NCBI GenBank assembly: GCA_937899625.1
Contig: CALCCB010000163.1
Span: forward strand, 1 to 64,000
Direction of reading: 5' to 3'
Source of the DNA: an uncultured Bacteroidota bacterium
GTDB lineage: Bacteria > Bacteroidota > Bacteroidia > Flavobacteriales_D > Crocinitomicaceae
Length of the DNA: 64,000 bases
Below, in pieces: positions 1 through 64,000 of this stretch. The notes below the pieces were generated by a model. The model was given only the letters and a program-made list of their open reading frames with translations, searched no databases and was not told the DNA's origin. The first letter of the stretch is position 1; every line of letters begins with the position of its first letter. The position numbers and the translations under genes are program-made.

Positions 1-18
1 TGGAAAATCGATTTTCCA
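1..18. repeat. perfect 18-bp palindrome TGGAAAATCGATTTTCCA at the window edge
   Basis: Read directly: TGGAAAATC / GATTTTCCA are reverse complements; it may extend left of the window. Confidence 0.8.
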
Positions 19-107
19 ATAATTTTATAACACAAAAGTAACGCTTGTTTTAACTGTGGTTCACAAAAAATACATTAATTTGGATATTGTAATTCAACAA
101 GAAAGCT

Positions 108-422
108 ATGAAAATCTTATTCTATACACTTGCGGCATTAGTAACTTTAAGCTTCTATTCATGTGATGTTTTAAAAAACTATTCAACAGACGGTTTTTCA
201 ATTTCAGGAAACATTGTTTCCTATAATAATGCCCCAATGGCAGAATTGTCAGGAATTGAGTTCGCCTATGATGACAAAAAATTTGTTCGTGAATTAACGT
301 TCAAAATCACAGATGGTACTCACATGGATAAAATCCATAATATGATTGCTTTTTTACACAGCAAGCACCCGGATTATGAAATTGAGGTTGAATTACCAGC
401 AGAGTTTACTAAGATAGAGTAA
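108..422 (+). CDS. small putative lipoprotein, unknown function
   Basis: MKILFYTLAALVTLSFYSC lipobox-like N-terminus; 104 aa. Confidence 0.65.
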   Translation: MKILFYTLAALVTLSFYSCDVLKNYSTDGFSISGNIVSYNNAPMAELSGIEFAYDDKKFVRELTFKITDGTHMDKIHNMIAFLHSKHPDYEIEVELPAEFTKIE

Positions 423-558
423 TCATCAAAATATACAACCCTGTTTTTCAGTGGTTCACAACGCTGTTTTTTGGTAGATTACCAAATTGTTAATTATATC
501 AATTCACGATATTCCGATTAGTCCTTTCTAATACATTTGCTATGAAATTCATTTAATA

Positions 559-1215
559 ATGATCGCCATGGCAAACAAGTTAATTCAGTTCTTTTTACCT
601 AAAGACAGAGTCTTTTACACCTTATTCGAAAACGCCAGTGAAAACCTGGTTAAACTCTCCAAATTACTCGTCACTTTGGTGAACGAACCTGATTTCGGAA
701 AACGCAATGTTTTGATCAAAGAAATGGAAGATCTCGAACATGCAAATGACGAATTAACTCATCAAATTTTTCTTGAATTAGGCAAGAATTTTATTACTCC
801 GTTTGATCGGGAAGACATCCACAGTTTAGCTTCGGCGCTTGATGATATCGCAGACTATATTTATGCATCCGGTAAAAAAATCAATTTTTACAGAATTGAA
901 CCTACCTCAGATCAAGGAATTCAGAAGTCCGCCAATGCTATTAACGAAGCCGTTATCGCGGTTAAAGAGGCTGTAGAACAATTGAGAAATCTCAAAAACA
1001 CTCAAAAAATCATTGAGTGTGTTATTAAAATTAATAGCGCAGAGAACACTGCAGATGATATTTTCGACATGTGTATCGAGAAGCTATTTGACTCGGATGT
1101 TGACGCTAAGGAATTAATAAAGATGAGAGAACTTTATCAGTTTCTGGAAAATGTAACCGATAAGTGTGAAGACGCAGGTAATGTAATTGAATCGATCGTG
1201 GTTAAATACGCCTGA
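559..1215 (+). CDS. DUF47 / PhoU-like PiT accessory protein
   Basis: 218 aa, helical PhoU-like sequence (KLIQFFLPKDRVFYTLFENASENLVKLS...DDIADYIYASGKKI), directly upstream of a PiT transporter. Start may be 559 or 568. Confidence 0.9.
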   Translation: MIAMANKLIQFFLPKDRVFYTLFENASENLVKLSKLLVTLVNEPDFGKRNVLIKEMEDLEHANDELTHQIFLELGKNFITPFDREDIHSLASALDDIADYIYASGKKINFYRIEPTSDQGIQKSANAINEAVIAVKEAVEQLRNLKNTQKIIECVIKINSAENTADDIFDMCIEKLFDSDVDAKELIKMRELYQFLENVTDKCEDAGNVIESIVVKYA

Positions 1216-1251
1216 TCCAACTGTTCTTATTCACTTTTAACCATTCTGTTT

Positions 1252-2838
1252 ATGCTCACTTTATTGATCATTGTAATAGTTATTGCGCTTCTTTTCGATC
1301 TTGTCAATGGGTTTCACGATGCTGCGAATTCCATTGCCACAGTTGTTTCAACTAAAGTCTTAACGCCATTTCAAGCAGTGGTGTGGGCAGCGGGTTTTAA
1401 TATTATCGCTTTTTGGGTTTTCGATATGAGCGTAGGTAATACCGTTGCTAAAACTGTGGATAGCAGTGCAATCGACCTTTGGGTTATTCTTGCCGGCCTA
1501 TTGGCAGCAACCTTCTGGAATCTATTAACCTGGTGGCTGGGAATTCCTTCATCCTCCTCGCACACATTAATTGGAGGGTTTGCCGGGGCCGCTGTCGCTC
1601 ATGCAGGCTTTAGTGTTATAGCTTCCGCTGAAATCTTAACGGTCATTCTTTTTATTTTTTTAGCGCCCTTGATCGGAGGATTTATTGCCTTCCTAATTGC
1701 CCTTGTGACCATAAGCCGATCGTTTTGGAAAAAGATGTCTGTAATTTTTATCCTAACGGCGATCACTATTTATTTCATGATGTACATGATTGAATTCAAT
1801 GACATGAAGCCGATCATGATGTACATTGTCATTGGAATGATTACTGTTTTCATTATCACTTACTTTATCTTCGAGGCAATCAACAAGAAAAAGCCATCTG
1901 CCGTAAGAGAAGCTAACATGCATAAGAAGCTACAATTGCTTTCTTCAGCAGCATTTTCTCTTGGTCATGGTGGGGCAGACTCACAAAAAGTAATGGGGAT
2001 TATCTGTGCTGCCTTGATGGTATATGGAAATATGGCCAGGGATGGGAAAACAGACTCTGAGGTTCCAAGTTATCTTACTGTTGCTGAGGTCGTACAGATT
2101 GAATTCAAGGATGAATCCGGTAAAACCAAGAAATTCAAACCTCTTTATGGTGAATACAAAGGGGTACAGATGTATGTTGCAGGAGATGATGTACTGGATC
2201 TTAATTCGCAGGAGATCATCTATCATGAAGAAGAATTGAACCCGAACTATTCAGGCGCCTCAACTTTTCCCAAGTTTAAAAAGATAAAGAAAAAACTTGA
2301 AAACTTAACCGTATACTCTGATGGAGACATTCTATATGATGCATCTACTCACGACACCATCTTTAACGACAAGGCGTTAAACTCAAACTACAAAAAGGCC
2401 GTCATTTTTAAAGAGGTAACGGACCCAGACAAATTTGAACTTCTCGCGGGGCACAAGATCAAAACAAAAGTAAAATCTGAAACAATGCCTTTCTGGATAG
2501 CATTCGGTTGTTATTTAATGATCGGTTTAGGAACCTTGATGGGTGGATGGAAGATCGTAAAAACAATGGGGACCAAAATCACCAAGGTAACTCCTCTTGA
2601 AGGTGTTTGTGCCGAAACAGCAGGTGCTTTGACTCTTTTCACGGTCAGCCAGTTCGGAATCCCTGTTTCAACTACGCATACGATTACAGGATCGATAATT
2701 GGCGTGGGGGCAACAAAGCGACTAAGTGCTGTTCGCTGGGGCGTAACTATCAACCTACTTTGGGCGTGGATCCTTACAATACCTGTAAGTGCATTACTAG
2801 CTGCCATTTTTTACTGGGTCATCCATTTATTTGTTTAA
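1252..2838 (+). CDS. inorganic phosphate transporter, PiT family
   Basis: Duplicated PiT signatures (DLVNGFHDAANSIATVVSTKVLTP; GIPVSTTHTITGSIIGVGATKR) with a central soluble loop. Confidence 0.95.
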   Translation: MLTLLIIVIVIALLFDLVNGFHDAANSIATVVSTKVLTPFQAVVWAAGFNIIAFWVFDMSVGNTVAKTVDSSAIDLWVILAGLLAATFWNLLTWWLGIPSSSSHTLIGGFAGAAVAHAGFSVIASAEILTVILFIFLAPLIGGFIAFLIALVTISRSFWKKMSVIFILTAITIYFMMYMIEFNDMKPIMMYIVIGMITVFIITYFIFEAINKKKPSAVREANMHKKLQLLSSAAFSLGHGGADSQKVMGIICAALMVYGNMARDGKTDSEVPSYLTVAEVVQIEFKDESGKTKKFKPLYGEYKGVQMYVAGDDVLDLNSQEIIYHEEELNPNYSGASTFPKFKKIKKKLENLTVYSDGDILYDASTHDTIFNDKALNSNYKKAVIFKEVTDPDKFELLAGHKIKTKVKSETMPFWIAFGCYLMIGLGTLMGGWKIVKTMGTKITKVTPLEGVCAETAGALTLFTVSQFGIPVSTTHTITGSIIGVGATKRLSAVRWGVTINLLWAWILTIPVSALLAAIFYWVIHLFV

Positions 2839-2843
2839 AACAT

Positions 2844-2868
2844 AAGGCGGGTAATGTCCGCCTTTTTT
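2844..2868 (+). terminator. rho-independent terminator after the PiT gene
   Basis: GGCGG-N7-CCGCC hairpin followed by T6. Confidence 0.75.
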
Positions 2869-3238
2869 ATGAATCCAAAATATCTGGATTAACATACGTT
2901 TCCTGCAGAGGCTTTCTGAAATAGAAATAGGTCTGAGCAATCACTCCAAACACAAAATAGATCAACAGTACATAAAAGTATTTGAAAGAACTGCGCTCAA
3001 AAAGAAAAATGGTAAAGCCGGTGAACAATGTCAAAAAAACATGCATGACCTGAATGAGCCAAAAAGGGTGTTTCCAAAGATTGAATAAGATCATGACGGC
3101 CAGATAAGGAAGTGAAAACAAACCTGAAACAAGTACAAATAACAAAATGGCGACTGGCTCACCCAATAAAAGGCCACAAATCGCACTTCCAGCGATCACT
3201 GAAATTAACCATGACAAGACTATGCTGCCTATTTTCAA
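2867..3238 (-). CDS. small integral membrane protein
   Basis: Several hydrophobic segments; overlaps the start of tadA by 4 nt. Confidence 0.6.
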   Translation of the reverse strand: MKIGSIVLSWLISVIAGSAICGLLLGEPVAILLFVLVSGLFSLPYLAVMILFNLWKHPFWLIQVMHVFLTLFTGFTIFLFERSSFKYFYVLLIYFVFGVIAQTYFYFRKPLQETYVNPDILDS

Positions 3239-3681
3239 GAGCGTTTATTTTTAAAAAAATCTAACACCAAATCTCCACATTCCTTTTCCAAAACTCCACC
3301 AGTTATCTTTGTTTGTGGATGATACAATTCGTTGCCAAACCTTCCTGCTCCTCTTTTAGGGTCTGCCGCACCAAATACAATGTTATCAATCTGCGACCAA
3401 TACAAGGCCCCGGCACACATGGCACACGGTTCCAATGTTACATATAGTGTACATCCTTTTAAGTATTTCCCGCCAAGGCTTTCGGCTGCCGCCGTTATTG
3501 CCTGCATTTCTGCATGGGCGGTCACATCATTCAAGTGCTCAGTAAAGTTGTGCGCTCTTGCTATGATCCTTCCTTTAAATGCAACCACAGCTCCAACAGG
3601 AACCTCATCTTCAGAAAATGCTTTCTGAGCCTCGATAAGCGCTTGCTTCATAAAATACTCATCAGTAAAAGGCTCGATCAT
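3235..3681 (-). CDS. tadA: tRNA-specific adenosine deaminase / nucleoside deaminase
   Basis: HAEMQAI and PCAMCAGA zinc-deaminase motifs. Confidence 0.92.
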   Translation of the reverse strand: MIEPFTDEYFMKQALIEAQKAFSEDEVPVGAVVAFKGRIIARAHNFTEHLNDVTAHAEMQAITAAAESLGGKYLKGCTLYVTLEPCAMCAGALYWSQIDNIVFGAADPKRGAGRFGNELYHPQTKITGGVLEKECGDLVLDFFKNKRS

Positions 3682-3829
3682 TTTTTATGTTTTCGTTGTA
3701 TGTGTTTTTGCTCTGGGTATTTCATATAATTTAAATGCCCTATTCGGTTTTATTTTTACCAAAGTAACCAATTTTAAAAGTAACAGGTTTCAACTTTAAA
3801 TACCGGATTCAAAATATTACATTTGGAAC

Positions 3830-4735
3830 ATGCCAGATATCTCTAAACCCAAAGCACTTCAACCGGGTGACCTTGTCATGATCATCGCACCGGCCAAAGC
3901 AATTGAATCATCACATGTTTATTATGCCAAGGAATTGTTTGAATCGAAAGGGTACAAGGTGCAGGTAAGCGAGCACTGTTTAGGAAATCACCATTATTTT
4001 TCAGGAACAGACGCTCAAAGGACCTCTGACCTTCAAAAGGCGATAGATAACCCGGAAGTAAAAGCGATCATTTGTGCCCGAGGAGGCTATGGATGTGTCA
4101 GGATCGTCGATCGTGTTCAATGGGCCGGGATCATCCGTGAACCAAAATGGATGGTTGGATTCAGTGACGTAACCGTATTCCACCAAAGAATGCAACGTTA
4201 CGGGATTGAGAGTTTACACGCTACGATGCCTTTAAACTATCAAGAAAATTCCAGCGAATCACTGGACTCCCTTTTCAAGGTCTTACAAGGAGAACCATAC
4301 AGTGTTTCCTCACCGACAAACCAAAACAATAAACCCGGTTTAGCAACAGGTAAATTGATCGGAGGTAATTTGAGCATCCTGTTTAGCTTGCTATCTACTG
4401 ATGATCGTCCGTATTATTCGGACTGCATTCTGTACATAGAAGATCTTTCCGAACAGCTTTATCACATAGATCGAATTTTTCATACTCTCCGCAAATCAGG
4501 TATTCTTGAAATAATTTCTGGTCTCGTTGTGGGCGGGATGACGGATATGAAAGACACAGCTATTCCATTTGGAAAAAATCTGGAAGAGATCATCCTCGAA
4601 CATTTGGAGTATCGAAAAATACCAATTTGTTTTAATTTTCCTGCTGGTCATATCCCTGACAACCAGGCACTAATCCTTGGCAGACAATGTAATCTTCATG
4701 TCAACTCAGAAGGCGCCAGACTTAATTTTGACTGA
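3830..4735 (+). CDS. LD-carboxypeptidase (peptidase S66, muramoyltetrapeptide carboxypeptidase)
   Basis: ICARGGYGCVRIVD...WMVGFSDVT motif and C-terminal FPAGH. Confidence 0.92.
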   Translation: MPDISKPKALQPGDLVMIIAPAKAIESSHVYYAKELFESKGYKVQVSEHCLGNHHYFSGTDAQRTSDLQKAIDNPEVKAIICARGGYGCVRIVDRVQWAGIIREPKWMVGFSDVTVFHQRMQRYGIESLHATMPLNYQENSSESLDSLFKVLQGEPYSVSSPTNQNNKPGLATGKLIGGNLSILFSLLSTDDRPYYSDCILYIEDLSEQLYHIDRIFHTLRKSGILEIISGLVVGGMTDMKDTAIPFGKNLEEIILEHLEYRKIPICFNFPAGHIPDNQALILGRQCNLHVNSEGARLNFD

Positions 4736-4796
4736 TTATTGCTATCTATAATGAATCTAAATAAGAACCAAAATCCCACTAATTTGTTCCATCTAT

Positions 4797-4804
4797 TAAA
4801 TTTG
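4797..4804 (+). promoter_or_regulatory. Bacteroidota -7 element TAAATTTG upstream of sdhC
   Basis: Matches TAnnTTTG; 34 nt before the sdhC ATG. Confidence 0.5.
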
Positions 4805-4837
4805 CGGGGATAATTTCAAACAAGAAATTTTACATGT

Positions 4838-5731
4838 ATGAGTAATTCAGCTATTCTTTCATCATCGATCGCCAAAAAATACTGGATGGCATTAACAGGT
4901 TTGTTCCTGTGTCTGTTTTTGGTTGGTCACCTTTTAGGAAACCTTCAATTGATCTTTATCACAGGAGAAGAAGGAAAAAGAGCATTCAACGAGTATGCTT
5001 ATTTTATGACCCACAATCCTTTTGTGAAGGTCTTATCGTATGTTACCTATCTATCCATTTTATTCCATGCGATCGATGGATTCTTATTAACCATCAAAAA
5101 CAAAAAAGCACGACCGGTACCTTATGCATATAACAATCCGGGAGCAAACTCAAGTACCCCATCAAGATACATGGCGCTTTTAGGCAGTTTGATCCTGATT
5201 TTTATCGTTACGCACATGGCCAACTTCTGGTGGAAAATGAAATTTTCGTCAGATCCAATGCCACTTCATCAAGTGGTTGTGGCAAACCCTCAATCCGGAG
5301 CGGAAGAAACTTTTTACATCACCCACACCGGTGATTATGTTCCAACTTCTGCATTCGTAGGTGAAGGTGAAATGCCAGCGGCAATGGAAGTGAGAAACGG
5401 AACGGAATTTTACTTGAAAGAAGTCAATTTGAAAAGGGGTGAAGGTTATAAGGATCTTCATTCTGTTGTTCTTTCATTCTTTGGACAGGACAAAACAAAA
5501 GATGGGGTTCCTGAAAAGAACGAGATGGCATTGTTTGCCGTTCTGTTTTATGTAATCGCTATGATGGTACTTGCATTCCACTTATGGCATGGGTTTGCGT
5601 CGGCATTCCAGTCATTAGGATTGAACCACAAGGCTTACAATAAGATGATCAAGATGGCTGGACAGACATTTGCAATCATCGTTCCGGCTTTGTTTGCGAT
5701 CATTCCGATCTTATTATTCATGAATAAATAG
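4838..5731 (+). CDS. sdhC: succinate dehydrogenase cytochrome b subunit
   Basis: Hydrophobic cytochrome b558-type protein ([25 protein letters not shown]), first gene of an sdhCAB operon. Confidence 0.93.
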
Positions 5732-5750
5732 AAATCAAGATATTCAGATT

Positions 5751-7763
5751 ATGTCAATTCTAGATTCTAAAATACCAGAGGGTCCAATAGCAGAAAAGTG
5801 GACCAACCATAAGAACCGCCTAAAGTTGGTTGCGCCTAATAACCGCCCTAAGATCGATGTGATCGTTGTGGGTACAGGTTTAGCAGGAGCATCCGCCGCG
5901 GCATCTCTTGGAGAAATGGGTTACAATGTGAAAGCTTTCTGTTTTCAGGACTCACCAAGAAGAGCGCACTCAATTGCTGCACAGGGAGGTATCAATGCTG
6001 CAAAAAACTACCAGAATGATGGTGACTCCATTTATCGCTTGTTCTATGACACGATCAAAGGAGGAGACTATCGTGCGCGAGAAGCGAATGTTTATCGTTT
6101 AGCGGAAGTTTCAGGAAACATCATTGATCAGTGCGTTGCTCAAGGAGTTCCTTTTGCGCGCGAATATGGTGGTATGCTTGATAACCGTTCTTTTGGAGGC
6201 GTCCAAGTACAACGTACATTCTACGCTGCAGGTCAAACTGGTCAGCAGTTATTGTTGGGGGCTTATTCAGCTCTTTCAAGACAGATTGGATTAGGTCGCG
6301 TTCAAATGTTGAATCGTCACGAAATGCTTGACCTTGTTCTTGTTGACGGAAAAGCTCGCGGGATCATCGCAAGAAACCTGGTAAATGGTGAAATCGAAAG
6401 ACATTCTGCACATGCCGTTGTTTTAGCATCTGGAGGTTATGGAAACGTGTATTTCCTTTCAACAAATGCAATGGGAAGTAACGTTACCGCAGCTTGGAAG
6501 GCGCATAAAAAAGGGGCTTATTTTGCGAACCCTTGTTATGTACAGATCCACCCGACATGTATTCCCGTTCATGGAACGAACCAGTCAAAGCTGACATTGA
6601 TGTCCGAATCGCTTCGTAACTCAGGAAGAATTTGGGTGCCTAAGAAAAAAGAGGATGCTGAAGCGATCAGAGCAGGTCAATTAAAACCAACTCAAATTGC
6701 AGAAGAAGACCGTGATTATTATCTGGAGAGAAGATATCCTGCGTTCGGAAACCTTGTGCCAAGAGACGTTGCAAGCCGTGCGGCTAAGGAGCGTTGTGAT
6801 GCAGGATTCGGAATAGAAGCAAATGATACAAACGAAGGTGTTTATCTTGATTTCGCCTCTGAAATAAAGGCAAAAGGAAAACAAGCCGCTTTCGCTCAGG
6901 GAGATCATGATCCAAGTGAAGAAAAGACCATCGAATTGGGTAAAAAATGGGTAGAAGAAAAATACGGGAACCTTTTCCAGATGTATGAAAAGATCACCGA
7001 TGAAAATCCATATGAAACGCCAATGAAGATCTATCCTGCGGTTCACTACACGATGGGTGGACTTTGGGTTGATTATAATCTTCAAAGTACAATTCCAGGG
7101 TGTTTTGTTGCAGGTGAAGCAAATTTCTCTGATCACGGAGCAAATAGACTTGGTGCCTCTGCATTGATGCAGGGTCTTGCAGACGGATATTTCGTTATTC
7201 CTTACACTGTTTCCAATTATTTAGCAGACGAGATCAGAACAGGTAAAATTCCTACTGACTCTCCTGAATTTGATGAAGCAGAGAAGAAAGTAAAAGATTT
7301 GATCCAGAAATTCTTAACAAATAATGGTTCTAAATCAGTTGATCATTTCCACAAAAAACTTGGATTGATCATGTGGAACAAGGTTGGGATGGCAAGAAGC
7401 GAACAAGGTCTGAATGAAGCCATTCAAGAAATCTCCGCTCTTCGTGATGAGTTCTATAAGGATGTTTATGTACCTGGTAATGCGGATGAGTTAAATCCTG
7501 AATTGGAAAAAGCACTTCGTGTTGCTGACTTCCTTGAGTTAGGTCAACTTATGGCAAGAGATGCTTTACAGCGCAAAGAGTCTTGTGGAGGGCATTTCCG
7601 TGAAGAATATCAGGATGCAGAAGGCGAAACACTTCGTGATGATGAAAACTTCAAGTTTGCCGCAGCATGGGAATACAAAGGAATGGACATTAACCAGTCT
7701 GAGCTTCATAAAGAAGATCTGAAGTATGAATACATCAAGATCGCAGCTCGAAACTACAAGTAA
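5751..7763 (+). CDS. sdhA: succinate dehydrogenase/fumarate reductase flavoprotein subunit
   Basis: FAD-binding [44 protein letters not shown]. Confidence 0.97.
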
Positions 7764-7790
7764 TTAGATTCAATCAGAAAAACATTAGAT

Positions 7791-8558
7791 ATGGCATCAA
7801 AGTTTATCAATATAACCCTAAAGATCTGGAGACAAAAAAATTCTCAGGCAAAGGGTAGTATGGAAACATACAAACTTGATCATGTTTCCACTGACAGTTC
7901 ATTCCTTGAAATGCTGGACCAGTTGAACGAACAGCTGATCAATGAAAGAAAAGAACCGATCGCATTCGATCACGATTGTCGTGAAGGAATCTGTGGAATG
8001 TGTTCATTATATATTAATGGAAGAGCTCATGGGCCAGATACAGGTATTACAACTTGTCAGCTTCATATGAGAATGTTCAAAGATGGTGATACTATTTACG
8101 TTGAGCCTTGGAGATCTGCAGCTTTCCCGGTTATTAAAGACCTTGTTGTAGACAGAAGTGCTTTTGATAGAATTCAGCAAGCAGGAGGATTTGTTTCTGT
8201 CAACACATCTGGAAGAACGATCGATGCAAACTCAATTCCTGTTCCTAAGACAGATGCTGATAAGGCTTTTGAAGCTGCGGCTTGTATCGGATGTGGTGCA
8301 TGTGTTGCTACTTGCAAAAACGGATCAGCCATGCTTTTCGTAGGTGCGAAAGTTTCACAGTATGCCTTACTTCCTCAAGGAAAAGTTGAAGCAAAAAATC
8401 GTGTTTTGAACATGGTTCGCCAAATGGACGAAGAAGGATTTGGTAACTGTACAAATACAGGAGCTTGTGAAATCGAATGTCCAAAAGGTATCTCACTGGA
8501 AAACATCGCGCGCATGAATCGAGAGTTTTTAACCGCAGCTCTTTCCAACGAAGATTAA
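7791..8558 (+). CDS. sdhB: succinate dehydrogenase/fumarate reductase iron-sulfur subunit
   Basis: [15 protein letters not shown] 2Fe-2S motif and [11 protein letters not shown] cluster motif. Confidence 0.97.
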
Positions 8559-8579
8559 TTTTCAAAATACCTCATTTGC

Positions 8580-8609
8580 AAGGGATAGCAGAAATGTTAT
8601 CCCTTTTTT
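8580..8609 (+). terminator. rho-independent terminator of the sdhCAB operon
   Basis: AAGGGATA...TATCCCTT stem followed by a T tract. Confidence 0.75.
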
Positions 8610-8695
8610 CAACCTATTTATGGGTAAAAACGTTTACATTCACAAAATCAATAAATTATTTTTGTATTATATTAGCGCAACCAAAATTTAATCTT

Positions 8696-10498
8696 ATGAA
8701 AAAATTATTACTTTCTTTAGTAGTGGTAGCTTCCGGATTCTTGTCATATGGACAGGCGATTGTAGCAGGTATTTCTCCTGCTTCAGTTCAAGGAAACTAT
8801 GAATTTACATGGGCTGATCCAGCTGGGGGAGACTGGACAACATTGGACCTTAACATCCCTGGAAACTTTGTTCAGGCAGAGCTTATGCTTGTTGATGATG
8901 GAACAACAGGGAATAACGCCACTTATGGGTTCCCAAACTCATTGGCAGGCTGTAACGCGTTAGTTAACGATCTTACAGGTAAAATTGCAGTTGTATATCG
9001 TGCAGACTGCCAATTTGGTACCAAAGCTCTTAATGCTGAAACTGCAGGAGCTGTTGGGGTTATCATTATCAACCACTCTGGTGCACCCGCTGGTATGGCT
9101 GGTGGTAACGATGGAGCGAGCCTTGTGAACAACATTCCTGTAGTAATGATCTCAACAACAGATGGAGAGGCGCTTATTACAGAAATGGGTAACGGACCGG
9201 TAGAAATGTTCATTGGAAACAAAACGGGTCTTTATGGAGATGATGCTGGTATCCTTGCTAACGCATGGCAAGCACCTCTAATTTCTAAGTTGGGTGGTCT
9301 TCCTTCTCAATTGGCTCAAAACGCAGGTGAATATAGTTTTGAATTAGGAGCAAGAGTATATAACTATGGAACAAATGCTCAATCAGCTGTAACGTTAAAC
9401 GCAACTATTACTGGTCCTTCAGGGGTGGTTTACAACAACACTACTTCTGCATTCACGTTGAACGCTGCTTCAACAACTGCAGACTCAGCAGATGTTTGGT
9501 CTGGAGGAACAGTAACTTTACCAAACTTTGATTTTGATCCTGCTAACCCACTTCACGTTCCAGGACGTTATACTTTAACGTATACACTTGATTTGAATGG
9601 TGCCACTGATGAATATGATGGTGATAACACTTATTCAGCTGATTTCGTTATTCAAGATGAGATCTACTCTGTTGTTCAATTGGATGCTACTACGGGGCTT
9701 CCTGATGGAAACCAATTCTATCAACCAGGAACATGGACCACTACTTTTGATGCGTGTATTGTAATTGACAATCCTAACGCAAGTCGTTTGGCAGTTGATG
9801 GGCTTTACTTCTCGGCGGTAACTTCTACTGCTTCTGGTCTAACTCTAGACGGTGAAGAAATGGGATTATACCTTTACACTTGGGATGATGTGTTCACAGA
9901 TTTGAACGACGCTAACTTTCCTGCAAATACATGGACATTGAATGAAGTTGCTAGTGGGTATTACTACTATCCTAGCGACCTTCAAGGAGAAACAGTTTAC
10001 GGACAGTTCGCTAACCAGGTTGCTCTTCAGGACAACCAGCGTTACTTAGCGTGTGTTCAAACGGTGAACCAAGAAGTTTTCTTAGGTTTTGACAATACAT
10101 CAAATGTTACATGGAATGTTGATACATATTTGCAACCAGTAGCACCAGTAGGAAATGATGGTTCTTACTTCGCGGTAGGATTTGGATCTGATGTTCCTCC
10201 TGCAATTGGTGTTCGTGTTTTCAACGCTGCTGAATTAGGAATCAATGAGGAAGCTTCTATCGAAGGTTCTGCATATCCAAACCCAGCAGTTGATGTTGTA
10301 ACTGTTGCTATGGACGCTGAAGGTTCAGCTACATTGAACATTACTGATCTTGCAGGTAGAACTGTTGCTTCTCACACAATCTCTTTGGTTGCTGGAAAAG
10401 CTCAGATCAATGTTGCTGATCTTAACAGCGGAGCTTATATCTTCAATGTTGTATTGGAAGACGGAAGAACTTCTCAGTTCAACGTAGTTAAGAAATAA
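8696..10498 (+). CDS. secreted PA-domain protein with T9SS type A C-terminal sorting domain
   Basis: MKKLLLSLVVVASGFLSYGQ signal peptide; PA-like segment (GKIAVVYRADCQFGTKALNAETAGAVGVIIINHSG); C-terminal AYPNPAVDVVTV...LTDLAGRTV...GAYIFNVVLEDGRTSQFNVVKK. The ATG at 8696 is preferred over the upstream ORF start (8477), which lies inside sdhB. Confidence 0.88.
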   Translation: MKKLLLSLVVVASGFLSYGQAIVAGISPASVQGNYEFTWADPAGGDWTTLDLNIPGNFVQAELMLVDDGTTGNNATYGFPNSLAGCNALVNDLTGKIAVVYRADCQFGTKALNAETAGAVGVIIINHSGAPAGMAGGNDGASLVNNIPVVMISTTDGEALITEMGNGPVEMFIGNKTGLYGDDAGILANAWQAPLISKLGGLPSQLAQNAGEYSFELGARVYNYGTNAQSAVTLNATITGPSGVVYNNTTSAFTLNAASTTADSADVWSGGTVTLPNFDFDPANPLHVPGRYTLTYTLDLNGATDEYDGDNTYSADFVIQDEIYSVVQLDATTGLPDGNQFYQPGTWTTTFDACIVIDNPNASRLAVDGLYFSAVTSTASGLTLDGEEMGLYLYTWDDVFTDLNDANFPANTWTLNEVASGYYYYPSDLQGETVYGQFANQVALQDNQRYLACVQTVNQEVFLGFDNTSNVTWNVDTYLQPVAPVGNDGSYFAVGFGSDVPPAIGVRVFNAAELGINEEASIEGSAYPNPAVDVVTVAMDAEGSATLNITDLAGRTVASHTISLVAGKAQINVADLNSGAYIFNVVLEDGRTSQFNVVKK

Positions 10499-10520
10499 TA
10501 TCCCTAACGATATTTAGAAA

Positions 10521-10547
10521 GGGTTGACTTCGGTCAGCCCTTTTTTT
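10521..10547 (+). terminator. UUCG-tetraloop rho-independent terminator
   Basis: GGGTTGAC-TTCG-GTCAGCCC-T7. Confidence 0.85.
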
Positions 10548-10551
10548 ATGT

Positions 10552-10578
10552 AAAAAAGGCTGACCATAACGGACAGCC
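10552..10578 (-). terminator. rho-independent terminator for the convergent minus-strand gene
   Basis: A6-GGCTGACC...GGACAGCC; reads on the minus strand as a hairpin plus T tract, directly next to the plus-strand terminator. Confidence 0.7.
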
Positions 10579-10606
10579 TTTCAACCTAACTTAACTTATG
10601 TACGAA

Positions 10607-11422
10607 CTAAAAATTCAATGAAAGTCCAAATGTCAATGGATATACCTCTGTTGTTTTTGCTGTGTCGAACAAAGGCATCAAGCTGTAGGTAGCAAATGCG
10701 CCCCATGATCCATATCCCATTCTTGATGTTGCATCAAGCTTAAATGGATTCAAACCATAAATTCCTTTTAACTCCTGCTTGAATTCTTTACCATCGAACT
10801 CACCTGCTCTTTTGATCTTTGAAGTCAAGCGCACACCACCTACAACTCCAGCTGCCAGATAAAAGCTTTTATCGTTGTTCGCAGAAGTACAGAATTCCAA
10901 AAGAAGGGGGACAGTTAAATAAGATGCTTTAAGCTTGTTTTTTGAGTACACATTAACCGTGTCAATAAATGCAATTAAAGTGTCGTTAGAGGCGCTTAAA
11001 ATGTAGTTATCGCTAAACGCGTACTGGTTCCAAGAGAAACCAAGTCCAGTTGTGATGCCAACATACTCTTTTACGATGCCAAATTTGTGTTCTAAAAGGT
11101 TTAGATTCCACGTCATTGATCTTGCTGGATCGTTTTCCCAATAAGGGTGGTCCGCGAAGGAGGTTCCAAAAGAACCATCCGTAAGCATATTAAAACCGAA
11201 ATCCAATCCTGCCCAGTGTGCTTCGAGCTTTCTTTTCGTTTTTGAGTCCGGTGCTGTATCGATGTCATCATCGCTCTCATCATGACCTGCATGGTCGATG
11301 ATCAGTATTTCAGTACTCTTTAAATTGAAGCGTGTTGTATCAGGAACATTTTCAGTTTGTGCAGAAACAATTCCAGTTAGAATTGTAAAAGCGATTGTGT
11401 AAGCTGTTCTTTTCACATTCAT
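10607..11422 (-). CDS. outer-membrane beta-barrel protein
   Basis: Signal peptide (MNVKRTAYTIAFTILTGIVSAQ), alternating beta-barrel pattern, C-terminal ...YPLTFGLSLNF ending in Phe. Confidence 0.75.
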   Translation of the reverse strand: MNVKRTAYTIAFTILTGIVSAQTENVPDTTRFNLKSTEILIIDHAGHDESDDDIDTAPDSKTKRKLEAHWAGLDFGFNMLTDGSFGTSFADHPYWENDPARSMTWNLNLLEHKFGIVKEYVGITTGLGFSWNQYAFSDNYILSASNDTLIAFIDTVNVYSKNKLKASYLTVPLLLEFCTSANNDKSFYLAAGVVGGVRLTSKIKRAGEFDGKEFKQELKGIYGLNPFKLDATSRMGYGSWGAFATYSLMPLFDTAKTTEVYPLTFGLSLNF

Positions 11423-11499
11423 TTTTGTTTTGTGGATAATTCGTTAACGTTTGCAGTAAGACCCACTAACAAATAAAAAGTTACAGCCAGGTAAAAAAT

Positions 11500-11874
11500 T
11501 TACCAATCATTCATGAAACCTTCAATGTCTCTGCGGTCTTTCTTGGATGGTTTTCCTGTCCCGTAATCACGGTAGTTGCTTTGAGCGATCTGGTATTGTC
11601 GAAATTTTTCGATCTCTTCTGTAGGGGTGATGTCGGAAATATATTCTGCCACCAATTTCGAGCCGACTCGTTTATCAAGCAGCTGAACAACCTTATAGGA
11701 AAAGATCGCATTATTTCTGGATACAGAGATTATATCTCCTGTCTTAGGTTCTTTCGAGGGCTTTATTTCAAGGCCATTTACCTTGATCTTTCCCTTACTG
11801 ATCAGCTCGGTTGCCAAGCTTCTCGTTTTTGCCAATCGTACAGACCAAATGTATTTATCCCATCTCAAGCTCAT
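11500..11874 (-). CDS. S4-domain RNA-binding protein (HslR/Hsp15-like)
   Basis: MSLRWDKYIWSVRLAKTRSLATELISKGKIKVNG S4 motif. Confidence 0.9.
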   Translation of the reverse strand: MSLRWDKYIWSVRLAKTRSLATELISKGKIKVNGLEIKPSKEPKTGDIISVSRNNAIFSYKVVQLLDKRVGSKLVAEYISDITPTEEIEKFRQYQIAQSNYRDYGTGKPSKKDRRDIEGFMNDW

Positions 11875-12208
11875 TCTTCAGCTTCTTAGGTAATGAGGAA
11901 AAAATTAATTCATAGGAATGAAGTATCAACTCTTTAAGAAGATCATCAGCAACATCCTCATTAAAGGTTATGGTATTCCAGTGTTGTTTATTCATATGAA
12001 AACCCGGTCGGACAGCGTTAAATTTCTCTCTTAATTCAATTGCTCTTTCGGGGTCACACTTCAAATTCGAAGAAACAGCATGATCCACATCGATCAGCGC
12101 AAACATTTTCCCTCCAACTTTAAATACAAGCGTAGTCTCATCGAAAGGAAATGACTCCGTAACAAATGGTAGCTTAATGCAAAAATCTCTGAATTCCTCT
12201 GAATTCAA
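11855..12208 (-). CDS. MmcQ/YjbR family DNA-binding protein
   Basis: FPFDETTLVFKVGGKMFALIDVD...PGFHMNKQHWNTI family signature. Confidence 0.88.
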   Translation of the reverse strand: MNSEEFRDFCIKLPFVTESFPFDETTLVFKVGGKMFALIDVDHAVSSNLKCDPERAIELREKFNAVRPGFHMNKQHWNTITFNEDVADDLLKELILHSYELIFSSLPKKLKNELEMG

Positions 12209-13320
12209 GCGTAAATCGGCTTCGCGTTGTCAAAATGCCCTAAATTGTACAGCATTCTACCGTGTTCCAAGATTGCCCCATAGAAAGTCGGGTAATCATA
12301 ATATGGTAATCCAAATTCCTCTGCTGTTTCCTTCACTATTTCAGATATATTCCTGTAATGGACATGGCATATACTCGGAAACAAATGGTGCTCGATCTGA
12401 TAATTCAGGCCACCCACGTACCATGACAATAATTTTGACTTTCTTGCAAAATTAGCTGTGTTCAGCATTTGACTTACTGCCCAATCAGCGTCCACATTTC
12501 CAGTTGGGTCCGGGACAGGATAATTTGACACAGGAACCACATGCGCTGGCTGAAAAACAATTCCCAAAATAAACCCAGCAATAAAATGCATCAGGAAAAA
12601 CCCACCCAATATCAACCAAACACTCATGTCAGTCAAATAGATCGGAAGCCCAATGTATAGGGAGAGATAAACTACTTTAAAAATGATTAGAAAAAGAATA
12701 TGCTTGGTCAACGTTGTATGTTGGGATTTCAGTAAATCTTTTTTGTGATATCGAATCGCTTGTGTAAAATCCTTGCTTGTAATCCACATGAATGTCATCA
12801 ATCCATAAAAAAACCAAGCATATAAATGTTGAAAACGGTGTATTCCTAGTCTTTTTGCGTCAGGCGAAAAACGCAATATTGGAACAGGGCTAATGTCTTC
12901 ATCATGGCCATGAACATTGGTGTATGTATGGTGCAACAGGTTGTGTTGTATTCTCCAGTTAAGGTCACTTCCTCCACACATTAACAATGTATAACCCACC
13001 AATTTATTAACAGTTGAGTTCTGCGAATAAGCTCCATGGTTTGCATCATGCATAATTGAAAGCCCAATTCCTGCTAACCCAATACCCATTGCGAGCCAAA
13101 GCAAAATACTGACCCACGAAGGAAGTGATAATGTCAGCATCAATGTAAAAGGAACCCAATACAAGCAAAGCATAACTGCTGTTTTCAAATACATTTGACT
13201 GTTCGCGTGTTTTGAAATATTCCTTTCTTTAAAGTAATTGTTCACTCTTTGTCTCAGAACCTTACTGAAATCTTCGGCATGGGTGCCGGTGTATCTAATT
13301 GGTTTTAATCCCATATTCAT
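12205..13320 (-). CDS. fatty acid desaturase (acyl-CoA/lipid desaturase)
   Basis: Three His boxes: HDANHGAYS, HNLLHHTYTN, QIEHHLFPS. Confidence 0.93.
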   Translation of the reverse strand: MNMGLKPIRYTGTHAEDFSKVLRQRVNNYFKERNISKHANSQMYLKTAVMLCLYWVPFTLMLTLSLPSWVSILLWLAMGIGLAGIGLSIMHDANHGAYSQNSTVNKLVGYTLLMCGGSDLNWRIQHNLLHHTYTNVHGHDEDISPVPILRFSPDAKRLGIHRFQHLYAWFFYGLMTFMWITSKDFTQAIRYHKKDLLKSQHTTLTKHILFLIIFKVVYLSLYIGLPIYLTDMSVWLILGGFFLMHFIAGFILGIVFQPAHVVPVSNYPVPDPTGNVDADWAVSQMLNTANFARKSKLLSWYVGGLNYQIEHHLFPSICHVHYRNISEIVKETAEEFGLPYYDYPTFYGAILEHGRMLYNLGHFDNAKPIYA

Positions 13321-13330
13321 TGTTAAAACA

Positions 13331-13338
13331 CAAAGGTA
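13331..13338 (-). promoter_or_regulatory. -7 element TACCTTTG upstream of the desaturase
   Basis: caaaggta on the + strand is TACCTTTG on the minus strand, just upstream of the ATG. Confidence 0.5.
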
Positions 13339-13417
13339 CGCTTCTTAATTGTTAAATCCACACCTTTCTCATTATCAGTATAACATTCCTATTGAATGAC
13401 TTCGAACATAAATTCAA

Positions 13418-13425
13418 TACCTTTG
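13418..13425 (+). promoter_or_regulatory. -7 element TACCTTTG upstream of ispG
   Basis: TAnnTTTG match with a TTG 23 nt upstream; 21 nt before the ispG ATG. Confidence 0.5.
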
Positions 13426-13446
13426 TTTTAAACGAAAGCATCAATA

Positions 13447-15396
13447 ATGGACCAAAACCTCACTAACAGCAATGTAATCAATCGTTTTTGCAACAATCCT
13501 TATCATCGGGAAAGAATAAAAACAATAGAGGTAAAGGTTGGAATTACAGCAATTGGTGGTGACATTCCTATTCGGGTTCAATCCATGACAACTGCGGATA
13601 CAATGGACACAAAACTGTCTGTTGAACAATCGATTCGAATGATCGATGCTGGTTGTGAACTTGTTCGGTTGACGGCTCCGAGTAAAAAAGAAGCAGAAAA
13701 TCTTCTAAACATTAAACAAGAATTGGTAAAACTAGGATATAATACACCCTTGGTTGCTGATATACATTTTACTCCAAATGCTGCGGAAATTGCTGCCAAA
13801 ATAGTAGAAAAGGTCCGTGTTAATCCAGGAAATTACGCGGATAAAAAGAAATTTGAACACATCGAATACACCGATGAAACTTACCTTGAAGAACTTAAAC
13901 GAATTGAAGAAAAGTTTACTCCATTGATTCAGATCTGTAAAGAACATGGAACAGCGATTCGAATCGGCACAAACCATGGTTCTTTGTCGGATAGGATCTT
14001 GAGCAGATATGGCGACACCCCACAAGGAATGGTAGAATCAGCTTATGAATTCATTAATATTTGTGAGAAAATCGGCTACGATCAACTTGTGATTTCCATG
14101 AAAGCAAGTAATACACTTGTTATGGTTCAGGCTTATCGTTTACTTGTTTCCAAAATGATAGAAAACAACAAATTCTATCCAATTCACCTTGGGGTTACCG
14201 AGGCCGGAGATGGTGAAGATGGCAGGATTAAATCAGCTGTTGGTATCGGCGCATTATTAGAGGATGGAATTGGTGACACCATTAGAGTTTCATTGACAGA
14301 AGAACCTGAATTTGAAATTCCGGTCGCTCAAAAGCTGGTTAGCAAATTCGACAATTTGGGCACAGAACCTTTTCTGCCTTACAACGAATTAAAGCTCCCT
14401 TTCGATCCTTTCAAATATGAGCGTCGTAAAAGCGCAGATATTTTAAACGTCGGGGGGAAACATGTCCCTGTCGTGATTGGTGATCTCTCTGCCAAAGAAA
14501 GTATCACGCCTGCTAATTTGTTTGCATTTGGATACAATTACTCCGTTCAACTGGATAAATGGCACATTAATGATCTCGCTGCAGATTATTTATATGTCGG
14601 TAAAACAAAAATTGATTTCGAATTACCGGGCACACTCGGTGTTATCGCTGACCTTGAACTATTCAAAGAAAAGTACACCGACAAGAAAGGCTACTACGCA
14701 TTGATTGAAAAATTCGATGACGCGATCCTATTCGAAAAGAAAAATAAACCCTATTTCTTCAGGGTACATTGTGAAGAAATAGAAGCGGAGGAGATCAAGA
14801 ATCTACCGAACGCGATCATTGTTTTAACCACACATAGTGACCAATATGTACACCTTTGTCGTTATATCTATTTAATTTTTGCGAATAACAAGATTAATAA
14901 TCCAGTTCTTCTTCACAATATTCAACAAACAGAAGACCCGGAAACCTTCCAATTATATTCTGGAAGTGAAGTAGGTACATTACTCATTGACGGGTTCGGT
15001 GACGGTCTCTTGTTGAGCGGAAAAAATGTTCCAAACTCGCTAGTCAATAGCACATCGTTCGGTATACTTCAAGCCACAAGAACCAGAATATCCAAGACTG
15101 AATACATCTCATGTCCGTCATGTGGTAGAACCTTATTCGATCTTCAAGAAACAACCGCGAAGATCAGAAAAGAAACCAGCCATCTCAAGGGAGTGAAAAT
15201 TGGAATCATGGGTTGTATTGTGAACGGACCAGGAGAAATGGCCGACGCTGACTACGGATATGTAGGTACAGGACCGGGTAAGATCAATCTTTATAAAGAA
15301 AAAACAGTCGTAAAAAGAAATGTGCCTGAAGAAGAGGCCGTCAATGAATTAATTGGCCTAATTAAGGCCTACGGAGACTGGGTTGACCCAAAATAA
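13447..15396 (+). CDS. ispG: (E)-4-hydroxy-3-methylbut-2-enyl-diphosphate synthase, large (three-domain) form
   Basis: IPIRVQSMTTADTMDT, PLVADIHF, GVTEAGDGEDGRIKSAVGIGALLEDGIGDTIRVSLT, C-terminal CPSCGRTLFDLQ and KIGIMGCIVNGPGEMADADYGYVG. Confidence 0.96.
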   Translation: MDQNLTNSNVINRFCNNPYHRERIKTIEVKVGITAIGGDIPIRVQSMTTADTMDTKLSVEQSIRMIDAGCELVRLTAPSKKEAENLLNIKQELVKLGYNTPLVADIHFTPNAAEIAAKIVEKVRVNPGNYADKKKFEHIEYTDETYLEELKRIEEKFTPLIQICKEHGTAIRIGTNHGSLSDRILSRYGDTPQGMVESAYEFINICEKIGYDQLVISMKASNTLVMVQAYRLLVSKMIENNKFYPIHLGVTEAGDGEDGRIKSAVGIGALLEDGIGDTIRVSLTEEPEFEIPVAQKLVSKFDNLGTEPFLPYNELKLPFDPFKYERRKSADILNVGGKHVPVVIGDLSAKESITPANLFAFGYNYSVQLDKWHINDLAADYLYVGKTKIDFELPGTLGVIADLELFKEKYTDKKGYYALIEKFDDAILFEKKNKPYFFRVHCEEIEAEEIKNLPNAIIVLTTHSDQYVHLCRYIYLIFANNKINNPVLLHNIQQTEDPETFQLYSGSEVGTLLIDGFGDGLLLSGKNVPNSLVNSTSFGILQATRTRISKTEYISCPSCGRTLFDLQETTAKIRKETSHLKGVKIGIMGCIVNGPGEMADADYGYVGTGPGKINLYKEKTVVKRNVPEEEAVNELIGLIKAYGDWVDPK

Positions 15397-15436
15397 AAAG
15401 TGTGAAAATTTATTTTTCCGCCCTTGCTATATTATT

Positions 15437-15452
15437 TGTTTCACGTGAAACT
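15437..15452. promoter_or_regulatory. parS: parS-like ParB site TGTTTCACGTGAAACT
   Basis: 15/16 match to the conserved parS TGTTTCACGTGAAACA; overlaps the mnmG stop codon by 2 nt. Confidence 0.85.
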
Positions 15453-17322
15453 ATCTACCCAGATGAATCAAAAGAACAGAAATATCACTTGGTGAAACTC
15501 CACTAACCCTTGAAGCTTGCCCAATTGTAACAGGCTTAATTTTACTAAGCTTTTCTTTCGCTTCAATACTCAGGCTTTTCATTTCTCTGTAATCCAGCTC
15601 TTCCGGAATCTTAACGTTTTCAAGCCTATTCAACTTATTTGCCATTTCTTCTTCACGCTGAATGTATCCCTCGTATTTCAAAACGATCTCAGCCTGTTCC
15701 AAACTATCTGGATGTTCTAATAATACCTCCATAGCAACACTATTGAACTCCTCGCTCCACATTTTCAAATCATCACTAGATACAAATGGTCGTGTAATTA
15801 ATGACGATAATTTCACTTGTTGATCGATCGGGGACGAACCAAGAACCGTTAATCGCTCATTGGCAGCCTCAGGCTTTACACCAATATTACGCATTGCCCG
15901 AATTAACTTATCCGTACCACTTATTTTATTTTCAACTCGTTTCAATGATAAATCATCAGCTAATCCAATTTCATAACCAATTTGAGTCAGTCTAAGGTCT
16001 GCATTATCCTGTCTTAGTAGAATTCTAAATTCCGCCCTTGACGTAAACATGCGATAAGGTTCCTTTGTGCCTTTAGTGATTAGGTCATCTATAAGAACAC
16101 CGATGTAAGCATCATTTCTTCCTAAAACAAACTCCGGAAACTCATGAACCTTTCTGTGCGCATTTATACCGGCCATCAACCCTTGACAAGCTGCCTCTTC
16201 ATATCCCGTTGTTCCATTGATTTGACCAGCGAAATACAAATTATCAACTAATTTAGTCTCCAACGAGTGCTTCAGCTGAGTAGGGGGGAAGTAATCATAC
16301 TCTATAGCATAACCAGGTCTAAACATCTTTGCATTTTCAAAGCCCGGAATACTCTTTAGCGCCTTATATTGAACATCTTCTGGCAAAGAAGTGCTAAACC
16401 CGTTCACGTAGATTTCAACCGTGTTCCAACCCTCTGGTTCAACAAAGATCTGATGTCTTTCTCTATCTGCAAAACGGTTAATCTTGTCTTCGATACTAGG
16501 GCAATATCTCGGACCAGAGCTTTTAATAGCCCCATTAAACATCGGTGACCGATCAAAACCTTCTCTCAATAAATAGTGTGTTTCGAGATTCGTATACGTT
16601 ATATGACATGGTCGCTGGACTTTAAGCGCCTCCGTATTACCAAAACTAAATTTTGAAGGAACTTCATCACCCGGTTGAATTTCCATTTTCGAATAATCCA
16701 ACGATCTTCCATCTATTCTTGGAGGTGTACCGGTCTTCATTCTTCCTGATTCAAAACCCAGCTCAATCAGATCTTCCGTTATTCCAGTTGCCGCCTTCTC
16801 ACCAACACGACCTCCACCAAATTGCTTCTCACCAATATGGATCAACCCGTTTAGAAAGGTACCATTTGTCAATACTATTGCCTTACCATAAATATTCATG
16901 CCAAGACTTGTTTTAACACCAACAGCTTTGCTATTTTCCACCAATAGACCAGAACACATGTCCTGCCAAAAATCCACATTAGGATTTCTTTCTAATAGCA
17001 ATCGCCATTCTTCAGCAAAGCGCATCCTGTCATTCTGGGTTCGTGGTGACCACATAGCGGGCCCCTTAGACCTATTAAGCATTCTAAACTGAATAGCACT
17101 TACATCACTCACATAACCACTACCGCCGCCTAAAGCATCTATTTCTCTTACAATTTGACCCTTCGCAACCCCCCCCATAGCAGGATTGCAACTCATTTGG
17201 GCAATTGTGTTCATGTTCATTGTCACCAATAAAACCTTGCTCCCCATTTTTGCTGCTGCGTTAGCGGCCTCACAACCAGCATGGCCAGCGCCCACAACAA
17301 TCACATCATAACTCGAAATCAT
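15451..17322 (-). CDS. mnmG: tRNA uridine-5-carboxymethylaminomethyl(34) synthesis protein MnmG
   Basis: [24 protein letters not shown] site; [46 protein letters not shown]. Confidence 0.97.
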
Positions 17323-17330
17323 TGGAAATT

Positions 17331-17352
17331 TTTTGTTTCACGTGAAACAAAA
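17331..17352. promoter_or_regulatory. parS: perfect parS palindrome (core TGTTTCACGTGAAACA at 17334-17349; 22-bp palindrome TTTTGTTTCACGTGAAACAAAA)
   Basis: 16/16 match to consensus parS; perfect dyad over 22 bp immediately upstream of mnmG. Confidence 0.92.
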
Positions 17353-17373
17353 GTACAACATGTAAAAGGAGAT

Positions 17374-17389
17374 TGTTTCACGTGAAACT
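17374..17389. promoter_or_regulatory. parS: parS-like ParB site TGTTTCACGTGAAACT
   Basis: 15/16 match; overlaps the ybeY stop codon, same geometry as the 15437 site. Confidence 0.85.
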
Positions 17390-17798
17390 AAAAAAGGCGC
17401 AAATAATGATCTTCTTTATTTCTCATAACTACCCGTTCAGATGATGACTTATCACCATATCCACACAAATGCAACACACCATGAACACACACTCTAGCCA
17501 ACTCATTCAAAAACCCCACCTGTTCTTTCAAACTATTTTCTAACACACGATCCACCGAGATAAAAAGATCACCAGAAACCAAGTCCCCTTCACAATAGTC
17601 GAACGTTATAATATCAGTAAAATAATCATGGTCCAAATGACGCCTGTTCATTTCCAACAAATATTCATCGGAGCAAAACACAACCGTGATTGTACCTAAA
17701 TGCTTGTGCTCCTCACTTACTAACGAGGTTAAACCTAAAACAAAAAGTTCCGGCTTAAAACCCGGAACTTCAGCATCTATATTCTCAAAATCGATCAC
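17388..17798 (-). CDS. ybeY: endoribonuclease YbeY (rRNA maturation)
   Basis: C-terminal VHGVLHLCGYGD, a variant of the HGxLHLxGYDH motif. Confidence 0.92.
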   Translation of the reverse strand: MIDFENIDAEVPGFKPELFVLGLTSLVSEEHKHLGTITVVFCSDEYLLEMNRRHLDHDYFTDIITFDYCEGDLVSGDLFISVDRVLENSLKEQVGFLNELARVCVHGVLHLCGYGDKSSSERVVMRNKEDHYLRLF

Positions 17799-18232
17799 TT
17801 CACAAAATAAATTGACACTTTTCTTCCTTCCTCCTCAAACTCAACATCATCCGCCAAATTCTTCATCAAGAAAATTCCACGTCCATTTTCCTTTAATATA
17901 TTTTCTGGGGCAGTAGGGTCGGGTAAGTTGTTATAATCAAAACCAGATCCGGCATCCGTTACACTAAAACAAAACTCCTCCTCCTTATCACCTACGGATA
18001 CACCTACTTTTAAATGTACCGCTCCTTTATTTCCATGTTCAATCGCATTATTCACTGCTTCGGTAACAGCAATCAGAACATTTCCATAAAAATCCTCATT
18101 CACACCCAATCTGGAACAAACCTTATCTACCAATGATTCCACTTTCGGGATTTCTTGAAATGTAGAAACGATCTCCAAATCTTCAATTAACACAAAACCT
18201 TCTTTCATATACAACCGCTGAGTTATTCTCAA
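17795..18232 (-). CDS. RsbW-like ATP-binding (HATPase_c_2) anti-sigma/serine kinase family protein
   Basis: VTEAVNNAIEHGNKG N-box and VTDAGSGFDYNNLPDP / NGRGIFLMKNLADDVEF G-box. Confidence 0.88.
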   Translation of the reverse strand: MRITQRLYMKEGFVLIEDLEIVSTFQEIPKVESLVDKVCSRLGVNEDFYGNVLIAVTEAVNNAIEHGNKGAVHLKVGVSVGDKEEEFCFSVTDAGSGFDYNNLPDPTAPENILKENGRGIFLMKNLADDVEFEEEGRKVSIYFVK

Positions 18233-21200
18233 AGTTGCCTATTGAAATATTCATTCGCTTTGTCCCTATAATACTTGTTTAAACTCGGGTCCACTGAACG
18301 CAACATCTCAATTTGTCGCAACTTTTCGTGGTTATACTCATCAAAACGAATTTGGTTACCATTATTGATGTTTTTTCCAGACTTACTCTCACGTTTCTCT
18401 TCGAAACCCCTCTCCATAATGGCTTTCTCACTCTCCAAAAGACGTGTTAATATGTCCTTCTGTCTATTCAAGGTTTCCTTCGTAAAATTCTTGTTTATCA
18501 ACTCTTTTTCTTGTTGCTCCAACTCTTTGATCAATGGATTAAGTTTATTCCCAGACCCCTTACCATTCCTATTCAATTCATTGCGCAACTGCTCCAAACG
18601 TTGTCTAATAGCCGTCTGCTCAGCTGCCATTTTAGCTATTTCTTTGTTCCCTAATCCGAGCATATTCTGACCCTGACTACCTGGCTTATTTCCCATACCT
18701 TCTCCCGGTTTGTCCCCTGGTTTATTACCGCCTGGATTCATGCCTTTTTGCATATTCTCTAACTGTTTCTTCAACATTTGTTTCATATCACCAGTAGACA
18801 TAGAATTACCCGATTTAGGCTTTCCTTTTCCTCCAGGATTATTACAACTTCCAGAACCCTCCATCATGCTTTGCATTTGCTGTTGCATACTTTGAAGGAT
18901 CTCGTTTAAAAGAAGAGCAAGATTATTATATGAAGTCATAACAAATTGCTGATGAACTCCCAGGGCATCCTTTCTTCTTTCATCAATATCCTCTAACGCT
19001 AAATCATGATTCTTTTTAATCGAATTTAATTCTCTATCGATAAAAGAGGCGATTTTTGGCTGTCGTTTAGCAAGCGCCATTAGACTATCTCTCACTTGAC
19101 GAGTATCATCGATTATTCTTCTTTGTTTACGTCCTAAACGCTTATAAACAGGGTCAGCATCATTGATCCTCTTGAACCTTAACATTACTTCCTCCTGGTC
19201 AAAGCTGAGCGTCATAAGACTCTCCAGAATATTTCTGAGTGAATTGATATCCTCTTCCTGTTGTTGTTTGTTGGAACTCTGTTGCATCGCATCAAGCGAT
19301 TCAGCCATTTTCTTCATTTCATCGGCTGCTCCCTGCTGTTTTTCACCTGCTTTCTTTTCTTTATTGTTTTGAAGATCCTCACTCGCACCTTTCATGTTTT
19401 CTTTAATCTCTTCCTCCTTATCAAAAGCACTATCAATGTCCATTGGATTACTCAACTCCTTATTGAGTTCGTTTAGCTCATTTACATCCTCTTTGAGCTC
19501 ACTAAATTTTTCGTTCAATTTTTCTTGTTCCTCTTGTGCCTTCTCTTTTGATAGTTCATCCTTTTCTATAGCCTCTTTCAACTCCTCCTGTTCCTTGGCA
19601 AGGTTTTTCAGCTCCTTCTCTATGTCGTCAATCTTTTCGTTCACTTGAAGCCTTTTCAGCATCTCTAAGCTTCTATCCAGCTGATTCTTCATATCATCTG
19701 AAGTAGTCTCTATATCATCCAGTTTATCCTTTAGATCGTTTTTATTGTTTTCTTTCATTAATTCCTCTAGCTGGTCAAGTAGATTCATTAATTCTTCATC
19801 CATCAACTCCTCTAATAACTTCTCGATCATTTCCTGTTTTTCTAACAGCTCCTGATCTACCTCACTCAACTGATTTTTCTCTTCTAGGCTATTTGATAAT
19901 TCATTGTTCAATTGTTCCAGAGACTTGAAAAGGTCTTCTTGTTTCTGCTTCAATTCTTGGAGTTTATTCTGCTTATTCCAATCTGATGATTTTGAATTCA
20001 GAACATCCTTTTTAAGCTTATTTAGATCCTTCTGGAAATCCTGTGTTCGGTTTAATAAGTCTTTAAAGTCCTCTTTGGCTTTTTCAAGTTCTGAATCCCT
20101 TGTTTCGTTTAGCTCCTCCAACGTCGGCAATTGATAATTATAAACCGCTGAGCGTGTTGTTTTCGAACCATTTACAGCATCATTATCAGAAACCACAAAG
20201 TAATATTCAATCTTATCTTTAAGCTTTAACTCTTCTCTTCTAAAGTCTACAGCAAAATCAAAGCGCTGATCCGTACCTGATACAGATCGTACGTTCATTC
20301 TTTGCTCTTTCTTTTTTCCGTTTTCTGAAATGATCGTATAAACAAATTGTAATGACCTAAGCCCATGATCATCCCCTATCTTCCCTGAAAAGAAACGAAG
20401 GCCATCAGAAAGAGAGTCTTGAAGTTCTTCGACAGATATAGTTGGATACGCATCTTTGATCACAGAAATGGTAAACTTCATTGAATCCGTTTTATCAGTC
20501 GTGCTACTCTTCAACCAAATAGTTACCGGAGTATCATCGGTTATGACACTCCTCTGTTTAAACCCATTCGTTTTGAATAAGCTCTGCTTTGATCCTATCT
20601 TAAACCTGAGATTTCTTGTATTTTTTGTGATCACATTCCAGTCAATTGTCGTTCCTTCAGGAATAGTCATATCACCGGCATTTGCAATCGTTTCGTTCTT
20701 CAATCCTAAATACTCAGGATAATTCAAGGTAGCATCCAGTTTGCCAATGATTGCCTTTCCAACGAGCTTGATTTCGTACGGTTCACTTTCAAAGTCATTG
20801 GCTAAAAACTTAAATTCTGATGATCTTTTAGGTTTTCTAATTACGCCTTCAAACTTGTTCTTCGCTTTCCTGGTCATCAAAAACTTCCCATTTTCGCTAA
20901 TCAGATATACAAATTCTGGCAATTGCTCCCCTCTCAGTTCCAATGACACATCAAGGTCTTCACCTTCTTCAAGTGTAAGATCCTTTGTCTGTAAAACAAA
21001 ATCAAACGGCGCTTCAATCTTAAACTCCTCGTCATAATTAACGATCCGCTCTGTTCCTTGAGTAAGCATCGATGGTGCTGCCACGCCAATCACAACCAGC
21101 AATGCAAATACTGGTAGTAAATATTTTACGTAACGTCTATTCTCTTTTAGATCAATGGCTGATGCGAATGGCACAACCGCCAGTTCCGATGATCTCTGAA

Positions 21201-21597
21201 TTACACTTGCTCTGAGCAATTCAATATTACCCACCTGAGCATCCAGATCGTCCTGAAGTTGTAGTGTATTCTTTAATCGATCCGAAACATCAGGAAAGAA
21301 CTTACCAATAATATCTGACGCTTGATAACGGTTTATTCGTTCACCGTACGAATAGATCTTTAGTGCTGGTAAAACAAAAAATCTAATTAAAACCGCAATA
21401 TTTAATAATATAAAGCTAAAAAACAGTCCAGCTCTCACAATAGAATTGAATCTACCGAAATACTCTAGCACTGTTACGAGCAAATAAGACATGATAAAAA
21501 TCCCAACGAAAAGGATCATTCCCTGAACCATACGGTTCTTGTAAAACTTTCGAATGAAAGCATCAATTTGCTCTAATAAATGATCGTATGCACTCAT
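18229..21597 (-). CDS. DUF4175-like large membrane/coiled-coil protein
   Basis: N-terminal TM segments, long Glu/Lys coiled-coil, Gly/Pro/Lys-rich C-terminal region (GGKGKPKSGN...PGGNKPGDKPGEGMGNKPGSQGQ). Confidence 0.7.
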   Translation of the reverse strand: MSAYDHLLEQIDAFIRKFYKNRMVQGMILFVGIFIMSYLLVTVLEYFGRFNSIVRAGLFFSFILLNIAVLIRFFVLPALKIYSYGERINRYQASDIIGKFFPDVSDRLKNTLQLQDDLDAQVGNIELLRASVIQRSSELAVVPFASAIDLKENRRYVKYLLPVFALLVVIGVAAPSMLTQGTERIVNYDEEFKIEAPFDFVLQTKDLTLEEGEDLDVSLELRGEQLPEFVYLISENGKFLMTRKAKNKFEGVIRKPKRSSEFKFLANDFESEPYEIKLVGKAIIGKLDATLNYPEYLGLKNETIANAGDMTIPEGTTIDWNVITKNTRNLRFKIGSKQSLFKTNGFKQRSVITDDTPVTIWLKSSTTDKTDSMKFTISVIKDAYPTISVEELQDSLSDGLRFFSGKIGDDHGLRSLQFVYTIISENGKKKEQRMNVRSVSGTDQRFDFAVDFRREELKLKDKIEYYFVVSDNDAVNGSKTTRSAVYNYQLPTLEELNETRDSELEKAKEDFKDLLNRTQDFQKDLNKLKKDVLNSKSSDWNKQNKLQELKQKQEDLFKSLEQLNNELSNSLEEKNQLSEVDQELLEKQEMIEKLLEELMDEELMNLLDQLEELMKENNKNDLKDKLDDIETTSDDMKNQLDRSLEMLKRLQVNEKIDDIEKELKNLAKEQEELKEAIEKDELSKEKAQEEQEKLNEKFSELKEDVNELNELNKELSNPMDIDSAFDKEEEIKENMKGASEDLQNNKEKKAGEKQQGAADEMKKMAESLDAMQQSSNKQQQEEDINSLRNILESLMTLSFDQEEVMLRFKRINDADPVYKRLGRKQRRIIDDTRQVRDSLMALAKRQPKIASFIDRELNSIKKNHDLALEDIDERRKDALGVHQQFVMTSYNNLALLLNEILQSMQQQMQSMMEGSGSCNNPGGKGKPKSGNSMSTGDMKQMLKKQLENMQKGMNPGGNKPGDKPGEGMGNKPGSQGQNMLGLGNKEIAKMAAEQTAIRQRLEQLRNELNRNGKGSGNKLNPLIKELEQQEKELINKNFTKETLNRQKDILTRLLESEKAIMERGFEEKRESKSGKNINNGNQIRFDEYNHEKLRQIEMLRSVDPSLNKYYRDKANEYFNRQL

Positions 21598-21747
21598 GTA
21601 TCTACTCTACAACCTACTAAGTTAATGAAGTAGAACGAGACCTCCACCTCTTTATTTATTTTTAACGATACACCGGCGCTTTCGGTACGTTCAATACATC
21701 AATAAATTCAGCTAATTCCGTTATCTTTGCGGTCAAATAAATCAAAT

Positions 21748-23277
21748 ATGTCAACTCAACCAGTAAGAGTAAGATTTGCCCCATCTCCAACAGGACCACT
21801 TCATATGGGAGGGGTGAGAACTGCTCTATATAATTATCTGTTTGCAAAGAAGAACAACGGAACATTTTTGATCCGTATCGAAGATACCGACCAAACCAGA
21901 TTTGTTCCTGGTGCACAAGAGTACATTATGGACGCCTTGAAATGGTGTGGGATAATGCCAACTGAAGGCCCTGGGCTTGGTGGTGATTTCGGGCCTTATG
22001 TTCAAAGTGAACGCAAGGATCTTTATCGTCCGTATGCAGAGCAACTGGTTGCAGAAGACAAGGCTTATTATGCTTTTGATTCAGCAGAAGATCTGGATCG
22101 AATGCGTGATCAAGCAAAACAAATGGGAATGCCCAACTGGCAATACAACAGTGTAACACGTATGAGCATGAAAAACTCACTAACACTGCCTCAGGACCAG
22201 GTAAGCGAGATGTTGGCCAATGGAACGCCATACGTTATACGTATGAAAATGCCACGTAACCACGATGTGCGCTTTGAAGATCTTATTAGAGGGTGGGTAG
22301 TTGTAAACACCAATAACCTTGATGATAAAGTTCTTTTTAAAAGTGATGGAATGCCGACCTATCACCTGGCGAATATCGTAGATGACCATTTAATGGAAAT
22401 CAGCCACGTGATTAGGGGAGAGGAATGGTTGCCATCTGCGCCGCTTCATGTTTTATTGTACCAAGCTTTTGGATGGGATATTCCACAATTTGCACATCTA
22501 CCTCTATTACTTCGTCCTGATGGAAATGGTAAATTATCTAAACGGGATGGTGATCGTTTAGGGTTTCCTGTCTTTCCAACCAACTGGACAACCTCTGAGG
22601 GTGAGTTATATTCTGGCTACAGAGAGAAAGGATATTTCCCTGGAGCGTTCATTAATATGCTTGCTTTCTTAGGGTGGAACCCTGGAACAACTCAAGAAAT
22701 TTTCTCATTGGAAGAACTTTCTGAGGTGTTTACTTTAGATCGTGTTTCCAAAGCAGGAGCAAAATTTGACCCTGACAAAACACGTTGGTTTCAGCAACAA
22801 TACTTAAGATCAAAATCAGATGAAGAGCTTGCGCAACTTCTCAAACTTGAAATCGAACAACCGATGTCTGATGAACAGCTAAAAGACATTTGTCATATGA
22901 TGAAAGAACGTGCAACTTTCATTTGTGACATAGTGACCGAAGGAGCATACCTTTTCTCAAGACCAACTTCGTATGATGAATCTACTGTTCAGAAAAAATG
23001 GAAGGAGGATTCAACTTCTTTAATGAATGAATGGATGAACAACATGGAAGGAATTGAACCTTTCAATTCTGAAAACATTGATGTTGCATTCAAAGACTTC
23101 CTTGAATCAAAAGGAATAAGTGTTGGTGCTGTTCTGCCTTTATTCAGATTACTCCTAACAGGTACGGGTACTGGTCCAAGTATGTTTGAAATCTCTCAAT
23201 ACCTTGGAAAAGAAGAATCCTTGCAAAGAATGCAAACCGGAATAGATGCTGTTAATCAGTTGAAAATCAATGCATGA
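21748..23277 (+). CDS. gltX: glutamyl-tRNA synthetase
   Basis: VRFAPSPTGPLHMGGVRTALYN (HIGH-like) and KLSKRDGDR (KLSKR). Start at the internal Met 21748 preferred over 21727. Confidence 0.96.
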   Translation: MSTQPVRVRFAPSPTGPLHMGGVRTALYNYLFAKKNNGTFLIRIEDTDQTRFVPGAQEYIMDALKWCGIMPTEGPGLGGDFGPYVQSERKDLYRPYAEQLVAEDKAYYAFDSAEDLDRMRDQAKQMGMPNWQYNSVTRMSMKNSLTLPQDQVSEMLANGTPYVIRMKMPRNHDVRFEDLIRGWVVVNTNNLDDKVLFKSDGMPTYHLANIVDDHLMEISHVIRGEEWLPSAPLHVLLYQAFGWDIPQFAHLPLLLRPDGNGKLSKRDGDRLGFPVFPTNWTTSEGELYSGYREKGYFPGAFINMLAFLGWNPGTTQEIFSLEELSEVFTLDRVSKAGAKFDPDKTRWFQQQYLRSKSDEELAQLLKLEIEQPMSDEQLKDICHMMKERATFICDIVTEGAYLFSRPTSYDESTVQKKWKEDSTSLMNEWMNNMEGIEPFNSENIDVAFKDFLESKGISVGAVLPLFRLLLTGTGTGPSMFEISQYLGKEESLQRMQTGIDAVNQLKINA

Positions 23278-23627
23278 GACATATAATTGAGGTAAATGGA
23301 ATAAAATTGTATGCATTCCATGGGTGTCTTGATGAAGAAGGAATGATAGGGGGAAACTACGTTATTGATGTTATGTTAAATACAAACTTCCGTGACGCGG
23401 CACTAGAAGACAACCTACAGAAAACGATCGACTACGTTTTTGTGAATAAGATCGTGGAGGAAGAAATGGAGATTCGTTCTAAACTAATTGAACATGTTGG
23501 ACACAGAATTATTCTTCGGTTAAAATCATCATTTCAATCGATAGAGTCAGTTCGTGTCAAGGTCACTAAAATTTCTCCTCCCATAAATGGGAATGTCGAA
23601 AATGTGGCAATAATCATAGAAGAGTAA
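23274..23627 (+). CDS. folB: dihydroneopterin aldolase
   Basis: GIKLYAFHGCLDEEGMIGGNYVIDV and RVKVTKISPPING; overlaps the gltX stop by 4 nt. Confidence 0.92.
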   Translation: MRHIIEVNGIKLYAFHGCLDEEGMIGGNYVIDVMLNTNFRDAALEDNLQKTIDYVFVNKIVEEEMEIRSKLIEHVGHRIILRLKSSFQSIESVRVKVTKISPPINGNVENVAIIIEE

Positions 23628-23665
23628 TTTACTTCCGGAAAAATTTATAGCTTTGCAACCAAGAT

Positions 23666-23737
23666 GGTCTCGTGGCCGAGAGGCTTAGGCAACGGTCTGC
23701 AAAACCGTGTACAGCGGTTCGAATCCGCTCGAGACCT
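23666..23737 (+). tRNA. tRNA-Cys (anticodon GCA)
   Basis: GGTCTCG acceptor pairs with CGAGACC; ACGGT-CTGCAAA-ACCGT anticodon arm; AGCGG-TTCGAAT-CCGCT T arm; U discriminator; CCA not encoded. Confidence 0.93.
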
Positions 23738-23740
23738 CAG

Positions 23741-23769
23741 AGCCCTTTTGAAAGAAAGGGCTTTTTTTT
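23741..23769 (+). terminator. rho-independent terminator after tRNA-Cys
   Basis: AGCCCTTT-TGAAAG-AAAGGGCT-T8. Confidence 0.8.
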
Positions 23770-23776
23770 GATACCT

Positions 23777-24496
23777 ATGTATTTAAACACTGAAACAACC
23801 ACCTCATTAGCTCTTTATTTGCTCATTGGATTTGGGTGTTTTTACCTTTATTGGTTCTTTTCTATCTCAGAAAGAATTAACCTTCTCTATCAGAAAAAAA
23901 ACATCGGAGATCAATGGTATGCCAATCGAGTGTTTCACTCAAAGCTTTTTGGCGCATTGACTATGGGGACACTACCATTTATCGCACTAGAAATTCTGAA
24001 TATAAATCCTTGGTTCAAGATGGAAATGGGGTTAATAATCAAACCTGATAAGTTACCCCTTGCGCTCTATTTAATAATTGGTTACTCTATATTATGGATT
24101 CCCTTCGCTTATTTTCAATCTAAATCACCAAAACACCAAAAACATTTTCCACAAATAAGAACAAAACAGTGGAACAAAATTATTTTCATGAAAGCAATTT
24201 CCGGTTGGGTAATTTACCTGATCGGTTACGAAGTTTTGTTTCGATCTCTTTTGTTGTTTCCATTTGTTTCAGTTCTTGGTCCTGCTTTAGCTATTGCACT
24301 TAATACAGCTTTATATTCTGCAGCACACCTTCCTAAGGGGTTTGGTGAAACCATTGGTTCAATCATTGTTGGCCTGTTCTTTGGGTATGTGGCAGTAGAA
24401 ACAGAAATGATCTTACCTGTCATTATTATGCATTGGGTCATGTCTATAAGTAACTTGTTTTTTAGTCTAAAACATCACCCTGAAATAAGGCTTTAA
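23777..24496 (+). CDS. CPBP family intramembrane metalloprotease
   Basis: GYEVLFRSLLLF, SAAHLPKG and IIMHWVMSISN motifs with multiple TM segments. Start at 23777 because the longer ORF start (23672) lies in the tRNA gene. Confidence 0.85.
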   Translation: MYLNTETTTSLALYLLIGFGCFYLYWFFSISERINLLYQKKNIGDQWYANRVFHSKLFGALTMGTLPFIALEILNINPWFKMEMGLIIKPDKLPLALYLIIGYSILWIPFAYFQSKSPKHQKHFPQIRTKQWNKIIFMKAISGWVIYLIGYEVLFRSLLLFPFVSVLGPALAIALNTALYSAAHLPKGFGETIGSIIVGLFFGYVAVETEMILPVIIMHWVMSISNLFFSLKHHPEIRL

Positions 24497-24498
24497 GA

Positions 24499-25359
24499 AT
24501 GAAAACAGATCATTTTCATAACAAAGTTGTTATCATTACCGGTTCTGCACAAGGAATTGGAAAACGAACAGCAGAAATGCTGGCTAAAAGGGGGGCAAAG
24601 GTTGTTATCAATTCAAGGAAGCAGGAAAAAGTGACTTCGGTTGTCGAAACTATTAATAATGGGGGTGGAAATGCTATTGGATTGAGCGGTGATGTTTCTA
24701 GTTATGAATTCTGTTGTGAACTTAGAGATTTTACTTTGAGTCACTTTAGTCGAATAGATTACCTAATAAACAATGCAGCCCTGGCGTCGAAGGGAGGGAT
24801 TTTAGATACGGAGCCTCATCTTTTTGAAGAAGTCTATAAGGTCAATATTTTTGGGGGTCTAAATGCTGCTAAAGCAGTTGTGGACGAACTTATTAAAACC
24901 AAAGGAGGCATATTGTTTATTTCTTCTTTAGCAGGTGTAATTGGGCTGCCTTCTTACTTTTTATATTCCTCAACCAAGAGCGCAGTTGCAACAATTGCAG
25001 AAAGTCTGAGTAATGAATTGTATGATAAAGGGGTGTTTGTGGGGGTACATATTCCTGGGTTTACCGAAAACGACCCTGATAAAAACATTATACTTCCGAA
25101 TGGCGAAATAGTTATTTTACCGAAAAGAACCAATGTTAAAGTGTTATCGAGGGACACCACTGTAAAGCGAATTATTCTCCAACTAGAAAAAAGGAAATTC
25201 AAGTCCTATTCAAGCTTTTCGGGTTACTTCTTGGAGTACTTATATAGGTTAAGCCCCCCTCTTTCTTTGTTGTTCATCCGTATGAACAGACAGCGAATCA
25301 TGATCAGCGACACTTTTGCAGCTCATCCTATTTATCAGAGAAAAAAACGAAAGAAATAA
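24499..25359 (+). CDS. short-chain dehydrogenase/reductase
   Basis: VIITGSAQGIGKRTAEML; YLINNAA; catalytic YSSTKSA. Confidence 0.93.
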   Translation: MKTDHFHNKVVIITGSAQGIGKRTAEMLAKRGAKVVINSRKQEKVTSVVETINNGGGNAIGLSGDVSSYEFCCELRDFTLSHFSRIDYLINNAALASKGGILDTEPHLFEEVYKVNIFGGLNAAKAVVDELIKTKGGILFISSLAGVIGLPSYFLYSSTKSAVATIAESLSNELYDKGVFVGVHIPGFTENDPDKNIILPNGEIVILPKRTNVKVLSRDTTVKRIILQLEKRKFKSYSSFSGYFLEYLYRLSPPLSLLFIRMNRQRIMISDTFAAHPIYQRKKRKK

Positions 25360-25367
25360 TTCAGTTG

Positions 25368-26216
25368 TTATCTAATTATCTGAAGTGATGAAAACTTACT
25401 GATTGGTGTTTTATCATTCACAACACCTGTAAAGTAGTATAAGTACGTTCCTGGTTGGACAGGGTTTCCGTTTAAATCCATTCCGTTCCAGTTAAATTTA
25501 GGATCATTTGAAGTATACACTACCTTATTGGATTTATCCATGATCACCATGTTAAAATCCTGTATTTCGTAATCTTTAAAATCAATAAAAAACTCATCGT
25601 GTTGTCCGTCATTATTTGGCGAAAACACGTTTGGTAATACAACCTCGATACTTTGCTTTTCTTGCTTTATACCTGTTTTCTTAGCTTGTTCTTCTTGAAC
25701 ACGAGTCTCTTTCTCTTTATTCTCCTTATTTTCCTGGCTTTCGGCTACTACAGTCTTTTCTTCTCTTTTTCTTTCTTTTAGAGGAGTATAACTTGGTGTT
25801 GTCTTGGGTTGTAGGGTGTCTATAACGACCGTTTCTGTGTGATTTTCCTGATTCTTGTTCTTTTCTTTCTCTTCAACAGAAACAGTTTTGTTTTTATCAT
25901 TATCAAACAAGTCAGCGTACTCCTTATTTTCAGATAAACGCTCTTCTTGAAGAACTACTACCGACTTTGACTCCGGTTTACTTATCTCTTCTTTCTCCTG
26001 GGAAATCAAATAAACCCCTGTGACGATCGCTGCGGTTGAAACCGCACCAATGATCAATTTAGAAACAATGGAAATCCCAGAAGAAGCAACAGATCCAGCG
26101 GCAACTTTTGCAGAAACAGCTTCCCAAAGCTCTGGTCTAACCGGAACCTCATGAGAGCCTAATTGCTCACGAAATAGACCTTTTATTTTATCGCTGTTTT
26201 CCATGTATCTTTTCAA
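25368..26216 (-). CDS. predicted anti-sigma factor with C-terminal CHU_C (T9SS type B-like) domain
   Basis: Cytoplasmic-type N-terminus (RPELWEAVSAKV), one TM (SKLIIGAVSTAAIVTGVYLIS), K/E-rich linker, then VVLPNVFSPNNDGQHDEFFIDFKDYEI...PGTYLYYFTGVV...; overlaps the ECF sigma gene. Confidence 0.75.
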   Translation of the reverse strand: MKRYMENSDKIKGLFREQLGSHEVPVRPELWEAVSAKVAAGSVASSGISIVSKLIIGAVSTAAIVTGVYLISQEKEEISKPESKSVVVLQEERLSENKEYADLFDNDKNKTVSVEEKEKNKNQENHTETVVIDTLQPKTTPSYTPLKERKREEKTVVAESQENKENKEKETRVQEEQAKKTGIKQEKQSIEVVLPNVFSPNNDGQHDEFFIDFKDYEIQDFNMVIMDKSNKVVYTSNDPKFNWNGMDLNGNPVQPGTYLYYFTGVVNDKTPISKFSSLQIIR

Positions 26217-26727
26217 TTCGTTCTCTTAAGTATGCTCTTGCTCTGGAATATTGTGACTTGCTTGTTGACTCATTCACACCTAACATTTCTGCTATTTCTG
26301 CGTGAGAATACCCCTCAATGGCAAAAAGGTTAAACACCGTTTTGTACCCATCCGGCATACTCATTACCAACTTCATTAGATCTTCAGCCATCAATCCCTC
26401 GACGATATAATCGTTAGAGTCCAATTTAAACTCAACACTATCCACATCGGTGTCTCCCAACAATCTTCCGTTCTTACGGATCTGATCTAGGGCTGTATTC
26501 ACCATAATTCTCCGTATCCATCCCTCTAACGATCCTTGTTGCTTAAAGGCACCCAACTTTAAAAATACCTTTACAAAACCATCCTGAAGTATGTCCTCGG
26601 CTTCATCAATATCCTTTGCATAACGCTGACAAACAGCCAGCATTTTTGGAGCAAACCTTTCAAACAACGTTTTCTGAGCTCTCTGATTTCCTCTAACACA
26701 TTCTTCTACCAAAGAATAATCATTCAT
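26188..26727 (-). CDS. ECF RNA polymerase sigma factor (sigma-70 family)
   Basis: AEDILQDGFVKVFLKL, LEGWIRRIMVNTALDQIRK, YSHAEIAEMLGVNESTSKSQYSRARAYLRE. Start at 26727 (MNDYSLVEE) preferred over 26775. Confidence 0.93.
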   Translation of the reverse strand: MNDYSLVEECVRGNQRAQKTLFERFAPKMLAVCQRYAKDIDEAEDILQDGFVKVFLKLGAFKQQGSLEGWIRRIMVNTALDQIRKNGRLLGDTDVDSVEFKLDSNDYIVEGLMAEDLMKLVMSMPDGYKTVFNLFAIEGYSHAEIAEMLGVNESTSKSQYSRARAYLRERIEKIHGKQR

Positions 26728-26832
26728 AGTGCTCGTATGATCCGATAGACCTGTATTGTTAGAAAAAGGTTGCACAAAGAATAAAATTACCTTTAAAAAC
26801 TACTATTTTCGTCGCACTAAGACAAACAGCTA

Positions 26833-28071
26833 ATGGCAAAAACGCTCATTTTACTTTTTTGTGTTTTGTTATCGACAATCACTTTTGCCAGCAAAGTAAA
26901 CACATTATGTATCAAAACCGGTGATTGGACTGGTTTATTGTCTATAAATGAAACAACGACTCTTCCTTTTAAACTCACCATCCAAAAATTAGACAAGAAG
27001 AAGTATAAGTACACTATTCTTAATGGAAACGAGAAAATAGAACTCAAGTCTGATCGTATAATCAATGATTCGCTTGTGTTGGATTTTCCTTCTTTTGACT
27101 CTTATCTTGTATTGAAAGTGGGTAAAAAGGTATTAAATGGACATTGGTTTAATCGAAATAAAAAGAATTACTCCATTCCGTGTAAAATTACCTACGGGTA
27201 CAAACATCGATTTGAAAGTCCGCAACTCTATCTCAGTAATTTTATTCCAGCGGACTTCAATGGTAAGTGGGAGTGTGACTTTGAGCCGGGTACACCTTCA
27301 GTATATAAGGCTTCGGGGATTTTCCAAGCACAGGGAAATTACGTAGAGGGAACATTTCTTACAGAAACAGGAGATTACCGATTTTTAGAAGGAAACATTG
27401 TTAGAGATAGCTTGTACCTATCTTGTTTTGATGGTTCTCATGCGTTTCTATTCACTGGACATCTTGCAGAAGGAAATATCCATGGTAAATTTTATAGTGG
27501 AAAACACTGGCAATCCGACTGGACTGCAGTTAGAAATGATAAATTCGAATTAACGAGTCCGGATTCCCTAACTTATCTGGTTTCAAAAGAGGAGTTTTCC
27601 TTTTCATTGAAAGATCTTGAGGGAAATGATTTCAACTTTCCACAAGAAAAATTCACCAACAAAGTAACCATCATTCAGATCATGGGTACATGGTGTCCAA
27701 ACTGTATGGATGAAACAAGATATTTCAAAGAGTTGTACGATAAATATCATTCATCAGGCTTGGAAATTATTTCTGTAGGATATGAAGTTGGAGATGATTT
27801 CAACCAACAATCTCAAAAGATCAAAACGCTAAAAGAAAGGTATGATCTGGAATTTACATTTCTCGTGGGTGGATCTGCTAATAAAGGACTTGCTGCTTCG
27901 CAATTTTCAATGCTAAATAACATTATCTCTTTTCCAACAGCAATATTTATTGATAAAGCTGGAAACGTTAAAAAGATCCACACAGGATTCAACGGACCAG
28001 GCACAGGTGAGTATTACACAGAATACACACAGACCACGGAAGAGCTTATTCGTACGCTTTTATCAGAATAA
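26833..28071 (+). CDS. TlpA/AhpC-TSA-like thioredoxin-fold protein
   Basis: N-terminal signal peptide; IIQIMGTWCPNCMDETRYFKELY redox WCPNC motif. Confidence 0.9.
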   Translation: MAKTLILLFCVLLSTITFASKVNTLCIKTGDWTGLLSINETTTLPFKLTIQKLDKKKYKYTILNGNEKIELKSDRIINDSLVLDFPSFDSYLVLKVGKKVLNGHWFNRNKKNYSIPCKITYGYKHRFESPQLYLSNFIPADFNGKWECDFEPGTPSVYKASGIFQAQGNYVEGTFLTETGDYRFLEGNIVRDSLYLSCFDGSHAFLFTGHLAEGNIHGKFYSGKHWQSDWTAVRNDKFELTSPDSLTYLVSKEEFSFSLKDLEGNDFNFPQEKFTNKVTIIQIMGTWCPNCMDETRYFKELYDKYHSSGLEIISVGYEVGDDFNQQSQKIKTLKERYDLEFTFLVGGSANKGLAASQFSMLNNIISFPTAIFIDKAGNVKKIHTGFNGPGTGEYYTEYTQTTEELIRTLLSE

Positions 28072-28500
28072 TTAACAGCTGATCTTATCCACCCTGCGCT
28101 GGTGTCTCCCTCCTTCAAAAGAAGTAGTTAAAAAAGTATCAACCATTTCTATTGCCTGTTTAGTTGATATAAACCTTGCCGGTAAAGCAATAATATTTGC
28201 GTCATTGTGCTCACGTGCCAGTTGGGCAATTTCTTTTTTCCAGCACAACGCGGAGCGAATCCCCTGATGTTTATTTGCTGTCATGTTTATTCCATTTCCT
28301 GATCCACAGATTATTATTCCAAGCATTCCAGGATTATTCTCAACCATTTCTGCAACAGGATGGGCATAATCAGGATAATCGATACTATCCTCAGAATAGC
28401 ATCCAAAATCCTTTAGTTTATATCCTCTCTGTTTTAAATAAGAGATCAGCTCTTCCTTTAAAGAAAAGCCAGCATGGTCTGCACCTATTGGAATTATCAT
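28072..28500 (-). CDS. rpiB: ribose-5-phosphate isomerase B
   Basis: IPIGADHAGFSLKEEL; GIIICGSGNGINMTANK. Confidence 0.95.
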   Translation of the reverse strand: MIIPIGADHAGFSLKEELISYLKQRGYKLKDFGCYSEDSIDYPDYAHPVAEMVENNPGMLGIIICGSGNGINMTANKHQGIRSALCWKKEIAQLAREHNDANIIALPARFISTKQAIEMVDTFLTTSFEGGRHQRRVDKISC

Positions 28501-29086
28501 ATCTTGGATTTTAAAATCAAAACAAAGGTATCTTTAATGAACATTTCAATCAAGATATAAACATTCTAGAAATTAACAAAAATACACTTGTTTGATTATG
28601 TGATAGTTAAGTATAGGGGTAATTAACAGACTATTTAGAAAAACTGTTTATAAACGATGAAATCAATTTAAAACTATTCCTTGCTTTCTCCAATTATAAT
28701 TTCAGATTCAAATAATAACTGAAAGTTCCTACAATAGTTTAAGGAATATTTAGATAACTTTTACATACGGTTAATAACAGATTAACAGTGAATCCATTCA
28801 TTAAAGAATTAACACAATATAAATTCAATCATTTGTGAATAAATATACAATCCATTAAAAATCAATATTTTAACATGATTATAAAATGTTTGTAACAACA
28901 ATTATTTAGTGAATAACCATTTATCAAAGGAATAGTTAAGTCATTTACGAACATATCAACAACCTTAATAAGAATGAATAAATATGTTTTATAAAATATT
29001 CTTTTTTAATCTTATTTACCGAAAAAGGAAGACATCCTTCAGACTAGGTAAACCCATATATTTGTTCTAAATCAGTAAGTGTCAAT
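28501..29086. other. gene-free, very AT-rich divergent intergenic region with DnaA-box-like 9-mers
   Basis: No coding ORF on either strand in the track; many TTAA/AATA runs; TGTGAATAA at 28834-28842; AGTGAATAA at 28908-28916; GTTTATAAAC palindrome at 28646-28655. Confidence 0.6.
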
Positions 29087-32000
29087 TTGATCAACTTTAG
29101 CAAAATAGTGAATGCAACCGGCGAATTCGTTCCTTACTACGAAAAAGAGAATGATTTTAAACGCGTAGCCTTTTTGCATTTGTTTGCTTCTTTTGTGTTT
29201 AGCCCAATTTTTTGTTATCTGGTTTATGACACAGATGTACCAAAGGTATATTTCTATATAGGAATAGCCAATTTCATCGGATTCCCTATGTATTCGCTGA
29301 TCTGTTATCTGATCAATTCCCTAAGAAATAAGTTGATCTACATTATTATCATTCATTATTTCGTTGTGACCTTCTTTGCTTTTCAACAGTTGTTGGAGAG
29401 TGGGTTTGACGTGTTCTCTTTATATTGTTTTTATTCGCTTTATGCGGTTTTGTTGTTCGTAAGCCAACGCCTGTATCCTGCCATTCTGTATAACTTCTTT
29501 GTCATTGGTTTGATCTTGTATGGGTTTCAGGTTGTTGATCATACCAGTATTTCAAAAGGTGGGATTTTTGGGATGATCCTCATTATTGCCATGTGTTCAA
29601 TTCTCGTTTTGCTTTCCAGACAACGAATGATCAATAGTGTGGAAGATTATTCCAAGTATCTGAGAAAGATTGTTAACAATCCTGGGATTGGATATTTACT
29701 ATTTAAAGTAAAAAATGGGGAATTTGATTTGGTTGATAATAATGAAGAGGTATTAAAATATTTCGGATGTGGTCAAAAGAGTTTAACCCAATATTTTATT
29801 GAGCAGATAAACAAAGATGAAGAAGAAAAAATTAAGAAACTGAAACTGGGTTCTGAGTTTAGGTCAATAAAGAAAAAAAAGGTAGGTAAAGATGAATATA
29901 CATTGGATCTGACCATTACCATTTTAGAACTAAAAAACGGCTTTTACTGGTTGGTTAGATTAACAGATGTCACCAACGAAGAAAAGGAAAAAGAAGAACT
30001 TGAAAAAAGGGAAAAGAAATACCGTGATCTATATTATCGAAATCAAGCGGGTGTGTTCACAACAGATCTTGAATCTAATCTATTGGATTACAACCAGGCA
30101 TTCTATGATATGTTTGAAGGTGATTTTAAAAAAGGCACCAAATTGTTTCGAGAGGAGATTAGGAAGGAATGGGAGGAAATACTAGACCTCATCCAAAACA
30201 GAGATAATATAAAGAACTTCCAGACACATTTTTCTCTTTCAAACGGAAATACTAAATGGTTTATTTTTAACTGGTACCTGGATAAAGAAAATGATCAGAT
30301 AGAAGGAACGGTTATCGATCTAACTGAAGTGCAAAAAGCATCGATGGCTGTCAGGCAATCAGAGGAAAAATATAGATTGATGTATGAGGAATCTAATGAC
30401 GCAATTCTACTTCTTGAAGATGATAAGATCATAGACGTGAATCGGAGAGGAATCCAACTATTTGGATTTGCTAAAAATGCAATAATTGGTAAACGTTTGT
30501 TTGATTTCTCAATGGAGAAAACGGAAGAATCAGAAAAAGAATTTGGTCGCTTTCTCTTTAAATTAAAGAACTCAAAGAATGCTAAATTCTACTGGAAATT
30601 TATTGGAAATCTGTATACAATTGAAGCAGAAGTGGCTTTGGTAGAAATGGTTTTAGGAGATAAAATCACGTACCAATGTATTATACATGATTTAACAGAG
30701 CTCAATGAAACAATGAGGGTTTTGGATAAGAGTAGAAAGAGTTTTAAATCTGTACTTGATAATACCCCAGAGGGCATCATTATTATTTCTGATGATGAGG
30801 TGCTTTATACCAACACTGAGGTACACCGCTTATTGGATAAAGAAGAAATAGATCTTTCTGATATTTTTATTGAGACGGATCAAAAGGAGTTTTCAAAGAC
30901 TTTCATGGATCACCTTGAAACAAAGAAAATCAGACAAAAACAACTACACATCAACAGGCAAGGAGCATCCATTCTTACGGATGTCACATTTGTAACTACC
31001 AATTTCGCGGAAAAAGAGGCAACGATGGTTATTCTGAAAGACATATCCATTCAGCATCAATTATCGAAAGAAATGTTGCGCGCGGAGCTTGCAGAGGAAA
31101 CTAATAAAAAATTAGCGTCGGAAATCAAAGAAAGGATTAAAGCTGAGAAACAACTCCAGGAACAGTTTTTAAGAAGTAATGCAATTTTTGATAGCTCATC
31201 TAACACGCTTTTACTTACTCTTAACACTCAACTTAATTTCTCTTCTTTTAATACGCACTGTAAGAATTATTTTTTCTATCTCGCTGAAAAGCAGATGAAC
31301 ACCGGGGATAATTTTGATCAGTTTTTTGAAGGTATTCTGCAAAAGTCGGACTTAAGGGTTTTTAAGTCATTATTAAAGATAGTTCTAAAAGGAGAATCAA
31401 GGCAGATAGAGGTTTCTATAAAACCAAAAAAGAAGGAAATCTGGCTGGAAATATTCCTGAATCCAATTTTTAATGCCGAGGGTGCTGTCAATGAAATTTC
31501 CTTGGTTGCGCACGACATTACGGAAAAGAAAAAGTCTGAAAAAGAGATTGTGGAATCATTGAAAGAAAAAGAAGTTCTTTTGAAAGAAATCCACCATCGA
31601 GTAAAGAACAATCTTCAGGTCATTTCAAGTATTTTAAATCTTCAAAGCTCCTTTGTGAAGGATAAGCGAACTCTAGATATCCTTGAAGAAAGCAGGAACA
31701 GAATTCGCTCAATGGCGATCATTCACGAAAACCTTTATCAAACGACCAACTTCTCCTCGATCAACTTCTCGGCGTATCTCGAAAACCTAAGCCACAATTT
31801 AGTTGCTTCCTATAGTGTAGGTTTGGGAAAAATTGATTTGGTAACCGAACTCGGAAAAGTTGAACTTGTTCTGGATCAGGCCATACCGTGTGGTTTAATG
31901 GTGAATGAACTTGTGACCAATGCGTTAAAATATGCTTTCCCTGACGGTAAACCAGGAGAAATACACATCTCCTTAAAAGAAGTAAAAACCAAAGTACTTC

Positions 32001-32173
32001 TAAGAATAGGTGACAATGGAGTAGGATTTAAAGAAGGATTTGATCCTTTGGATAGTGATACATTGGGTTTACAGCTCGTTTCTGCACTTGTAGAGCAGCT
32101 CGAGGGGGAAATACAAATAGACTCCTCAAAGGGTATAAATTATTTGATTACATTTGATAAAGCCAAACTATAA
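29087..32173 (+). CDS. multi-TM PAS-repeat sensor histidine kinase (HisKA_2 type)
   Basis: N-terminal TM segments, several PAS-like blocks, LLKEIHHRVKNNLQVISSILNLQSS, VNELVTNALKYAFP, GDNGVGFKEGF. TTG start. Confidence 0.88.
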   Translation: MINFSKIVNATGEFVPYYEKENDFKRVAFLHLFASFVFSPIFCYLVYDTDVPKVYFYIGIANFIGFPMYSLICYLINSLRNKLIYIIIIHYFVVTFFAFQQLLESGFDVFSLYCFYSLYAVLLFVSQRLYPAILYNFFVIGLILYGFQVVDHTSISKGGIFGMILIIAMCSILVLLSRQRMINSVEDYSKYLRKIVNNPGIGYLLFKVKNGEFDLVDNNEEVLKYFGCGQKSLTQYFIEQINKDEEEKIKKLKLGSEFRSIKKKKVGKDEYTLDLTITILELKNGFYWLVRLTDVTNEEKEKEELEKREKKYRDLYYRNQAGVFTTDLESNLLDYNQAFYDMFEGDFKKGTKLFREEIRKEWEEILDLIQNRDNIKNFQTHFSLSNGNTKWFIFNWYLDKENDQIEGTVIDLTEVQKASMAVRQSEEKYRLMYEESNDAILLLEDDKIIDVNRRGIQLFGFAKNAIIGKRLFDFSMEKTEESEKEFGRFLFKLKNSKNAKFYWKFIGNLYTIEAEVALVEMVLGDKITYQCIIHDLTELNETMRVLDKSRKSFKSVLDNTPEGIIIISDDEVLYTNTEVHRLLDKEEIDLSDIFIETDQKEFSKTFMDHLETKKIRQKQLHINRQGASILTDVTFVTTNFAEKEATMVILKDISIQHQLSKEMLRAELAEETNKKLASEIKERIKAEKQLQEQFLRSNAIFDSSSNTLLLTLNTQLNFSSFNTHCKNYFFYLAEKQMNTGDNFDQFFEGILQKSDLRVFKSLLKIVLKGESRQIEVSIKPKKKEIWLEIFLNPIFNAEGAVNEISLVAHDITEKKKSEKEIVESLKEKEVLLKEIHHRVKNNLQVISSILNLQSSFVKDKRTLDILEESRNRIRSMAIIHENLYQTTNFSSINFSAYLENLSHNLVASYSVGLGKIDLVTELGKVELVLDQAIPCGLMVNELVTNALKYAFPDGKPGEIHISLKEVKTKVLLRIGDNGVGFKEGFDPLDSDTLGLQLVSALVEQLEGEIQIDSSKGINYLITFDKAKL

Positions 32174-32176
32174 CAC

Positions 32177-32932
32177 ATGTCAAAGACGAATATTCTTGTC
32201 GTAGAAGACGAATCTATTGTTTCAAAGGACATTCAACACAGCTTGAATAAACTGGGTTATAATGTGGTCGGGGCGGCTGCAACCGGTGAAAAAGCGTTGG
32301 GTCTGGCAAGAGAATTCAAGCCGGACATCGTTCTTATGGACATCATGTTGAAAGGAGACATGAATGGGATCCAGACAGCGGAGATCATTCGAAATGAATT
32401 TTCAATTCCTGTTGTTTTTCTTACCGCATATGCCGATGAATCAACTCTTTCTAAGGCAAAGATAACAGAGCCTTATGGCTACATTATCAAACCATTTAAA
32501 GAGATAGATCTTCACACATCTATTGAAATGGCGATCTATAAGCACGGAAAAGAACAAGAGATAATTAAAGAAAGAGACTTGTTGTATTCAATTGTCGAAA
32601 ACAAAGAAGCAACAAACGGATTTATCTTCGTGAAGTCCAACAGCAAGCTGGTAAAACTGAAAACCACAGACATCTTCTACATTGAGGCTTTGAAAGACTA
32701 TGTTGTGATCCATACCGCAGATACGCGTTACACGATCCACTCAACAATGAAAGAGATCGAAAATAAGATGGGTACTGCAGAATTTATTAGAGTGCATCGT
32801 TCTTTTATTGTGCGCTTGGATAAAATAGCAAGTATTGAGTTTCCAAACCTTACACTGGAAAACGATAAAAAAATCATTCCAATTGGAGGCTCTTATCGAG
32901 AAGACCTGAACAACCGCATACGCTTGGTGTGA
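32177..32932 (+). CDS. LytTR-family response regulator
   Basis: REC domain (VVEDES...DIVLMDIMLKG...GYIIKPF) plus C-terminal LytTR (IFYIEALKDYVVIHT...FIRVHRSFIV). Confidence 0.93.
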   Translation: MSKTNILVVEDESIVSKDIQHSLNKLGYNVVGAAATGEKALGLAREFKPDIVLMDIMLKGDMNGIQTAEIIRNEFSIPVVFLTAYADESTLSKAKITEPYGYIIKPFKEIDLHTSIEMAIYKHGKEQEIIKERDLLYSIVENKEATNGFIFVKSNSKLVKLKTTDIFYIEALKDYVVIHTADTRYTIHSTMKEIENKMGTAEFIRVHRSFIVRLDKIASIEFPNLTLENDKKIIPIGGSYREDLNNRIRLV

Positions 32933-33000
32933 TATGTTACCCCGGTAACATTCAAAACAAACCAGAGTTCTGAGATTGGCAATGATTTTAAATTGTTACA

Positions 33001-33204
33001 ATGAAAAAGAACATGGGAAGCATAGACAGAATTGTTCGTTTGGTTATTACAGGTGGAATCGCCGGATTGTTTTTAGCAAACATCATAAGCGGGACACTTG
33101 GAATAATCCTTTTAGCGTTGGCAGGTATATTTGTTTTAACCAGCCTCGTTCGTTTTTGCCCTCTGTTTTTACCATTCGGAATCAGCACCTTTAAAAAAGA
33201 CTGA
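33001..33204 (+). CDS. DUF2892 (YgaP-like) membrane protein
   Basis: MGSIDRIVRLVITGGIAG...LVRFCPLFLPFGIST family signature. Confidence 0.88.
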   Translation: MKKNMGSIDRIVRLVITGGIAGLFLANIISGTLGIILLALAGIFVLTSLVRFCPLFLPFGISTFKKD

Positions 33205-33251
33205 CTTACCAAATGACTGTTAGCCCCTAATCTTGTGGGTTGAGGAGCTTT

Positions 33252-35423
33252 TTATTTTTCTATCAACTCCAGATCAATTTGTCGTTTACGTGGGTAAACC
33301 TCATAGATTTTCACCATGACTTTGTCACCGAAATTGTATTCATGCTTTGTCTTAGCACCTATGATTCGGTATTTCTCAGCATCAAAATAATATCGGTCTC
33401 CAGGGATCTGGTTCATTGCAATCATTCCCTCGCAGTGGTTTTCATCCATGCGGACAAACATTCCGAATTCTGCAAGACCCGATACAGTTCCTTCGAACAC
33501 CTCTCCAATGTGATCTTGAACATATAGTGTCTGGAAGTATTTTGTAGACTCACGTTCCGCTTCTGTGGCTTTACGCTCCATTCTGGAAATACGTTTGCAA
33601 ATATCATCTAACTCATTTCCATATCGGTGTTTCTTATGAGTAAGTTCTTCCTGTAGGATGCGATGAACGATAAGATCTGCATACCGTCGGATCGGCGATG
33701 TAAAATGGGTGTAAAAATCAAAAGCAAGACCATAGTGACCAATGTTAACGGTGTCATATGTCGCCTTAGCCATGGATCGGATGGCCATTGTTTGAACCAG
33801 AGAATATTCGTTTTCTTCCTTGATTTCTTCAAGCAACTTGTTAATGCTGGAAGCGATCTGTTCGGGGTGTGTGAAGTCCAGTTTATGACCAAACTTATCA
33901 ATGAAGACATTGAACAGCGCGATCTTTTCCAGATCTGGTTTATCATGAACCCTGTAAACAAATGGAATGGTGTCTCTGTCCTTTCTTGGTTCCGCAATGA
34001 AAGTTGCCACTCTTCGATTGGCTAAAAGCATGAACTCTTCGATCAGTTTATGAGCGTCTTTCGATGTCTTGATGAGTACCCCAACAGGGTGTCCGGATTC
34101 ATCCAGTTGGAACCTCATTTCTTCGGACTCAATGTTTAACGCTCCCTTTTTTAATCTTGATTTTCGCAAAATTTTAGCGGTTTTATCTAAAACAAGAATC
34201 TCTTTCTTAAAATCACCCTCTTTTCCTTCTATGATCTCCTGTGCTTCTTCATAGGCAAATCGACGATCAGAATGAATAACGGTTTTACCAAACCACTGGT
34301 TATAAACCTTACCATTTTCATCCATTTCGAAGATTGCAGAAAAACTGAATTTATCTTCATTCGGACGTAAGGAACAAGCCATATTTGAGAGCTGCTCCGG
34401 AAGCATTGGTACAACACGATCAACCAGGTAGACAGAATTTGATCGCTTCAAGGCTTCTTTATCCATCGCCGTTCCGGGACGAACATAATGACTAACATCT
34501 GCAATGTGTACACCGATTTCCAGATGACCATTTTCAAGCTCACGATACGATAAGGCATCGTCAAAGTCTTTTGCATCCACAGGGTCAATGGTGAACGTTG
34601 TCACATCCCTGAGATCCCGTCTACGTTTAACCTCTTCCTGATCAAGATCAAGGCCTACTGTTTCTGCTTCCTCCAATACTTCTTGAGGAAACTTGTAATC
34701 AATGCCCAGATTACAGAGGATCCCGATCATTTCAGCGTCATTGGAACCTGTAGCGCCCAAAACTTCAATAACCTCACCATATGGATTTCCGGCTGTTTTA
34801 GGCCAAACGGTTATTTTAACCAGTGCCTTATCTCCATTTTTAGCACCATTCAGTTTTTCTTTAGAAATATAGATGTCTGTTCCAACTCGAGTATTATCTG
34901 GTACCAGAAAGGCAAATTTTTCATGCATCTCTATCGTTCCAACAAATTGAGTTCGTTCGCGTTCAACCACATCAATTACCTGGCCTTCCAATCTGTTTTT
35001 ACCTTGTTTTGTGATTCGTACCTTAACGCGATCACCGGCAAGAGCCTGACTCAATGCATGTGGAGGAATATAAATATCTGCTTCTCCATCGTCAGTAACT
35101 ACAAAACCAGCTCCTCGGTTGGTGATCTCCAGAATTCCTTCGACCCCTGTAACATCCAAACTCAACGAGTAAACACCATGCCCGTGTCCCTGCAAAAATC
35201 CCTCTGATTTGAGGTCTTGTAAAACATCAAACGCAAGCTTTCTTAGGGCCGCTTCTTTCACATCGATTAGGGCGCAGATCTGCTTGTGTGAAAGGACGCT
35301 TTCAGGGTTTTTATCAAAGACCATTCGAATGATGTGCCTCAATGAGGACCTCATTTTGTTCGACTTACCTATTTTATTTCCTTTTCCGGAGTGTTTTTTC
35401 TGATTTCTTGACATATTTCCCAA
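33252..35423 (-). CDS. rnr: ribonuclease R
   Basis: TFTIDPVDAKDFDDALSYREL; HFTSPIRRYADLIVHR; C-terminal S1 domain. Confidence 0.96.
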   Translation of the reverse strand: MGNMSRNQKKHSGKGNKIGKSNKMRSSLRHIIRMVFDKNPESVLSHKQICALIDVKEAALRKLAFDVLQDLKSEGFLQGHGHGVYSLSLDVTGVEGILEITNRGAGFVVTDDGEADIYIPPHALSQALAGDRVKVRITKQGKNRLEGQVIDVVERERTQFVGTIEMHEKFAFLVPDNTRVGTDIYISKEKLNGAKNGDKALVKITVWPKTAGNPYGEVIEVLGATGSNDAEMIGILCNLGIDYKFPQEVLEEAETVGLDLDQEEVKRRRDLRDVTTFTIDPVDAKDFDDALSYRELENGHLEIGVHIADVSHYVRPGTAMDKEALKRSNSVYLVDRVVPMLPEQLSNMACSLRPNEDKFSFSAIFEMDENGKVYNQWFGKTVIHSDRRFAYEEAQEIIEGKEGDFKKEILVLDKTAKILRKSRLKKGALNIESEEMRFQLDESGHPVGVLIKTSKDAHKLIEEFMLLANRRVATFIAEPRKDRDTIPFVYRVHDKPDLEKIALFNVFIDKFGHKLDFTHPEQIASSINKLLEEIKEENEYSLVQTMAIRSMAKATYDTVNIGHYGLAFDFYTHFTSPIRRYADLIVHRILQEELTHKKHRYGNELDDICKRISRMERKATEAERESTKYFQTLYVQDHIGEVFEGTVSGLAEFGMFVRMDENHCEGMIAMNQIPGDRYYFDAEKYRIIGAKTKHEYNFGDKVMVKIYEVYPRKRQIDLELIEK

Positions 35424-35484
35424 AGTTAAGCTTTAACGAATGAAATAAGTGCCTATCAAACAGCTTGATTTGCAAACGGATTGA

Positions 35485-35492
35485 TAAATTTG
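35485..35492 (+). promoter_or_regulatory. -7 element TAAATTTG upstream of ferritin
   Basis: TTG-N17-TAAATTTG, 40 nt before the ferritin ATG region. Confidence 0.55.
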
Positions 35493-35532
35493 TAAGAATG
35501 GCGTGTTTTCGCGCTATTGAAAAAATAAACAG

Positions 35533-36069
35533 TTGAATATGATGAACAAAAGAGTAGAAGAAGCATTGAATGAACAGATCCAGAAAGAGGCATCATCATC
35601 TCAGTTTTATCTTGCTATGGCTTCTTGGGCCGAAAACAACGGGTTAAATGGTACAGCAATGTTCATGTACACCCATTCAGACGAAGAAAGATTTCATATG
35701 CTGAAGCTGGTGAAGTTTGTAAACGAACGTGGAGGAAGAGCCTTAATTCCTGCAATCGAGTTGCCACCAAGAGATTTTAAAAATCTTGAGAATGTATTTG
35801 AATTACTACTTGAACATGAAATAGGGGTAACTGAGAGTATCAACAATCTTGTTGATATCTGTTTACAGGAGAAAGATTATACAACACATAATTTTGTTCA
35901 ATGGTATGTTTCTGAACAGTTGGAAGAAGAGGCATTGGCCAGAACGATCTTGGATAAGTTAAGATTGATAGGAGGAGATAAAGGTGGAATGTATATGTTT
36001 GACAGAGACCTTGAAAATTCTGCAATTCAACCTGCTCCGGCGAATACAGCTAAGCCGAACGCGTTTTAA
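35533..36069 (+). CDS. non-heme ferritin
   Basis: LNEQIQKEASSSQFYLAMASWAENNGLNG...SDEERFHMLKLVKFVNERGG; annotated start or the nearby upstream ATG. Confidence 0.93.
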   Translation: MNMMNKRVEEALNEQIQKEASSSQFYLAMASWAENNGLNGTAMFMYTHSDEERFHMLKLVKFVNERGGRALIPAIELPPRDFKNLENVFELLLEHEIGVTESINNLVDICLQEKDYTTHNFVQWYVSEQLEEEALARTILDKLRLIGGDKGGMYMFDRDLENSAIQPAPANTAKPNAF

Positions 36070-36071
36070 AA

Positions 36072-39000
36072 ATGCGATTATTGCGCCTGCTATTACTTAC
36101 AGCACTGTTCCTTTCTTTCAAAGGGACGTGGGCGCAAACAACCTATCGATTTAGAAATTATTCGATCAGCGACGGGTTATCTCAAAGTTCAGTTACCTGC
36201 ATTTTACAGGATGAGAACATGTCATTGTGGATCGGGACTCAAGATGGTCTTAATCGATTTGACGGAAAGAACTTTGAGATCTTCAATTCCGACGGAACAG
36301 ATGGTTTGGAAAGCGAGTATGTAAAGTGCTCACTTAAAGACCAAAAAGGAGCCTTGTGGTTCGGAACAACCAACGGTTTAACCAAGTATGATCCGAACAC
36401 TGAAAAATTTAAGACCTATCATCTTAACACAACTGCTGCTCTTCAGATCGAAAGTATGGACATCGATAATGATGGGCAGATTTGGCTGGCAACAACAGGG
36501 AATGGCGTCCTGAAATTCTCAACCAAAACAGAAAAATTCATTCAGCAAGAGGGCCTTATACCCGCCAGAAAAGTTCAGTCGTTATTGTTGGCCTCAAGTG
36601 GAGACCTATTCATTAATACGGAGGATAAAGGGTTGTGGCGAAAAGGGGCGTCATCTTCAAAAGCTGAACAGCTATTTTTACCAGGAAAAGGATCCCTGCC
36701 CTTAACCATAAATAAAATTACAGAAGCTAGGCAAGGAGAGGTTGTGTTTTCCACGAGTCAAGGACTCTTTCAATACGAGATCACAACCCAGGAGTTGAAG
36801 CCCATCTATGAAGAATTAGACAATTCTTTTGGGATTATGGCTATTTCTGATGTGTTCTATTTATCTGAAGAGAACACGTGGTTTGTTGCCACGGTGAATA
36901 AAGGCCTTTTTTCTATACGTCCCGACGGAACAATTTTACAGAGCACCCAGGACATCTTCCAGAAAAGCGCCATTTTATTCAACGACCTTAGTGTATTGTT
37001 CAGGGATAACTCTGGTACAATGTGGGTCGGAACAGACAGGGGTCTTTCTAGTTTTGATCCGAAGAATCAAGGATTCCTTGGTGTTGGGCCGAGTGGAAAC
37101 TTGGAACATGGAATTCCAAATCCCAACGTTTGGAGCTTTGGAGAGGATAAATCAGGAAAATATCTATATATCGGCACGGATAAAGGTATCTCTAGGTTCA
37201 ATAGAAATACAGGTAAATTCGAACAATATTATCGTTCTTACGGCACTAATAAAAATCTCGAAGCAGCAGAAATCACCGTGCTTTCAATACATGTTATTGA
37301 TGCAAATCATGTTTTAGTAGGTTGTATTGACGGCCTATTTGAACTTAATATCACCTCACCATACGAATATTCTTTTAGGGAAGTTGGTGGATTTAAAGAC
37401 GATGAAACAAGACAACGACACACAAGGATTTATACCATACTTCCCTATAAGAAGGATAAATATTTTCTGGCCACAAAAGGAGGTGTAGTTCTTATTGATA
37501 TTAAAAAGAAAACAACACAAGTTTTCGAATACAATCCAAAGAACCCAAGAGAGAGTATCAGCCTGGGTGTTTGTCGTTTAGGGATCAAGGATAACTCAGG
37601 AAGATATTTATTCGCAACCAGTTCTGGCGGATTGAATGTTTTGGAAGAAAAAGGTGAATTCTTGAAGATTGTTCCCTATCGCTACAACTCGTATTTAACG
37701 AAACACACGAAGGACTACTTATCTTCTATCTGTCAAACAGGAAAAAATGAATATTGGTTTGGAACCTTTGGTTCAGGACTTCTTTACTGGAATGAAAAAA
37801 CGAAGGAATCCAGAGTATATACAAAGAAAGATGGACTTCCTAACAATGTGATCTATGGAGTGCTTCAAGATGGACTAACAGACCTTTGGATGAGCACCAA
37901 CCGAGGATTATGCAGATTTAACAGGTTCTCAGGAGAAACGATCAACTACACAGAGGTAGACGGTTTGATGAGCAACGAGTTCAATCTTGGGGCGTATCTT
38001 AAAGCGAAGAATGGAGAATTCTATTTTGGGGGTATTTACGGGTATAATTTTTTTGATCCAAAGAATCTGACCCTTCATAACCCAGATGTTGTTGTTAAGA
38101 TCACAAAACTAAAATTAGACAAGACTTGGTTGAAACCTGGAGAAGAAGGTTCTCCATTAACAAAACCCCTTTCAAAACTTGATGTTTTAGAATTGTCGTA
38201 CCGGCAGAGAAGTTTTACAGTGCGCTTTCAGTCTTCAGATCTTAGCAATCCTGAATTAGTAAACTATAAGTACATTCTTGAGGGAACAGAGGAGGGTGAG
38301 GTATTACTCGGATCATCGAACGAACTTCGTTTCACATCGCTCTCTTCGGGAACATATAAGCTCAAAATCTTTGCTAGGATTGGTGATGGACCATGGGGAT
38401 CACCAGCGATATTAAACATCAGTATAGTGTCACCATTCTGGGCTTCTTGGTGGTTTATTTTGATTGTGATCGCAGTATTGGCTATCGGCGTAAGGTTATT
38501 CATCCGAAAACGAATTGAAGATGCAAGAAGAGAGCAAGTGAGGCTGGAAATGAAGGTTGCTCAAAGAACTCGTGAGATACGAGCTCAGAACATTCAGATC
38601 GAACGACAAAAACAACAGTTGGAGAAGGAAAAAAACAAAGTGGAAGAAAACCAGCGTTTGCTCCAGATCGAAAAAGACAAGACCGAAAAACTGTTGAAGA
38701 ACATTATTCCTGACGAGATCACAGAGGAGTTGAAAAATAAAGGCCGCGCCAGTGCGAGAGCCTATAAAACGGTTTCGGTGCTCTTTACAGATTTTGTCGG
38801 ATTTACAAAGATCGCCGACCGACTAACCCCAATGGAGCTCGTAGGAAAACTCGATGTTTACTTTAGAAAGTTTGATGAGATCATCGTAGAAAACAACCTT
38901 GAGAAGATCAAAACGATCGGTGATGCATACATGTGTGCTGGTGGTGTACCAGTGCGAAACAACACAAATCCGATTGATGCTTGTCTTGCTGCTTTGCAGA

Positions 39001-39989
39001 TCCAGGACTATATGACAAAACTGAAGTATGACGCCATTGCAAACGATGGTGAATACTGGGAGTTAAGACTAGGGATCAATACAGGAGAAGTAACCGCCGG
39101 GGTAATCGGTAGCGAACGTTTAGCGTATGATGTCTGGGGGGCAACCGTGAATCAAGCACAACGAATGGAAATGCTGGGTGAGCCGGGTAAAGTAACGATC
39201 ACCGGAAACACATTTAAGCATATTGAACCGTATTTTGAGTGTACATTCAGGGGTAAAGCGCAATCAAAGAGTCGTGGGCTGATCGATATGTATACTGTTG
39301 ATAGGATCAAACCGGAACTGTCTGTAAATGGAGAAGGAATCTATCCGAATGAGCGTTTTCAACAGATCGTTAATCTTCACCATTATAGTTCGATCAACTA
39401 TTACAAGGCAGAAAGACACATTATGAAAGTACTAGAAAAAGGCCTTTCAGATAAACTCCACTATCACAGTATTGCCCACACAAAGGATGTGGTGAAGGCG
39501 GTGGAACGAATTGCTTTAAGCGAAGGGGTAACCGATGAAGGGCTTTTCTTATTAAAGTCTGCTGCGACCTACCATGACGCCGGCTTTGTGGAGCAGTACG
39601 ACAAGAATGAACCGATTGGAGCGAGAATGGCAGATGAGATCCTTCCAAAATACGGCTATACCGAACAACACATTCAAACGATTAAAGAATTGATCTTCGT
39701 TACCCAGATCCCACATCAACCAAAGAACAAGCTGGAAGAGATCATGTGTGACGCTGACCTCGACTACCTTGGAAGAGATGATTTCCATGAGATTGCGGAT
39801 CGATTGAGAAGAGAGCTAAAAGAACACGGTAAGATTGATAGTGATCGTAAATGGGATGAGATTCAGGTAATTTTCCTGACTCAACACAAGTATTTTACAG
39901 AAACATCTATTAGCACGAGAAGGGCAAAAAAACTCCAGAATCTTGATGAGGTCAAAGAACGACTGGAAAGAGATGTATACCCCGATTGA
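36072..39989 (+). CDS. Reg_prop beta-propeller / Y_Y_Y sensor fused to class III adenylate cyclase and C-terminal HD domain
   Basis: Signal peptide, repeated LWIGT(Q/N)DGLNRFD propeller repeats, Y_Y_Y-like segment, TM (WWFILIVIAVLAIGVRLFI), coiled-coil, VSVLFTDFVGFTKIADR...KTIGDAYMCAGG...DVWGATVNQAQRM cyclase, and HSIAHTKDVV...TYHDAGF...CDADLDYLGRD HD domain. Confidence 0.92.
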   Translation: MRLLRLLLLTALFLSFKGTWAQTTYRFRNYSISDGLSQSSVTCILQDENMSLWIGTQDGLNRFDGKNFEIFNSDGTDGLESEYVKCSLKDQKGALWFGTTNGLTKYDPNTEKFKTYHLNTTAALQIESMDIDNDGQIWLATTGNGVLKFSTKTEKFIQQEGLIPARKVQSLLLASSGDLFINTEDKGLWRKGASSSKAEQLFLPGKGSLPLTINKITEARQGEVVFSTSQGLFQYEITTQELKPIYEELDNSFGIMAISDVFYLSEENTWFVATVNKGLFSIRPDGTILQSTQDIFQKSAILFNDLSVLFRDNSGTMWVGTDRGLSSFDPKNQGFLGVGPSGNLEHGIPNPNVWSFGEDKSGKYLYIGTDKGISRFNRNTGKFEQYYRSYGTNKNLEAAEITVLSIHVIDANHVLVGCIDGLFELNITSPYEYSFREVGGFKDDETRQRHTRIYTILPYKKDKYFLATKGGVVLIDIKKKTTQVFEYNPKNPRESISLGVCRLGIKDNSGRYLFATSSGGLNVLEEKGEFLKIVPYRYNSYLTKHTKDYLSSICQTGKNEYWFGTFGSGLLYWNEKTKESRVYTKKDGLPNNVIYGVLQDGLTDLWMSTNRGLCRFNRFSGETINYTEVDGLMSNEFNLGAYLKAKNGEFYFGGIYGYNFFDPKNLTLHNPDVVVKITKLKLDKTWLKPGEEGSPLTKPLSKLDVLELSYRQRSFTVRFQSSDLSNPELVNYKYILEGTEEGEVLLGSSNELRFTSLSSGTYKLKIFARIGDGPWGSPAILNISIVSPFWASWWFILIVIAVLAIGVRLFIRKRIEDARREQVRLEMKVAQRTREIRAQNIQIERQKQQLEKEKNKVEENQRLLQIEKDKTEKLLKNIIPDEITEELKNKGRASARAYKTVSVLFTDFVGFTKIADRLTPMELVGKLDVYFRKFDEIIVENNLEKIKTIGDAYMCAGGVPVRNNTNPIDACLAALQIQDYMTKLKYDAIANDGEYWELRLGINTGEVTAGVIGSERLAYDVWGATVNQAQRMEMLGEPGKVTITGNTFKHIEPYFECTFRGKAQSKSRGLIDMYTVDRIKPELSVNGEGIYPNERFQQIVNLHHYSSINYYKAERHIMKVLEKGLSDKLHYHSIAHTKDVVKAVERIALSEGVTDEGLFLLKSAATYHDAGFVEQYDKNEPIGARMADEILPKYGYTEQHIQTIKELIFVTQIPHQPKNKLEEIMCDADLDYLGRDDFHEIADRLRRELKEHGKIDSDRKWDEIQVIFLTQHKYFTETSISTRRAKKLQNLDEVKERLERDVYPD

Positions 39990-40035
39990 TCAACGAATAG
40001 TGCGCCGGGAACGTAAATCATGTAAAACCGCTCCA

Positions 40036-40387
40036 ATGAAAAAGGCAACCTATTTTCTCATAGTACTTTTTACAATTGCTTATAGCTGCCAGAAACCTGA
40101 TATTCCGCAAAATCAGCCGGCTCATGCAGGTGTTCAATCGGACCGCGTGGAACTATGTTGATAATGGCACAGGAGAGACATTTAGGATCAGCTGGGACGC
40201 AGATGTACTTTATGGAAATGCTGTTGATTCCTATGATTTGGACAATAATGGCGTTCAGCAAACCAATTATCTGGCATTCAGACGATTTGAACTAGTGGGA
40301 AACACAAAATTTCCAAAGTACGGCTGGATAGAGATAGATTGCACCGACAAGAACAATCCTAAGTTGATCCGCTGGGCAATGCAATAA
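40036..40387 (+). pseudogene. apparently frameshifted small lipoprotein
   Basis: MKKATYFLIVLFTIAYSCQKPDIPQNQPAHAGVQS reads in one frame to a stop at 40159-40161; coherent RTAWNYVDNGTGETFRISWDADVLYGN... continues in the +1 frame to 40387. Confidence 0.55.
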
Positions 40388-40389
40388 AA

Positions 40390-40420
40390 AACCCTGACAT
40401 TTCTACCAGGGTTCCTTTTT
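40390..40420 (+). terminator. rho-independent terminator
   Basis: AACCCTG...CAGGGTT followed by a T-rich tract; probably bidirectional. Confidence 0.7.
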
Positions 40421-40431
40421 GTTTTTTTCTA

Positions 40432-41259
40432 TTAACTGAACAAAATACTCTGACCATATTTCCCACTGATATCAATTGGGTTTACGATAAGGGCAGGAAC
40501 TTTTGCATCATTCGTAATAATGTACTGCTCATAGTTGGTTCCCAAACCACTCAAGATACCTCCTTTATGTAGGTTCATGATCGCGATAAGGTCCGCATCT
40601 ATATTAACAGCATGTTTAACTACTTCTTTATCAAAACCAGAACTAGGCACTACTGTTGCTGTCATTTCAATCTCTCTTTCAGAGAAGAATTTCTTCGCAA
40701 ACTGGATGTTCGCCTGAACCTGGTGCTGAAGGAACTCATCCGTCTCATCTGGCGTGATCACATGAACACGAGACTTGAAGTAAGTAGCAAGGTTAGCAAC
40801 AATAGCCAGTTTTTGTTTGGTTTCTTTATTTAGGTCCATTGGAACAACGATATCGTCATAACCTGTTTCCTTAATTCCTTTTTCTTGAACAATGATGAAT
40901 GGAACAGAAGAACTGGTTACCACCTTGAGCGCGTGGCTTCCTGTAATATGCTGCCATCCATGTGCACCATGAGTTCCCATAAAGATCAACTCAGCGTGAT
41001 GCTCTGCAGCGAAATCACCGATTTCTTCAAAAATAGACCCTAAACGAACGTAAGGGATTAACTGTGCTCCGCTATCCTTATGGGCAGCAAGAACAGCACT
41101 TAACTTTCCCTCTGCCTCATTGATATCCTTTTCCTTAGGGACAACATGCAGCACATAAATTTGAGCGCCAAGGGGTTTTGCAGTTGCGATAGCGTGCTCT
41201 AAAGCAATATCAGCTACCGGTGTAAAATCATGGGGTACAATAAAGGTCTTCGTTTTCAT
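40432..41259 (-). CDS. universal stress protein (tandem UspA domains)
   Basis: FIVPHDFTPVADIALEHAIATAKPLGAQIYVLHVV; ELIFMGTHGAHGW; second Usp-like half. Confidence 0.93.
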   Translation of the reverse strand: MKTKTFIVPHDFTPVADIALEHAIATAKPLGAQIYVLHVVPKEKDINEAEGKLSAVLAAHKDSGAQLIPYVRLGSIFEEIGDFAAEHHAELIFMGTHGAHGWQHITGSHALKVVTSSSVPFIIVQEKGIKETGYDDIVVPMDLNKETKQKLAIVANLATYFKSRVHVITPDETDEFLQHQVQANIQFAKKFFSEREIEMTATVVPSSGFDKEVVKHAVNIDADLIAIMNLHKGGILSGLGTNYEQYIITNDAKVPALIVNPIDISGKYGQSILFS

Positions 41260-41383
41260 ACAGGATGTTTCTGGTTATAGTTCCATTTACAAATGTAATA
41301 ATAAACAATTTTTCTTTTATGAAGTGATGGTTTTTTTATGGTTAATTGGTAGTGAAGCCAAACCTCATTAATTTCAATTAGCG

Positions 41384-41391
41384 TAAATTTG
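41384..41391 (+). promoter_or_regulatory. -7 element TAAATTTG upstream of the GH3-family gene
   Basis: TAnnTTTG match 15 nt before the ATG at 41406; this makes the GTG at 41391 an unlikely start. Confidence 0.5.
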
Positions 41392-41405
41392 TGCAAAGCG
41401 CTACA

Positions 41406-42932
41406 ATGAAGATTATCGGAAAGCTTCTTAAAAAAACCACTGAGATCGGCTATTTACGTCAGGCAAAAAAGGGACGCGACTATCGGGATCAGCTGGAAAC
41501 ATTGCGTGGATTATTAGAAAAAGCAAAAGCAACTCGTTTTGGGGTTAGGCACGACTTTTCATCGGTACTGAAGGAAGAGGATCCGGTAAAAAAATACCAG
41601 AAGAAAGTCCCCATTACAGATTATGATGAGTTTCATGAAAACTGGTTGAAAGGCTCCATTTTAGGAGTAAAAGACAACACCTGGCCGGGAAGAATAAAGT
41701 ACTATGCGTTGAGCTCAGGAACAACCGGATCTCCATCAAAACGAATTCCTGTGACTGAAGAAATGATCAGGTCCTTTCAAAAGTCAAGCATGAGACAGAT
41801 AACAATGCTTCACGAACTTGACCTGCCGGACACATTTTTTAATGCATCTGTACTTACTGTTGGAGGAAGTACAAAGCTTACCAAGAAAGAAACACACATT
41901 GAAGGAGATCTTAGCGGGATTCTTAAAAAACATACGTCGTTTATTTTATCTCCTTTTGCAAAACCCGGAAACCGAATTTCAGGCCTAAAAGACTGGAATC
42001 AGAAACTGAAAAAAATGATCGAAAAGGCTCCCGACTGGAACATTGGAGTTGTCGCAGGTGTGCCAAGTTGGTGTATCATGTTGATGGAAAAGATCGTAGA
42101 ACACTACAGCCTAAATTCGATCCATGACATTTGGCCGAATTTTCAGGTGTATGTGCATGGAGGTGTATTTATGGAACCCTATATGCAGCGACTTGAAAAA
42201 GTTACCGCAAAAAAAGTTCATCTACTTGACACCTATTTAGCGAGCGAGGGATATTTCGGTTACCAGACATCTACAAATAGAAAGGGGATGCAGCTCTTAT
42301 TACACACTGGGGTTTTCTTTGAGTTCGTTCCGTTCAACGCGAACTATTTCGATCAGCAAGGCGAGTTGAAAGATAAGCATGTTGCGTACACTTTGGCAGA
42401 AGTGAAAGAAGGGGTAGAGTATGCGATGGTGATCAGTACAAACGCCGGTTTATGGAGATACATGATTGGCGACTTGATCAAATTCATCAATGTAGAAGAA
42501 CGTGAGATCCAAATAACGGGCAGGATAAAACAATACTTGAGTCTTTGTGGTGAGCACCTCTCACTTGACAATATCAATCAGGCAATCAATGAGATCAATA
42601 GATCCGAAAGAATTGGCATTACAGAATTTTGCATTATACCAAGCAATGAGGAAATGAAACACTATTGGTTCATAGGTCTGGATGAAGATGTTGATCCTTC
42701 GAGGCTTATGGATCAGATCGACCAAGTATTAAAAAGTGGTAATGACGATTATGCTGCGGTTAGAAAATATACACTTTCAGATCCTGAGATTCGTTGCTTC
42801 AAATCCGATGTGTTTTATCGTTTTATGGAGTCCATCGGGAAAACCGGTGCTCAGAACAAAGTTCCGCGTGTTATGAATGCCCATCAGAGTGAGATGTGGC
42901 TCGATTACCTGAGGAAGGAAGGACTCTTATAA
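41406..42932 (+). CDS. GH3 (auxin-responsive promoter) superfamily acyl-adenylate-forming protein
   Basis: YALSSGTTGSPSKRIPVTEEM; WRYMIGDLIKF; QYLSLCGEHLSLDNINQAI. Confidence 0.9.
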   Translation: MKIIGKLLKKTTEIGYLRQAKKGRDYRDQLETLRGLLEKAKATRFGVRHDFSSVLKEEDPVKKYQKKVPITDYDEFHENWLKGSILGVKDNTWPGRIKYYALSSGTTGSPSKRIPVTEEMIRSFQKSSMRQITMLHELDLPDTFFNASVLTVGGSTKLTKKETHIEGDLSGILKKHTSFILSPFAKPGNRISGLKDWNQKLKKMIEKAPDWNIGVVAGVPSWCIMLMEKIVEHYSLNSIHDIWPNFQVYVHGGVFMEPYMQRLEKVTAKKVHLLDTYLASEGYFGYQTSTNRKGMQLLLHTGVFFEFVPFNANYFDQQGELKDKHVAYTLAEVKEGVEYAMVISTNAGLWRYMIGDLIKFINVEEREIQITGRIKQYLSLCGEHLSLDNINQAINEINRSERIGITEFCIIPSNEEMKHYWFIGLDEDVDPSRLMDQIDQVLKSGNDDYAAVRKYTLSDPEIRCFKSDVFYRFMESIGKTGAQNKVPRVMNAHQSEMWLDYLRKEGLL

Positions 42933-43841
42933 CCCCTCTTTTAATTCCTTTTTTAATTGTCTGCTTTTCAGGTAATATTTCAGGACAGCGTTTGCAACAA
43001 CCACCATTACGATGATTGTTGATCCGATGTAGAATTGAGAACCAAGGATCTCGTTTTCCTTCAGAATAACGATGGCAAGAAGAATGGTATAAACCGGTTC
43101 CAGGTTAATGCTCAGAGAAACCGTGAATGCACCAAGTCTCTTAACCACCTCAATAGTGGCAAGAAACGCAAATGAGGTACACAGAATCCCGAGGAACAAT
43201 AACCACAGAAAATCGCTTAGAGTCATTTGAAAAAGATCAGCATTCAGTTTGTTTTGAGACAACAGAACGACACTCAAGAACACGAAACCAGAGATCAATT
43301 CAAAAAAGGTAATGGTTGATGAGGACTCTTCTTTTGCAAGGCGGGCGTTACTTACGGAGAACAATGCGGCAAAGAACGCAGAGCTGAGACCATATGCTAA
43401 AGCGATGTAATCATTTCCTGAAAAATCTCCTGAAACAAAATAGATTCCATAGATTACTATGATCCCCATAAAAAACTCAGTCCATGAAAACTTTCTTTTC
43501 ATGATCAGCGGCTCAAGCCAGGTAACATGAAGGGTGGTTGTTGAGAGACATAAGATTCCGAGCGATGCGGTAGACAATTGAATAGACCGGTAAAAAGTCA
43601 ACCAATGCAACGCGACAACAACCCCAACACCCAGAATAAAAAATAGATTTTTCTTATTAGAAACGGCAAAGCTTCTTCGAAGTGAAATCAGTGCGATCCC
43701 TAAAGCGACTCCCGCAATTAATATCCTGTGCCAAACCAAAATTAGATCGTCAAGATGGATGAGTTTACCCAGAATTCCGGTGAACCCCCACATGAAGATA
43801 ATGGTGTGTAAGAGAATATGATATTTGAATTGCTTTAACAC
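42927..43841 (-). CDS. EamA/DMT-family transporter
   Basis: About ten TM helices; GFTGILGKLI...; LGILCTSFAFLATIEVVKRLGAFTVSLSINLEPVYTILLAIVILKE. Confidence 0.92.
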   Translation of the reverse strand: MLKQFKYHILLHTIIFMWGFTGILGKLIHLDDLILVWHRILIAGVALGIALISLRRSFAVSNKKNLFFILGVGVVVALHWLTFYRSIQLSTASLGILCLSTTTLHVTWLEPLIMKRKFSWTEFFMGIIVIYGIYFVSGDFSGNDYIALAYGLSSAFFAALFSVSNARLAKEESSSTITFFELISGFVFLSVVLLSQNKLNADLFQMTLSDFLWLLFLGILCTSFAFLATIEVVKRLGAFTVSLSINLEPVYTILLAIVILKENEILGSQFYIGSTIIVMVVVANAVLKYYLKSRQLKKELKEGL

Positions 43842-43849
43842 GGGCCGAA

Positions 43850-43880
43850 AATAAAAAAAGCGGATGATTTATCACCCGCT
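43850..43880 (-). terminator. rho-independent terminator for the charged-helix protein gene
   Basis: Minus strand: AGCGGGTGA-TAAA-TCATCCGCT-T7, one G.T wobble. Confidence 0.75.
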
Positions 43881-43891
43881 TTTCTTTACTC

Positions 43892-45196
43892 TTAATTTGC
43901 TTTTTTCTTTGCCTTCTTTCGTTTATCGTCGATCTTTTTCTGATCGTCGTCCAGTTTTTCGTGTTTCTTCTGAAGTTTTTCTAGATCAGACATCAACCCA
44001 CTTGTATCTTTTCCTTTCTTCTTCGCCTTGTCGATCTTTTTGTCTAACTCTTTGATCTTACCATCAAGTTTCTTGCGCTCATCGTCCAACTTCTTCTGAT
44101 CCTCATCGAGTTTTTCCATTTCTTTTTTATACTCCTCCGCACGCTCTTTTTCTTTTTCGGCTTCCTTTGCATCTTTTTCAGCCTCTTTCTCTTCTTTAGC
44201 AGCTTCCTTGGCTTCTTTTTCTGCTTCCTCCTTGGCTTTTTCTTCTTCCTTCTCTTTCTTTTCTTCTTCTTTTGCCTCTTTCTTAGCTTCTTCAGCTTTT
44301 TCTTTTTCAGCCTTTTCTTTTTCTTCAGCTTCCTTTTTAGCTTCTTTCGCCTTTTCCTCCTCTTCCTTTGCTTTCTTCTCCGCTTCCTTTATGTCTTTTT
44401 CCTGTTCTTGTTGCTTTTCTTCAGCTTCTTTTTTGGCACGCTCCTCCTCGGATTTTGCTTCTTCTAGCTTAGAGTTTTCGAGCTCTTTTTTCTTTTCTGC
44501 TAATTCCTGCTCTCTTTTTTTAGCCTCTTCTTCTCGTTGTCTTGCTTCTGCTTCTGTTTTCTTTTCATTCTCCAAACGAATTCGCTCTGCTTCTTGTCTG
44601 TTTTTCTCAGCTTCAGACGTATTCATTTCAGCATTTTTGCGCTTTTCCTCAGCAATTCGCTCAGCCTCTTCTCTTTCTTTTCGAAGCTCTTCCTGCGATT
44701 TCATCGCATTTTCCTTGTTCTCATTATACTTTTCAGTATTCTCTTTATATTTTTCTGTTTTTTCAAGGCTTTCATTGGTTTTTTCCTCCAACTTGTTCAC
44801 TTTCTCTTCAGAATTTTCAATGATCTCTTCGGCTGTTTCAGTCTTAGATTTCAACGAAAAAGAAAATGTTCCACCGTTCGTAAGAGTAACTTCAGTCTTG
44901 TTGTCATTCTTGTACAAAGCATGTGAAACTTCAATGCTCACCATTTGACCACCGTAAGTGGGGATTGTGATATTTGCTTTTCCTGAAGCGTCAGTTGTCG
45001 CGGCGCCAATTGTCATTCCGTTTGCAGCGATCTTTACAAGCGCCCCCGCAACAGGACCTTTTGAGCTACTTACATTGACCGTTACTGTGATAGCATCCTT
45101 AACCAGTGTTTCTGTTTTGTTAACAGCCGCGAATGTTTTGGTGTAAGCTCCAAAAGAAGCAAGTAACAATCCAACTAATATTAATTTTTTCTTCAT
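43892..45196 (-). CDS. secreted protein: Ig/carboxypeptidase-regulatory-like domain plus long K/E/A charged helix
   Basis: Signal peptide MKKKLILVGLLLASFGAYTKTFA; VTVNVSSSKGPVAGALVKI...TTDASGKANITIPTYGG; then about 300 residues of E/K/A-rich sequence. Confidence 0.8.
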   Translation of the reverse strand: MKKKLILVGLLLASFGAYTKTFAAVNKTETLVKDAITVTVNVSSSKGPVAGALVKIAANGMTIGAATTDASGKANITIPTYGGQMVSIEVSHALYKNDNKTEVTLTNGGTFSFSLKSKTETAEEIIENSEEKVNKLEEKTNESLEKTEKYKENTEKYNENKENAMKSQEELRKEREEAERIAEEKRKNAEMNTSEAEKNRQEAERIRLENEKKTEAEARQREEEAKKREQELAEKKKELENSKLEEAKSEEERAKKEAEEKQQEQEKDIKEAEKKAKEEEEKAKEAKKEAEEKEKAEKEKAEEAKKEAKEEEKKEKEEEKAKEEAEKEAKEAAKEEKEAEKDAKEAEKEKERAEEYKKEMEKLDEDQKKLDDERKKLDGKIKELDKKIDKAKKKGKDTSGLMSDLEKLQKKHEKLDDDQKKIDDKRKKAKKKAN

Positions 45197-45297
45197 TGTT
45201 CTGAGAATGTCGTGTTTTGGCATCTAAATATACAATTATTCGTGTTTTGCGTCTGCTTTGAGCAAAAACAATTCCAAAAATCAAGTAATTTTAGACC

Positions 45298-46416
45298 ATG
45301 TTATTTCAACAGGTAACCGGACATGCTGAGTTAAAAAGATTACTGATTCAGGAAGTGAATGATCAAATGATCAGTCATGCTCAATTGTTTCTTGGAAAAA
45401 GCGGTTACGGTTCGTTGCCATTAACGTTAGCCTTTATTCAGTATATTTTTTGTGAAAACAAACAGACGAACGATAGTTGTGGAACATGTCCTTCATGCAT
45501 TAAAGTAAAGAACCTTCAGCATCCAGATCTTCATTTTACCTTTCCGACGGTATTGTCAGAAAACAAAACAAGCGATCCGCTTTTAGGAGAATGGAGAGAT
45601 CAGATTGCGGAGTCTCCCTATTTTGATCTGAATGAGTGGCTCGCAAGAATTGACCCCAAGCTTAGAAACCCAAGCATAGGGGTTGATCAAAGTCAGGAAA
45701 TATTGAAAAAGCTTTCACTCAAGGCATTTGAAGGAAAGTACAAGGTGATGGTGATCTGGATGGCGGAAGAAATGAACCTACAGTGTTCAAATAAATTGTT
45801 GAAGATCTTAGAAGAGCCACCACAGAACACAGTGTTTATTTTATTGGCAGAGTCGGTTGATAGAATTCTACCCACCATTCTATCAAGAACTCAACTACTC
45901 AAGATCCCGAGGATTGATTCAGAGAGTTTATCAAAACATCTTAGAGAAGAATTAAATATTTCTCCTGTCAATCTTCAGTCTGTTCTCGTTCGTGCAGAGG
46001 GGGATAGAATTGAAGCAGAAAAACTGGCCCAGGCTCAGGAGGAGACCAAGACAACAAGAGATATATTTATCCAGATGATGAGGGTCTGCTACAAAAAGAA
46101 TGTGATCGACATGATGGATTGGGCAGAGACCATCGCCTCGGAGGGAAAAGAAGCACAGAAGCAGTTTCTGGAGTATTGTTTGCACATGTTCAGGCAAAGC
46201 ATGCTGAAGAATTATACTCAGGATACCTTGACAAGAGTTTCACCGGAGGAAGATTTGTTTCTCGAGAACTTTGCGAAATACATAACCGGGAATAATATAT
46301 TCGACTTTATGAAGTCCTTCAATGATGCACATTATCACCTGGAAAGAAACGCCAATTCAAGGATTCTTTTCACAACCCTGTGTTTCAATGTGATGAGGTA
46401 CATTCACAAAGCTTGA
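45298..46416 (+). CDS. holB: DNA polymerase III subunit delta'
   Basis: HAQLFLGKSGYGSLPLTLAFIQYIFC; zinc Cys cluster CGTCPSC; LLKILEEPPQNTVFILLAES. Confidence 0.92.
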   Translation: MLFQQVTGHAELKRLLIQEVNDQMISHAQLFLGKSGYGSLPLTLAFIQYIFCENKQTNDSCGTCPSCIKVKNLQHPDLHFTFPTVLSENKTSDPLLGEWRDQIAESPYFDLNEWLARIDPKLRNPSIGVDQSQEILKKLSLKAFEGKYKVMVIWMAEEMNLQCSNKLLKILEEPPQNTVFILLAESVDRILPTILSRTQLLKIPRIDSESLSKHLREELNISPVNLQSVLVRAEGDRIEAEKLAQAQEETKTTRDIFIQMMRVCYKKNVIDMMDWAETIASEGKEAQKQFLEYCLHMFRQSMLKNYTQDTLTRVSPEEDLFLENFAKYITGNNIFDFMKSFNDAHYHLERNANSRILFTTLCFNVMRYIHKA

Positions 46417-46466
46417 GGGTCATCCAATGATTAATTTGTTATTTTTACAATCATTAAAAGCGATTT

Positions 46467-47756
46467 ATGGGATGCTCAAATTGTAGTAGTGGAGGAGGAA
46501 CACCAAGAGGGTGTAAGAACAATGGAACATGCAGTTCGGGAGGATGTAATAAGCTTGAGGTATTTGATTGGTTAGCGAATATTTCTTTGCCACAGGGACA
46601 CTCAGAATATGACATCGTAGAAGTACGATTCAAGAACAGCCGAAAGAACTTTTATAGAAATTCAAAATCACTTGCCTTACATGTAGGGGATATTGTCGTT
46701 GTTGAGGCTAGTCCGGGATATGACGTAGGTGTAGTTTCTGTAACTGGAGAGATTGCGAAGATCCAAGTGAAGAAAAAGGCTCCTGGTTTCAAACCGATGG
46801 AAGCTCGAAAGATCACAAGGGTAGCAGTTCAGGAGGAAGTTGACAAATGGATACAAGCTAGGTCTCTTGAAAAAGAGGTAATGTACAAATCCAGAACGCT
46901 TGCAGTGAATCTTGGTCTCGAAATGAAAATCTCGGATGTAGAATATCAGGGAGACCTTTCAAAAGCAACGTTTTACTATACAGCGGATAGCCGAGTAGAC
47001 TTTAGACAGTTGATCAAGGATATGGCGGATCAGTTTAAGATCCGTGTTGAAATGCGGCAGATAGGCTCAAGGCAAGAGGCTTCTCGTTTAGGAGGAATTG
47101 GATCTTGTGGACGTGAGTTGTGTTGTTCTACATGGTTAACCGACTTCCGCTCTGTTTCTACGAGTGCAGCAAGATATCAGCAGCTATCTTTAAACCCTCA
47201 AAAACTCGCCGGTCAATGCGGTAAGTTGAAATGCTGTCTGAATTATGAATTGGATATGTACCTTGATACGATCAAGTCTTTCCCAAAAGGAGACACGAGA
47301 TTACAAACGGAAAAAGGATCTGCACATCATATAAAAACAGACGTGTTTAAAGCACAAATGTGGTACGTGTATGATGGAGAAGCGGGTGCAGGTTCTGGGT
47401 TGATCGCACTTTCTCCTGAAAGAGTTCGCGAGATCATTCAAATGAACAAGGAGGGTAAAAAACCGAAGGAACTCGTTGAATATACAGAGCAGAAGGAGGT
47501 CTTTAAAGAGCCTGACTATTCAAATGTAGTGGGTCAGGATAGCCTGAACAGATTTGAGCACGCATTCAAATTAAAAAAGAAAAAGAAAAAACCTAGAAGA
47601 GATAATCGACCGGAAGGATCATCTGCCCCACAACAGGTAGAACCAAGGGCGCCACGAGCTGAGAATCCTCAGCCATCTGGAACCCCTAATCCGAACAAGA
47701 AAAAGCGAAGACCAAACCGAAAAAAGGGAGGAAACAATAATAATCCAGCTGAATGA
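46467..47756 (+). CDS. PSP1/RicT (YaaT)-family protein with Cys-rich N-terminus and basic tail
   Basis: IRVEMRQIGSRQEASRLGGIGSCGRELCCSTWL...SLNPQKLAGQCGKLKCCLNYE. Confidence 0.93.
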   Translation: MGCSNCSSGGGTPRGCKNNGTCSSGGCNKLEVFDWLANISLPQGHSEYDIVEVRFKNSRKNFYRNSKSLALHVGDIVVVEASPGYDVGVVSVTGEIAKIQVKKKAPGFKPMEARKITRVAVQEEVDKWIQARSLEKEVMYKSRTLAVNLGLEMKISDVEYQGDLSKATFYYTADSRVDFRQLIKDMADQFKIRVEMRQIGSRQEASRLGGIGSCGRELCCSTWLTDFRSVSTSAARYQQLSLNPQKLAGQCGKLKCCLNYELDMYLDTIKSFPKGDTRLQTEKGSAHHIKTDVFKAQMWYVYDGEAGAGSGLIALSPERVREIIQMNKEGKKPKELVEYTEQKEVFKEPDYSNVVGQDSLNRFEHAFKLKKKKKKPRRDNRPEGSSAPQQVEPRAPRAENPQPSGTPNPNKKKRRPNRKKGGNNNNPAE

Positions 47757-48226
47757 AAAGAGTGATTGCTTTTTTTCTTTTGGTAAGCACGCTTTCGCTT
47801 ACTTCCTGTGATGAAGCTCCTGTCTATGAAAAAGTATACTCTTTTGAGAATAAAAGCTGGGATCAGCAACAAAAACTTAATTTCAAAGTGGACATCAAGG
47901 ATATAGATCAGGAATATGATTTTATCATTACCCTTCGAACAACAACGGACTATAACTATAATAATCTTTGGATCTTTCTGAATACAATAACACCTTCTGG
48001 AAAGAAGGCAAGAGAACCTTTCGAGATAAAAGTAACCAATCCTGATGGATCTTGGGCGGGTATTAAAACTGGTACAGTTGTCGAGTTTCCACTTAAATTC
48101 AACAGCAGGAAGTTACCTGAGGAAGGTGTTTATTCGTTCGTAGTTGAGCAAGGAATAACTGCCACAGAGATCACCGAAGTGCTGGACATGGGATTCAGAG
48201 TAGACAGGGTGTCCAAAGAAAAGTAA
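47753..48226 (+). CDS. gldH: gliding motility lipoprotein GldH
   Basis: Lipobox STLSLTSCDE; YNNLWIFLNTITPSGKKAREPFEIKVTNPDGSWAG; overlaps the ricT stop (ATGA), the arrangement I associate with Bacteroidota. Confidence 0.88.
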   Translation: MKRVIAFFLLVSTLSLTSCDEAPVYEKVYSFENKSWDQQQKLNFKVDIKDIDQEYDFIITLRTTTDYNYNNLWIFLNTITPSGKKAREPFEIKVTNPDGSWAGIKTGTVVEFPLKFNSRKLPEEGVYSFVVEQGITATEITEVLDMGFRVDRVSKEK

Positions 48227-48913
48227 TTACTTCTCTTTCTTCTTCTTCTTTTTAATGGTATACCCGTAGCTTAGGCTAACAATATGTCTTGTCCTTGGAT
48301 TCGGAAGATTAATCCTGGTATCATAAATATATCCAAAGGAAACCTCATGATCAGACTTGAGATCAAGCTCAAATCCACCAAAGATTCTCATCTTGTTGAT
48401 CTGCCGACCAAATTCTCCAAATTTTGGATTGTAGAACATTTCTGCGTTTATGATCGGAGACAAGATAAAATTGTTGACATCATATTTTACTTCCAGCTTT
48501 CCTCTCAGTGCTCGATCAAATTCAGGCTCATAAAACTCAGATGATGACAGCCTATCAAAGGAATACTGATATCGGGCTCGCGCCTTGAAATAAAAACGAT
48601 CAATCTGATATTTCCCGTCAAGATTAAAGTTTACGCGATGAGAATTTGTGTAATATCCGGTTAATTGCTTGTCGTAAATATACCTGTAGTCACAGGAAAA
48701 ACGCAAGAATTTGTTCACTTTGTATTTTAAGGACGCTTGAGGAAATATAGTGCTTAAACCATTGGACCCAAACCTGGTTGTAACTTCTGCTCCCCAGTCA
48801 AGGTTCTTAATAACCCTTCCACTTACTCCTATTTCGGTCCACAGCATTCCCTCCTGCATCTGAGCACCCAGAATCAATGGTAACATTGCAAAAAGAAGCG
48901 TGATTTTTCTCAT
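48227..48913 (-). CDS. DUF2490 outer-membrane beta-barrel protein
   Basis: Signal peptide; beta-barrel pattern; FRFSCDYRYIYDKQLTGYYTNSHRVNFNLDGKY. Confidence 0.8.
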   Translation of the reverse strand: MRKITLLFAMLPLILGAQMQEGMLWTEIGVSGRVIKNLDWGAEVTTRFGSNGLSTIFPQASLKYKVNKFLRFSCDYRYIYDKQLTGYYTNSHRVNFNLDGKYQIDRFYFKARARYQYSFDRLSSSEFYEPEFDRALRGKLEVKYDVNNFILSPIINAEMFYNPKFGEFGRQINKMRIFGGFELDLKSDHEVSFGYIYDTRINLPNPRTRHIVSLSYGYTIKKKKKKEK

Positions 48914-49317
48914 CAGATCTTTTTGATGTAGATCGTGTCTACTTCAATTGTTGATTTCTTGTTGGTGATTTCAACCTCAACCATTTTTGCGGCCTTTCCG
49001 CTTGGATCAGTACTGCTGTCTTCGTAAACAAAAAGTTTGTAAGTACCATTGTTCAGGTATTTAAACTCAAAAGAACCATCGTATGAAGTTTTCAGGTCAT
49101 CATCATAAAAAGTGTCATCTGCACCATAAATGATAAAGATGTCTTGATCTGCCGCGGGATATTCAGCCACGATGTTAGACCCAATGTACTTTTGTTCTAT
49201 AACAACTCCTTTGATGGTTGATGTCCCCCCTTGACCTTCAACTTTTTTACAAGATGAGATCATTGCCAAAGACAATAAACCAAAAACTAACGTAAGCAAT
49301 CCTTTCATTCTTCTCAT
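48913..49317 (-). CDS. putative lipoprotein with carboxypeptidase-regulatory-like fold
   Basis: LLSLAMISSCKK lipobox; STIKGVVIEQ...SYDGSFEFKYLNNGTYKLFVYEDS. Confidence 0.7.
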   Translation of the reverse strand: MRRMKGLLTLVFGLLSLAMISSCKKVEGQGGTSTIKGVVIEQKYIGSNIVAEYPAADQDIFIIYGADDTFYDDDLKTSYDGSFEFKYLNNGTYKLFVYEDSSTDPSGKAAKMVEVEITNKKSTIEVDTIYIKKI

Positions 49318-49449
49318 GTATTGATTTCGATCAGCTTATGAATTCAACCTTTCATCTAGTTTGATCGTCTCGAAGATACGAAGACATTTAATATTTTCGT
49401 AATATTGATAAATAACTTTGCTCGTTGCGGGTTTAAATACTTACTAACT

Positions 49450-52400
49450 ATGAAACAGTCGCTATTTCTGTTTTTTTCGTTGATGTTTTTTGGAGCGAAT
49501 GCTCAGGTTATCATAAACGAATATTCTTGTTCAAATATTACCGGCCCTACAGATGCCTACGGGCAACGAGAAGACTGGGTCGAGCTGTATAATACATCAG
49601 CGTCTCCTGTGGACCTCACAGGTTATTATTTGTCTGATAAAATTGCCAATCCAACGAAGTGGATGATACCGTCGGGAACGATTCCAGCAAATGGATTTCT
49701 AATGGTTTTTTGTTCAGGAAGGGGAACCGTCAACGGCACACAACTTCACCCAAATTTTAAGTTAACCCAGACGGATGGTGAATGGATTATTTTGTCTAAT
49801 TCCTTTGGCAACATTATAGAATCCTATGAAATTACGCAGACAACAAAACAAAATCATTCGATAGGGAGGGAGACAAACGGTGCCGCAACCTGGAAACTAT
49901 TTACAACACCAACCCCAAATGCAAACAATACAGGCGGGGTTAATTTTTACACTCCGACACCAGTATTTAGTGTTGCACCAGGTTTTTATCCAGGGGCTCA
50001 GTCGGTAACGATCACGTGCCCTGATCTAACAGCAACAATACGTTATACGGTAGATGGATCGGTTCCCACAACAACGTCAACCTTGTATTCTGCACCAGTG
50101 AGCATTACTACCACTAAAGTGCTAAGGGCAAAAGCATTTTCTTCCAACGAGCCTAGTTTTACAATGTCTTCTACCTACTTCATTAATGTTACTCATACGG
50201 TTCCTGTCGTTTCAGTTGCTGGTGCAGGCACAGGAAGTGTTCAGTCATTATTAAATGGAAATCAGAGCCTTACCCCGCAAGGGTTTTTTGAATTATTCGA
50301 AGAAGATGGCACGTACATAGATAAAGGAGAAGGAGAATTCAACAAGCACGGGAATGACTCTTGGGCCTACGATCAAAGGGGCTTTGATGTCATCATGAAA
50401 GATCAGTTTGGTTATAACGGAGACATAGATCACCAGATCTTTCCAAACAAAGCAAGAACAGGTTTTCAACGACTGATTTTGAAGCCTGGTGCGTCTGATA
50501 ATTATCCTTTTGAAAATGGTGGTGCCCATATCCGTGACCCATACATTCATACTCTTTCTCAAAGAGCCAAGCTGAAGGTGGATGAAAGAACCTGGAGACC
50601 ATGTGTGGTGTACGTAAACGGTCAGTATTGGGGTGTTTATGAGCTAAGAGAAAAGGTGGATGATGCCGATTTTACAGACTATTATTACGATCAGGACGAA
50701 TACAATTTACAGTTTCTAAAAACCTGGGGAGGTACATGGACAGAATACGGAGGAGCACAGTCCCAAACAGACTGGAACAATCTTCGGAACTATATCATGA
50801 CCAACAATATGGGGAATGCCGCAAACTTCAACTATGTTGACTCTTTATTTAACTGGGAGTCTTTGGCAGATTACTTTATGGTTAATTCATGGACCGTTAA
50901 TCAAGACTGGCTCAACTGGAACACCGCATGGTGGAGAGGAAGAGACCCTCTTGGTGATAAAAAGAAATGGCGATACACGCTTTGGGATATGGATGCTACT
51001 TTTGGACATTACGTCAACTACACCGGAATTCCGGACAACAGCCCAAATGCAGACCCATGTAATGCTGAAAGTTTAAATAACCCTGGGGGGCAAGGACACA
51101 CTGACATTCTCGAAAAATTAATAAATGAACAACCTATAGTAGAGCAGTATTATGTCACGAGATATGTTGACCTTTTAAACACGTATTTTGATTGCCCTTA
51201 CATGATTCAGTTGCTGGATAGTATGGTGAATGAAATTGCCCCTGAAATGCCGGCTCAAATTGCAAGATGGGGTGGCTCAATGGCCGAATGGCAAAGTAAC
51301 GTTCAGGATATCCGGGATTTTATCAATGCAAGATGTCCTGGATTAGTTGATGGGCTTATCGATTGTTATGAATTAACAGGTCCGTTTGCCACCACTTTTG
51401 ATGTATCACCACCACTTGCTGGAGAAATAAAAGTAAATTCAATTTGGGCCCCTACTTACCCTTGGTCAGCCGACTATTTTGGGGGAATAAATACAAACGT
51501 AATTGCAAGAGCGTTCCCTGGTTATGTATTTGATCATTGGGAATTCACTACAGGACCAATGGCTTTGGCAATCACAGAAGACACAAATAGTATAGTAATC
51601 AATATACCTGAAAATATTGTTGCAGTTTTTATTCCAGACAATCCTGATCTGGATGGCGATGGGTGTTTAAATGTAGATGAAATTGCCGCTGGTACAGATC
51701 CGTCCAACCCTGATACAGATGGAGATGGCGAAAATGACTGTGCTGAAATCGGACCGGATGTGAATAATCCTCTTGACACGGATGGAGATGGAATTATTGA
51801 TGCACTGGAGTCCTCTACCGTCGATTCAGATGGTGACGGGGTGAACGATGAGTCAGACCCTGCGAATGACGACCCATGTATACCAAATCTTAATGCAGGA
51901 CCGTGTGATCAAGATGGAGATGGCCTGACCAATACAGAAGAGGGAGCTCAAGGAACGAATCCAACCAATCCAGATACTGATGGTGACGGAATAAATGATG
52001 GTGATGAGGTGACAGGTGGATCAGATCCAAATGACCCATGTGATCCGAACGATATGCTACCTGGATGTCAGACAGATTCTGATGGCGATGGAGTAACTGA
52101 TGCTCGTGAGACGACTGACGGCACGAACCCAAATGAGCCATGTGATTATCTGGTTGCGTCAATCACCCTTCCAATGGTTGCAGGACAAGATTGTGATCAG
52201 GATGGAATCATCGATCAAACTGAAATTGCAAACGGAACAGATCCTTTTGATCCTTGTGACCCTAATGACGCAGGAGTTGAGTGTGTGACCGGGGTATATT
52301 TACCTACGGCATTCTCTCCAAACGAGACAGGACCGAATGGCAACAATATGCTATCGATTATTGCAGGAAAGGATGTATTGAGCTTCTCTATTTCGATCTA

Positions 52401-52587
52401 TGACCGTTGGGGTAATTTGATTGTTACTGTTTCTAAAACAGAAGGAGTTGCCGGGTTGACAGAATTATGGGATGGAACATTCAATGGTCAGCCTTGTAAT
52501 GCAGGAGTGTATGCATTTATGCTGGACATTAAATATCTTACAGGTGAAAAGGAAATGCGTTCAGGTAATATAACGTTGATAAGATGA
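49450..52587 (+). CDS. secreted CotH-kinase-family protein with lamin-tail, chitobiase-like, TSP3 repeats and T9SS type B domain
   Basis: Signal peptide; [10 protein letters not shown]...[22 protein letters not shown] (LTD); [19 protein letters not shown]; CotH-like region ending [13 protein letters not shown]; repeated Dx[25 protein letters not shown]...[12 protein letters not shown]...[12 protein letters not shown] at 49450 preferred over 49405. Confidence 0.88.
51640..52280 (+). repeat. thrombospondin type 3-like Ca2+-binding repeat array within the CotH protein
   Basis: Recurring DTDGDGxxD / NPxxPDTDGDG / DPCDPND peptide motifs and matching GATGGCGATGG DNA repeats. Confidence 0.85.
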
Positions 52588-53615
52588 GGTTGAAGCACAC
52601 AATTTTAATTGGAGTATTATTTTCGGGGTTCACGTTGTTTGGGCAGGATATTCATTTCACTCAAACAGCCCAAACTCCATTACTCATTAACCCTGCTTCT
52701 GCGGGTGTTTATGACGGTTGGGAAAGAGTCATGATCAATCATAGAAATCAGTGGTTGGGAGCAGGCACTCAATTCATGACAACAAACATTGCTGCCGATG
52801 CTAACTTCGGAAAAACGAGGCTGAACGATAAGGCTCACTTGGGTGTTGGGGTCAATTTCTACAATGATATAGGAGGCGATTCAAAATTTGGAATGCAAAA
52901 AGGTGCTCTTACCTTGAGTGGAATTCTTCCAGCGGGTAATGGTCATATTTTCTCTGCTGGAATTCAGGGTGGTTTTGCTTCCAGGAAGGCAGATCTTTCA
53001 CGTGTTACATGGATGTCACAATGGAACGGGTCGGGATTTGATCAAACGCTGTATTCTGGTGAAGCAAATGGCGCGAGCTCATTTACATACATGGATGCAG
53101 CTGCAGGACTTTTCTACACCTATGATGGTGGCCAGAATACGTTTCAGCGAAATAATGATTTCAAATTTCAGATTGGATTTTCTGGATACAATTTGAATAG
53201 ACCCCAACTGAAATATGTAACTGTTGATGCTGATCGACTTTATCGCAAATGGATTGGCCACGTAGGTGTAATTGCAGATTTAACAGCCACAAACTGGTCA
53301 ATTGACGCAAACGCAGTACAGGTTATCCAAGGGCCTCACATGGAAACGATTTTAGGATTATTGTTTCGTTATAGGTTCCAAGATGGAACAAAGATCACAG
53401 GAAATTTTCAAGATTCATATTTTGGTTTCGGAATGTATTACAGACATAGAGATGCCATTGCACCGACCATCATGTTAGACTGGAAAGGTTTCAGATTTGG
53501 GGTTTCATACGATGTAACGATCTCTGCGTTAAGGAATGCTTATAATGGAGGTTCATTGGAGTTCACACTGGCCTATACCAATCTCAGTCACGCTTTATTC
53601 AAGGGAAGGAGATAA
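52584..53615 (+). CDS. PorP/SprF family type IX secretion system outer-membrane protein
   Basis: [36 protein letters not shown]; overlaps the CotH-protein stop by ATGA. Confidence 0.93.
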
Positions 53616-53855
53616 TTACTTTTTAATCAGGGATCTGAAAAAGGAAAGGATCCTCTTTCTGAAAAGAAACATGATCAGAAGGTACGGGATGATCATTAAA
53701 TAAAGGATTCCTGTATTGATATTGCTACCAAATGAATCCTCGTCCAGCTCACTCCCCTGTTCGGTAAGCAACTTGCATTGTGAACAACCTTGCCCATAAG
53801 AGATTGCGCCAGCGGCAACAATCAATAAAACAGCAAAGAGCACCCATTTCTTCAT
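53616..53855 (-). CDS. small membrane protein, unknown
   Basis: N-terminal hydrophobic segment, CSQC, second TM. Confidence 0.55.
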   Translation of the reverse strand: MKKWVLFAVLLIVAAGAISYGQGCSQCKLLTEQGSELDEDSFGSNINTGILYLMIIPYLLIMFLFRKRILSFFRSLIKK

Positions 53856-53962
53856 GAAGTAAAGTTAGTAATTCTACCAGAAAAGACTTTTATCCTGGTT
53901 GATAAACTTGTGAACTGTAGCTCACAATGATTAACGGATTAAGGATAGAGAAGAAATTGAAT

Positions 53963-53970
53963 TAAATTTG
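53963..53970 (+). promoter_or_regulatory. -7 element TAAATTTG upstream of the TPR lipoprotein
   Basis: TAnnTTTG match 5 nt before the ATG at 53975, implying a near-leaderless transcript or a downstream start. Confidence 0.4.
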
Positions 53971-53974
53971 TGTC

Positions 53975-55015
53975 ATGATGAATAAGAATTGGATTTGGGC
54001 TTGGATGTTAGCCATCGCAGTTGGCCAGCTTGTTTCTTGTGGTGGAACTGAAAAGAACACGAAACTTCCTAAAGACCTGGATAGCCTTATTGTTATGTTT
54101 CCTGATTCAGTTGAACTATTGATCAAAAGAGGAAATAACAGTTTAAAGGTCTACGATTATCGTCAGGCGATGGCCGATGGCGCTAAGGCTTTTCGTTTGG
54201 ACAGCAATAATGTCGATGCAAGAATGCTTTATGCAGATGTATTGAATAATCGACCGGAAAGAACGATTGAAGAGATCGCTGAAGCACAAGTGCATTACAA
54301 GTTGATCATTTCCAAACAACCAAACAACCAAAGGGGATTAGTAGGATTGGCATCTACGTTTAGTCAGCAAATGGATTTCGAAAGGTCCTTTCAATACATT
54401 AATGAGGCACTTAAAGTAAATCCTAAGTACAGAGATGCATACATAATGAAGGGTTCAAATTACTTAGTATTGAGTAAACTAAACCCAGAAAAAGATGGTT
54501 CAGCCGGCAAGAAATACCTTGACCTGGCAAAATCGTCATATGAGACCGCAGTACAGCAAGACCCCAATTTTTATGAAGCGTACTTAATGTTGGGATCATT
54601 GTATCAGGCAGAGAAAAACCCTATTTGTCTGGAGTATTATACCACTGCTGCTTCATTACAACCGGAAAATGCAGAAGTATTGTATCCCCTTGCATACGCC
54701 AAACAGGAGTTTGGTCAGCGCGATGAGGCCATTGATTTGTACAGACAGATGATCCAGCTTGACACAACGTACGCCGAAGCACTGTTTCAGATCGGGTATA
54801 TCAAACAGTTTTACATTGGTGACCTCGATAGCGCGATCTATTATTACAATTCCGCTATTCAGACGGAGCCACGATATGTTGAAGCATGGCACAACATTGG
54901 ACTCTGCTATGAGACTAAAGGAGATAAAACGATGGCCCTGAAATCTTATGGAAAAGCCTTAAAATACGATCCAAATTTCGAATTATCCAGAAAGCAGGCC
55001 GATGCCCTTCGCTAA
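53975..55015 (+). CDS. TPR-repeat lipoprotein
   Basis: LVSCGG lipobox; tandem TPR motifs (AEALFQIGYIKQFYIGDLDSAIYYYNSAIQTEPRYVEAWHNIGLCYE). Confidence 0.88.
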   Translation: MMNKNWIWAWMLAIAVGQLVSCGGTEKNTKLPKDLDSLIVMFPDSVELLIKRGNNSLKVYDYRQAMADGAKAFRLDSNNVDARMLYADVLNNRPERTIEEIAEAQVHYKLIISKQPNNQRGLVGLASTFSQQMDFERSFQYINEALKVNPKYRDAYIMKGSNYLVLSKLNPEKDGSAGKKYLDLAKSSYETAVQQDPNFYEAYLMLGSLYQAEKNPICLEYYTTAASLQPENAEVLYPLAYAKQEFGQRDEAIDLYRQMIQLDTTYAEALFQIGYIKQFYIGDLDSAIYYYNSAIQTEPRYVEAWHNIGLCYETKGDKTMALKSYGKALKYDPNFELSRKQADALR

Positions 55016-55594
55016 ATGAACGCAGATAAAACAGTTTGGCTTAAAATTGTCAGCGACTCCATTATTCCGCTATTAGGATTTTTCTTGTGGGATTGGTCGA
55101 TCTATTTTATCGTTCTCTTTTTGTGTTTGGATCTCATTTCTCATGAACTGGTGTACCATTTGAATTTTAATTTTTTGAGGAAGTTTCAGAACCATAGCTT
55201 TTCAAAGGGTTCATTACTGTCCTTGCCGCTTGTTCTGATTTCTTTAGCAATTATTCAGTTTTCTTTATTGGTTCTGTATTCAGAATCAAATCCACTGAAG
55301 GAGCTGATCGAGTTCTTGTCATACGAGGATATGGGTATTGCACAGGGATATATATTAATCCCTTTGATTGGATTAATGGCTTTTCAGGAAATGAAATTGT
55401 TTCAAATGAGGAGGGACATCAATACGATCAACATAGATATATTTATCAAAGCCCACATTAAAAAGAGACTTATCCTGTTGATTTGTACTCTTGTTGGACT
55501 TGGACTTGCTTACGTGCAACTACCAGAGATAATGATCCTGGTCTTGATCATTCTGACAATGTCAGCGCTGCAATTCTTACTTTCTTCTCGATGA
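55016..55594 (+). CDS. integral membrane protein, unknown
   Basis: Multiple TM segments; starts immediately after the TPR gene stop. Confidence 0.65.
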   Translation: MNADKTVWLKIVSDSIIPLLGFFLWDWSIYFIVLFLCLDLISHELVYHLNFNFLRKFQNHSFSKGSLLSLPLVLISLAIIQFSLLVLYSESNPLKELIEFLSYEDMGIAQGYILIPLIGLMAFQEMKLFQMRRDINTINIDIFIKAHIKKRLILLICTLVGLGLAYVQLPEIMILVLIILTMSALQFLLSSR

Positions 55595-56752
55595 ACTTTT
55601 AAGCCATTGAGGCAGCATGATCGAACCAATAAATAAATAAGGAAAATAAGAAAAAGCCCTCCAGACAAATGCCATAGCAGCTAATAACAGCGCAGAAACA
55701 GACATAGTACTGAGGAGCTCTCCAAACGCATATTCTGCAACTCCACTTCCACCAGGTGTTGGACTGATCAACATGAATAACCAAAGGATTAGTTGTTTTC
55801 CCAGGATTAGAATATGCTCTTTAAATCCAAATCCCACAAACGCCTGAAGTATGGCATTGATAACGAGATAACGAGAGATCCAGCTGCCGAAAGTGGCAAG
55901 AAAAACCTTGAACCAAAGCGAATAAGGCTCCCCCTTCAACTCTTTTGATGCTATAACAATGTCATTTCCTGTTTCAATGGCCCTATTCTTCCAGCGCCTT
56001 AATACAGGAAGAGAAAAAAGACCGTTCAATGCGATAGCCGCAAGCTTAGGATATATAAAGATTGCGCAAAACAAAAACAGGCACACGCTGAAAATAACGA
56101 TGAAACCAATCCAAAAAACAGTTTGAACCGTGTAGCTTCCCTCATAGGACGAGGGAAATAGATCCTGCTGATCAATGAACAAGAAAATAAATGGGATCAT
56201 AATAACATAGAAGAGGTTGTCAAACAATGCCGTGATCACAACAATTGCCGTCGCACGACCCAGGGCGATCTTCTCCCTGTTTAGAATAAACATGGCTACG
56301 GCCGCCCCGCCAACAACGCCGGGAGATAATGCAGAGGCAAACTCCCAGAGCATGATTACTCGAAATCCTTGTTTCCAGGAAAGTGAATTATGAGTTAGCA
56401 GACGAATACGAATGATGTAAAAGAGGTCCCTGCCAATTACAAAAATCATCGCTAAGCCCATCCAAAAAAGGGTAGATGGACCCCAATTGATCTTTTGAAC
56501 GACATTGCTGACGGTATTTTTAGAATAATCCCCGGTTTGAACCTTAATAAATTCGGTTGCATCATCCAGCTGAACCTTTCCGTCGTTGTTCTTGTCTACC
56601 CATGAATATTTTCCCTCTCCCGGAGTGGAATAGTATTGTTCCTTGCTAAGTGCATTGAAAAGCATGAAAAGCGACACGGAGACACCCAATAGAATTCCCC
56701 CCCACAATTTCCATTGACTAAACGCTTTTGACAGGGGAGAAGTGTTTCCCAT
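55577..56752 (-). CDS. lysylphosphatidylglycerol synthase TM-region (UPF0104/YbhN-like) family protein
   Basis: LWEFASALSPGVVGGAAVAMFILNRE; LILWLFMLISPTPGGSGVAEYAFGELL. Confidence 0.88.
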   Translation of the reverse strand: MGNTSPLSKAFSQWKLWGGILLGVSVSLFMLFNALSKEQYYSTPGEGKYSWVDKNNDGKVQLDDATEFIKVQTGDYSKNTVSNVVQKINWGPSTLFWMGLAMIFVIGRDLFYIIRIRLLTHNSLSWKQGFRVIMLWEFASALSPGVVGGAAVAMFILNREKIALGRATAIVVITALFDNLFYVIMIPFIFLFIDQQDLFPSSYEGSYTVQTVFWIGFIVIFSVCLFLFCAIFIYPKLAAIALNGLFSLPVLRRWKNRAIETGNDIVIASKELKGEPYSLWFKVFLATFGSWISRYLVINAILQAFVGFGFKEHILILGKQLILWLFMLISPTPGGSGVAEYAFGELLSTMSVSALLLAAMAFVWRAFSYFPYLFIGSIMLPQWLKSSSRRK

Positions 56753-58302
56753 TAGTCCTGCTTTTCGAGTTTTACATCAACTTGCCAGTTAGGCCGAACT
56801 TTGACTGGGGTATAATAGCGATAGATCTTTTCCGGCTGTACACAGTTGATCACGGCACCACCATTCCAACGCTGATCGCCGTTTTCATCTTCTACAACAC
56901 GGAAACTATAATCTCCCGGCTCAAGGCTTTCTAAAAGTGCTTTAGAAGATGCATCTGGCTCATATTGACCGACTACAACACCATTATTCATCAGCTCGAG
57001 AAACACTCCGGTTCCAAAATCAGTTAAGTCAACAAGGATGGAACCAAGTTCTTTTTTTGCTTTTACAGTGAAAGAAAGCCGAACGGGATCTGCAATAAAT
57101 CCTTGTGACTCAATTGTATTTTCAGGAATGATCAACGTATAAGATCCAGGCGCTAGACCTGAGATGAAACCAAGGGTGATTGTGTTTTTAGTAAAATCGA
57201 TACTATCCGGGAGGATGAATGAAGAATCCTTCATGGAAAGGAGCTGAATCATCGATCTGTTTAATGAGGTAATGACATGTGATGAGTAAAATTCTAGATT
57301 CTCTTTTGGAAGGAAGACATTGGCTTCCCTGTTACAACTCAGTTTTAACTTATTGTTTTTAAGTTGAATGGGGTTTATTCTTAGTTCCAGAGTGTCTGAC
57401 CAGTTGTTTTCATCAACCACAAGAGATTGGGAGCTTTTAGCATCGAAAAATTTAGTAAAATGAAGACTGTCAGTGCTAATGACCCTCATTTCATCATAAT
57501 GAAGATTTTCATTATTGAATTTTAAACCGGACGTATTGATGGGATAGGTTGCCCCCACAGCAAAGGTGTTTCCACCCAAATAAGTAAAGCTGCTTATATA
57601 GTTTGAATCTGGAAGAGAAACTTTGATAGGTAGAGAATCTACTCTATTCGAATCTAATTGGAAAGGCTCTTCAAAACACCCTTGCAGCTCGGACCGATCA
57701 ATTTTACCATTTGAGTTGGCATCCTTAAAGGCTTTCACAAAGTAAGTGTCAGACTTGAGATTCTGAAAATGTACACCCCCAAAACGATCACTTCTTGAAT
57801 AATAAGATGGCTTTTGGGCGGTGTCGGAAGTATACAGTCCTATATTAACACCTTCTGTAAGTTGTCCCGAAAAAGCGTTTTCTACAGAAGTATGGTATTG
57901 AAGCGAGTCTATCACGCTTCCAGTAGAGAAAACATAGGTCATTAATGAATCGTTCCCTTCATTAACATCCTTCACTGCGCCATTGAAGTACAGAACATAA
58001 GTGGTATTAGGGTGTAGGTTTTCTTCCCAGGAAATACGTAATGTTTTTCCGTTTAATTGTGCTTTTGGTTTTGCATCGTCTGGCACAAAGAAGATCGTTC
58101 TGGTTGGGTCATTTAACTTAACGAATTCATTGAATTTTAGTTCGACAGTATTTCCTGTGAAATTCGTTTGATTTGGTTCAGGAATGATCTTTACCGGTGA
58201 TGGGGCAAAGCTATCCTCATCCCCGCCGCTCAATGTTCCGACTTGAGCACAAGAGAAAAGCAGTGTGCCTGCCAAAAGTATCAGAAGTATTCTGATAACC
58301 AT
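56752..58302 (-). CDS. Ig-like domain lipoprotein
   Basis: LAGTLLFSCAQVGTLSGGDEDSFAPSPVKIIPEPNQTNFTGNTVELKFNEFVKLNDP signature; C-terminal DENGDQRWNGG. Confidence 0.85.
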   Translation of the reverse strand: MVIRILLILLAGTLLFSCAQVGTLSGGDEDSFAPSPVKIIPEPNQTNFTGNTVELKFNEFVKLNDPTRTIFFVPDDAKPKAQLNGKTLRISWEENLHPNTTYVLYFNGAVKDVNEGNDSLMTYVFSTGSVIDSLQYHTSVENAFSGQLTEGVNIGLYTSDTAQKPSYYSRSDRFGGVHFQNLKSDTYFVKAFKDANSNGKIDRSELQGCFEEPFQLDSNRVDSLPIKVSLPDSNYISSFTYLGGNTFAVGATYPINTSGLKFNNENLHYDEMRVISTDSLHFTKFFDAKSSQSLVVDENNWSDTLELRINPIQLKNNKLKLSCNREANVFLPKENLEFYSSHVITSLNRSMIQLLSMKDSSFILPDSIDFTKNTITLGFISGLAPGSYTLIIPENTIESQGFIADPVRLSFTVKAKKELGSILVDLTDFGTGVFLELMNNGVVVGQYEPDASSKALLESLEPGDYSFRVVEDENGDQRWNGGAVINCVQPEKIYRYYTPVKVRPNWQVDVKLEKQD

Positions 58303-58760
58303 GAGCAGAGTTCATTTAAATATTTGTCATCAATTGAATCGAATGAATTCAGGCTGTCACTGTCTACATCGAGCACCGCTACAACAGAGCTGTCTTTTAT
58401 CAACGGAACAACGATCTCACTTTTCGAATCTGAACTGCAGGCAATATGACCGGGAAACGCATCAACATCCGGGACGACAATTGTTCTTTTTTCAGCCCAT
58501 GAAGTACCACACACCCCCTTGCCCGATCTTATTCTGGTGCAAGCGATCGGACCTTGAAAAGGACCGAGCACAAGCTCCTCTCCTTTAACGATATAAAAAC
58601 CGACCCAAAAAAACCCAAGACCCTGTTTCAGGGCCGCAGATACATTGGCAAGATTAGCGATCAGGTCACCTTCTCCTGTTATCAATCCCTTGATTTGAGG
58701 GAGTAAAGATTGGTAGATCTCCTCTTTTGTTCCGACGATTTGTTTTAGTTCCTCAGCCAT
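58281..58760 (-). CDS. GAF-domain free methionine-(R)-sulfoxide reductase-like protein
   Basis: GPIACTRIRSGKGVCGTSW...PGHIACSSDSKSEIVVPL fRMsr cysteines. Confidence 0.9.
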   Translation of the reverse strand: MAEELKQIVGTKEEIYQSLLPQIKGLITGEGDLIANLANVSAALKQGLGFFWVGFYIVKGEELVLGPFQGPIACTRIRSGKGVCGTSWAEKRTIVVPDVDAFPGHIACSSDSKSEIVVPLIKDSSVVAVLDVDSDSLNSFDSIDDKYLNELCSWLSEYF

Positions 58761-58840
58761 AACTTTAAGTTACACAAAGTTGGATTTTTTAAAGTGATAA
58801 TGCAATTATTTAAGTATCTTCAATAGAAAACAGTACAAAA

Positions 58841-59566
58841 ATGCTAGAAAAGATCAATCTGGATAAGGTGTTATTCCTTGATATTGAAACGGTGCCCCAA
58901 CAGTATAAGTATGTAGATCTGGATGTAAAGACAAAAGAACTATTTGATGCAAAGACTCGTTTCATGCAGTCTGAAGAAAAAGAATATACCGATATCTACA
59001 ACGAACGGGCCGGGATTTATGCTGAATTTGGCAAGATCATTTGTATTTCTGTTGGATTAGTAACTGAAACAAGAACAGGAAAACAGATGCGGCTGAAGTC
59101 ATTTTATCATGATGATGAAGAAACACTCTTGAAACAATTCATCGGTCTTTTAAACAACAACTACAACACGCAATATCATATCTTATGTGGACACAATGCG
59201 AAAGAATTTGATTTTCCGTATATCTGCAGAAGAATACTCATTAATGGGCTGAAACTTCCACCCATATTGGATATAGCGGGTAAAAAACCATGGGAGATAT
59301 CACATCTTGACACAATGGAGCTATGGAAATTTGGCGATTTTAAAGCTTATACGTCTTTATCGTTGCTTTGTCATGTTTTCGGAATCCCCACTCCTAAAGA
59401 TGATATTTCAGGAGCTGACGTTGCCAGGGTCTACTATGAGGATGGTGATCTGGAACGGATCAAAGTGTATTGCGAAAAGGATGTCGTTGCGTTGATTCAG
59501 CTTTTTCTAAAAATGAGAGGAGATAACCTTGTTGAAGAGGCCGAGATCCATTATTCTCATCAATAG
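58841..59566 (+). CDS. predicted 3'-5' exonuclease (RNase H-like/PolB-associated)
   Basis: VLFLDIETVPQ; ILCGHNAKEFDFPYICRR; CEKDVVALIQLF DED residues. Confidence 0.9.
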   Translation: MLEKINLDKVLFLDIETVPQQYKYVDLDVKTKELFDAKTRFMQSEEKEYTDIYNERAGIYAEFGKIICISVGLVTETRTGKQMRLKSFYHDDEETLLKQFIGLLNNNYNTQYHILCGHNAKEFDFPYICRRILINGLKLPPILDIAGKKPWEISHLDTMELWKFGDFKAYTSLSLLCHVFGIPTPKDDISGADVARVYYEDGDLERIKVYCEKDVVALIQLFLKMRGDNLVEEAEIHYSHQ

Positions 59567-59575
59567 AATAAAAAA

Positions 59576-59609
59576 AGCCGCTGCAACAAAAGGGCTGCAA
59601 CGGCTTTTA
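59576..59609 (+). terminator. rho-independent terminator
   Basis: AGCCGCTGCA...TGCAACGGCT stem with one mismatch, then T4; upstream A tract suggests bidirectionality. Confidence 0.7.
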
Positions 59610-59628
59610 TCCTTATTTAACTAAATTC

Positions 59629-60021
59629 TTACTGAACGAAAACCGTTTCTTCAGAAGTTGTTTCTTCTTCTACTTTAATGATTCCCTGACCAGTCAAACC
59701 ACTCGAAGTATAAGCCTTAATGTCCAATACAGCTACTCCTGCTTGCCCAAGCTGGTATACATCATTAAAATTGAAAACCGCTACTCCCGATGAATTCGTT
59801 TCAGTAGTATCATACAACACAACATTTGCAGGCTGGTTGATCGTGGACTTTCCATAAAGAATAACTGTGGCCCCCTCAACATACTGACCTGAAGAATTCT
59901 TTACATAGATCTTAGCGATCGTATCACCTTTCTTACGGCATCCAACCGAAAGACCGATAGTAAATAAAACCATCAGGGCGAATAAAACGTATTTTCCATT
60001 CATCGTTTTCATAATCTTCAC
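59629..60021 (-). CDS. small lipoprotein (paralog A)
   Basis: LFTIGLSVGCRKK lipobox; KIYVKNSSGQYVEGATVILYG. Confidence 0.72.
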   Translation of the reverse strand: MKIMKTMNGKYVLFALMVLFTIGLSVGCRKKGDTIAKIYVKNSSGQYVEGATVILYGKSTINQPANVVLYDTTETNSSGVAVFNFNDVYQLGQAGVAVLDIKAYTSSGLTGQGIIKVEEETTSEETVFVQ

Positions 60022-60026
60022 TTTTA

Positions 60027-60410
60027 TTAGTTAGGTAAGTAGAGCGTCTCTACAGCCGTAATATGTTCTCTACATTTTACATGACCCTCCACTGTTTTTG
60101 GGTCGTATTTTACAATAATATTAAAGAATCCTACTGTCTCTTCACCCGCATCTTTAAAGTACTCATCCATATTGAATGCAGCAAAGCCAGACTCGTTTGT
60201 CAATACTGTATCAACGTATGGATTCGTTGGAGGGTTGGAGTTTAGGTCTCCGATCACAATTACCTGAGCGCCAGTGATCAACTCATTGTTCATCGAACGC
60301 ACAAAAATCTTGAGTACAGACGGGTCCTTGCTTTCACAGCCGGAAAGTGTAAGTAGCACCATCAGGCCCATAACACTTAACACACTCATACTTAACCCTT
60401 TCTTCATCAT
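60027..60410 (-). CDS. small lipoprotein (paralog B)
   Basis: LLTLSGCESKDP lipobox; KIFVRSMNNELITGAQVIVIGD, same layout as the neighbouring gene. Confidence 0.72.
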   Translation of the reverse strand: MMKKGLSMSVLSVMGLMVLLTLSGCESKDPSVLKIFVRSMNNELITGAQVIVIGDLNSNPPTNPYVDTVLTNESGFAAFNMDEYFKDAGEETVGFFNIIVKYDPKTVEGHVKCREHITAVETLYLPN

Positions 60411-60580
60411 ATTCTTTCAATAATTGAAGCCAAATATAATCTAATTTTTGCAATACTCAGAATCCTTAATTGCTCAGTATTAATTGTTATCTTCGCCCAT
60501 ATTTAGGCAGAGATGTACTACTTAAACAATTTTTCCTGTAAAAAAGTTACACATTGCCAAAGAAACTATAGGATTTCAGG

Positions 60581-61603
60581 ATGAAAGAAAGAATTGAGCA
60601 GGTTGAAAAAGAGATCGAGCAATACTTGATCACCGACATGGCAAGTCTTGAGACTTATCGCATAAAGTTTATCGGATCAAAAGGGATAACCAAAGAGCTT
60701 TTTTCTGAACTGAAGAATGTTCCCAACGAAGAAAAGAGGGCTGTAGGACAGCTACTGAACGGACTTCGTCAAAAAGCAGAACAAAAATTTGAAGAGAGCA
60801 AGGAGGTATTAGAATCTCAAGGAAGTGATTCAGAAAAACTAGACTTAAGCAGGCCTGCAAACATGGATGAACTTGGATCAAGACATCCTTTAAGTTTGGT
60901 TAGAAGCGAGATCATAGAGATTTTTTCACGGATTGGTTATTCCGTGTCCGAAGGACCTGAGATCGAAGACGACTGGCATAATTTCACAGCATTGAACTTT
61001 CCACCAGAACACCCGGCAAGAGACATGCAGGACACCTTCTTCGTAGAGAAAGGTGAAAATGAAATGGCACTTAGGACGCACACAAGTTCGGTCCAGGTGC
61101 GCGTAATGGAGTCATCACAACCACCGATCCGAACGATCTCTCCCGGAAGAGTATACCGTAACGAAGCGATTTCAGCGAGAGCCCATTGTTTCTTTCACCA
61201 GGTGGAAGGCCTATACATTGACAAAAAAGTATCATTTGCCGACTTGAAACAAACCCTTCTGTATTTCGCAAAGGAGATGTTCGGAGACAAAGCGACAATT
61301 CGTCTTCGTCCAAGTTATTTTCCGTTTACTGAACCATCAGCAGAAGTTGATGTCTCTTGTACCATCTGTAATTCAAAAGGGTGTAATGTCTGTAAATATT
61401 CAGGCTGGCTTGAGATCCTGGGGTGCGGAATGGTAGATCCGAATGTTCTTGAGGCAAGCGGGATCGATTCAAAGACATACAGTGGTTTTGCTTTTGGTAT
61501 GGGGGTAGAAAGGATAGCACAGTTGAAATACAAAGTGAATGATTTGCGTTTATATTCTGAAAACGATATTCGTTTCTTGAAACAGTTTACAGCAGGAATT
61601 TAA
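60581..61603 (+). CDS. pheS: phenylalanyl-tRNA synthetase alpha subunit
   Basis: HPLSLVRSEIIEIFSRIGYSVSEGPEIEDDWHNF; FHQVEGLYID; GFAFGMGVERIAQLKY. Confidence 0.96.
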   Translation: MKERIEQVEKEIEQYLITDMASLETYRIKFIGSKGITKELFSELKNVPNEEKRAVGQLLNGLRQKAEQKFEESKEVLESQGSDSEKLDLSRPANMDELGSRHPLSLVRSEIIEIFSRIGYSVSEGPEIEDDWHNFTALNFPPEHPARDMQDTFFVEKGENEMALRTHTSSVQVRVMESSQPPIRTISPGRVYRNEAISARAHCFFHQVEGLYIDKKVSFADLKQTLLYFAKEMFGDKATIRLRPSYFPFTEPSAEVDVSCTICNSKGCNVCKYSGWLEILGCGMVDPNVLEASGIDSKTYSGFAFGMGVERIAQLKYKVNDLRLYSENDIRFLKQFTAGI

Positions 61604-61977
61604 TGGGACTATTTGGATTTGGATCGGTTCAAAAGCTGCACCTGGAATGGGAAATTCTAACAGGAGAATCCTCTGTTGAGGAACTAATAAAATCATCTTT
61701 CATGGTTCCCGTTCTCCTTTTCAAGCACAGTACAAGATGTAGTGTTTCTTTTATGGCGCTTGAAAATTTTGAAAAAGAATGGTCATTGAGTAATGAAGAA
61801 TGCAAGATCTATTATTTGGATCTACTGAAATATAGAGCAGTTTCCAATCAGATTGCTGAGATGACAGGTGTGCACCATCAATCACCTCAGGTAATTGTTT
61901 TAAGAGAAGGCCGTGTAATTTATCATGCATCTCATAGTGCTATTTCTGCGCAAGCGATCAAACAACTATTATCATGA
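61603..61977 (+). CDS. YtxJ-like (bacillithiol system, DUF2847) thioredoxin-fold protein
   Basis: VPVLLFKHSTRCSVSFMALENFEKEW; SPQVIVLREGRVIYHASHSAI. Confidence 0.9.
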   Translation: MGLFGFGSVQKLHLEWEILTGESSVEELIKSSFMVPVLLFKHSTRCSVSFMALENFEKEWSLSNEECKIYYLDLLKYRAVSNQIAEMTGVHHQSPQVIVLREGRVIYHASHSAISAQAIKQLLS

Positions 61978-63044
61978 AAAAATACTTGATCATTGGTTTA
62001 ATTATTATTGTTGGAGTTGCACTACTTGTTGTACCTCTAATAAATGATAATGGAGGTAATGATGGCCAGGAAGATGAAGCTGTTGCAGCATTTGCTTTTG
62101 CAGACAACCTGGCGGTCCGATGGAATCAGACAATTCCAGTTGAGATCAAGGTGAAAGATGGGGTAACAAAACTTGAACTTTTTTACAACGACAGCCTCTT
62201 TAATGTTTGGAATAATCCTAAAGGAACTGTCAGCTATAACTTCAATGCGGCCTTTTTTGGTTTAGGAACGCGATCACTTGTTTTAATGGCAACATTGGAG
62301 GATGGAACTCAATTTACAGACAACAGAATGGTTCGCGTTTTATCTGATGTTAAACCTGAAATTTGGATTGCCCAGGTAGCAGGCACAAAACCCCATTTAT
62401 CGACAAGCTTTACCCAGGGACTAGAATTTAATAACGGAACACTTTACGAAGGGACGGGACAGTTTGGTCAGTCTGTTGTAGCAATTGTTGATCTTGAAAC
62501 CGGACAACACAAAAAGAAGATTGGCCTTGATGGAAATTATTTCGGAGAAGGAATAACCATTCTTGATGACAAAGTGTATCAGATCACCTGGCAGCAACAG
62601 CGTTGCTTTGTGTACGATAAAACAACCCTTGAGCTGATCAAGGACATGAACTATACCGGTGAAGGTTGGGGGATTTGTAACAACGGAGAGGAACTGATCA
62701 TGTCAGACGGAACTGAAAGGATCGCGTTCAGAGATCCGGAAACATTTCAGATCCAACGAACGATTGAAGTGTATGATGATAGAGGACCAATTACAAAGCT
62801 CAACGAGTTGGAATATATCGATGGGCTGATATACGCCAATGTATGGATGACGAACTCAGTAGTGGTTATCCAGCCGGAAAACGGAAAAGTGATTGCGGTT
62901 ATTGATGGGTCGGAATTGATCAAAGAAGGCAGAAATGGTGGTGATGTTTTGAATGGAATAGCATTGGATCAAAAGACCAATAAGTTGTACATGACTGGTA
63001 AGAACTGGAACAAGCTGATCGAAGTAAGCCTTAAGAAACCATAA
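61974..63044 (+). CDS. glutaminyl-peptide cyclotransferase
   Basis: SFTQGLEFNNGTLYEGTGQFGQS; LNELEYIDGLIYANVWMTN; VLNGIALDQKTNKLYMTGKNW. Confidence 0.93.
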   Translation: MKKYLIIGLIIIVGVALLVVPLINDNGGNDGQEDEAVAAFAFADNLAVRWNQTIPVEIKVKDGVTKLELFYNDSLFNVWNNPKGTVSYNFNAAFFGLGTRSLVLMATLEDGTQFTDNRMVRVLSDVKPEIWIAQVAGTKPHLSTSFTQGLEFNNGTLYEGTGQFGQSVVAIVDLETGQHKKKIGLDGNYFGEGITILDDKVYQITWQQQRCFVYDKTTLELIKDMNYTGEGWGICNNGEELIMSDGTERIAFRDPETFQIQRTIEVYDDRGPITKLNELEYIDGLIYANVWMTNSVVVIQPENGKVIAVIDGSELIKEGRNGGDVLNGIALDQKTNKLYMTGKNWNKLIEVSLKKP

Positions 63045-63053
63045 ATTATAGTC

Positions 63054-64000
63054 GTGGTTAAGGGTTTCTATATTCTGTTGTTGTCTCCGATTTTTGGAAT
63101 TGCACAAAATTACACCTCATATTTTTCCGGCAACCCAACAGATATGATCACTACTCCAAAAGGCGGAGTTTGTCTAATGGGGGGAGCATCTGAGCATGAT
63201 AATGCCATGAAGTGGTTTCTTGAACAGGCAAACGGTGGAGACGTGCTCGTATTGCGAACAAGTGGTTCGAATGGCTACAATGATTACATGCTGAATCAAC
63301 TGGGGGTGAATATCAATTCAGTTGAAACGATCGTATGCCACAATGCATCTGCTTCCCAAGAGACCTATTTACATGATAAAATAAAAAACGCGGAGGCCAT
63401 CTGGTTTGCTGGAGGAGACCAATGGACGTATATCTCTTACTGGCGAGATACTCCGGTTGATAGCTTGATCAATATAGCGATCAATGAGAGAAAGGCAGTC
63501 ATTGGAGGAACAAGTGCGGGCATGGCGATTCAGGGAGGGTTTTATTTTTCAGCCCAATATGGAACGGTTACAAGTGCCACGGCATTAAATAATCCGTTTA
63601 ACACCGCGGTCACAGTTTCGAATGAACCGTTTCTTCAAAATCAATTTCTGGAGGATGTAATAACGGATACGCATTACGATAATCCGGACAGAAGAGGTAG
63701 GCATGTGACTTTTTTAAGCAGGATCATGAACGATCATCAAATTGTAGGGAAAGGAATTGCCTGTGAGGAATATACAGCAATTTGTATTGACACTCTTGGC
63801 TTATGCAAAATCTTTGGAGAGTACCCTGCCTATGATGAAGATATTTACTTCATTCAACCAAACTGCGAATTGGTTGACATGGCACCTGAGGTCTGCTCGT
63901 CTTCATTACCATTGACATGGAATCACGGGGGAACCGCCCTTAAGGTTTATCATGCAAAAGGAACATTAACAGGGGTCCAGACATTCGACCTTTCAGACTG
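63054..64000 (+). CDS. cyanophycinase-like peptidase S51 family protein (truncated at window end, GTG start)
   Basis: My own translation: VVKGFYILLLSPIFGIAQNYTSYFSGNPTDM...GGVCLMGGASEHDNAMKWFLEQANGGDVLVLRTSG...IWFAGGDQWTYISYW...AVIGGTSAGMAIQGG; open to the last base. Absent from the supplied ORF track. Confidence 0.85.
   Translation, partial: MVKGFYILLLSPIFGIAQNYTSYFSGNPTDMITTPKGGVCLMGGASEHDNAMKWFLEQANGGDVLVLRTSGSNGYNDYMLNQLGVNINSVETIVCHNASASQETYLHDKIKNAEAIWFAGGDQWTYISYWRDTPVDSLINIAINERKAVIGGTSAGMAIQGGFYFSAQYGTVTSATALNNPFNTAVTVSNEPFLQNQFLEDVITDTHYDNPDRRGRHVTFLSRIMNDHQIVGKGIACEEYTAICIDTLGLCKIFGEYPAYDEDIYFIQPNCELVDMAPEVCSSSLPLTWNHGGTALKVYHAKGTLTGVQTFDLSD

Follow-up and report, generated by a model that had tools for sequence, protein, structure and literature searches.

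The window, a 64,000-nucleotide stretch of DNA from an uncultured bacterium of the family Crocinitomicaceae (Bacteroidota), contains an intact open reading frame (ORF) with an ATG start that encodes a 1305-aa protein joining a sensor, a cyclase and an HD domain on one chain, with a ferritin gene before it and a conserved tandem universal stress protein (USP) gene after it:

35533..36069, + strand: ferritin gene, separated from the cyclase ORF by 2 nt (ORF list, domain search, neighborhood comparison)
36072..39989, + strand: whole gene, 1305 aa, in the order propeller sensor, transmembrane (TM) helix, coiled coil, class III cyclase, HD (ORF, Pfam, motifs)
36072..36137, + strand: predicted signal peptide, aa 1-22, MRLLRLLLLTALFLSFKGTWAQ (sequence; cleavage site inferred)
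36138..38426, + strand: periplasmic sensor, Reg_prop propellers and Y_Y_Y (aa 725-785) (Pfam, structure-database relatives)
38436..38504, + strand: TM helix, aa 789-811 (hydropathy)
38505..38711, + strand: signaling coiled coil, aa 812-880 (helix 2-43 of the model; sequence)
38754..39299, + strand: class III cyclase catalytic domain, aa 895-1076 (Pfam, residues, nearest solved relatives)
39327..39986, + strand: HD domain, aa 1086-1305, putative cyclic nucleotide phosphodiesterase (family scan, model, Foldseek, profile alignment)
40432..41259, - strand: tandem USP gene, conserved neighbor (domain search, neighborhood comparison)

We used Pfam to analyze the 1305-aa protein and detected Reg_prop in five stretches (E 1.6e-23) and Y_Y_Y at residues 725-785 (E 3.5e-10), and hydropathy reveals one strong hydrophobic segment at residues 789-811. 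The sensor is related to the solved HTCS sensors 4a2l (E 3e-78), 3v9f and 3ott, with which it shares Reg_prop propellers, Y_Y_Y, a periplasmic position and the TM helix. In contrast to HTCS proteins, a cyclase and an HD domain stand in place of the histidine kinase, receiver and AraC output, all three of which are absent from the Pfam matches of the ORF, and the window protein is not an HTCS because it has no kinase.

The Guanylate_cyc domain (PF00211) matches residues 895-1076 with an E-value of 4.7e-44 and 150.6 bits against a cut-off of 21.9. All six catalytic residues of the cyclase are present, namely D907 and D951 for the metals, K947 and D1020 for adenine, and N1027 and R1031 for the transition state, within motifs that begin at residues 905 (FTDFVGFT), 947 (KTIGDAYM), 1019 (YDVWG) and 1027 (NQAQRM). 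These are the adenylate-type residues named in the original prediction, and the nearest solved structures to the domain are adenylate and guanylate cyclases. By its sequence the protein belongs to the class III cyclases, and the residues at the adenine positions point to specificity for ATP, the adenylate type. A catalytic cyclase residue is lost in 8 of 78 fused homologs, for example by a D-to-N change at a metal position in L059, L060 and L080.

The HD domain is absent from the Pfam and NCBIfam matches of the window protein searched alone and was identified through its relatives. A family-wide scan matched PF01966 HD in 47 of 56 aligned family members (best E 8.6e-12) and PDEase_I weakly in 23 of the 56 (best E 4e-4), and a paralog (L002) has a PF01966 HD match above the cut-off. 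The domain order given in the original prediction is thereby borne out, with Reg_prop, Y_Y_Y and Guanylate_cyc matched in the protein itself, a signal peptide and TM segment predicted, and HD reached only via relatives. Two sets of matches to the lone C-terminal domain were rejected: a carbamoyltransferase match in Pfam/NCBIfam was spurious, the family-wide scan giving HD instead, and troponin C matches in a phmmer search of the PDB were noise. The AlphaFold2 model of the HD domain is all-helical with a pLDDT of 93 and a pTM of 0.87, and a model of the cyclase and HD domains together (pLDDT 86, pTM 0.52) is good for each domain and leaves their mutual placement unsettled. The HD domain begins only about ten residues past the end of the cyclase domain.

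The HD motifs HYHSIAHT, YHDAGF and CDADLD begin at residues 1130, 1167 and 1226, and residues H1132, H1136, H1168, D1169, E1180, T1211, D1227, D1229 and D1231 show no variation across 78 homologs, where conservation of D1227 and D1229 is partly selected because EEIMCDAD was one of the six patterns used to gather these first homologs. The other invariant residues lie outside this pattern, and later genome searches were profile-based. None of the 78 fused homologs has lost a catalytic HD residue, and the metal and acid residues are likewise invariant in 20 HDs fetched later. The intact H...HD...D motif that had been read from the sequence is thus present here and kept across the family, with no metal residue missing. 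Given the 47 matching relatives, the motif residues and the confident model, we conclude that the HD domain is real and is a member of the HD superfamily.

We used Foldseek to compare the HD model to structures in the PDB and found 2pq7, an uncharacterized HD hydrolase, as the first match (E 1.7e-4), followed by top matches, at probability 1.0 and E about 1e-3, that are nearly all catalytic domains of PDE4 and PDE5. Also among the matches is YpgQ (5dqv), which we take to be a pyrophosphohydrolase, with TM-scores of 0.62/0.72, the value of 0.62 exceeding the TM-score of the PDEs. In a profile search 2pq7, YpgQ, yedJ and BH2835 outrank the PDEs by E-value. Among solved structures, 2pq7, YpgQ and yedJ (3gw7) come closest in both sequence and fold, but these proteins have no cyclase fusion and lower sequence similarity, and their substrates are other or none is known. 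Unconstrained profile alignment of the HD family with PDE4D, PDE5A and PDE9A, using sequences identical to PDB chains 5wh5, 1udt and 6a3n, gave an E-value of 1.6e-5 that was reached on adding PDE5A and PDE9A, the comparison with the PDE4D sequence alone being not significant (probability 5%). In this alignment, residues of the window protein fall on PDE4D as follows:

39465..39479, + strand: H1132-x3-H1136, aligned to PDE4D H160 and H164
39573..39578, + strand: H1168-D1169, aligned to PDE4D H200 and D201
39756..39758, + strand: D1229 of the CDADLD motif, aligned to PDE4D D318
39864..39875, + strand: Q1265-x2-F1268, aligned to PDE4D Gln369 and Phe372, with low per-column confidence in that part

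When the PDE columns after D318 were shuffled, the invariant Gln fell on Gln369 in 0 of 150 runs, a control that informs the placement of this residue only, the score being equal in 150 of 150 runs and set by the N-terminal part. Gln369 and Phe372 of PDE4 hold inhibitors (PMC11311937) and may also hold the base. The class I PDE motif is stated as H(X)3H(X)25-35D/E (PMC4222275), and H1132-x3-H1136-x32-D1169 conforms to it; H-x3-H is also present in BH2835, so it is not exclusive to PDEs. The second His of HDxDH (PDE4 H204) is absent from the window protein, which reads HDAGF at a position where some Bacteroidales copies read HDxGH, and PDEase_I (PF00233) has no match in the window protein and stays below the cut-off in the best family member. 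For these two reasons, the missing second His and the Pfam cut-off, we do not file the domain under PDEase_I. The model and alignments suggest a remote likeness to class I PDEs such as PDE4D, PDE5A and PDE9A, consisting of the fold and of a like succession of H-x3-H, HD, the catalytic Asp and, more tentatively, Q-x2-F, but without the larger helical bundle of those enzymes.

Phylogenetic analysis splits the HDs by a 100/100 branch, with all cyclase-fused HDs and a set of stand-alone genes on one side and HD-PycTM proteins with some stand-alone relatives on the other. In the first branch, every cyclase-fused member (55 of 55) and every stand-alone one (5 of 5) has Q at position 1265. None of the 16 sister-branch members does, their residue being N, T, S, D or E, and 9 of these 16 are HD-PycTM fusions. 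A prediction set beforehand, that Q and F would be kept, held in 20 of 20 further HDs from other families, mostly stand-alone and all found by profile. The prediction was open to failure, although close kinship to the model raises the chance of success. The HD-PycTM proteins of Bacteroidota, in which PycTM (PF18967) is matched at E 1e-30 to 1e-36, belong to the same HD family and are likewise tied to cyclic nucleotide signaling, but their output is a membrane domain rather than a cyclase. If the phosphodiesterase reading is right, Q versus N/T/S at this column would be a sequence marker that separates cAMP-linked from Pycsar-effector-linked HDs.

The HD domain occurs in 99 of 100 genomes of the Crocinitomicaceae, as does a class III cyclase, and about 84 of the 100 have it in a frame of 1078 aa or more, the propeller form of ~1300 aa. 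A group of small genomes in the family carries the HD in a frame of only about 525 aa, so the sensor has seemingly been lost and the cyclase-HD portion kept. Bacteroidales copies share the architecture of the window protein, and cyclase-HD proteins extend to further families and to different sensor parts, such as REC and short N-termini. The HD family further includes stand-alone genes and PycTM fusions, and was found in 38 of 99 genomes of a phylum sample, mostly unfused. The source genome encodes just two strong class III cyclases and two such HDs, one HD per cyclase, the second being a REC-cyclase-HD protein of 564 aa on contig C1. Across 119 genomes of the class, counted at E <= 1e-40 for HD and E <= 1e-28 for class III cyclase and uncorrected for shared ancestry, 56 have HD and a strong cyclase, 50 have neither, 10 have HD only and 3 have cyclase only; four of the 10 HD-only genomes show weak matches (E 1e-41 to 1e-43) in the range of PycTM-type proteins. 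Stand-alone HD genes were also found 41 nt downstream of two cyclase genes (L087) and adjoining a divergent cyclase gene (L088). By sequence, the HD branch is strictly linked to class III cyclases, and since the cyclase-HD order recurs both in the 78 homologs and in pattern-free whole-genome searches, a more-than-chance fusion is settled. The cyclase-HD fusion is ordinary, not rare, in this lineage, which overturns the view of the extra HD as an oddity of this protein. The original prediction had also allowed that the fusion might be very common and already characterized: common it is, but our literature search, with subscription journals mostly outside reach, found no description of a cyclase-HD fusion.

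With its domains, the full catalytic residues of both and the HD-cyclase linkage evident from sequence, the make/break nucleotide switch proposed in the original prediction is the best-supported reading, carried by the invariant PDE4 metal and acid residues, Q-x2-F and the co-occurrence of HD and cyclase. We consider it probable that the protein is a one-protein make/break cAMP switch whose HD domain serves as a compact cyclic-nucleotide phosphodiesterase akin to class I PDEs. An HD domain active on another substrate, for example pyrophosphate or NTPs as for YpgQ, appears unlikely; PPi removal would then pull cAMP synthesis forward and make the domain an accelerator rather than an off-switch. 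Such an activity agrees with the close fold match of YpgQ, the E-values that place it, 2pq7, yedJ and BH2835 ahead of the PDEs, and the H-x3-H of BH2835, but it does not account for the way Q-x2-F goes together with linkage to a cyclase, and the sister branch tied to PycTM points instead to cyclic nucleotides.

HD folds can bind ligands, and the HD domain might bind cAMP or another nucleotide without turnover and act as an allosteric feedback module for the cyclase that it directly follows at a distance of about ten residues. This arrangement would avoid a futile make/break cycle on one chain, but we judge it distinctly unlikely given that the metal and acid residues are invariant in the 78 fused homologs and the 20 later HDs, where binding alone would lead us to expect some loss of the kind seen in L103 of the sister branch (H to N, D to V).

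The arrangement of the ferritin gene before the cyclase gene is common to most Crocinitomicaceae copies with flanking sequence, and this retention and the 2-nt gap indicate that the two genes probably share an operon. Ferritin, RNase R and USP are fixed neighbors in the family. The USP gene lies downstream and convergent in Crocinitomicaceae; many Bacteroidales have it upstream and divergent, and five have it downstream and co-directional. The mycobacterial USP Rv1636 is a cAMP-binding protein that serves as a sponge (PMC11107214), which by analogy makes the USP encoded here a candidate nucleotide-binding partner, as effector or sink. The source genome also encodes three CRP-like proteins. Membership of an anti-phage, Pycsar-like cyclic-nucleotide system, suggested by the related HD branch fused to the Pycsar effector PycTM, is very improbable: a search of the source genome for the PycTM effector type alone (PF18967) found none, so the protein is not Pycsar, its sensor is a periplasmic HTCS-type propeller, its cyclase residues are adenylate-type, and vertical inheritance has kept the gene, with fixed neighbors, in almost all genomes of the family, unlike a mobile defense island.

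In the cAMP switch that we favor, a ligand would bind the periplasmic propeller sensor, and the signal would travel along the single TM helix and then the coiled coil until it reached the class III adenylate cyclase, which would work as a homodimer. The coiled coil would drive cyclase dimerization and conversion of ATP to cAMP, the HD domain would hydrolyze cAMP in place to give a short, local or thresholded signal, and the same polypeptide would set the size, reach and decay of that signal. Making and breaking cAMP on one chain would be futile unless the two activities were regulated apart. The homodimer, adenylate specificity, PDE activity and any reciprocal control by the sensor are inferred. 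More tentatively, the HD domain could found an unrecognized bacterial class I-like PDE family whose members, whether fused or encoded on their own, work alongside class III cyclases across the Bacteroidia; the Q1265 column would then perhaps mark a purine (cAMP) branch as against the PycTM-fused sister for other cyclic nucleotides.

A comparable union is known from CAPE (COMBINED AC with PDE) of Marchantia and other streptophytes, which carries AC and PDE on one polypeptide (PMC5159850, PMC8115329) and for which both activities were measured in MpCAPE (PMC5159850), a precedent for regulated synthesis and breakdown on a single protein. In CAPE, too, the cyclase is a class III adenylyl cyclase and its partner a PDE of the class I type, but the PDE is N-terminal and the cyclase C-terminal, the reverse of the window protein, which has a far shorter HD domain of about 220 aa and adds a periplasmic sensor and TM helix; the two fusions must be independent. 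If the phosphodiesterase reading is right, Bacteroidota would own a dedicated, overlooked cAMP-degrading enzyme resembling eukaryotic class I PDEs, and many of them would carry cAMP synthesis and degradation on one sensor protein. The function of cAMP in Bacteroidota would then become directly testable with one purified construct, and the protein would offer a bacterial model for the logic of plant CAPE.

The gene for the Reg_prop-cyclase-HD protein is adjoined by a universal stress protein gene, both in the window (40432-41259) and in the flanks of the related loci L029-L063, and across this set the pair occurs in three orientations spanning two orders. A small lipoprotein-like gene (MKKATYFLIVLFTIAYSC...) is located after the cyclase gene at window 40036-40387, where a stop is met about 40 codons in and the remainder reads on in a different frame. 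At the same place a relative (locus L016) carries a 217-aa frame, and the window copy is likely broken or mis-assembled.

Among the cyclase-HD proteins of relatives, four (L059, L060, L080 and L041) have lost a metal Asp of the cyclase and retain an intact HD domain, and are possibly phosphodiesterase-only sensors. In nine of the genomes searched, several of them small (G021, G047, G058, G074, G080, G099, G017, G056 and G088), the HD domain lies within frames of ~525-550 aa, the size expected for a cyclase-HD protein without the propeller sensor. A single 499-aa frame (L088:10647-12143) joins an HD domain of the cyclase-linked branch to a YitT/DUF2179 membrane protein, and the sizes of the HD frames in G204 (494 aa) and G299 (489 aa) suggest further proteins of this architecture.

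In the sister branch, the HD domain of L103:1087-2148 has lost the second His and the Asp, carries a predicted membrane tail and is probably non-catalytic. HD-PycTM proteins of ~400 aa, which pair HD with the Pycsar effector domain (PF18967), are common in Bacteroidota. Nine of these (L092, L093, L094, L095, L096, L098, L099, L101 and L106), with PycTM confirmed by Pfam in three and assigned by sequence likeness in the remainder, have an HD half that appears catalytically intact, which raises the question of whether the HD domain may destroy the effector's own ligand.
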